Source of the DNA: a virus
IMG/VR virus record: IMGVR_UViG_3300043395_002850
Location: 1 to 24,365 of that record
Reading direction: 5' to 3' (one strand)
DNA: 24,365 nucleotides
Below are positions 1 through 24,365 of the stretch, in pieces. Below the pieces are notes generated by a model. That model saw only the letters and a list, made by a program, of their open reading frames with translations. It did no database searches and was not told the origin of the DNA. Numbering within the stretch: position 1 is the stretch's first letter; every line of letters begins with the position of its first letter. A program made the position numbers and the translations under genes.

Positions 1-644
1 GTGCCGATTTTATAAAGGCCGGGCGGCGTGTCTGAATTAGTGATGCGCCATTCAAAATCACTATATTGCCCACGGGCAAGGCAAGGGATTTCCCACAATA
101 GCTTTCCTTCATAGGAAAAAGCTTTCACGATTTCCACTGCATCATTCACAACTAAATGCGAATCACCGGCTTTAAAGCCAAAATCTTGAGGGCGTTTCTT
201 GGGACCAATCATAGTAAATTGCGTAGTTTCTGGAGCGTATTCCTTCATAAGCTTTGAGAGCTTTGCAGGATATCCTGGATCAGTGGCGTACGATTGCTCC
301 TTGAGCATGCGTGCCGCTGCATAACGATTAGGCGCATTGTTAACGCCTTTGAATTGTCGATAGTCTTTATACCATCGTGTGATTAAATATTCAATGCAAG
401 CAGATAGGCTTGGAAAATCAAGAAAACCAGCCTTGATTGTCACCCACTGACCGTCATACCACTCTTGCGTGGTAGTCCTAGTGCCATCTCCTTTAAGACC
501 TAGGTAATTATGAGCGCCAGACGTGTGTTTTCCAAAGCTACTTTCTAGGCAACATTGAGCGGCAGCAAGTTCTGGGAAACGCGCACCATGCCTACGGGCA
601 AGAAGAAAACACGAATCCCAGAAAGCCTTGTTGGAAGCCGACAT
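1..644 (-). CDS. Endolysin, FlgJ-like glucosaminidase domain (partial, runs off left edge)
   Basis: The frame is open from an ATG at 644 to the window edge (214 codons, no stop). Residues about 5-140 match the FlgJ/glucosaminidase family, which cleaves the peptidoglycan glycan strand. A helix FWDSCFLLAR leads to AAAQCCLESSFGKH, with the expected catalytic Glu at residue 34. This is followed by NYLGLKG, an aromatic EWYDGQW segment, FPSLSACIEYLITRW, and the Y-A-TDPGYPAKL motif typical of the family's end. After residue 150 a second domain begins, with LLWEIPCLARGQ and a DTPPGLYKIG motif that resembles L,D-transpeptidase-like (YkuD) domains of phage lysins; this second call is inference. The start lies 4 bases after the stop of a small membrane protein, in an apparent lysis operon. 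The C-terminus is outside the window. Confidence 0.85.
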   Translation of the reverse strand, partial: MSASNKAFWDSCFLLARRHGARFPELAAAQCCLESSFGKHTSGAHNYLGLKGDGTRTTTQEWYDGQWVTIKAGFLDFPSLSACIEYLITRWYKDYRQFKGVNNAPNRYAAARMLKEQSYATDPGYPAKLSKLMKEYAPETTQFTMIGPKKRPQDFGFKAGDSHLVVNDAVEIVKAFSYEGKLLWEIPCLARGQYSDFEWRITNSDTPPGLYKIG

Positions 645-648
645 GGCT

Positions 649-792
649 TCAGCCCTTTACACGAAAAATAGTCTTCAAGCCTTCAAGAAGAAGCTGGAGT
701 ACATTATTGCTTTTCCATGGTGAATGATCAAGAATTTGATCAGCAGCGGCAATAATAATGCCACCAACAACAAACCATTCTGCACCAGACAT
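649..792 (-). CDS. Small single-helix membrane protein of the lysis cassette
   Basis: A 47-residue ORF. It begins MSGAEWFVVGGIIIAAADQI, a hydrophobic stretch at residues 6-18 (FVVGGIIIAAA), and continues with an amphipathic tail rich in Leu and Lys ending FRVKG. It lies between the holin-like gene (30 bases upstream) and the endolysin (start 4 bases downstream), all on the minus strand. That position suggests a role in lysis, such as a second holin, antiholin or pinholin component. No enzymatic motif is present. Function is inferred from position and the one membrane segment only. The ORF is too short for most gene finders, but the tight spacing supports it. Confidence 0.65.
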   Translation of the reverse strand: MSGAEWFVVGGIIIAAADQILDHSPWKSNNVLQLLLEGLKTIFRVKG

Positions 793-822
793 GGCTAATC
801 TCCAAAGAGAATTTCCTATAGC

Positions 823-1032
823 CTAGCGTTCTGTTTCTAAACTGCGCACACGACTTTCAATGCCGCTCATGTTGTCAGTGAGGGTATTAAGTTTTTCAGT
901 GATGGCTTCAATCTGCACTGCCACTTTGGCCTGCTGATTACCGACAGTGATGAGCATAGCTCCCGTAGAAAGAAGCATGCCAGCCGTGATAGTGGCCACA
1001 AAGTTGGCCATGCCTTCTTTAAAAAAGTCCAT
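823..1032 (-). CDS. Holin-like membrane protein with coiled-coil tail
   Basis: 69 residues. A short N-terminus with Lys is followed by one transmembrane helix at about residues 9-30 (ANFVATITAGMLLSTGAMLITVG). A long heptad-patterned helix follows (IEAITEKLNTLTDNMSGIESRVRSLE). One membrane span plus a soluble coiled coil is common in small phage holins and spanin-like proteins. The gene is first in a minus-strand run that continues into the small membrane protein and the glucosaminidase, the usual order of a lysis cassette. It diverges from the HNH gene at 1119 over an 86-base gap. The exact class (holin, antiholin or i-spanin) cannot be decided from sequence. Confidence 0.6.
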   Translation of the reverse strand: MDFFKEGMANFVATITAGMLLSTGAMLITVGNQQAKVAVQIEAITEKLNTLTDNMSGIESRVRSLETER

Positions 1033-1118
1033 GGGAAGTTCTGCAAACTTAATGTTAGCTAAAGCGCATTAATCAATAGAGGCTCGTTAGATTATTTGCA
1101 GAAAAAGTAAATAGTGCC

Positions 1119-1601
1119 ATGCCAAGAGCGAATGGTCCCGATGAGCTGCTTTACTCTCTCATTGAACTTCGCCCTGGAGACGCTAGACGCCGATTTCGCA
1201 AGAGCATTTTTGAAGACTATCCATTAAGAGGCCCACTTGGACAGTGTGCTTGTGCATATTGTGGACGATGGAATGAGAAACTAACCATTGACCACATCGT
1301 TCCTAAAAGCAAAGGAGGCCCACATTTCGCAAAATATAATTTAGTGCCAAGCTGCAAAGCGTGCAATCTTTTAAAAGGAGCAGAGCCAATTTTTGAATGG
1401 TGGCGTCCACAACAGTTTTGGAGTGAGAAGCGAGAAGAGCTCCTCCTTGCATGGGTGCATCACAATAGCTTTGTGAGCGCTCACACTTCCTTGCAGGACG
1501 TGGAGGCATTTGCTGAAGAGCGTGACTATTACATCCCACCGTCAAAAGAAGAAGCCCCCATTTCTGGGGGCTTTTGTTATACGGAATGGCAAGCAGCTTA
1601 G
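1119..1601 (+). CDS. HNH endonuclease
   Basis: 160 residues. A treble-clef HNH domain spans residues 43-85: CAYC (Cys45, Cys48), then LTIDHIVPKSKGG with the DH pair at 58-59, a central Asn in YNLVPSC (Asn74), and CKAC (Cys79, Cys82). The four cysteines bind structural zinc; His59 is the expected general base and Asn74 supports the active site. Such proteins in phages are free-standing homing endonucleases or packaging-associated nickases; nothing here separates the two. The gene is alone on the plus strand between two minus blocks, which fits a mobile gene. The last 16 codons contain a strong hairpin terminator, so the C-terminus could have been shaped by, or overlap, the terminator of the facing operon. 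Confidence 0.85.
   Translation: MPRANGPDELLYSLIELRPGDARRRFRKSIFEDYPLRGPLGQCACAYCGRWNEKLTIDHIVPKSKGGPHFAKYNLVPSCKACNLLKGAEPIFEWWRPQQFWSEKREELLLAWVHHNSFVSAHTSLQDVEAFAEERDYYIPPSKEEAPISGGFCYTEWQAA
1553..1576. terminator. Bidirectional hairpin terminator inside 3' end of HNH gene
   Basis: A perfect 8-bp stem AGCCCCCA / TGGGGGCT has a TTTC loop. It is followed by TTTG on the plus strand and by TTCTTTTG on the minus strand. It sits between the convergent ends of the HNH gene (stop 1601) and the DUF3310 gene (stop 1598), so it can end both transcripts, but it lies inside the HNH reading frame. Confidence 0.7.
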
Positions 1602-1969
1602 GCTTTGTCTACTGGCGCGAATAGATCGCCTCCTTGCGGCGGCACGTCATAACGGACGCCTGGCATTGGACAGAAACCATCATTGCATTCAATTGTTTCT
1701 TGAATGGCATCAAGGGCTTCGCGTTCTTGATCAGTTTCAAGCGCAAAAATAAGTTGATTGAGATACCACTTTGCTTTTTCTAAATCCTCTAAACCATTCT
1801 TGCTTTCGTAGCGCCAAACATATTTAAGGACATTACCCTTACAGAAGCCGCGAAAAGCTTCTGAACTCATGCTTGCTTCAATACCTTCAATAGCTTCGAT
1901 GCCACCGAATGCATAATGCTGTGGCCGCTCCACGGGATGGAAAGCGTTGGGAGTGTGTTCAGAAGGCAT
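1598..1969 (-). CDS. DUF3310 family protein
   Basis: 123 residues from the ATG at 1969. A TTG 5 codons upstream is possible, but the ATG has an AGGAG sequence 7 bases before it. The DUF3310 pattern is clear: RPQHY near residue 15, GIEAIEGIEA, then FCKGNVLKYVWRYESKNG and LEDLEKAKWYLNQLI. Members are common in phages next to thymidylate and nucleotide genes and have been called nucleotide-kinase-like, but the activity is not established. It overlaps the end of thyX by 11 bases, so the two are likely translationally coupled. The C-terminal 40 residues (Cys-containing, FCPMPGVRYDVPPQGG) extend beyond the core domain. Its stop overlaps the convergent HNH gene by 4 bases. Confidence 0.8.
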   Translation of the reverse strand: MPSEHTPNAFHPVERPQHYAFGGIEAIEGIEASMSSEAFRGFCKGNVLKYVWRYESKNGLEDLEKAKWYLNQLIFALETDQEREALDAIQETIECNDGFCPMPGVRYDVPPQGGDLFAPVDKA

Positions 1970-2678
1970 TACCGTTCTCCTCAAATGCCTGGAAGGCTTC
2001 TTTAAACAAGGGGCGAGCCAGAGTGGCTAATGCCTGAGCGTAACATTGGATTTCGCCTTGTGCATCTGCCTTATCGCGCAATGACAGGAAATGCAGAAGG
2101 GCTTGCAGACTGCAGGTCCATGTGAAGCTGGTGTAGGTAGACATGGGCAGAATGCCACGAGCTTGCTCCTTGCTCACGCCCAGTGTCAGGAGAGCCTTGT
2201 AAGCCTGCTTCGATTGCTCTAGGGCCTTGGCATATTCGATCATGGCCACGTGGTTCATGGAAGGCTCTAGAGGCCCGGCAGAGGCTTGTTTATTGCTCGC
2301 GCTTTGCTGCCTAAACTCACGAGGCATGTAGTAAATCTCATCATCCGCTTCGCAGTAGCGAAAGCTTTTCTCATTCCAACCAAGCTGGTCATTGGCATAG
2401 GTGCCACCAATCACATGCTTCCACCATTGCCTGGCAATGAACAGCGGAGCCTTCACTTGCCATTTCGTGACAACGCCCCTAAAGGGGCTGGTGTGCTGAT
2501 GCTTCACCAAATAGTTAAGAAGCTTCTGATCCTTATCAGTCCATTCAAAAGAGGCTTGATCGAAAGACTGCCGCGCATCGCAAACGATGTCAAGCGAAGT
2601 TCCCATCCAATCGATGAGCCTGACAAAGCTAATACCGTCACAGAGGGGATCAATGGTTTGTAGCGGAGAAGAAGTCAT
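1959..2678 (-). CDS. thyX: Flavin-dependent thymidylate synthase ThyX (divergent active site)
   Basis: 239 residues, full length for ThyX, which methylates dUMP to dTMP using FAD, NADPH and methylene-tetrahydrofolate. Visible family motifs are HQHTSPFR (60-67), FIARQWWKH (80-88), WNEKSFRY (101-108), ARGILP (173-178) and LLHFLSLR (194-201). The signature normally written RHRxxSxNExSxRY is altered: KHV replaces RHR, and about nine extra residues (GGTYANDQL) lie before WNE. The Arg of the usual NAR-S segment before HFxxLR is Gln192. It overlaps both neighbours and lies upstream of DUF3310; dcd further up the same strand can feed dUMP synthesis. It may be a functional divergent viral ThyX or have shifted substrate binding. 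No good SD precedes its ATG. Confidence 0.88.
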   Translation of the reverse strand: MTSSPLQTIDPLCDGISFVRLIDWMGTSLDIVCDARQSFDQASFEWTDKDQKLLNYLVKHQHTSPFRGVVTKWQVKAPLFIARQWWKHVIGGTYANDQLGWNEKSFRYCEADDEIYYMPREFRQQSASNKQASAGPLEPSMNHVAMIEYAKALEQSKQAYKALLTLGVSKEQARGILPMSTYTSFTWTCSLQALLHFLSLRDKADAQGEIQCYAQALATLARPLFKEAFQAFEENGNAF

Positions 2679-2979
2679 GAACTAAGAGAAAAGGACGCAG
2701 CCTCTGGAAGCTAATGATAGGCGCCACCTTTGTTTCGGAGTGCCAAATAATGCGGGCTTTTGTTTGTTTTCCGTCTTTCACGATGGCAGCAATGGTGCCG
2801 ATCAGACTGGTAGGCATCCAGCCAGCAGCAGTGGGTTGGACGTAGACCACCGTTTGCCCAGTGTCCCAAGTGTGGGAAGTTGGCGTGGATGGGAGCTTTC
2901 GGAAGGAAGCCGCACCTAATTTTTCGGCCTTCCTCCCATCATCCACTGGATAAACAAACTGCTTGCCTTTTCGCTGCAT
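2650..2979 (-). CDS. Hypothetical protein, beta-rich (possible SH3/KOW-like)
   Basis: 109 residues, not recognised. The N-terminus is basic (MQRKGKQFVYPVDDGRKAEK). The middle alternates strands with a pattern seen in small SH3-like barrels: GQTVVYVQP, GWMPTSLIGTIAAIVKD, TKARIIWHSE, IISFQRLRPFL. The fold suggestion is inference. It overlaps the start of thyX by 29 bases, so it is probably co-transcribed with thyX and DUF3310. Its own start is only 30 bases from the divergent gene at 3010, leaving little room for separate promoters. Confidence 0.6.
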   Translation of the reverse strand: MQRKGKQFVYPVDDGRKAEKLGAASFRKLPSTPTSHTWDTGQTVVYVQPTAAGWMPTSLIGTIAAIVKDGKQTKARIIWHSETKVAPIISFQRLRPFLLVHDFFSATNH

Positions 2980-3009
2980 CGCTAGGCTAAAGCAAACGAC
3001 GGGAGTCCT

Positions 3010-3387
3010 ATGTCAAGAATGTTTTCCATTCCAGTAGCATTAAACTACAACGGACAAGATTACATTGCGACCATGGGGCCTTTTGAGCGGAGCATGGAAA
3101 GGGACTTTGCCCTTGTTGCCAATAAAAAGGCTTTGGACGAATGTAATGACATTGATAAGCTCAAAGAAGTGGCATGGAATATGATGCAAGGCTGGAGCAA
3201 CATGCAAGATGCCACCGCATCACTTGTCAAGGAGAATCTTGAGCTTCGTCAAGCCATGCAATTGCAGCAAATGGACCTTGAAGCCGCAGATCAGCTTCTT
3301 GGTGAAGCTGGTGAAGCCATTAAGGCGTTCGCAGAACAGCAGCAATCTTCTCAAGCCAGGCGACTTCTTTGGCCGTTTGGGAAGTAA
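3010..3387 (+). CDS. Hypothetical coiled-coil protein
   Basis: 125 residues; the ATG follows GGGAG at 4 bases spacing. The N-terminal 45 residues look like a small globular part (FSIPVALNYNGQDYIATMGPF). Residues about 65-115 are a long charged and glutamine-rich helix (LVKENLELRQAMQLQQMDLEAADQLL) likely to form a coiled coil. The end is basic and aromatic (RRLLWPFGK). It is the only plus-strand gene inside the minus-strand recombination block, and its last 68 bases are antisense to the end of the nuclease-like gene at 3320-3682. Function unknown. Confidence 0.6.
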   Translation: MSRMFSIPVALNYNGQDYIATMGPFERSMERDFALVANKKALDECNDIDKLKEVAWNMMQGWSNMQDATASLVKENLELRQAMQLQQMDLEAADQLLGEAGEAIKAFAEQQQSSQARRLLWPFGK

Positions 3388-3682
3388 GCAAAAATACTTT
3401 CCAGCCACAAAGCATGGCTAAGTTAAACTTTCTGGCGTCTCGTTCGTAGCCAGAGCCAGTAACATGACGACCACGATTAAAAGTGCCGCCTTGTATTTCA
3501 ATGAGAGAGCGAGAAGGAAGATGTGCAAAATCTGCTCTGTAACGCTTTGAACGCTTGCTTTTTGCATAGCGCTCTTGAAAATCAGCTTCCCAAGCTTCTA
3601 CATCGCTGAATTCCCGGATCAATGGGAGATCGGGATAATGAGCTTGCCAAAGCCCGAGAAACTGATCTTCTAATGCGCTCAC
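3320..3682 (-). CDS. PD-(D/E)XK-type nuclease-like protein
   Basis: 120 residues from a GTG at 3682. The core matches a small phage and bacterial nuclease-like family: YRADFAHLPSRSLIEIQGG places Asp51, Glu62 and Gln64 in a D-x(n)-E-x-Q arrangement. It is followed by GRHVTGSGYERDARKFNLAMLCGWKVFLLT, where the G-H-x(2)-G-x-G-x(2)-x-D-x(2)-K-x-N pattern and the final strand after the Trp are typical of this group. The usual catalytic Lys is a Gln in the ExQ position, as in Vsr/DUF559-like relatives. The gene begins 3 bases after the dcd stop, so it is the last gene of that run. Substrate unknown; a structure-specific or nicking role in recombination is inference. Confidence 0.65.
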   Translation of the reverse strand: MSALEDQFLGLWQAHYPDLPLIREFSDVEAWEADFQERYAKSKRSKRYRADFAHLPSRSLIEIQGGTFNRGRHVTGSGYERDARKFNLAMLCGWKVFLLTSQTAKEVAWLEKIAAVLRTP

Positions 3683-3685
3683 GGG

Positions 3686-4270
3686 CTATACAGCAGCAAA
3701 AGCCACTTTAGCTCCTTGATTTTGATATTTACCATCGCCATAAGCGCTGGCCACATCGTCTTCTAGCTTCATGAACATCACTTGAACGATGCCTTCATTG
3801 GCATAGATGCGAGCCGGAAAAGCCAAGGGATTGACAATACAAATAGTGAGAAAGCCAGACCAGCCAGGCTCAATTGGCGTAACGTTAATGATTGTGCCTT
3901 GACGTGCATACGTTGACTTCCCATCCGTGATGCCCATCACATTGTTAGGCATCGAGATGCGCTCAAGGCTAACGCCTAATGCATAGGAAAAAGGCGGAAG
4001 AACAAAGAAAGTGGAGCCATTTTCTTGAACTGGGCTGGCTTCATACATCAAGCTGGTATTAAAGCTCTTCACATCGAGAGCCTCTAGTTCTTTGTTGTTA
4101 TTGATGACCATGAAGCCTTCAGGAGAGAGGCGCAGGTCATAACCAGCATGGGACAGGCCATAAGACAATGCTTTTGTGCCATTGTCTAGTTCGCGGCACT
4201 TCTCGCCAACAAAGGGAAAGATAATGTCGTTTTCAGCGAAAATGCTGATTTGCTTGTCGTTAAGAAGCAC
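3686..4270 (-). CDS. dcd: dCTP deaminase (dUTP-forming, trimeric dUTPase fold)
   Basis: 194 residues, normal for the family. Motifs: LSYGLSHAGYDLRLSP (35-50), GKSTYARQG (117-125), the catalytic segment TPIEPGWSG (131-139, Glu134 expected as the general base), LTICIVNP, and a nucleotide-covering tail with YGDGKYQNQGA (177-187). The enzyme deaminates dCTP to dUTP; some members also hydrolyse it to dUMP, the substrate of ThyX, which is encoded 1 kb further along the same strand. This example cannot be assigned to the mono- or bifunctional type by eye. It overlaps the preceding small membrane-protein gene by 11 bases. Confidence 0.93.
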   Translation of the reverse strand: MLLNDKQISIFAENDIIFPFVGEKCRELDNGTKALSYGLSHAGYDLRLSPEGFMVINNNKELEALDVKSFNTSLMYEASPVQENGSTFFVLPPFSYALGVSLERISMPNNVMGITDGKSTYARQGTIINVTPIEPGWSGFLTICIVNPLAFPARIYANEGIVQVMFMKLEDDVASAYGDGKYQNQGAKVAFAAV

Positions 4271-4460
4271 TGTTTGATGAGCGATTGAACAGGCCCATGA
4301 CGAGCCAAATCAAAATTGAAGCAGGCCAAAAGGGCACGGACGGCCAGATTGACTGGACTGCCCATGCCCCTAAGCAAGCCACTCCAAAAGTAATTCCAAG
4401 AGCTATCACTACTGCCAAAAGGTAGATAGGCCAGTCCTTGGAATCTTGGGAGTGTTTCAT
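4260..4460 (-). CDS. Small two-helix membrane protein
   Basis: 66 residues. Two hydrophobic segments lie at about 11-33 (IYLLAVVIALGITFGVACLGAWA) and 38-57 (WPSVPFWPASILIWLVMGLF), joined by a Trp/Pro-rich turn, with hydrophilic ends. It lies between the SSB-like gene (stop 3 bases before this start) and dcd (11-base overlap), so it is translated from the same message. No family recognised. Candidate roles such as membrane anchoring of the replication complex or superinfection exclusion are speculation. Confidence 0.6.
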   Translation of the reverse strand: MKHSQDSKDWPIYLLAVVIALGITFGVACLGAWAVQSIWPSVPFWPASILIWLVMGLFNRSSNSAS

Positions 4461-4462
4461 TG

Positions 4463-4747
4463 TCAGAACAGATCGTCGCTAGACGAGGACGATGCAAAGC
4501 TGCTGCTTGCGCTCTCGCCGTTCTGCCAGAAGGAAGAATAAGCCTTAGGGCTGTTCTCCATCTTATTGACAGTCACTTGCCCCTTGAAATGGGGAGCAGT
4601 GTCCTTATCGCGCTTGTCGTTGTTCCACAGTGCCACGCGGAAGCTGTAGTTTCCTTGTGCGTTGGGACCAGCCTTTTTGGCTGCATTCAGAATGTCGGGG
4701 GTGAGATCGACAGTACCGCTGAAAACGGGAAGATTGCCAGAGGGCAT
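4463..4747 (-). CDS. Possible phage single-strand-DNA-binding protein (acidic tail)
   Basis: 94 residues. An N-terminal beta-rich part (LPVFSGTVDLTPDIL, NYSFRVALWNNDKRDKD, HFKGQVTVNK) is followed by a Ser-rich linker and an acidic aromatic end, SSSSDDLF. A compact beta domain, flexible Ser tail and terminal acidic-plus-Phe tip is the layout of many phage SSB proteins, whose tip binds partner proteins. The gene is directly between the RecB-like exonuclease and dcd in a block with an annealing protein. The SSB call is inference from this layout and position; no OB-fold motif is decisive by eye. A GAGG sequence 9 bases before the ATG is one of few SD-like sites in the window. Confidence 0.5.
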   Translation of the reverse strand: MPSGNLPVFSGTVDLTPDILNAAKKAGPNAQGNYSFRVALWNNDKRDKDTAPHFKGQVTVNKMENSPKAYSSFWQNGESASSSFASSSSSDDLF

Positions 4748-4818
4748 GTAGTGTTCCTCAGAAGGAGAGTGGTCGGCCCTGGACGGGCTCCCTAAGCATA
4801 GTCACAAAACTTAATGAA

Positions 4819-5619
4819 TCAAGCCCCCCTATCCATAGAAATGGTTAAGGGACGCCCACCGGGGTAGTGCTCAAAGAAAAACTGCTGCGTCTTCTGCGCC
4901 ATAACTCCTGCCTGCATGGCGAGGTCAGCGCCGTCAAGGCTCACAATCTGAGCTTCTTGGCCTTGATCAGTGTCTGGATCGTAAATAGCAATGGCGCAAT
5001 GCGCCTCACTGATCTCGATGCCATACATTTGCTCAATAGCCTGGGAATAAGCTCCGAGCTGCATCCGGTAGTCACCTAGTTGCGTGTCGGGCTTTTGCTT
5101 GAAGCTGGTCTTCCAATCGAGCAGCGCCGTGTTGCCATTGGCCATAGTGGCCAGCATATCGAAGGTGCCGGAGTAGCCAGTTTCAGTGGAGGGGCAGTAC
5201 CAGGCGATGGCACTTTCCACTAACAGAGGGCTGGCTATGCCTGTGAGGAAGTTGGCAATGCTGTCGAAATAGGGAACAAACAATGGATGGGAATCCAAAT
5301 GGCAGTTAATGTCTTCGCCGTTCCAGAAATCTTCTAGGACGCCATGAAGCCAATTGCCACGTTCTACAGCAGAGCGTGTGCGGCGATTTGCTTCTTCATC
5401 CCCGACTTTCTTTCGCCAGTTCATGAGCGCCGCAATCTTGCCAGGCGGCGAACACGCGCTCGCAATAGTCGTCACAGAGGGCAAAACAATGCCTTCTGGG
5501 GCATTCGGAAAATCGTTTAAGACGTAATAACGACGGCGATTGATCTGCAGTCGATTGGGTTCGTACCGAGGAAGAGAAGGCATCGAAAGGGCGTCGAGAC
5601 ATAGGTCGTAGCAAGGCAC
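4819..5619 (-). CDS. RecB/Cas4-like PD-(D/E)XK exonuclease
   Basis: 266 residues from a GTG at 5619. An ATG 12 codons later is possible, but the GTG overlaps the previous stop (TAGTG), indicating coupling. Motifs in order: ERGNWLHGVLEDF (86-98, helix with His), VESAIAW with Glu135, GTFDML (Asp154), LLDWKTS (Asp168, Lys170) and QLGAYSQAIEQ (187-197), which is the full RecB-nuclease series. Such phage exonucleases resect double-stranded ends to give the 3' tails used by an annealing protein, here the DUF1071 gene at 6944-7894. The set resembles lambda exo/beta pairs. No cysteine cluster for an iron-sulphur site as in Cas4 is seen. Confidence 0.85.
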   Translation of the reverse strand: MPCYDLCLDALSMPSLPRYEPNRLQINRRRYYVLNDFPNAPEGIVLPSVTTIASACSPPGKIAALMNWRKKVGDEEANRRTRSAVERGNWLHGVLEDFWNGEDINCHLDSHPLFVPYFDSIANFLTGIASPLLVESAIAWYCPSTETGYSGTFDMLATMANGNTALLDWKTSFKQKPDTQLGDYRMQLGAYSQAIEQMYGIEISEAHCAIAIYDPDTDQGQEAQIVSLDGADLAMQAGVMAQKTQQFFFEHYPGGRPLTISMDRGA

Positions 5620-5759
5620 TATTTTTCGTTCATATCCCAGAAATAATCGCAGCCTTCTTCAGTGAATGGCGGCGGTCCGAAATAGCTTTGGAAGCGTTCA
5701 GGAGGTGCCATAAAGCGCCAGCAATCTTCTTTGACAGGGCAGTTGTGGCCCGAACACAT
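5619..5759 (-). CDS. Small cysteine-rich protein
   Basis: 46 residues: starts MCSGHNCPVKEDCWRFM, then APPERFQSYFGPPPFTEE, then GCDYFWDMNEK. Cysteines at 2, 7, 13 and 37 with a neighbouring His could hold a zinc ion. The stop TAG shares its G with the GTG start of the exonuclease gene (TAGTG), strong evidence for coupled translation and for the reality of this short ORF. The homing-type HNH gene ends 8 bases upstream. Family and function not recognised; a small partner of the exonuclease is possible. Confidence 0.6.
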   Translation of the reverse strand: MCSGHNCPVKEDCWRFMAPPERFQSYFGPPPFTEEGCDYFWDMNEK

Positions 5760-5766
5760 TGCAATG

Positions 5767-6396
5767 TCAGGCAATTTTTTGCTCCTTTAAGAGCTGGGGG
5801 ACAAGGCGAATACGCATTTTTGTATCAATACCAAGCTTGTTTTGGTGGCAAGATACATGCATGGGATATCCGCAATATCCTGTAATTAGACAGGCATATT
5901 TATAGCGAAAGCTTTCTTTTGTGCCTGCTGTTTGACACTGCCTCCAATGGCCAGATTCGACATTTTTCTTTCCGGCGATTGATCCTCCAATTTTTCCCGC
6001 GTTTGAATATTGCTCAAAAGATAATGCTTGACCACCCTTTGATCCGGCCTTCTTGTTTTTAATAGTCATCCATTTATGAAACAAATCCAACAATTCTGGC
6101 CAGTCATGCTCTATAAACACTTGCTCCCAGCTCCAAATACAAGGGTGATTCATAACACAAGACTGGATCACTCCATGAGCCGCATGTTGAGATGTGGTTA
6201 ATTTGACTGTTTCCGTCCCGCCAAAGCACTTGGGCGTCGGGTGGTGCGCATTATGCAGCAAACTTGGATCAAGCCCAATTGATTTATTATGCTCAAGGCA
6301 TTTTGATGTGAAAAAATTTAAATCATCAATTGTCGGCATTGTTTTGTTTTGAATCCATTCCAGCTCGGACAAGATTACAGGAGTGAGCGATGTCAT
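5767..6396 (-). CDS. HNH homing-type endonuclease with Gly-rich DNA-binding tail
   Basis: 209 residues from the ATG at 6396. A TTG at 6435 and an ATG at 6339 are alternatives; none has a good SD. The nuclease core is LLHNAHHPTPKCFGGTETV then LTTSQHAAHGV, the H-H-P-x-P-x-GG...L-x(4)-H-x(2)-H pattern of a group of HNH homing endonucleases. Behind it, GSKGGQALSFEQYSNAGKIGG and SIAGKKNVESGHWRQ are Gly/Ser/Lys repeats like the NUMOD-type binding modules of these enzymes. It is inserted in the recombination operon, between the gene ending at 6326 (overlapped) and the Cys-rich gene, as expected of an intruding free-standing mobile gene. Confidence 0.7.
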   Translation of the reverse strand: MTSLTPVILSELEWIQNKTMPTIDDLNFFTSKCLEHNKSIGLDPSLLHNAHHPTPKCFGGTETVKLTTSQHAAHGVIQSCVMNHPCIWSWEQVFIEHDWPELLDLFHKWMTIKNKKAGSKGGQALSFEQYSNAGKIGGSIAGKKNVESGHWRQCQTAGTKESFRYKYACLITGYCGYPMHVSCHQNKLGIDTKMRIRLVPQLLKEQKIA

Positions 6397-6574
6397 AGAA
6401 AAATTGACAGGTGTCTGTTTTGGAGTGCAAGGCAAGTTGTCCGCCTAGCATTGAATCTGCCACCGTGGCTAAAACAGCAGCGATACGCCGATCACTACTA
6501 AGCGAATCATCAGGAAAGCTCCAAAATGCCTCATGACAGGAATCAAGCAATGAACGACGATTTTCCGCCATCTT
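6326..6574 (-). CDS. Hypothetical protein, 3' end overlapped by the HNH gene
   Basis: 82 residues from the ATG at 6574: a helical protein with MAENRRSLLDSCHEAFWSFP, SSDRRIAAVLATVADSMLGG, then a Cys- and Asn-containing end. The frame continues upstream to 6676, but that part is antisense-free overlap with the previous gene and looks like noise. It overlaps the preceding gene by 32 bases and the homing endonuclease by about 70. The last 20 residues may have been replaced when the HNH gene arrived. No family recognised. Confidence 0.5.
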   Translation of the reverse strand, partial: KMAENRRSLLDSCHEAFWSFPDDSLSSDRRIAAVLATVADSMLGGQLALHSKTDTCQFFYDIAHSCNLVRAGMDSKQNNADN

Positions 6575-6755
6575 TTTGAAGCTCGTAATATTCATCTGCT
6601 GCTTGTTGAAAGCAATCAGCAACAGTGGCTTCAGTGAAGCCAGCAGAAAGAAGAAACTGCTTGAAATGAACAACAATGGATGGGCAAAATATTCCAGAGA
6701 AGGAATAGTTTACTTGCACACTGCCTTCATCCAGTTTGAATGAATAGTTGCTCAT
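6543..6755 (-). CDS. Hypothetical protein, coupled to a small membrane protein
   Basis: 70 residues from the ATG at 6755. The frame is open to an ATG at 6791, but the start at 6755 overlaps the stop of the preceding ORF as ATGA, which decides it. Beta strands at the N-terminus (YSFKLDEGSVQVNYSFSG) are followed by two helices (VVHFKQFLLSAGF, VADCFQQAADEYYELQK). Not recognised. It lies between the annealing-protein gene and the exonuclease in the same transcription direction. Confidence 0.6.
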   Translation of the reverse strand: MSNYSFKLDEGSVQVNYSFSGIFCPSIVVHFKQFLLSAGFTEATVADCFQQAADEYYELQKDGGKSSFIA

Positions 6756-6886
6756 GGCAGGATCCAACTCACGATCAAGATGACTGTCCATGCAATCAAG
6801 ACTGCAACAAAGGAAACAAGAAGGAAAAGGCCGAGCGGATCATTCGCTAAGAAGTCCGGGAGGAAGGCAATCAAGGGGGCTGTCAT
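6752..6886 (-). CDS. Tiny single-span membrane protein
   Basis: 44 residues: MTAPLIAFLPDFLANDPLG, then a hydrophobic helix LFLLVSFVAVLIAWTVILIV and SWILP. The stop TGA lies in the ATGA junction with the next gene. It is the first reading frame after the terminator-like hairpin that follows the annealing-protein gene. No SD is visible. Function unknown; the overlap and the clean membrane helix support it as a real gene. Confidence 0.55.
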   Translation of the reverse strand: MTAPLIAFLPDFLANDPLGLFLLVSFVAVLIAWTVILIVSWILP

Positions 6887-6910
6887 TGTCAGAGAGGCAA
6901 ATGGCTCCAG

Positions 6911-6933
6911 CAAAGGCCCGCGCAAAGCGGGCC
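6911..6933 (-). terminator. Hairpin after the annealing-protein gene
   Basis: Read on the minus strand, GGCCCGC-TTTGC-GCGGGCC is a perfect 7-bp stem with a 5-base loop followed by TTTGCT. It lies 10 bases after the stop of the 6944-7894 gene. The T tract is short, so it may only attenuate read-through into the downstream small genes. Confidence 0.5.
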
Positions 6934-6943
6934 GCTGCTAGAT

Positions 6944-7894
6944 CTATGGCTTTTTTGCTACGAATGCCTTCATGGCTTCTGCCATTGCTTCGGCATTGTC
7001 ACAGGCACGAACAAGATCAATCTCCTTGGTCATATCTGCTTTGGTGATCACCATTTGTTCTTCTTTAGCCCAGACCGTCATCATGGCTGCTGCCACATTG
7101 CCGAACTGCTGCCACGTCTTCACTTCAGTGGCACGAGATAGACCAATGGCTTCCAGGGCAGCTTTACCAAGGGCCATGCTGTTCTTCTGGTCGGCATAGC
7201 CAAACGGATTGGCTTTGCAGATGGTTGTCAGAGCAGTTTTGGCATCGAAGGCGGTTGCATCATCGGCGGTAGTAGCTGCCGTTGCTCCAGAAGGTTCAGG
7301 AGCTGGTGCAGTTGCCGCTGGCGCCTTGCTTGCCCGCGTAGTTTGCTTCGGAGCCTCCTGTTGCAACGAGAGTTTGGGTGGGGCTTTTTCATCTTCTTTA
7401 GGAATGTCTTCTCCTGCATAAAGACGCAGACCGAGACCAGTGAATGTGGCAATGGCTTTTACTGCAGCACGCTGGCAGTTGTCACTAATGGCGCGACCAT
7501 CCAGCTCCTTAATGGAATTGTGCTTCCTGTCCATGATCGGGAAGATCAATGCAACAGTGCGACGGCAGCCATCAGTGAGATAGGGGCGCAGGTAGTAAGC
7601 ACCGGGGGTGCCAAACACCACTTCGCCAATGGTCTTCTCTTCAAAGGCCACAAAAAGCGTCGGGAAATGCTCCTTTAAATAGCGATAGGCAAACGGCCAG
7701 GACAAGTAGGACAGGCCCTTGTAATCCTTCTCAATGTGTGGGCCAATGTCTGGAGTGTCATACGCTGCCTTAAAGGCTTCAGCGCTGATCTCAAGGGGGG
7801 CAAACAGACCGTTGTAACGATCCATCATTGCTTGCTGGGCTGGGTCTTGCATGGAAGAAAGGATGTCGGGAGTGTAAACAGGCAGGGAAATCAC
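6944..7894 (-). CDS. DUF1071-type single-strand annealing protein (Rad52/Sak-like)
   Basis: 316 residues. Residues about 55-165 match the DUF1071 type of phage annealing proteins: KDYKGLSYLSWPFAYRYLKE, FVAFEE, a strand pair AYYLRPYLTDGCRRTVALIF, PIMDRKHNSIKEL, then SDNCQRAAVKAIATFTGLGLRLYAGED. A low-complexity Ala/Pro/Thr linker (about 170-215) leads to a helical C-terminal domain (about 217-316) likely to bind partners such as SSB. The protein should anneal complementary single strands made by the exonuclease encoded 1.3 kb downstream. Assignment to the Rad52/Erf/Sak superfamily follows published grouping of DUF1071, recalled rather than searched. It overlaps the upstream gene by ATGA. Confidence 0.75.
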   Translation of the reverse strand: MISLPVYTPDILSSMQDPAQQAMMDRYNGLFAPLEISAEAFKAAYDTPDIGPHIEKDYKGLSYLSWPFAYRYLKEHFPTLFVAFEEKTIGEVVFGTPGAYYLRPYLTDGCRRTVALIFPIMDRKHNSIKELDGRAISDNCQRAAVKAIATFTGLGLRLYAGEDIPKEDEKAPPKLSLQQEAPKQTTRASKAPAATAPAPEPSGATAATTADDATAFDAKTALTTICKANPFGYADQKNSMALGKAALEAIGLSRATEVKTWQQFGNVAAAMMTVWAKEEQMVITKADMTKEIDLVRACDNAEAMAEAMKAFVAKKP

Positions 7895-8154
7895 GATGCC
7901 ATCACGGGAATGTTTTCATATTCGCCATACATAATGACGAACAGCATGCTCATCTCAGCGCCTTCGTTTTTGGTGACGAGGCTTTTGCCGGGAAGCGGCC
8001 AATCTGCTACAGCGCGAATGTCTGTAGGATTTTCGTAATACTTCGGATCAAAGCCCTCAGTAAGAGCCCCTTCTTCCCAAAGAAGCTTCACTTCTTCATC
8101 GCCATGCTCAAGAAGAAATTCTTCGCAGGCAAGTTTAAGCTCAGAGACTTTCAT
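7891..8154 (-). CDS. Hypothetical acidic protein upstream of annealing protein
   Basis: 87 residues from the ATG at 8154 (18 in-frame codons further upstream overlap the previous gene and look unlike protein). It is acidic and helical at the N-terminus (MKVSELKLACEEFLLEHGDEE), followed by LLWEEGALTEGFDPKYYENP and a hydrophobic strand MSMLFVIMYGEYE. It overlaps the ribbon-helix-helix gene by 14 bases and the annealing gene by ATGA, so the three are one coupled unit. Family unknown. Confidence 0.6.
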   Translation of the reverse strand: MKVSELKLACEEFLLEHGDEEVKLLWEEGALTEGFDPKYYENPTDIRAVADWPLPGKSLVTKNEGAEMSMLFVIMYGEYENIPVMAS

Positions 8155-8380
8155 CAAAAGAGGAATCAAGGGACACGGAATAGTCTTCGATGAGATCGAA
8201 GGCGCCATTAGCCAAGGTGGCGCTACCTTCCCAGATGGGCGTGGAGCGGACTAGACGTTCAAGCGTCTCACTTAAAGACAAACGCGCCTCATGGGCAATG
8301 TTGCCGAGATGCGTATATGCAGTGTCCGTGAGGCTTAAATGCCGCCCTTTCTTTGGTTCAGCGTGAACGTTGGCAGTCAT
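8141..8380 (-). CDS. Ribbon-helix-helix (CopG/Arc-like) DNA-binding protein
   Basis: 79 residues. Residues 12-48 have the ribbon-helix-helix pattern: a basic strand GRHLSLTDT, helix AYTHLGNIAHEA, a turn with RLS, and helix LSETLERLVRS. The rest is an acidic tail (LIEDYSVSLDSSFDESL). It is the first gene of the long minus-strand block and faces the divergent primase-helicase gene, the classic place for an autoregulator of the intergenic control region. This regulatory role is inference. No SD precedes its ATG; instead the leader contains CCACCCTCC. Confidence 0.65.
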   Translation of the reverse strand: MTANVHAEPKKGRHLSLTDTAYTHLGNIAHEARLSLSETLERLVRSTPIWEGSATLANGAFDLIEDYSVSLDSSFDESL

Positions 8381-8562
8381 TTAGGAGGGTGGTCGAGAGG
8401 GGAAATCATGGACAACGTGTACAGACTAGCCATAAATTTCAGCTTGGCATCCCAAAATTCATCGTTTGTCATTATGTTTTGTAAACACTGCCATTAGTTT
8501 TGCTTATCGACCTACCACTCCCGAAATTCCCTGCTACAACAGGACTCACACCTCCCTCTGTT
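8381..8562. promoter_or_regulatory. Divergent intergenic control region
   Basis: This 182-base gap separates the minus-strand recombination block from the plus-strand replication gene, so promoters in both directions are expected. I could not find a pair of -35/-10 hexamers in either direction convincing enough to place. A TTTACA is seen on the minus strand (near 8487) and AT-rich stretches at 8430-8500. The first 21 codons of the open primase frame (from a TTG at 8500) fall here and are judged noncoding. Confidence 0.4.
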
Positions 8563-10542
8563 ATGGCATTCTCCATCCTGGACCACATTGAGAAGCTGGA
8601 AGCCAGCGATCATCCAGGGAAATATATGTGCCCCGCATGCGGAGGTAACGATCTTTCTATTAATACTGCCAACGGCGCCTACAACTGCTTTAACGACGAT
8701 TCCGCCAAGCACCGTGCCGAAATTCGCAACATCATTGCACCGCTTGATCGCTGGGAGCGCCCTCTTCGCGAACCACAAGCTTACACTTTCGCCTACAAAA
8801 ATCGCCAAGGCGAAACAACCATTAACGTACATCGTGATGATGCAAGTGGCAAGAAGACTATCAAGCAAAGCTATCCTTCGGTGCCGCAAGGTGCTCATCA
8901 ACGTAAAGCATATATTGACGAAATAAGAAGCAGCGTTCTCCCCTATCGCTTCGACGAAGCTTTAACGGCTTCTCAAGTGACGGGACTTCCAATCTTCATC
9001 GTTGAAGGCGAACTCACTTGTGATCGCCTCTGGGAAATCGGCATTCCTTCTATCACCTTCCTTGGTGGCAGCGGTCAATACCGCGCCAATGGTGACTATT
9101 CGTTGCTGTTTCGTGGCAAGAAGATTGTCCTATGTCCTGATCGCGACGAGCCCGGCGTGGCGCTCATGCGCGAAGTGGCTTCTGACAATCCAGGGGCACA
9201 ATGGCTCTACGCAGATCCCGGCAATTTTGAATGGGACAGTTTGCCTCAGAATGGAGGCTATGACCTCGCGGATTGGTTAGATGATGGTGCCGATCAAGAA
9301 CTAATTCTTTCTTCCATTGTCTCCAAAGATCGCCATGAAGGTAAAGATGGCCTTCCTTCTTACGAGGAGATTATTGGCACCTTTGAGCGAATGGTTGGCC
9401 TTTTCGATAATGATTCTCGCATTGCTTATGAAGCAGCAAACTGGCTGGAAAACCATGGCGTAAAGATGAGCCAGGCCAATGTCGATAAGATGATCGACGA
9501 AGCAAAGGCTCGTTTATTCGGCAAGGAAGAAATTGAAACTATTGATGTGTTGCAACTGATTGATGATGATTCCGTTCGTGAATGGTTAATTGCTGGCATT
9601 GTTCCGCTCGGTAGCGTCACTCTTCTTGCTGCACAAGGCGGCACTGGCAAAACATCTCTTGTCTACAACTGGGCGCTGGGTGTTGCCACTGGCTCCTCAT
9701 GGTCTGGTCGCCGTTGTCTCCCCGGCAAATGCCTTCTCATCTCTGCTGACGAACCATTGTCAGACACTAAAGAGAAGCTTTCCATCATTGGTTACCAAGA
9801 AGCCAACATTAAGCCTGGCATGATTTCCTTCTGGGAAACCTGGCGCTTTGCTCACATCCAACAGTTAGAACGTTTCATTAAAAAGCACCGTCCAGTGTTG
9901 GTAGTCATCGATTCGCTTACTGCCTGTTTTGCTGGCATGAACGTTGATCTTATCAAAAGCAATGCTGGTGATTCGCTCTATGCATTGCGGGACATGGCCA
10001 ATGTCTACAAATGCTCCATCGTTATTCTCCACCACTTAAACCGTCAAGGCGGGCTTCGTGATAGCTCTAGTTTTGTTGACAACGTGAGCGAAGTTGTGAA
10101 GCTTTACCGTCAAGAAGGGAATTTTGATCAAAACCAGTTCATCCTTGAATGGGTGAAGAGTCGGAGTGGCCTGGCAGGAAAACACGTTTTGAAGCGCAAT
10201 GCCGTCAATTACGGCTGGGACTACGCTGGCCCTCTCGGCAATTCCATTGCTGAGTTGGATCGCGTGGCGAACTATGTGAACATGCGTCCGCACGAGCGTT
10301 TCAGCAAACAGCAAGTGTCGCTGGGGACTGGCATGAATGAGAATGTCACCACTGGCAAGTTGCTTGAGATGGCGCGTCGCCAAGGCTTGATTACCAGCAG
10401 CTTCATTGTTGGCCCGCACGATGAACGCACGCGCATGTACCACTCATGGGATTATCAGGGGCCTGATTTGGATTTCACTTCTCCCAATGCGCCCATAGAA
10501 AGCATCCCCCATAAAGAGGATGCTGATCACGATTTTTTCTAA
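8563..10542 (+). CDS. Primase-helicase (zinc finger, TOPRIM, RecA-fold ATPase)
   Basis: 659 residues from the ATG at 8563. N-terminal zinc-binding part CPACGG ... YNCFN (Cys23, Cys26, Cys42). TOPRIM-like domain with IVEGE (146-150) and CPDRDEPG (191-198), where the acidic residues bind metal for primer synthesis. RecA-fold helicase with Walker A AAQGGTGKTSL (356-366), Walker B VLVVIDS (445-451) and the sensor-like ILHHLNRQGG (488-497), as in RepA/AAA_25 helicases. The C-terminus (about 570-630) looks like a winged helix (FSKQQVSLGTGMNENV, KLLEMARRQGLIT). It would unwind and prime at the fork. No DNA polymerase gene is in the window. It starts an otherwise plus-strand half of the window. Confidence 0.9.
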   Translation: MAFSILDHIEKLEASDHPGKYMCPACGGNDLSINTANGAYNCFNDDSAKHRAEIRNIIAPLDRWERPLREPQAYTFAYKNRQGETTINVHRDDASGKKTIKQSYPSVPQGAHQRKAYIDEIRSSVLPYRFDEALTASQVTGLPIFIVEGELTCDRLWEIGIPSITFLGGSGQYRANGDYSLLFRGKKIVLCPDRDEPGVALMREVASDNPGAQWLYADPGNFEWDSLPQNGGYDLADWLDDGADQELILSSIVSKDRHEGKDGLPSYEEIIGTFERMVGLFDNDSRIAYEAANWLENHGVKMSQANVDKMIDEAKARLFGKEEIETIDVLQLIDDDSVREWLIAGIVPLGSVTLLAAQGGTGKTSLVYNWALGVATGSSWSGRRCLPGKCLLISADEPLSDTKEKLSIIGYQEANIKPGMISFWETWRFAHIQQLERFIKKHRPVLVVIDSLTACFAGMNVDLIKSNAGDSLYALRDMANVYKCSIVILHHLNRQGGLRDSSSFVDNVSEVVKLYRQEGNFDQNQFILEWVKSRSGLAGKHVLKRNAVNYGWDYAGPLGNSIAELDRVANYVNMRPHERFSKQQVSLGTGMNENVTTGKLLEMARRQGLITSSFIVGPHDERTRMYHSWDYQGPDLDFTSPNAPIESIPHKEDADHDFF

Positions 10543-10546
10543 CCTC

Positions 10547-10606
10547 GCAATAGGAGGGAGGCTCTATTGCACAGCCTCCCTGCCGCTTACCGTAGCGAGC
10601 GGCTTT
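10547..10606 (+). promoter_or_regulatory. Overlapping alternative hairpins after the primase-helicase gene
   Basis: GCAATAG (10547-10553) pairs with CTATTGC (10564-10570). The bases between and after them form a competing stem, GGGAGGCT (10556-10563) with AGCCTCCC (10573-10580). The two cannot form together. A third hairpin, GCCGCT/AGCGGC (10582-10603), follows with TTT. This is the layout of an attenuator or a processed 3' end. Confidence 0.5.
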
Positions 10607-10654
10607 CAATAGTTTAGCCTTTTGTTTACGATGGAGGAAAGAATATCTTGAGCC

Positions 10655-10792
10655 ATGAAAATTATTTGGGACAATAGCGAGAGCGCGGCGCCTGTAGCGC
10701 CGCTTGTTCTTGCGACAGAAGCTGAAATTGAACGCTTCTTTGCTGAGATGAAAGCAGAGATCGCAGCAGAAGAAGACGATGAGGAAGAATGA
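10655..10792 (+). CDS. Small acidic-tailed protein
   Basis: 45 residues: MKIIWDNSESAAPVAPLVLA, then an acidic helix ATEAEIERFFAEMKAEIAA ending EEDDEEE. Such acidic tails occur on phage early proteins that mimic DNA or bind host proteins; that is inference. GGAGG lies about 16 bases before the ATG, further than ideal. A clean intrinsic terminator begins 4 bases after the stop, making this a complete one-gene unit downstream of the alternative hairpins. Confidence 0.55.
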   Translation: MKIIWDNSESAAPVAPLVLATEAEIERFFAEMKAEIAAEEDDEEE

Positions 10793-10796
10793 GCGA

Positions 10797-10818
10797 GCGG
10801 CCTGAGGGCCGCTTTTTT
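10797..10818 (+). terminator. Intrinsic terminator
   Basis: Perfect stem GCGGCC / GGCCGC with loop TGAG and six T residues directly after. It follows the 45-residue ORF by 4 bases and is the strongest terminator in this part of the window. Confidence 0.8.
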
Positions 10819-11159
10819 ATGCTGTGACGCTTTTGCGATTGGCTCTCTTGTCAAAATTTGGTGGCCGTGCATAGAGTGGTTACGGAAAGTCCCGAGCGCA
10901 CCTAAAAATCCAGTGCTCGGCTCTCCAGCCTCCTCAGGCATGGCCACCAGCCAGAGCGGAGCCCCCACAGGGCGGAGCGTTCAGTCCAGCAGGCCAAGAT
11001 TCCCTAAAAAGAACAAAAGCCTGCACAAGACCAAACACTCCCGCGATGCCGCTCAATCCAGAGTGGAGCCCCCAAAGGGCGAAACGTTCAAGACATAAGG
11101 CAAACAAGCCTTCATTGAACAAAACTCTCCTTAGCATTGCAAAGGAATTTTCCTGAACA
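10819..11159 (+). other. Noncoding, structured region with direct repeats
   Basis: No convincing gene. A long-range stem GGTGGCC (10860-10866) / GGCCACC (10942-10948) encloses a hairpin CCGAGCGCAC ... GTGCTCGG (about 10892-10920) and a small GCCT/AGGC hairpin (10928-10939), a three-way-junction-like layout. Two imperfect 36-base direct repeats follow at 10951-10986 and 11058-11093, each carrying GAGCCCCCA-A-AGGGC and then CG-TTCA. They are 107 bases apart, not a multiple of three. A basic 52-codon frame at 10940-11098 crosses this and is judged unlikely. Confidence 0.5.
10848..10875 (+). promoter_or_regulatory. Sigma70-like promoter
   Basis: TTGTCA (10848-10853), 16 bases, CATAGA (10870-10875). 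The -10 form resembles CATAGT of the promoter at 13844. It would start a transcript near 10882 through the structured region to the gene at 11160. Confidence 0.4.
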
Positions 11160-11399
11160 ATGCTTAACGCTCCACGAGCAGTCGATCACCTGCCATTGCT
11201 AGAACATAACGGCGTAGAAATTTTGCCAATTGTTCACTATGGCTTTTCTTCTCCAAAGAAAGGGCCGCAACCAGCGGCCCGTACTATTTATGGAGCGCGT
11301 GACAATAATGGAGAGCGCCATTGGCGCTCTAGCTTGCATGAAATCGAAAAGCTAATTGACAATGGCTTTGCCATTGCAGAAGAAAGCAATGCAGAATGA
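11160..11399 (+). CDS. Hypothetical protein
   Basis: 79 residues: MLNAPRAVDHLPLLEHNGVE, strand ILPIVHYGF, basic loop SSPKKGPQPAARTIYGARD, and a C-terminal helix LHEIEKLIDNGFAIAEES. The segment PKKGPQPAART is encoded by a perfect GGGCCGC/GCGGCCC palindrome found also near 19210 and 19491. It reads like the small single-domain early proteins of phages. No SD; a pyrimidine-poor leader with TTTTCCTG precedes the ATG. It overlaps the next start by 11 bases. Not recognised. Confidence 0.55.
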   Translation: MLNAPRAVDHLPLLEHNGVEILPIVHYGFSSPKKGPQPAARTIYGARDNNGERHWRSSLHEIEKLIDNGFAIAEESNAE

Positions 11400-11607
11400 A
11401 TTTTGCGAAAGCCCTAAGTCCTGCATGGCAGTTGCTTATCGCCGCGAAACAGGCGAAGAGCTAGTGGCTGCTGGCCTTGATGCTGCCTATGCAGAGCTGG
11501 TGGATAGCTTCCAGCATGAAATGGAAGAATTTGTTAGGAAGTATTGCCCCAAACGATTAACTGACTTCGATCAGCTCATGGAACAAGCCTTTTGGCAATA
11601 TCATTAG
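11389..11607 (+). CDS. Hypothetical helical protein
   Basis: 72 residues from the ATG at 11389; an ATG at 11425 giving 60 residues is an alternative, and the frame is open 11 codons further upstream. Contents: MQNEFCESPKSCMAVAYRRE, helices ELVAAGLDAAYAELVDSF and HEMEEFVRKYC, then LTDFDQLMEQAFWQYH. It overlaps the end of the 11160 gene. A strong terminator follows 11 bases after its stop, closing this unit. Family unknown. Confidence 0.55.
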   Translation: MQNEFCESPKSCMAVAYRRETGEELVAAGLDAAYAELVDSFQHEMEEFVRKYCPKRLTDFDQLMEQAFWQYH

Positions 11608-11618
11608 AAAGCTGGAAC

Positions 11619-11640
11619 GGGGCGCTTGGGCGCCCCTTTT
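11619..11640 (+). terminator. Intrinsic terminator
   Basis: Stem GGGGCG / CGCCCC with loop CTTGGG and a TTTT tail. The next ATG (11644) lies only 3 bases beyond it, so the following gene must be read through or have its own start within the hairpin. Confidence 0.7.
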
Positions 11641-11643
11641 GAT

Positions 11644-11820
11644 ATGACGATTTTCCCTGCATCGCCGGAAGAAGAACTTTCGCAAGAAGAATGGCAAGAA
11701 TTATGCAGCTTGAAAGAAGCTATTGATGGTTATCCAGCAAGCATTGCAACTGCAAAAATGGAACGCTTTACAGAATTGTTTGTTCGCTCTCTCCATGGAA
11801 AAGGAGATACAATTCGTTAG
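11644..11820 (+). CDS. Hypothetical acidic protein
   Basis: 58 residues from the ATG at 11644: MTIFPASPEEELSQEEWQEL, helix CSLKEAIDGYPASIA, TAKMERFTELFVRSLHGKGD. The frame extends 6 codons upstream into the terminator and that part is excluded. No SD. The terminator-to-start distance of 3 bases means its mRNA would begin with the hairpin if transcribed by read-through. Not recognised. Confidence 0.5.
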   Translation: MTIFPASPEEELSQEEWQELCSLKEAIDGYPASIATAKMERFTELFVRSLHGKGDTIR

Positions 11821-11836
11821 AGAATAGAGCTGTGTA

Positions 11837-12586
11837 ATGGCTAAGCCTGAGATTGATTTTGAAACGCCAGAAGAAGAGCTTGAATATGCTGCCAATGCAT
11901 TGAAAAAAGCAGGCGTAAGCCTTACGCAGTTTGAAGCAGTAAGAGAAACCGAAGTAAATGGCGGGCGTGGCTCTGCTGGTTATTCCAAGGAAATGCTTGG
12001 TCTTAGGCGATGGATGGTGCAAGAGCTTCTTGCTGCAAAGATGAGCAATCGTCAAATTGCAAATGTTCTAAAGCTAAGCAAAGAAACAGTTAATGGAGAT
12101 AGGCATCACAATAGGCAACTATATACTGAAGAAATTCTCAAGAATCAAGACGTGCATCGAGCACGTCTTCTAAAGGAGCAAATGGATTTGAAAGACCTGG
12201 CTCTTGATAGTTTTGAGAAGAGCAAAAGGAAGCGCGTGATAACAATGATGGAAGGCGGTGACGATGGAAGCAAAGAAATGATCAAAATTGAAGAAAGTGC
12301 TGGCGACGCATCGTTTCTCAATGTGGCAAAGAATAGCCTTGTTGAACAGGCCAAACTTCTTGGTCTCAACGAAATCAAACAAGAATCACAGCAAGACAAT
12401 TCCTACAGGAAATTCCTCAAAGATCTTTCCACTACCATTGCAAAAGAAAAAGAAGCTAATGCCACTGAAGAACGCAGGAAGAATTCCTTGCCTGCATCAG
12501 CAGAAGTGAGCTTCGATGCAGAACCAGAAAAAGAGGAATGGCCTGAAGCCATTCCTTTACAAACAATTAATAAAGACGACTATTGA
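11837..12586 (+). CDS. HTH DNA-binding protein, terminase-small-subunit-like
   Basis: 249 residues. A helix-turn-helix lies at about 55-90: LRRWMVQELLAAKMSNRQIANVLKLSKETVNGD. A charged helical middle follows (RARLLKEQMDLKDLALDSFEKSKRKR). NSLVEQAKLLGLNEIKQ near residue 165 resembles the end of many terminase small subunits and related HTH proteins. The C-terminal 70 residues are acidic and low-complexity. No terminase large subunit is nearby, so it may instead be an early regulator; both are open. Its stop overlaps a TTGACA promoter hexamer at 12583. Confidence 0.55.
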   Translation: MAKPEIDFETPEEELEYAANALKKAGVSLTQFEAVRETEVNGGRGSAGYSKEMLGLRRWMVQELLAAKMSNRQIANVLKLSKETVNGDRHHNRQLYTEEILKNQDVHRARLLKEQMDLKDLALDSFEKSKRKRVITMMEGGDDGSKEMIKIEESAGDASFLNVAKNSLVEQAKLLGLNEIKQESQQDNSYRKFLKDLSTTIAKEKEANATEERRKNSLPASAEVSFDAEPEKEEWPEAIPLQTINKDDY

Positions 12587-12611
12587 CAAGCGTCGCTAGC
12601 GTGGGCACACT
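12583..12611 (+). promoter_or_regulatory. Promoter with TTGACA and a motif shared with 15368
   Basis: TTGACA (12583-12588), 17 bases, CACACT (12606-12611), continuing into GTC. Aligned with the region at 15368 the two share TTGACAA-CGT, GGG and ACTGTC at nearly equal spacing. The -10 is weak on its own; the shared pattern is the better evidence. Confidence 0.5.
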
Positions 12612-12631
12612 GTCATTGCTGCCCTCTTCTC

Positions 12632-13063
12632 TTGTCTGATTTTACGTTCTCCACTGCCGAAGCCTTCCTGCGAGAGGCTGCTGCAGCCAAGCAAAGCAAG
12701 CGTGATGCCATCTCCGCTTCCATTGCTCCCCACTTGGCTGACCATGGCACTGTAGGTATTCCCCCGAAGCTTCATAAGAGCATTGAAAAGCTTCTAGAGC
12801 GCTATGGCGATGAGACCTACCGGCAAGTGGCGCTGTTCGCTCTTGGCAAGTGGTTTGAAGCCCATACGGAAGCAGCAGAAGATCTGTTCGCCACTGGTCA
12901 GATGCCAGAAGCAGTGGCGTGCATGATGGATGCCACCCGCATTTCTGACTCTCTCCATCTCATCTGTGAAGTGGGCAGTCTCGGCGGTGATCAAGATTGG
13001 AAAATTATGCTAGAGAAAGAACTCTCGCAAGCCATTCTTGAGCACATTGAGGAAGACTTATGA
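12632..13063 (+). CDS. Hypothetical helical protein (TTG start)
   Basis: 143 residues from a TTG at 12632; there is no nearby ATG, and the protein begins plausibly (MSDFTFSTAEAFLREAAAAK). It is almost wholly helical with SIAPHLADHGTVGIPPKLHK, YRQVALFALGKWFEAHTEAAEDLF, MPEAVACMMDATRISD and a C-terminal acidic helix. A promoter (TTGACA at 12583) is placed about 20-50 bases upstream, giving a short pyrimidine-rich leader (CCCTCTTCTC). Its stop overlaps the next ATG as ATGA. Not recognised. Confidence 0.6.
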   Translation: MSDFTFSTAEAFLREAAAAKQSKRDAISASIAPHLADHGTVGIPPKLHKSIEKLLERYGDETYRQVALFALGKWFEAHTEAAEDLFATGQMPEAVACMMDATRISDSLHLICEVGSLGGDQDWKIMLEKELSQAILEHIEEDL

Positions 13064-13236
13064 CACCTTGCCGCACCTTCAAAATTACCACTTCTGAAGG
13101 TAAAACTATTGCTCTGGGCGCAATGTCACCCAAGCAAGCTGAACATTTTATGCTTGCAATGCGCCCTGACATCAAAATTGCAATGATTGAAGAGATTAAG
13201 CCTCTTCCTGAACCTCCTGCTGATCAATGGGAATGA
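13060..13236 (+). CDS. Small hypothetical protein, ATGA-coupled
   Basis: 58 residues: MTPCRTFKITTSEGKTIALG, AMSPKQAEHFMLAMRPDIK, then AMIEEIKPLPEPPADQWE. Two short strands, a helix and a Pro-rich acidic tail. It starts in the ATGA overlap with the preceding gene and ends in the ATGA overlap with the next, so it is the middle of a coupled three-gene set. The double overlap is the main evidence, as the ORF is short. Family unknown. Confidence 0.6.
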   Translation: MTPCRTFKITTSEGKTIALGAMSPKQAEHFMLAMRPDIKIAMIEEIKPLPEPPADQWE

Positions 13237-13400
13237 ATGATTTCATTGGGCTAATTTGCACCAGCGATTGGGGAACAATGTGGTTCGGCCCACTTTCTAT
13301 TAGCTGGCAGAACAGCATGGGCATGTATTCCCTGCTTCCTCGCCGTGAATGGGGCAATACGCTTATCATCTTCCAAGATCGTGAATTCCTTCTCCATTGA
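13233..13400 (+). CDS. Small Trp-rich hypothetical protein, ATGA-coupled
   Basis: 55 residues: MNDFIGLICTSDWGTMWFG, PLSISWQNSMGMYSLLPRRE, WGNTLIIFQDREFLLH. It has four Trp and a beta-rich pattern. The start lies in an ATGA overlap with the 13060 gene. The next gene starts 7 bases after its stop. Not recognised; supported by the overlap and protein-like composition. Confidence 0.55.
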   Translation: MNDFIGLICTSDWGTMWFGPLSISWQNSMGMYSLLPRREWGNTLIIFQDREFLLH

Positions 13401-13406
13401 TTTTTC

Positions 13407-13847
13407 ATGGACTCGCATCAGCCTTCCTTCATTGTTGAAGGCACTCCATTGGCCCCCACAGTTCACATTGTGCTTCCTCCTGAGCTTCAAGAAGATGCCA
13501 AGGCTTTAGCAGCAGAAAACATTCATCCTGCATGGAGCAAGGCCCAAAAGCGTGGTAGGCACTTTGTCATCACCACCAATCTCCTAGACGATCTGTCCGA
13601 ACTGGCAGATTACGCCCGCGTTGGCATTGAAGAACCCGAGCCTAATCTTTCCAAGCGTAAGCGCCAGGCTTTGCAGATTCTTCTGGATAGGACCAACAGG
13701 CATGCTGTGCTAGAGCCCATGGGCACTTGTCATTGCATTGCTACTAAATGGCGGGACAGACCATTGCCGAGCCATAAAGCTGCCTATCGCACCACGCTAG
13801 AACTCAGGGAAAGGGCAGGCTCTGTTAAGAATTGTTACAAGGCTTGA
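13407..13847 (+). CDS. Hypothetical basic protein
   Basis: 146 residues. N-terminal strands (FIVEGTPLAPTVHIVLPPEL) are followed by helices (EDAKALAAENIHPAWSKAQK, LLDDLSELADYARVGIEE) and a strongly basic segment LSKRKRQALQILLDRTNRH. A Cys/His cluster GTCHCIATKW follows, then a basic helical end. The basic stretch and CHC could fit nucleic-acid binding, but there is no recognised domain. It is the last gene of the unit begun at 12632; its stop overlaps the -35 of the next promoter. Confidence 0.55.
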   Translation: MDSHQPSFIVEGTPLAPTVHIVLPPELQEDAKALAAENIHPAWSKAQKRGRHFVITTNLLDDLSELADYARVGIEEPEPNLSKRKRQALQILLDRTNRHAVLEPMGTCHCIATKWRDRPLPSHKAAYRTTLELRERAGSVKNCYKA

Positions 13848-13872
13848 CTTCGGAAACGATGATCGGCATAGT
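13844..13872 (+). promoter_or_regulatory. Sigma70-type promoter
   Basis: TTGACT (13844-13849), exactly 17 bases, CATAGT (13867-13872). Transcription would begin near 13879, which rules out the ATG there as a start and favours 13897 or 13918 for the next gene. Confidence 0.65.
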
Positions 13873-13917
13873 AGGGGCATGCAGACGAGAGTTTGCATGT
13901 CCTTTCTGTTTCAAGCA

Positions 13918-14253
13918 ATGACTACAAGGTTTTATCATTGGTTAGGCGAACAAGGCGGTATTAGCGCCTTTCATGGCAACAATCTTGTGATGAGCCTCGG
14001 CTCTCCCATGGTGAATGTCAATATCAGCTTGCAGGAACTGCAGGAATTCATTTGCACGCTTGAAAAGGCTGCTGATGAAGAGCCTAATGTTGTGCAACAA
14101 ATAGCCATTAATGCCATCTGCCACGTCTTCAAAGCAGCATTAGAGCACCACAAGAAAGACCATGAGGCCCTTATCGAAGAAGCTCCTACTGGCGCAGATC
14201 TGGAAGAATATCTGCTTGCTTATGCGCGTGCCGTCAAAGAAGGAGCTCTGTGA
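13918..14253 (+). CDS. Hypothetical protein
   Basis: 111 residues from the ATG at 13918. ATGs at 13897 and 13879 are in frame, but the latter coincides with the predicted transcription start. Sequence: MTTRFYHWLGEQGGISAFHG, NNLVMSLGSPMVNVNISLQE, long helices LQEFICTLEKAADEE and VVQQIAINAICHVFKAALEHH, and an acidic end with LEEYLLAYARAVKEG. Not recognised. It opens a four-gene unit (13918-14856) that ends with a terminator at 14861. Confidence 0.6.
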   Translation: MTTRFYHWLGEQGGISAFHGNNLVMSLGSPMVNVNISLQELQEFICTLEKAADEEPNVVQQIAINAICHVFKAALEHHKKDHEALIEEAPTGADLEEYLLAYARAVKEGAL

Positions 14254-14255
14254 TC

Positions 14256-14456
14256 ATGGGCTTGCTTAAAAATCAGGAAGCTATTCGCGATTATTCCTAC
14301 ATTGAACTTGCCATTGATTTCGGCAGGCGCATCACTGCAGAAGAAATCTTTGCCTTCACAGAGCGCATAAGAGACGAAGTGGAACAACATGCTGGTATTG
14401 ATTATTGCGTAAATATTAAACGCATTGACCTTGAATTCCCGGAGGATGAACAATGA
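14256..14456 (+). CDS. Hypothetical protein
   Basis: 66 residues from the ATG at 14256. A GTG at 14250 overlapping the previous stop is an equal alternative; AGGAG lies at 14241-14245 and fits either. It has an alpha/beta pattern: IRDYSYIELAIDFGRRITAE, helix EIFAFTERIRDEVEQH, strand DYCVNIKRIDLEF. Its stop overlaps the next ATG as ATGA. No family recognised. Confidence 0.6.
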   Translation: MGLLKNQEAIRDYSYIELAIDFGRRITAEEIFAFTERIRDEVEQHAGIDYCVNIKRIDLEFPEDEQ

Positions 14457-14617
14457 TTTGTGAAGAATATGAAAACGATCCTGAGCTTGATTGGGAGCGT
14501 CCTCAGCGCTTAAACAGACAGCTTTCTCTGCAGCAATTGGAAGACCGTCTTGCGCTATGGAAACAAAAGCATGAGGATATGTGCCTTAAGCTTTATCGTG
14601 CTGCCACTGGCATTTAA
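14453..14617 (+). CDS. Small hypothetical coiled-coil protein
   Basis: 54 residues: MICEEYENDPELDWERPQRL, helix NRQLSLQQLEDRLALWKQKH, then EDMCLKLYRAATGI. It starts in an ATGA overlap and ends 2 bases before the ATG at 14620. A single long amphipathic helix dominates. The tight fit between two genes supports the ORF; function unknown. Confidence 0.55.
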   Translation: MICEEYENDPELDWERPQRLNRQLSLQQLEDRLALWKQKHEDMCLKLYRAATGI

Positions 14618-14619
14618 TC

Positions 14620-14856
14620 ATGGCCACCAAGCTCCAAGAAATGATTGGCGAGACAATTTGTCGTGAGCCAAGCAGCAGCTATGTGGCAGAAGTCATTGAA
14701 ACAATGGCAAAATGGTTTGATTTTGTTTTAGAAGACATAGGCGTTGAACCATCGGCTATTCCCGCACTTCTCCGTTGGCAATATCATGAAACAGAATGGC
14801 CAGATTTTGGAGAATCCGTTCCGCCTCCAGAAGATGCTTTTGATCTTGAAGATTAA
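14620..14856 (+). CDS. Hypothetical acidic protein
   Basis: 78 residues: MATKLQEMIGETICREPSSS, helix YVAEVIETMAKWFDFVLEDIG, LLRWQYHETEWPDFGESVPP and an acidic end DAFDLED. The start codon is 2 bases after the previous stop. A perfect 8-bp hairpin terminator begins 4 bases after its stop, ending the unit. Not recognised. Confidence 0.6.
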   Translation: MATKLQEMIGETICREPSSSYVAEVIETMAKWFDFVLEDIGVEPSAIPALLRWQYHETEWPDFGESVPPPEDAFDLED

Positions 14857-15057
14857 TCAGAAGGCCCCATCAGGGGCCTTTTCTTTTGTCCAAGTAGTGT
14901 CGCCAGGAATAGGCTCAGTCCCGTATGAAAACGTATCAAAGTCTGGTTCATTGCGAGGATCATAAACTTCTTCACTCGGTGGAATATACACTTCTCCTTT
15001 TCCTAACCATCGTGCAAGGCGTTCGCGCTCTTGATCTTTAGACAGTTTCTTTTCCAT
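14857..15057 (-). CDS. Hypothetical protein on the minus strand
   Basis: 66 residues from the ATG at 15057 (the frame is open to 15168, but that part looks noncoding). Sequence: MEKKLSKDQERERLARWLGK, GEVYIPPSEEVYDPRNEPDF, DTFSYGTEPIPGD and an end KEKAPDGAF encoded by the shared terminator. Basic helix then acidic, Pro/Tyr-rich tail. It is the only minus gene between 8.4 and 23.3 kb. A TTGACG/TATGGC pair (15236-15265) could be its promoter, and two TCGGCT-type repeats lie directly before it. Confidence 0.5.
   Translation of the reverse strand: MEKKLSKDQERERLARWLGKGEVYIPPSEEVYDPRNEPDFDTFSYGTEPIPGDTTWTKEKAPDGAF
14861..14886. terminator. Bidirectional terminator between convergent genes
   Basis: Perfect stem AAGGCCCC / GGGGCCTT, loop ATCA, then TTCTTTT on the plus strand. 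The minus-strand gene 14857-15057 uses these bases as its last codons. Confidence 0.75.
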
Positions 15058-15061
15058 GGAA

Positions 15062-15106
15062 AATCGGCTGGTCTTGTATAGCCTACTGTCGGCTGACCTT
15101 GTATAG
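15062..15106 (+). repeat. Two copies of the TCGGCT-TTGTATA repeat
   Basis: TCGGCT-GGTC-TTGTATA (15064-15080) and TCGGCT-GACC-TTGTATA (15089-15105), 25 bases apart. The same motif recurs as three copies at 20725, 20757 and 20788. Here it lies directly upstream of the minus gene starting at 15057. Confidence 0.7.
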
Positions 15107-15235
15107 GCACAAAGAAAGGAGGACTTTCGCCCTCCCTTCCTTGTGCAGCCTCCGATACCCAACAACAACTAGGGGAAATCTCCTCGCCTAGAAGGGAAGT
15201 GTGCCTCTCAGGAGAATGACTAGCTCCCTGGCAAA

Positions 15236-15265
15236 GCCATACAGCATTGCCCACACTTCCGTCAA
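15236..15265 (-). promoter_or_regulatory. Possible minus-strand promoter
   Basis: On the minus strand TTGACG (15265-15260), 18 bases, TATGGC (15241-15236). It points toward the gene at 15057. The rest of 15107-15411 holds no convincing gene. Confidence 0.35.
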
Positions 15266-15367
15266 GTGTTCACCCTCACGGCCCGCCTTGCGACAGGAGA
15301 AGCAATTAAGCCTCTAGAACCGACTGCTCCATAAGCATAGCATCCCATGACACCCCCGGCAGTTCCC

Positions 15368-15395
15368 TTGACAATCGTGAGACAATAGGGAGACT
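15368..15395 (+). promoter_or_regulatory. Promoter for the RlpA-like gene
   Basis: TTGACA (15368-15373), 16 bases, GAGACT (15390-15395), then GTC. It shares TTGACAA-CGT ... GGG ... ACTGTC with the promoter at 12583. The predicted transcript begins about 10 bases before the ATG at 15412. Confidence 0.5.
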
Positions 15396-15411
15396 GTCGT
15401 CCGCGAGGGCG

Positions 15412-15798
15412 ATGGGCCTCTCTAGCTATTTCACCATCTTGATGCTTTCACGATTCCTTCTTTCCCTGCTCCTTCTGGCCCCTACCATGCCCGCCCAAGC
15501 CTTGTCAAGGCAATGTGGCACTGCCTCTCACTACGGCATTGGTGATGGCTATGACGGACAACGCACTGCCAGCGGTGCTCGGTTCAATGCTTATGGCTCC
15601 ACTGCTGCCCATCCATCGCTTCCATTTGGCACGCGCCTTCTCGTTACAAATCGTGACAATGGAAAGCAAACGATTGTCATGATCAATGATCGCGGCCCAT
15701 ATTACGGCGGGCGCATCCTTGATCTCTCCTACGGGAGCTTCTCAAAGCTTGCTTCGCCTGGGCAGGGGACTGCCCGCATTTGCTTCTCTCGCATCTGA
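15412..15798 (+). CDS. RlpA-like lytic transglycosylase (double-psi beta-barrel), exported
   Basis: 128 residues from the ATG at 15412 (an ATG at 15442 is possible). A signal peptide runs LSRFLLSLLLLAPTMPAQA, with cleavage likely after AQA near residue 30. The mature part is a single RlpA/DPBB domain: GTASHYG, DGQRTASGARFN, AAHPSLPFGTRLLVTNRDNGK, VMINDRGPYYGGRILDLSYGS. The Asp of NDRGP and of LDLS are the family's conserved residues; RlpA proteins cleave naked glycan strands in the septal wall. Two Cys (CGTAS, ARICFSR) may form a disulphide. An early-looking wall enzyme far from the lysis cassette is unusual. It is coupled by TGATG to a second exported protein. Confidence 0.82.
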   Translation: MGLSSYFTILMLSRFLLSLLLLAPTMPAQALSRQCGTASHYGIGDGYDGQRTASGARFNAYGSTAAHPSLPFGTRLLVTNRDNGKQTIVMINDRGPYYGGRILDLSYGSFSKLASPGQGTARICFSRI

Positions 15799-15983
15799 TG
15801 ACCATGCTCACCAACATCGCTTCATTCACGCTTGTCACCACTGCTTTCGGACTTGGTGCCTTCGCCATTATTGCTGCCCCCAATGCAATGCCTAATCACG
15901 AGGGCTTGACAAAATGCATGCAGCTCCATCCAGAACGGTATTGCCGCATTGCTAATGGCTTTCCAGTGGAACCAAGGCCGTGA
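15798..15983 (+). CDS. Small exported or membrane-anchored protein partnered with RlpA-like gene
   Basis: 61 residues. The ATG at 15798 overlaps the RlpA stop (TGATG). An N-terminal hydrophobic segment LTNIASFTLVTTAFGLGAFAIIA is followed by APNAMP, a plausible signal-peptidase site. The short mature part (about 26 residues) contains two Cys: CMQLHPERYC, then RIANGFPVEP. Similar short Cys proteins occur in picocyanobacteria as I recall, but I did not search. Coupling suggests that it acts with the RlpA-like enzyme in the periplasm. Confidence 0.65.
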   Translation: MTMLTNIASFTLVTTAFGLGAFAIIAAPNAMPNHEGLTKCMQLHPERYCRIANGFPVEPRP

Positions 15984-16011
15984 TAGGCTTTGTCACGGAA
16001 TGTTCTGCCAG

Positions 16012-16033
16012 GCCCCTTGACAGGGGCTTTTTT
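16012..16033 (+). terminator. Intrinsic terminator containing a promoter -35
   Basis: Stem GCCCCT / AGGGGC, loop TGAC (16018-16021), six T residues. It ends the RlpA unit. The loop region spells TTGACA, the -35 of the overlapping promoter. Confidence 0.8.
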
Positions 16034-16045
16034 ATTGCCTATTGT
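16017..16045 (+). promoter_or_regulatory. Promoter embedded in the terminator
   Basis: TTGACA (16017-16022), exactly 17 bases, TATTGT (16040-16045). The consensus -35 is formed by the terminator loop and stem, so terminator and next promoter are one 34-base element. Confidence 0.65.
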
Positions 16046-16063
16046 TCCGCTGGGAACGCGGGA

Positions 16064-16086
16064 GAGCCCTTTCGGGGGCTCCTTTC
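16064..16086 (+). terminator. Leader hairpin (possible attenuator)
   Basis: GAGCCC / GGGCTC stem with T/C-rich downstream bases (CCTTTCCTTCC), in the leader between the promoter at 16017 and the ATG at 16120. It could attenuate transcription. Confidence 0.45.
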
Positions 16087-16119
16087 CTTCCTAGTTCTTT
16101 ACCAGCGATGGTGCCTCTA

Positions 16120-16362
16120 ATGACTCACACTCCTTTTCTGACAAATTCCCAGCGTGCTATTTCCCGCATGGTGAAAGATGCATCAGGGTATTCTTTGTCT
16201 TGCTACTCTGCCGATGATCGCGCTGCTGCTCGCACTAAGCTTCTGGCCATGGTTCCTAAAGCGCCTGATCATGCCCCTGTCAATCAACCAGCAAAGCGCA
16301 CCAAGGCTTATTTCCGCACGTTAGCTGACAGCATGGACGATAGCGTTTGGAGGTTCTTGTAA
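16120..16362 (+). CDS. Hypothetical basic protein
   Basis: 80 residues from the ATG at 16120 (MTHTPFLTNSQRAISRMVKD). The ATGACT start matches those of the 18553 and 18928 genes; an ATG at 16108 is possible. Contents: DASGYSLSCYSADDRAAART, KLLAMVPKAPDHAPV, basic linker NQPAKRTKAYFRTLADSM, end DDSVWRFL. A pyrimidine-rich leader without SD precedes it. Transcription should start at the terminator-embedded promoter about 70 bases upstream. Not recognised. Confidence 0.55.
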   Translation: MTHTPFLTNSQRAISRMVKDASGYSLSCYSADDRAAARTKLLAMVPKAPDHAPVNQPAKRTKAYFRTLADSMDDSVWRFL

Positions 16363-16466
16363 TTAATGGGGCAGAGCTGGAAGGAAATGCTTCCAACAAT
16401 GCGCTCCTTGAATACGCTGGCCACTACTCGGACTATGTGGTGGAGAAAAACAATTGTTGCGCCTAA
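16347..16466 (+). CDS. Possible small overlapping ORF (TTG start)
   Basis: 39 codons from a TTG at 16347: LEVLVINGAELEGNASNNAL, then LEYAGHYSDYVVEKNNCCA. The composition looks protein-like, and the start overlaps the previous gene's last codons with GGAGG at the start itself. An alternative ATG frame at 16366 (36 codons) overlaps it. Evidence is thin. The following 16467-16592 holds no gene. Confidence 0.25.
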   Translation: MEVLVINGAELEGNASNNALLEYAGHYSDYVVEKNNCCA

Positions 16467-16592
16467 CAACGATTGATAACCTAGCCTCTATTCTGAACAT
16501 AAGGTCTCATCGAAGAGTGCAAGGAGATCCAGGGTCTGTTCATGCACCTGATAGCCTTGCATTAAGCGCATGCTCGTAAGTCCCCAACCATT

Positions 16593-16796
16593 ATGAAATT
16601 CTCCGTTGGCCTTGTCGTCGACTTATATGATTTCGGCTTTAAACAATGGAGAGGGGAATATATCATTGTTAAAACCATTCCTGAATCTGGTTTATATAAA
16701 ATCAAAAACACTAAAACTAATAGTCAACAATTTGTAAAGGAAAAAGCGTTAAGAATGGGCCGCCTTGGCCCATTCCGCATTGAGAGCCTCCATTAA
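16593..16796 (+). CDS. Hypothetical protein, small beta barrel-like
   Basis: 67 residues: MKFSVGLVVDLYDFGFKQWR, GEYIIVKTIPESGLYKIKNT, KTNSQQFVKEKALRMGRLGP, FRIESLH. Regular short strands with polar turns suggest a small SH3-like or KOW-like barrel (inference). It is lysine-rich and AT-rich compared with its neighbours. A terminator follows at 16815. Not recognised as a family. Confidence 0.55.
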   Translation: MKFSVGLVVDLYDFGFKQWRGEYIIVKTIPESGLYKIKNTKTNSQQFVKEKALRMGRLGPFRIESLH

Positions 16797-16814
16797 TTGT
16801 TACGAAATATTACA

Positions 16815-16847
16815 GGCCCCGTTCAAGGGGCCTTTTTGCTGTATTGT
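16815..16847 (+). terminator. Terminator followed by TATTGT -10-like box
   Basis: Stem GGCCCC / GGGGCC, loop GTTCAA, five T residues (16833-16837), then GCTG and TATTGT (16842-16847). The same order, terminator then TGCTGTATTGTT, recurs at 18493-18514, so the box is likely a promoter element for the following gene. Confidence 0.65.
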
Positions 16848-16879
16848 TCTCTTGTGTTCGGGCAGCGATGCCTCCTCTC

Positions 16880-17158
16880 ATGGACAAAACCGCTCTCATC
16901 AAGCAGTTCATCTTCAACGCTGGCAGCAGCATCGTCAGCGTGGAATTCATCAAGGCTGATGGTTCCGTTCGTCGCCTCCAGTTCAATCCCCGCGACAGCA
17001 AGGAAATCAAGGGCACTGGCACGGCCATCAAAAAGCCCAGCATCGTGCGTTGCCGCGATTTCCGTATTGCCCGCACTGCAGGCGAAGGTGCATGGCGTTC
17101 CTTTGATTGTGAGCGCGTGATCAGCGTTAAAAGCAACGGCCAGGCCATTTATTTCTGA
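16880..17158 (+). CDS. Conserved phage-type small protein (beta-rich)
   Basis: 92 residues from the ATG at 16880, chosen because CCTCCTCTC precedes it as in neighbouring leaders; an ATG at 16868 is possible. Sequence: MDKTALIKQFIFNAGSSIVS, VEFIKADGSVRRLQFNPRD, KGTGTAIKKPSIVRCRDFRI, ARTAGEGAWRSFDCERVISV, KSNGQAIYF. The strand-turn-strand FIKADGSVR and the RSFDCERV end resemble small SH3-like phage proteins. I recall relatives in other phages, without a known role. It starts a run of four genes spaced 2 bases or less, or short leaders, to 17949. Confidence 0.6.
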   Translation: MDKTALIKQFIFNAGSSIVSVEFIKADGSVRRLQFNPRDSKEIKGTGTAIKKPSIVRCRDFRIARTAGEGAWRSFDCERVISVKSNGQAIYF

Positions 17159-17160
17159 TC

Positions 17161-17382
17161 ATGAAACACTATCCTTCCTACGAAGCACGTTTGGAAGCTG
17201 ATCGCCAAGCTCAAAACAGTGGCTATGGCATTCAGCAATATATGTGTGCTGATGGCTCCCGCAAGTGGGAAGCGTATGGTTGGGAACGCATCACAGAACT
17301 AAAGCTCCACTACACCAGCTACGGCATCTTTGACCATAAGTGGCAAGCTGAACAGTATTTCAACAACATTCTTCACGGCTAG
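17161..17382 (+). CDS. Hypothetical aromatic-rich protein
   Basis: 73 residues, starting 2 bases after the previous stop: MKHYPSYEARLEADRQAQNS, GYGIQQYMCADGSRKWEAYG, WERITELKLHYTSYGIFDHK, WQAEQYFNNILHG. Unusually rich in Tyr and Trp (10 Tyr/Trp in the central 50). Not recognised. It is followed by five CCTCC-containing 9-base repeats before the next ATG. Confidence 0.55.
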   Translation: MKHYPSYEARLEADRQAQNSGYGIQQYMCADGSRKWEAYGWERITELKLHYTSYGIFDHKWQAEQYFNNILHG

Positions 17383-17419
17383 ACCCTCCGAACCCTCCGC
17401 AACCTCCGCAACCTCCCCA
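17382..17419 (+). repeat. Short CCTCCGCAA tandem repeats in a leader
   Basis: Successive CCCTCCGAA, CCCTCCGCAA, CCTCCGCAA, CCTCCCCA units lie directly before the ATG at 17420. They give a pyrimidine-rich leader complementary in sense to an SD, not an SD. Confidence 0.6.
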
Positions 17420-17677
17420 ATGGCTACTATCCCCACTCTCCATCTCAACGGCACTGGCAAGACCACTCTCCGTGATGAATACGCCGCTGCTTACGATGCA
17501 CTCACCAAAGCTTTAGAAGCTTTTGCTTCTACAACGTGCAACGGACGCGATTTCTATCCACAAGGCCCTGATGCTTACTATCAGGCCCGCGACGAACGCT
17601 CTGAAGCGTTTGGCCATCTAGAAGCAGCAAGGAAATACGTTGGTGAAGTGTTGATAGGGATTTGCGACCAAATGTGA
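17420..17677 (+). CDS. Conserved phage protein with NGRDFYPQG motif
   Basis: 85 residues from the ATG at 17420: MATIPTLHLNGTGKTTLRDE, helix YAAAYDALTKALEAFASTT, CNGRDFYPQGPDAYYQARDE, helix SEAFGHLEAARKYVGEVLIG. The HLNGT at the start and NGRDFYPQGPDAY in the middle recur in unnamed small proteins of many phages (recalled). GTGKTT is not a Walker A site, as no nucleotide-binding fold follows. The stop overlaps the next ATG (TGATG). Confidence 0.65.
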   Translation: MATIPTLHLNGTGKTTLRDEYAAAYDALTKALEAFASTTCNGRDFYPQGPDAYYQARDERSEAFGHLEAARKYVGEVLIGICDQM

Positions 17678-17949
17678 TGGAAACAATTAATTCAGGACTT
17701 TCCATTAATCAGCGCAATCTTTATTGCCACTTTCTCGCTCATCAAAAGCGCAACAAACATGCACCATGCTTTGTACCAAAGCTTTTTCTAGTAGGTAATC
17801 GCCTAGAAACGTATTTAAACGCTCTTGCAGCTCTGGAAAGGAAGGGTCTCATCCGCGTGGATCGCTCTTCTCCTAACTACACCGGCTGGATCATGCTGCC
17901 AGCAAAAACAGTTTACCAACACAAACAACAATCTCCTGCATTTTCTTAA
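17677..17949 (+). CDS. Possible winged-helix DNA-binding protein
   Basis: 90 residues from the ATG at 17677, overlapping the previous stop as TGATG. The pattern INQRNLYCHFLAHQKRNK, helix LVGNRLETYLNALAALERKG, then LIRVDRSSPNYTGWIMLP fits a winged helix: two helices, a recognition helix, then a wing hairpin after KGLIRV. It could regulate the surrounding early genes. The fold is read by eye only. Confidence 0.55.
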   Translation: METINSGLSINQRNLYCHFLAHQKRNKHAPCFVPKLFLVGNRLETYLNALAALERKGLIRVDRSSPNYTGWIMLPAKTVYQHKQQSPAFS

Positions 17950-17957
17950 TCAACATC

Positions 17958-18335
17958 ATGCTTCCTTTCATTGCAACCGCTCTTCCTGAACTCCCTCCTA
18001 TTGTTCAGCAAGAACAAACAAAATCACGCCAGCAAGAAATACTAGAAAAAATCATGCAGCAAACTCCTGAAGCTGCTTCCGAACGTTCGTTTGGTGATTG
18101 CACTTACCAATGGAATCAGTGGAAACTTTCTGCTGATGGTGTGCGTACAACATTGCGCTCCTGCAAAGGAGAATCAGTGCAAACGCCTTCTTACATCGCT
18201 GTAAGTTGTTCTGCGCTGCAAGTGAATGCTTCTGAAGCTGGGAAGTGGAATGGCTGGCGCAGTCCTATTGCTAAAGGCTCAAAACCAGGTGAAGCTATGA
18301 TGGTGGCTACGCTCTGCGCCAATATCACGCAATAG
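17958..18335 (+). CDS. Hypothetical Cys-containing protein, possibly exported
   Basis: 125 residues. The N-terminus MLPFIATALPELPPIVQ is weakly hydrophobic; export is uncertain. The conserved-looking core has FGDCTYQWNQWKLSADGVRT, TLRSCKGE, YIAVSCSALQVNASEAGKWN, GWRSPIAKGSKPGEAMM, VATLCAN, with four Cys placed as two possible disulphides. I recall similar sequences in picocyanobacteria, one reason for proposing a cyanobacterial host, but this was not searched. Preceded by a short leader and followed by 217 noncoding bases. Confidence 0.55.
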   Translation: MLPFIATALPELPPIVQQEQTKSRQQEILEKIMQQTPEAASERSFGDCTYQWNQWKLSADGVRTTLRSCKGESVQTPSYIAVSCSALQVNASEAGKWNGWRSPIAKGSKPGEAMMVATLCANITQ

Positions 18336-18434
18336 CCATTATCATCGTTTCGCCCAATTTTTCTTCATTGGAGCGTTACCGGCAACTGAGTGTCGTTAAA
18401 GCCTTGCCTCGTGAAGCTTGGCCTAACTCAGCCC

Positions 18435-18454
18435 AGGGCTGCCCCCGCAGCCCT
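18435..18454 (+). terminator. GC-rich hairpin
   Basis: Perfect 8-bp stem AGGGCTGC / GCAGCCCT with loop CCCC, about 100 bases after the 17958 gene. No T tract follows, so termination is uncertain. Confidence 0.45.
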
Positions 18455-18464
18455 CTCCCATTTA

Positions 18465-18555
18465 TGAAGCTTTGTAACAGGCGGGCATTGCAGGCCCCCT
18501 TTCTGCTGTATTGTTGTTCCAACGAGGCGCGAGTCTCTCCTTCCCAAGACCAATG
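18465..18555 (+). repeat. Duplicated leader cassette, copy 1
   Basis: Begins TGAAGCTTTGTAACA, then GGCCCC, CTGCTGTATTGTT, GAGGCGCGAG, a pyrimidine-rich stretch and CCAATGACT. A near copy lies at 18841-18930. It contains a promoter-like TATTGT and the whole leader of the 18553 gene. Confidence 0.7.
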
Positions 18556-18843
18556 ACTTCCTATTCCATCCTCTGCACCAACTCCCGCAATGGCGGCCAG
18601 TACGAGCTTCTCATTGATGCTGCTTCCTCTGAGCAGGCCCAGCAGCACGTGGCAGATTCCCGCCCTCACTACATCATCAAGACCATCGAACCAGTAGAGC
18701 GCAAATTCGTCTGCCATGGTTTCTGCCGCAGGAATCAGCGTTATGACGCACTTGCATATATCGCCTTCTCTGCTGACCAGGCTCGTTCCGTGTGCCAACA
18801 GCTCCACCCCGATTTCGCCATTGACCGCATCGAGCTTGTGTGA
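18553..18843 (+). CDS. Hypothetical protein
   Basis: 96 residues from the ATG at 18553, at the end of the first leader cassette: MTSYSILCTNSRNGGQYELL, helix IDAASSEQAQQHVADSR, strand PHYIIKTIEPVERKFVCHG, FCRRNQRYDALAYIAFSADQ, helix ARSVCQQLHPDFAIDRIEL. It has two repeats of a strand-helix-strand pattern (YELLIDAASSEQAQQHV and AYIAFSADQARSVCQQL), suggesting an internal duplication of a ferredoxin-like unit (inference). No SD; pyrimidine-rich leader. Its stop is inside the second leader cassette. Confidence 0.6.
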   Translation: MTSYSILCTNSRNGGQYELLIDAASSEQAQQHVADSRPHYIIKTIEPVERKFVCHGFCRRNQRYDALAYIAFSADQARSVCQQLHPDFAIDRIELV

Positions 18844-18930
18844 AGCTTTGTAACAAAGGGGCCATCAGGCCCCTTCTGCATATATATTGGTTTCACTGAG
18901 GCGCGAGCTTCTCCTCTTCTTCTTCCAATG
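18841..18930 (+). repeat. Duplicated leader cassette, copy 2
   Basis: Starts within the stop codon of the 18553 gene with TGAAGCTTTGTAACA. Contains the terminator GGGGCC-ATCA-GGCCCC (18858-18873), the -10-like TATATATT (18881-18888), GAGGCGCGAG, a CT-rich stretch and CCAATGACT. Confidence 0.7.
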
Positions 18931-19200
18931 ACTGACCGTCTTATCTTCACCATGGCTGCCTTCTCCCCCACCCAGGGGCAGTGGTGGCGCTCCTGCGCTC
19001 CTAAAGGCACTGAGCGGCGCGTGAAGCTTGTTGCTTCTTGCCAGGGCTTCTGGCTATGGACAGCAGACTTCCGTGATGCTCGCACCAGCAAGCTACTCAC
19101 CAGCAAGTTCTTCTGCACCAAGCCCAACAGCGATGAGCCAGTGGCGCTTTTTGAAAGCGCTGATGATCGCCAGCGTTGGATGCAGAAGCAAACTGCCTGA
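18928..19200 (+). CDS. Hypothetical protein
   Basis: 90 residues from the ATG at 18928: MTDRLIFTMAAFSPTQGQWW, RSCAPKGTERRVKLVASCQG, FWLWTADFRDARTSKLLTSK, FFCTKPNSDEPVALFESADD, RQRWMQKQTA. Mostly beta with four Trp and a short C-terminal helix. It shares its leader with the 18553 gene, but the proteins are not similar, so only the control region was duplicated. Not recognised. Followed by a GGGCCGC palindrome. Confidence 0.6.
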   Translation: MTDRLIFTMAAFSPTQGQWWRSCAPKGTERRVKLVASCQGFWLWTADFRDARTSKLLTSKFFCTKPNSDEPVALFESADDRQRWMQKQTA

Positions 19201-19209
19201 TTCGCACAA

Positions 19210-19228
19210 GGGCCGCCACAAGCGGCCC
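19210..19228 (+). repeat. GGGCCGC palindrome (hairpin) after the 18928 gene
   Basis: GGGCCGC-CACAA-GCGGCCC, perfect 7-bp stem, followed by a CT-rich leader (GCTCTCCTCTTT). The same palindrome recurs inside genes at 11262-11280 and 19491-19510. Confidence 0.6.
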
Positions 19229-19246
19229 GCTCTCCTCTTTAAAACA

Positions 19247-19435
19247 ATGCCTGATATTATTTCTATCCTTGCCATTTCAAAGAAAGGCAAATCTCGCATT
19301 GGCAATAGCGTCACTGCTGCCATTGTTGAACAAGACCATCATGACAAGCTATTTATTGTCATTCCTGGCATGAATCAATGTCGATGGATTAAAAAAGACA
19401 ACGATCCCGATTTTCGTATTATTGCTGAGATTTGA
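19247..19435 (+). CDS. Hypothetical small protein
   Basis: 62 residues from the ATG at 19247: MPDIISILAISKKGKSRIGN, SVTAAIVEQDHHDKLFIVIP, GMNQCRWIKKDNDPDFRIIA, EI. Beta-strand-rich with a central hydrophobic strand LFIVIPG. The leader between the palindrome and the ATG is CT-rich then AAAACA. The next gene starts 2 bases after its stop. Not recognised. Confidence 0.55.
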   Translation: MPDIISILAISKKGKSRIGNSVTAAIVEQDHHDKLFIVIPGMNQCRWIKKDNDPDFRIIAEI

Positions 19436-19437
19436 TC

Positions 19438-19737
19438 ATGCTTACTATTGCCACTTTTCAAGACAACGGCCCGTATTTCCCTCCCAGCAAGGGCCGCTAC
19501 CAGGCGGCCCGTCTGAGAGACCTGCTATTTCACGTGAGGCTCGCTATGGAGGACAGGGAGGACACTATTGCCATCTTTGACCAGCAAGGCTGCTGCAAAG
19601 GCCTCTGGAGGCGCGATCTGGAGGGGCATGTGGATAGTGCTGGTGATGCCATCATTGACCATGAAGGCTATGAACTGATGCGCCCTGATACCAAGGAGCA
19701 ATGGCTGTTCAATCGCCTGCAGGAGCAGTTCAAATGA
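19438..19737 (+). CDS. Hypothetical protein
   Basis: 99 residues from the ATG at 19438: MLTIATFQDNGPYFPPSKGR, helix YQAARLRDLLFHVRLAMED, strand EDTIAIFDQQGCCKGLWRRD, LEGHVDSAGDAIIDHEGYEL, MRPDTKEQWLFNRLQEQFK. A GGGCCGC palindrome encodes KGRYQAA at its N-terminus. An alpha/beta domain without recognised motifs. The stop overlaps the next ATG as ATGA. Confidence 0.6.
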   Translation: MLTIATFQDNGPYFPPSKGRYQAARLRDLLFHVRLAMEDREDTIAIFDQQGCCKGLWRRDLEGHVDSAGDAIIDHEGYELMRPDTKEQWLFNRLQEQFK

Positions 19738-19892
19738 TTCTCGTGGACTTTTTCTCCGAAGATTGCTGTAAAGGCACTGAATTGGTGGAAGGCTGGTATT
19801 TCTATTCTGATGATGATGAAAGCTTTGTAGGAGGACCGTTTGCCAGCGAAGAAGCCGCCCTAAAGGCGGCTTTTGATGGTCATGGTTGGTAG
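19734..19892 (+). CDS. Small acidic protein, ATGA-coupled
   Basis: 52 residues from the ATG at 19734 in an ATGA overlap: MILVDFFSEDCCKGTELVEG, WYFYSDDDESFVGGPFASEE, AALKAAFDGHGW. Acidic and aromatic, with CC near the N-terminus as in the preceding protein (QQGCCKGLW versus EDCCKGTEL), which might reflect a duplicated segment. The last 13 codons form the terminator at 19854. Family unknown. Confidence 0.55.
   Translation: MILVDFFSEDCCKGTELVEGWYFYSDDDESFVGGPFASEEAALKAAFDGHGW
19854..19874 (+). terminator. Terminator inside the 3' codons of the 19734 gene
   Basis: Stem GCCGCC / GGCGGC, loop CTAAA, TTTT. It lies wholly within the reading frame, ending 18 bases before the stop codon's end. Confidence 0.65.
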
Positions 19893-19976
19893 GGAAAATA
19901 ATTGCTAGCATGGCGAAACATCGCGAGATGCCAGTCTCGTGACGTTTCTAACCACTACCAAAGGAGCAGTTTGGCC

Positions 19977-20681
19977 ATGGCTGAATACAAGCATAGCAGC
20001 GTGCCTGCAGGGTTTAAGGAGATCCCTGGGTATGACGGACGCTATTTCATCAATGAGAAGGGCGAGGTGTGGAGCGCCTTTAAAAAGGGATTGATGAGCC
20101 CACAAACAGACGCTACTCATCCCTATCCATGGGTGTTATTAAGAGAAAATGGCAGATCCCAGCCTCGTACTGTCTATTATTTAATGCGTCTCACTTGGAT
20201 GCCTTCTGCGCCCGGCAAAGTTGGAAATAAGAGGGGAGAATGGTGCGTTAATCATGTTGACGGCAACAAGCTTAATAGTCATATCAGTAATCTTGAATGG
20301 ACAACAGCAGAAGACAATGTGAGGCACGCTTGGGATACTGGCTTGAATATGACGACCACAGGTGAAAACGCCAAAAACGCTAAGTTTACCTCTGATCAAG
20401 TGAGGAGAATCCGTCTGCGATTAATCAATGGGGAGAAAGTAAAGGCGATTGCAAAAGAATTCAACGCTGGAGAGTCTTTGATCAAGAAAATTCAGCAATT
20501 TGTTTCTTGGAAGCATCAAGATCATGACCTGGTAGATGGCTTGATGAAAGTCTGTTCTTCGCAATGGCTTCGTGTAATGAAAACAAAACTTGAAACGGGG
20601 GAGCGAATGGAAGAATGTTGCAATAGGGTTTCTCGTGGCCGCACTAAATGGAGTAGGGAATCGCTAGCGGCTTATCTATAG
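19977..20681 (+). CDS. NUMOD4/HNH homing endonuclease (I-HmuI-like)
   Basis: 234 residues from the ATG at 19977, preceded by AAAGGAG, one of few true SD sites here (an open TTG frame from 19902 is rejected). NUMOD4 at 12-33: GFKEIPGYDGRYFINEKGEV. HNH at 90-120: CVNHVDGNKLNSHISNLEW with His93, Asp95, Asn97 and Asn105, then TTAEDNVRHAWDTG. A C-terminal helix-turn-helix (TSDQVRRIRLRL, VKAIAKEFNAGES) gives specificity. This is the standard layout of free-standing phage homing enzymes that cut one strand or make staggered breaks. Its last codons form the first unit of a downstream tandem-repeat array, so it may have inserted beside or into that array. Confidence 0.88.
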   Translation: MAEYKHSSVPAGFKEIPGYDGRYFINEKGEVWSAFKKGLMSPQTDATHPYPWVLLRENGRSQPRTVYYLMRLTWMPSAPGKVGNKRGEWCVNHVDGNKLNSHISNLEWTTAEDNVRHAWDTGLNMTTTGENAKNAKFTSDQVRRIRLRLINGEKVKAIAKEFNAGESLIKKIQQFVSWKHQDHDLVDGLMKVCSSQWLRVMKTKLETGERMEECCNRVSRGRTKWSRESLAAYL

Positions 20682-20810
20682 AAAATCAGGACTCGCCATT
20701 GGCGTATTTATGAGAAAATCAGAATCGGCTAGCTTGGTATAATAAAAAAAACAGAATCGGCTAGCTTTGTATAGTAAAAAATTGGAATCGGCTGAGTTTG
20801 TATAATAAAT
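20658..20810 (+). repeat. Tandem array A: AATCGGCT-TTGTATAAT units, period 31-32
   Basis: Three clear units have TCGGCT at 20725, 20757 and 20788, each followed by AGC/GAG, TTTG (TTGG in the first) and TATAATA or TATAGTA. Two degenerate units with the same phase start at 20690 (GACTCGCC) and 20658 (GAATCGCTAGC), the latter within the final codons of the HNH gene. Single copies recur at 15064 and 15089. Confidence 0.75.
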
Positions 20811-20873
20811 AAACTGCAATTGTGATTGGTTGTTAATTATAATTACTTTTCAGTTTGTTATTCTTATTATTAA

Positions 20874-21147
20874 TTAATTGCATTTTGCGGCAATAACAAT
20901 AAAAAATTAATCACACTTCCTGGCAGTTATTAATAACAATTAATTGCACTTTGCCGATAATAACAATTAACAATTAATTGCACTTTGAAGCTATAAAGAA
21001 TAGGGAATTAATCACACTTTTTCGATGTAAAGAATAAAGAATTAATTGCACCTTGTCATTGTTAACAATAAAGAATTGATCGCATCTCGTGAGAGTAAAG
21101 AATAAAGAATTAATCCGCGCTTGAAAGTATAAAGAATAAAGAATTGG
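20874..21147 (+). repeat. Tandem array B: eight to nine AT-rich 33-34 bp units
   Basis: Unit starts are at 20874, 20907, 20940, 20974, 21008, 21042, 21076, 21110 and a truncated 21144: spacings 33, 33, then 34 six times. Each unit has TTAATTGCACTTTG (variants TTAATCACAC, TTGATCGCAT, TTAATCCGCG), a variable middle, then AATAACAA or AAAGAATAAAGAA. Later units are more alike than early ones. Period 34 is not a multiple of 3, so it is not a coding repeat. Confidence 0.85.
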
Positions 21148-21541
21148 GCGGCTGCCGCGCCTACCATGCTTCCTGTGCTTCTGTCGGTATCCGTTGCTAC
21201 ATTCTGGCGTTTTGTGACATGCCGTCACAATCCGGCGATTCTCACCCGTCCTATGGTATGGGCGTCGATTGTTGCGGATTGTTGCAGCGGCTGTTGACTG
21301 ATGGGCACTTTGCATGGTATTTCGCGCGGGCGTGTGCGCGTTTCATTTCTTTCTGAAAGCATCCCTTGCCAGTAGCCTCCCGCGCAGCGTGCCAACCACA
21401 GAAAGCGCCATAGGCTCCCGGAACGTGTGCCGCTTGCCCTAGTGGCCCAATCTCCGGGATTGTGTGCCGCTTGTGGCCCATACTTCTTTCAACGGCGCAA
21501 GGGAGAGATCCCGGAGCCGCTTCTCTCTCGCTTTTCAAACT
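21148..21541 (+). other. Noncoding region with operator-like palindrome and promoter
   Basis: No convincing gene in 394 bases. It contains the palindrome TTGTGAC-ATGCC-GTCACAA (21212-21230), resembling a CRP-type site but with one extra central base. There is a possible promoter TTGACT (21294-21299) with TATTTC (21318-21323, 18-base spacing). A short direct repeat GTGTGCCGCTTG occurs at 21425-21436 and 21462-21473, each followed by TGGCCCA. The transcript would lead to the gene at 21542. Confidence 0.5.
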
Positions 21542-21763
21542 ATGGCTGCCGATCTTTCCCGGTATCTGCTAATCGACGCAACCACTGGGACCGTGCTAAC
21601 TGCCGCGTCTTGCTATCTGGTGGATGACGACTCCCTAACTCCTACAGAGTGGCAACTATTCGATGAGATGACCGATTCCGAAGTTTGCGAGTTTGCAAAG
21701 TCTCGCGGCAGGAAAGTTTCGGACGTGGTGACACTACGTGCCAAACTTCCCGGTGAATCCTGA
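21542..21763 (+). CDS. Hypothetical acidic protein
   Basis: 73 residues from the ATG at 21542: MAADLSRYLLIDATTGTVLT, AASCYLVDDDSLTPTEWQLF, helix DEMTDSEVCEFAKSRGRKVS, DVVTLRAKLPGES. Two N-terminal strands and two helices. It is the first gene of a group (21542-22941) whose leaders are nearly pure CT tracts and whose bases are rich in CTTTC, different from the genes to the left. Not recognised. Confidence 0.6.
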   Translation: MAADLSRYLLIDATTGTVLTAASCYLVDDDSLTPTEWQLFDEMTDSEVCEFAKSRGRKVSDVVTLRAKLPGES

Positions 21764-21792
21764 TTCTTTCTTTCCTTTCTTTCTTTCTTTCT
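21764..21792 (+). repeat. CTTT microsatellite-like leader
   Basis: Repeated TTTC/CTTT units fill the gap between the genes ending at 21763 and starting at 21797. A similar tract fills 21996-22026. They replace an SD and may act as S1-binding unstructured leaders. Confidence 0.6.
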
Positions 21793-21796
21793 GATC

Positions 21797-21994
21797 GTGA
21801 AACTTCCCCTTTCCTACACTGTGCCCAATCAGCAGCCGCGCAACACAGCCGCCGAACTTTCCGAAACTGTAGGCGCTGAACTTATGCTTTCTGAACTGAT
21901 TGCATGGTTGCCGCACTCTACTCTTAACAGCTTTCTTTCCGACTTTGTTTGTCACCTTGAATGCGGCGACTTTGACGACATTCTGCCCGGCTGA
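21797..21994 (+). CDS. Hypothetical small protein (GTG start)
   Basis: 65 residues from a GTG at 21797: MKLPLSYTVPNQQPRNTAAE, helix LSETVGAELMLSELIAWLPH, helix STLNSFLSDFVCHLECGDFD, DILPG. Largely helical with an acidic C-terminus. No ATG is available; the GTG lies at the expected distance after the CT tract. Family unknown. Confidence 0.55.
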   Translation: MKLPLSYTVPNQQPRNTAAELSETVGAELMLSELIAWLPHSTLNSFLSDFVCHLECGDFDDILPG

Positions 21995-22032
21995 TTGTTT
22001 CTTTCTTTCCGTTCCTTCCTTTCTTTCAAACG

Positions 22033-22716
22033 ATGCAACTTTCTAAGCTTTCCTTTCATCTCAAGGCAAAGTCTGGCAACGCCAAGACTGGCCCAATGGC
22101 AGTATCAACGTCGGCAAAGTCTACATGCTCGCCAACTTGCCCTTTCTTAGATAATGGCTGCTACGCTACATCTGGCCCCTTGAATCTACACTGGCTCAAA
22201 GTTTCAAGCGGCGAACGTGGCACAAGTTTTGCAACTTTCCTTTCTAAGTTGCAAGAACTGCCACAAGGTTCCGCTTTCAGACATAACCAGGCTGGTGACA
22301 TACCACACAATCAAGGCCGCATCTCTGAAACTTTCATCCGCAAGATGATCGTGGCCGTTAAGCATCTCCGAGCTTACACTTACACTCACCATAGCCTCAA
22401 AGTTGGCGAGAATCTCTCTCTAATTAGAAAGGCTAATCGTGCCGGTTTCACTATCAACGTTTCTTGTGAAAGTGAGGCGCAAGTTGATGATGCAATCGCG
22501 CACGATCTGCCTGCCGTTATGGTGGCAAAGTCTGATGAGAAGCGCGTCACTTGGCACACCGAAGGCGGGAACGTTGTTATAGTTTGCCCCGCACAACGTA
22601 GCGATACTGTAACTTGCTCAGATTGTATGCTATGTCATAAGAGAGGCAAGAAAGTGGCGATAGCTTTCCTGGCCCATGGCACAAGCAAGAAGAAAGCAGA
22701 AGCCCATCTTTCCTAA
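22033..22716 (+). CDS. DUF7227-like conserved phage protein with two Cys clusters
   Basis: 227 residues. The sequence has the hallmarks of an uncharacterised family I know as DUF7227: NAKTGPMAVSTSAKSTCSPT, CPFLDNGCYA (Cys32, 36, 43), FRHNQAGDIPHNQG (82-95), AYTYTHHSLK (114-123), ANRAGFTINVSCESEAQVDD, VVIVCPAQ (Cys185) and TCSDCMLC (Cys195, 198, 201), ending AFLAHG. Cysteine clusters at both ends and conserved His/Asp motifs look like a metal or iron-sulphur enzyme, but no reaction is known. It occurs in phages and plasmids. Here it follows a CT-rich leader and is the largest protein of its group. Confidence 0.7.
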   Translation: MQLSKLSFHLKAKSGNAKTGPMAVSTSAKSTCSPTCPFLDNGCYATSGPLNLHWLKVSSGERGTSFATFLSKLQELPQGSAFRHNQAGDIPHNQGRISETFIRKMIVAVKHLRAYTYTHHSLKVGENLSLIRKANRAGFTINVSCESEAQVDDAIAHDLPAVMVAKSDEKRVTWHTEGGNVVIVCPAQRSDTVTCSDCMLCHKRGKKVAIAFLAHGTSKKKAEAHLS

Positions 22717-22749
22717 GTTCTTCTATTCTTTCCATCGCAATCTTTCCCC

Positions 22750-22941
22750 GTGTTCTACATCACCGAAACCGACTTTGGCCACACTTTCAATGCCGAAACT
22801 TTCCACACTTTTGATGATGCCTGCGACTTCCTGAATCTATTAGAAACCGAGCAGGACCGCGCTTATAGTTTCTCTCGTGAACTTTCCATCGTTGAACTTA
22901 AGCAACAGATTCAAGACTTCCTAGAAGAAAGTGAAGATTGA
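22750..22941 (+). CDS. Hypothetical acidic protein (GTG start)
   Basis: 63 residues from a GTG at 22750: MFYITETDFGHTFNAETFHT, helix FDDACDFLNLLETEQDRAYS, strand FSRELSIVEL, helix KQQIQDFLEESED. Acidic, alpha/beta. A CT-rich leader without SD precedes it. A strong hairpin terminator follows 15 bases after the stop. Not recognised. Confidence 0.55.
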   Translation: MFYITETDFGHTFNAETFHTFDDACDFLNLLETEQDRAYSFSRELSIVELKQQIQDFLEESED

Positions 22942-22955
22942 TCAGACCCTTCTAG

Positions 22956-22977
22956 AAGGCCGCACAAGCGGCCTTTA
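22956..22977 (+). terminator. Intrinsic terminator
   Basis: Perfect stem AAGGCCGC / GCGGCCTT with loop ACAA, followed by TAT. It ends the 21542-22941 group. Confidence 0.7.
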
Positions 22978-22982
22978 TCATT

Positions 22983-23009
22983 GCCCGGTATGTTCCCACC
23001 ATGCCGGGC
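22983..23009. repeat. Strong hairpin
   Basis: GCCCGGTATG / CATGCCGGGC, ten pairs with one G-T, 7-base loop TTCCCAC, followed by TTTGCC. Possibly a second terminator or part of the following noncoding element. Confidence 0.55.
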
Positions 23010-23297
23010 TTTGCCGTGTCAGGATGGCGACCGTAGGTAGGTCTGACAGTGAGGCTAGGACTGGCGATCCTGTAGGGATAAGGGATTAACTTTTTCCACA
23101 GGGCTGTGGAAAACTAATCCCGACCTTCCAACTCGGGATTAACTTTTGCAACAATCCGCCGTGTAACGTATTGTGACAAACGCTTGACTTTTGAGCCGTG
23201 GCGCGGTAACCCGGCTGTTTTTGATTGGGGGGCTGCGGTATACGCTCCGAAAAGTGGAGCCAATTTTCATCCCCTTTTTTCGTCTAAGTATTTATAC
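23010..23297. other. Noncoding region with DnaA-box-like inverted repeat
   Basis: No gene seen. An imperfect 18-20 bp inverted repeat at 23082-23121 reads GGGATTAACTTTTTCCACAG, GG, CTGTGGAAAACTAATCCC, so each arm holds TTTTCCACA, a known bacterial and cyanobacterial DnaA-box form. GGGATTAACTTTT recurs directly at 23135-23147. A hairpin GCTCC/GGAGC follows near 23246-23262. Candidate origin or operator. Confidence 0.55.
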
Positions 23298-23813
23298 CTA
23301 CCATTCAAGCGAATTAACGATAGCGCGTCCAACTGCTTCTGTTACTAGTTTTAGTTCTTCGTGAGAAGCATAGCTTTTGATTGTATTTGCTTTATGGCTA
23401 ATAATCCAAACATTATCTTTTGTGTATCCTTTAGAGGGGTCGATGCGATCTAGGGACGGGCTATCGGGCAGGCCTCCTGGTTTGTTTGAGCGAAAACAAG
23501 ACCATTGCAAGGGTATTCCAAAAACAGGGCAATGAGAAGGAGCTATTGACTGAAGAAATTCTCTATCTAAGTCAAAGGGGAGATTTTTATCCTTAGCACG
23601 ATTACGTGCATTTTTTAACATCAAGCCAGTTATTGTGACCATTGGATTATTAATGCGACTTCGCCTTGACTGTTCGATATCGCATTTTCTGCAGCGATGA
23701 CTAAAGCCATCTTTACGAGACTTATCTTTATTGAAGAAGGCAACATCCTGAACAATTTGGCATTTTGAACATTTTTTAGCAAGGGCTTGCATTGTTAAGT
23801 CGTAACTCTGCAT
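23298..23813 (-). CDS. HNH endonuclease with N-terminal zinc ribbon
   Basis: 171 residues from the ATG at 23813 (an ATG 7 codons later is possible). A zinc ribbon KCSKC ... CRKC (Cys15, 18, 41, 44) is followed by a linker of basic helices (NARNRAKDKNLPF). The HNH-type core follows: HCPVFGIPLQW (Cys95), SPSLDRIDPSKGYTKDNVW with Asp122, Asp125 and Asn134, then IISHKANTIKSYAS with His140 and Asn143. The SLDRIDPSKGYTKDNV motif is typical of phage HNH enzymes. It is isolated on the minus strand between noncoding regions, consistent with a mobile free-standing gene. Confidence 0.82.
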   Translation of the reverse strand: MQSYDLTMQALAKKCSKCQIVQDVAFFNKDKSRKDGFSHRCRKCDIEQSRRSRINNPMVTITGLMLKNARNRAKDKNLPFDLDREFLQSIAPSHCPVFGIPLQWSCFRSNKPGGLPDSPSLDRIDPSKGYTKDNVWIISHKANTIKSYASHEELKLVTEAVGRAIVNSLEW

Positions 23814-23971
23814 AGCTTATACGCTGACAATGCAGTTGCCATACGCTGAAAGCAAGCCGTAGGCGCCGCTTGAAGCGTTTCTAGCAATAGGCAAGACCAA
23901 TGGAGACGGCCCAAGCCGTCGTAATGACGCACAAAATCGCGCATTTTCCTTTCCATCGTTTTTAGCAAGAA

Positions 23972-23991
23972 GGCGGCCCTCAAAGGCCGCC
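23972..23991. repeat. GGCGGCC hairpin
   Basis: GGCGGCC-CTCAAA-GGCCGCC, perfect 7-bp stem. There is no T tract after it on the plus strand; on the minus strand TTCTTGC follows. It is one of a family of GGCCGC palindromes in the window. Confidence 0.5.
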
Positions 23992-24054
23992 GCTCAAGCT
24001 TTTAAAGATAGAAAAAGCAATTTTTAAGCCCTGTCTGGCACCAAGCACATTTTG

Positions 24055-24091
24055 GGCGACTCATTACTTAGGAACTGAGTTAGCCTTTTTT
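24055..24091 (+). terminator. Terminator-like hairpin
   Basis: GGC-g-ACTCA pairs with TGAGT-ta-GCC across a 12-base loop, followed by TTTTTT. The stem has an internal loop. Confidence 0.5.
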
Positions 24092-24365
24092 GTATTTCGC
24101 CCCTCGTTGTGAAAGCTCCGTCCCTTTTGGGGGACTGCGCGGAGGAGAGCGTCGGGGCTTATCTAGCTTTTTTTTGTTGATCGTTCCGCGCTTGGGGCGC
24201 TTCACTAGCTAGAGACGCTCGGGAGGGGCTAAGCAAGAAGCTGAGTGATTTTTGACGGCACCTTGCCTACGGCTATCGTATCTCGGCCTGTGGCTCAAAT
24301 GTGGCTTTTTCCGTATCATGGCGATACAAAAGCTTAAAAATCTTCATAATCTCTTAAGGATTCAT
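24092..24365. other. Noncoding hairpin-rich right edge
   Basis: No ORF of useful length on either strand. It contains a nested hairpin, CTCCG-TCCC-TTTT-GGGGGA-GCGGAG (about 24115-24145), a T8 run (24170-24177), and several GGGGC/GCGC-rich short inverted repeats. The last bases, AAGGATTCAT, could be the SD and first bases of a gene beyond the window; this cannot be judged here. Confidence 0.4.

Follow-up and report, generated by a model that had tools for sequence, protein, structure and literature searches.

The question raised by this locus is what role an AT-rich tandem array of 33-34 bp units plays in the noncoding DNA of a virus. An earlier note, made from the sequence alone, had offered three roles, namely replication-origin iterons, a multi-site operator and a partition-like site. 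The array is located in record IMGVR_UViG_3300043395_002850, a single contig of 24.4 kb, which was analyzed over its entire length (24,365 nucleotides, hereafter the window). In megablast, S-CBS4 was the sole match of the window, with the DNA match located at its left end. The window and S-CBS4 displayed the same gene order (lysozyme, HNH, ThyX, dCTP deaminase, exonuclease, Sak, primase-helicase and DPBB lipoprotein). Judged by these sequence features, the window represents part of an uncultivated S-CBS4-like Synechococcus siphophage, and the host, by extension from S-CBS4, would be a picocyanobacterium. While the gene order left of the repeat array is shared with S-CBS4 (NC_016766), the S-CBS4 record ends inside the gene just before the anchor gene described below, and the control region is therefore absent from the published isolate genome. 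All of the relatives having the control region are uncultivated contigs.

The control region spans about 20.68-21.54 kb, from the HNH gene to the DUF7227 operon. Its left border in the relatives is the stop codon of an anchor gene (MILVDFFSEDCC...FDGHGW; 19734..19892, plus strand), which was identified by tblastn at 84 loci representing 46 distinct regions. Over 46 relatives the order was fixed: anchor gene, a first array (array A), one or more variable arrays, a sigma-70-type promoter and a DUF7227/GP88-like operon. In the window, the anchor gene is separated from array A by an inserted gene, which encodes an HNH endonuclease with a NUMOD4-like N-terminus (19977..20681, plus strand; PHROG 59/959 HNH endonuclease, Pfam HNH_3). 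Many relatives have no such HNH gene, and in these array A starts directly after the anchor stop. In the close relative G023, the HNH N-terminus is fused directly to the C-terminal part of the GP88-like gene (about 20917-21187), so that this relative lacks the arrays, the promoter and the greater part of the operon; this junction may be a real deletion or a chimeric assembly. A block without a recognised gene at the right end of the window (23834-24365) was 75-97% identical in G023-G026.

The repeat array in question (array B; 20872..21141, plus strand) consists of eight units of 33-34 bp with the consensus AATTRATYRCAYYTTG-N7-AAAGAATAAAG. The units start at 20872, 20905, 20938, 20972, 21006, 21040, 21074 and 21108, unit 1 being counted without its 4-base lead, and the steps are 33, 33 and then five times 34. 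The earlier note had given eight to nine units at 20874-21147; the count of eight stood, while the extent and the steps were recomputed as above. Array B was recovered both by TRF and by an independent repeat search. Its self-match at period 34 was 0.63, compared with a maximum of 0.438 in 2000 dinucleotide shuffles, taken over all periods from 5 to 100. Array B is a real tandem array far above shuffled sequence, which confirms the periodicity given in the earlier note. Unit comparison likewise bore out two conserved blocks, AATTRATYRCAYYTTG and AAAGAATAAAG, separated by a variable stretch of about 7 bp. The array is noncoding and 73% AT, and lies beside the homing endonuclease gene and array A as had been described. 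No match near the gathering score was obtained with Rfam at 19800-22400.

A similarity search of 50,697 phage records returned short chance matches only. Across these records the unit thus belongs to no named phage element, as the earlier note had stated, although it is not unique to the window: five other distinct uncultivated phages carry it in 4-7 copies each (L017, 7; L014, 7; L241, 6; L240, identical to L244, 4; L059, identical to L242, 5). The window was compared unit by unit with the four closest arrays, in which units pair by position. Matching units between close relatives were mostly 82-100% identical, compared with 53-82% among the window's own units. The first, penultimate and last units were retained across relatives, and copies were gained or lost internally. 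Since matching units are more alike across phages than within the array, the units appear to be old and maintained. The earlier note had read a gradient from degenerate to near-identical units as expansion from one end. No monotonic trend of identity was found within the array, the later units being more uniform in the A-rich block only, and in relatives it is the first and last units that are stable, so that expansion from one end was not supported.

The substitutions between matching units were unevenly distributed, with 0.01 per site at positions 1-7, 0.13 at positions 8-16 (mostly at 8, 13 and 15), 0.17 at positions 17-23 and 0.036 at positions 24-34, rates that rest on 15 matching unit pairs which are non-independent. 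As would be expected of an operator, the presumed sites (0.01-0.036) were more conserved than the bases between them (0.17). This pattern indicates that array B is a maintained site of the protein-binding type and not the product of recent one-ended growth. It also bears on whether the arrays are functionless, satellite-like repeats generated by slippage and recombination. The unit family and the copy number do differ quickly among relatives, and the close relative G023 is without the region through deletion. However, substitutions in array B avoid the conserved blocks and matching units persist, tandem arrays occur in 29 tested regions, some of them as consensus regulator boxes, and G023 is also without most of the operon, if it is not a chimeric assembly. 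Neutral repeats are therefore considered very improbable.

Downstream of array B, a conserved sigma-70-type promoter (TTGACT-N18-TATTTC; 21294..21323, plus strand) begins 152 bp past the last unit. It was identified from an alignment of eight relatives and from pattern matches in relatives, whereas a generic promoter scan gave no excess over shuffles. The aligned members displayed the form TTGAC-N17/18-TATTTC, located downstream of the variable arrays wherever it could be recognised. Array B is thus adjacent to a promoter, predicted by sequence conservation, that could be controlled. The distance between array and promoter varied among relatives, by inspection roughly from 35 to 240 bp. The promoter is followed by a conserved noncoding leader (21324..21541, plus strand), which was recognised from the relatives' sequences and matched G006 in blastn over window 21267-21529, and then by the operon (21542..22941, plus strand) with ORFs at 21542-21763, 21797-21994, 22033-22716 (the DUF7227 gene; Pfam DUF7227, E 3e-78) and 22750-22941. 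The operons of relatives encode either DUF7227 or a different Cys-cluster protein, which by inspection is probably related to DUF7227.

The DUF7227 protein was rejected as the binder of array B, since phages whose arrays differ have DUF7227 proteins that are 91-100% identical. The idea that an array generally accompanies DUF7227 was also rejected: no comparable array was found near DUF7227 in S-SRP01, P-GSP1 and PAK_P1, while one 25-bp array was found in P-SSP2 and a DnaA-box cluster in DSL-LC03. In DSL-LC03 (L263), an unrelated cyanomyophage, seven TTTTCCACA-type DnaA boxes were located upstream of DUF7227 at 1726-2182. The DUF7227/GP88-like operons further displayed a one-strand enrichment of lineage-specific short words, in leaders and coding sequence alike. 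The word was CTTTC in the window (21330-22941) and in G013 (5055-6640), with 33 seen versus 3 expected, GGCCC/CCCTG in G024 and CAAACA/ACATTC in G029. In the window, start codons are preceded by CU-rich leaders with no obvious Shine-Dalgarno sequence.

Among the three roles offered before, a multi-site operator fits best. The reading of array B as a multi-site operator regulating the promoter at 21294-21323 is favored by the promoter just downstream, by a substitution pattern like that of binding sites, and by the boxes of known regulators that relatives have in this slot; we hold it with even confidence. Each 34-bp unit would serve as one recognition site (AATTRATYRCAYYTTG plus the A-rich block) of a DNA-binding protein with sequence specificity, several copies of which could assemble into a nucleoprotein complex on the array and regulate transcription of the DUF7227 operon from the sigma-70-type promoter. 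We infer protein binding and promoter regulation, and equally the identity of any regulator and the direction of its effect, repression or activation, from sequence patterns. Several observations speak against an operator. Among them, the 34-bp unit has no occurrence in the window outside array B, whereas a dedicated regulator often has operators at more than one place, and the variable distance between array and promoter is unlike a classical activator site.

Array A (20715..20813, plus strand; TRF and PWM) contains three CGGCTAGCTTTGTAT-type sites spaced 31-32 bp apart, i.e., three helical turns, with PWM matches in the window at 20724, 20756 and 20787. The motif, CCGGCTAG-N4-GTAT, is usually present in 3-4 copies in relatives. 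A total of 106 sites were detected by PWM in the control regions, spaced mainly 21, 23 or 31 bp apart; in a minority of control regions array A is too divergent for the search pattern. Many of the related genomes have the motif at one or two further noncoding loci as well. In the window, one such locus (15063..15106, plus strand), found by regex search, has two array-A-type sites and lies upstream of a minus-strand gene, and the equivalent gap contained PWM matches in G009, G014, G023, G024, G029 and S-CBS4. In 201 host-family genomes the motif was essentially absent, with 1 match. Because it recurs in the phages and is nearly absent from the hosts, array A is probably an operator on which a phage-encoded regulator acts. 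It would then be a second operator, common to the whole clade and reused at the other noncoding sites. Next to the second locus, behind a terminator-like hairpin, a stretch of about 200 bp (15130-15340) resembles by eye the corresponding gap of S-CBS4 and G013, and is possibly a noncoding RNA.

The slot between array A and the promoter is occupied by different arrays in different phages. Among 29 regions with tandem arrays, about 25 sequence families were distinguished, an approximate count from automatic clustering. Boxes of known regulators were enriched in this slot over the rest of the genomes for LexA, Fur-type and Pho motifs alike. The cyanobacterial LexA box (consensus from PMC3091678) was detected 33 times in 58 kb of control regions and 4 times in 838 kb of other DNA of these phages, a 106-fold enrichment. 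Fur-type boxes were detected 16 times in control regions and 11 times in the background (about 20-fold), and tandem Pho boxes (CTTAACC with an 11-bp period; consensus from PMC1906773) 18 times versus 0 in the background (>500-fold), all of them in L050. That relative carries 18 tandem Pho-box pairs and a LexA-type box inside the Pho-box array, and L069 carries four Fur-type boxes. These boxes are motif matches, which is distinct from binding. The Fur-type motif used is the general heptamer form, from which the Anabaena FurA consensus differs (PMC4005646), and the Fur-type assignment is therefore weaker. Pho-box prediction in cyanophages has been described as unreliable without gel shifts (PMC10976474). 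Palindromes of the form TAGTACNNNNGTACTA were observed between arrays A and B (L030, L011, L109 and others), 24 in control regions and 0 in 838 kb, and fit the cyanobacterial LexA box.

The presence of such boxes at the same slot, in some relatives as large tandem arrays (L050, L069), agrees with a decoy or sensor, by which arrays of host-regulator sites would titrate or read out the regulators, the window's unit being the site of an unrecognised host protein. As a check of the method, the LexA motif was searched in 41 host-family genomes and was present in 28, well above the reversed-pattern control. However, no LexA box was found in the control region of the window, and Fur-type and Pho matches were listed for relatives and none for the window's control region. 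The 34-bp core gave 24 matches in 201 host-family genomes versus 9 for the reversed control, and five of the six inspected lie in open frames, so that the core is not the motif of a host regulon. Other relatives carry a 23-bp unit, which gave 2 matches in 41 host-family genomes, each with 2 mismatches. By these searches the 34-bp core, array A and the 23-bp unit were all rejected as host motifs, and we regard a decoy or sensor as unlikely for the window. Under the operator reading, the slot holding array B would be exchanged between phages, so that lineages would respond to different regulators: LexA, Fur-type or SphR boxes in some lineages, and probably a phage-encoded binder for the window's unit.

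Array B could instead belong to a replication origin, its units being iterons bound by an initiator and its AT-rich repeats, at 73% AT, the unwinding region. Cumulative GC skew had been proposed as a check in the earlier note. In each of 7 long relatives, its detrended minimum fell 2.0-3.7 kb downstream of the anchor gene, and its maximum about half a genome away. This switch zone contains or adjoins the arrays, the operon and a DnaA-box block, and since the control region lies inside it a replication role fits as well. DnaA boxes were present near the DUF7227 operon in the window and several relatives, besides the cluster in the unrelated cyanophage DSL-LC03. However, the minimum lay near the end of the operon, beside a DnaA-box pair and not in array B, and the strong base bias of the operon itself blurs the position, so that GC skew does not separate array B from the DnaA block. 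This inverted pair (TTTTCCACA-gggc-TGTGGAAAA; 23092..23113) is located in a noncoding block downstream of the operon, about 2 kb downstream of array B, and, in view of the GC-skew switch in 7 genomes, is a candidate alternative origin. Also near the switch, a promoter-like TTGACT and a T-run hairpin around GCTGCGGTATACGCTCCGAAAAGTGGAGCC were observed at 23184-23280, similar by eye in relatives, and possibly represent a small RNA.

The units themselves argue further against iterons. Slot arrays were unrelated, and often GC-rich, in phages with a 93-95% identical primase-helicase, and therefore this protein is unlikely to be a unit-specific binder and was rejected as the binder of array B. Iteron units would be expected to co-vary with their initiator, and no such co-variation with the primase-helicase was found, although a different initiator may be involved. 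The period of 34 bp corresponds to 3.24 helical turns, a spacing unlike that of most iterons. An iteron origin is thus a possible reading but not the favored one, and we consider it rather improbable.

The tandem sites in a noncoding region could also form a partition (centromere-like) site or a packaging site. An integrase was found in three of the eight related contigs, suggesting that some of these phages may be temperate. However, no ParA-type ATPase (PF13614) was detected in the eight related genomes and contigs, while all 14 control genomes matched, which makes partition unlikely, and the large terminase gene of S-CBS4 is located about 5.4-6.7 kb from the start of the record and not beside the control region. 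The partition-like site is thus unsupported, and a partition or packaging role appears extremely unlikely.

Taken across the clade, the slot keeps its place and its promoter while the sites are replaced wholesale over dozens of phages, which represents an unusual form of regulatory evolution. Tentatively, and with more doubt than confidence, it may be a fast-changing slot for regulatory cassettes, in which lineages swap tandem arrays for different DNA-binding proteins, including host LexA, Fur and SphR (with DnaA boxes nearby). Replicating phage DNA would thereby titrate or sense the host's global regulators in order to control one operon, and the window's unit would be one such cassette. Provided that the LexA, Fur and Pho arrays function, these viruses would couple a single operon to the state of widespread picocyanobacteria with respect to DNA damage, iron and phosphate.

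Iteron origins such as plasmid RepA iterons, lambda ori and SPP1 oriL/oriR resemble array B in having tandem repeats beside AT-rich DNA, in a noncoding region near a GC-skew switch. In contrast to these origins, array B has no recognised linked initiator gene, its unit is replaced despite a near-identical primase-helicase, and the DnaA boxes are elsewhere. Temperate phages have control regions with multiple operators, such as lambda OR/OL and the stoperators of mycobacteriophage L5. Like these, array B under the operator reading has several site copies near a promoter, with a specificity differing among related phages. Here, 4-8 head-to-tail 34-bp units are found in one place and are not dispersed along the genome, beside arrays of other specificities. 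Phage promoters with host-regulator boxes are also known from the control of cyanophage pstS and other genes by host PhoB (PMC10976474). The window's 34-bp unit differs from these in matching no host motif tested, and whereas the cyanophage cases listed there have one or a few boxes per promoter, the relative L050 has 18 tandem pairs.
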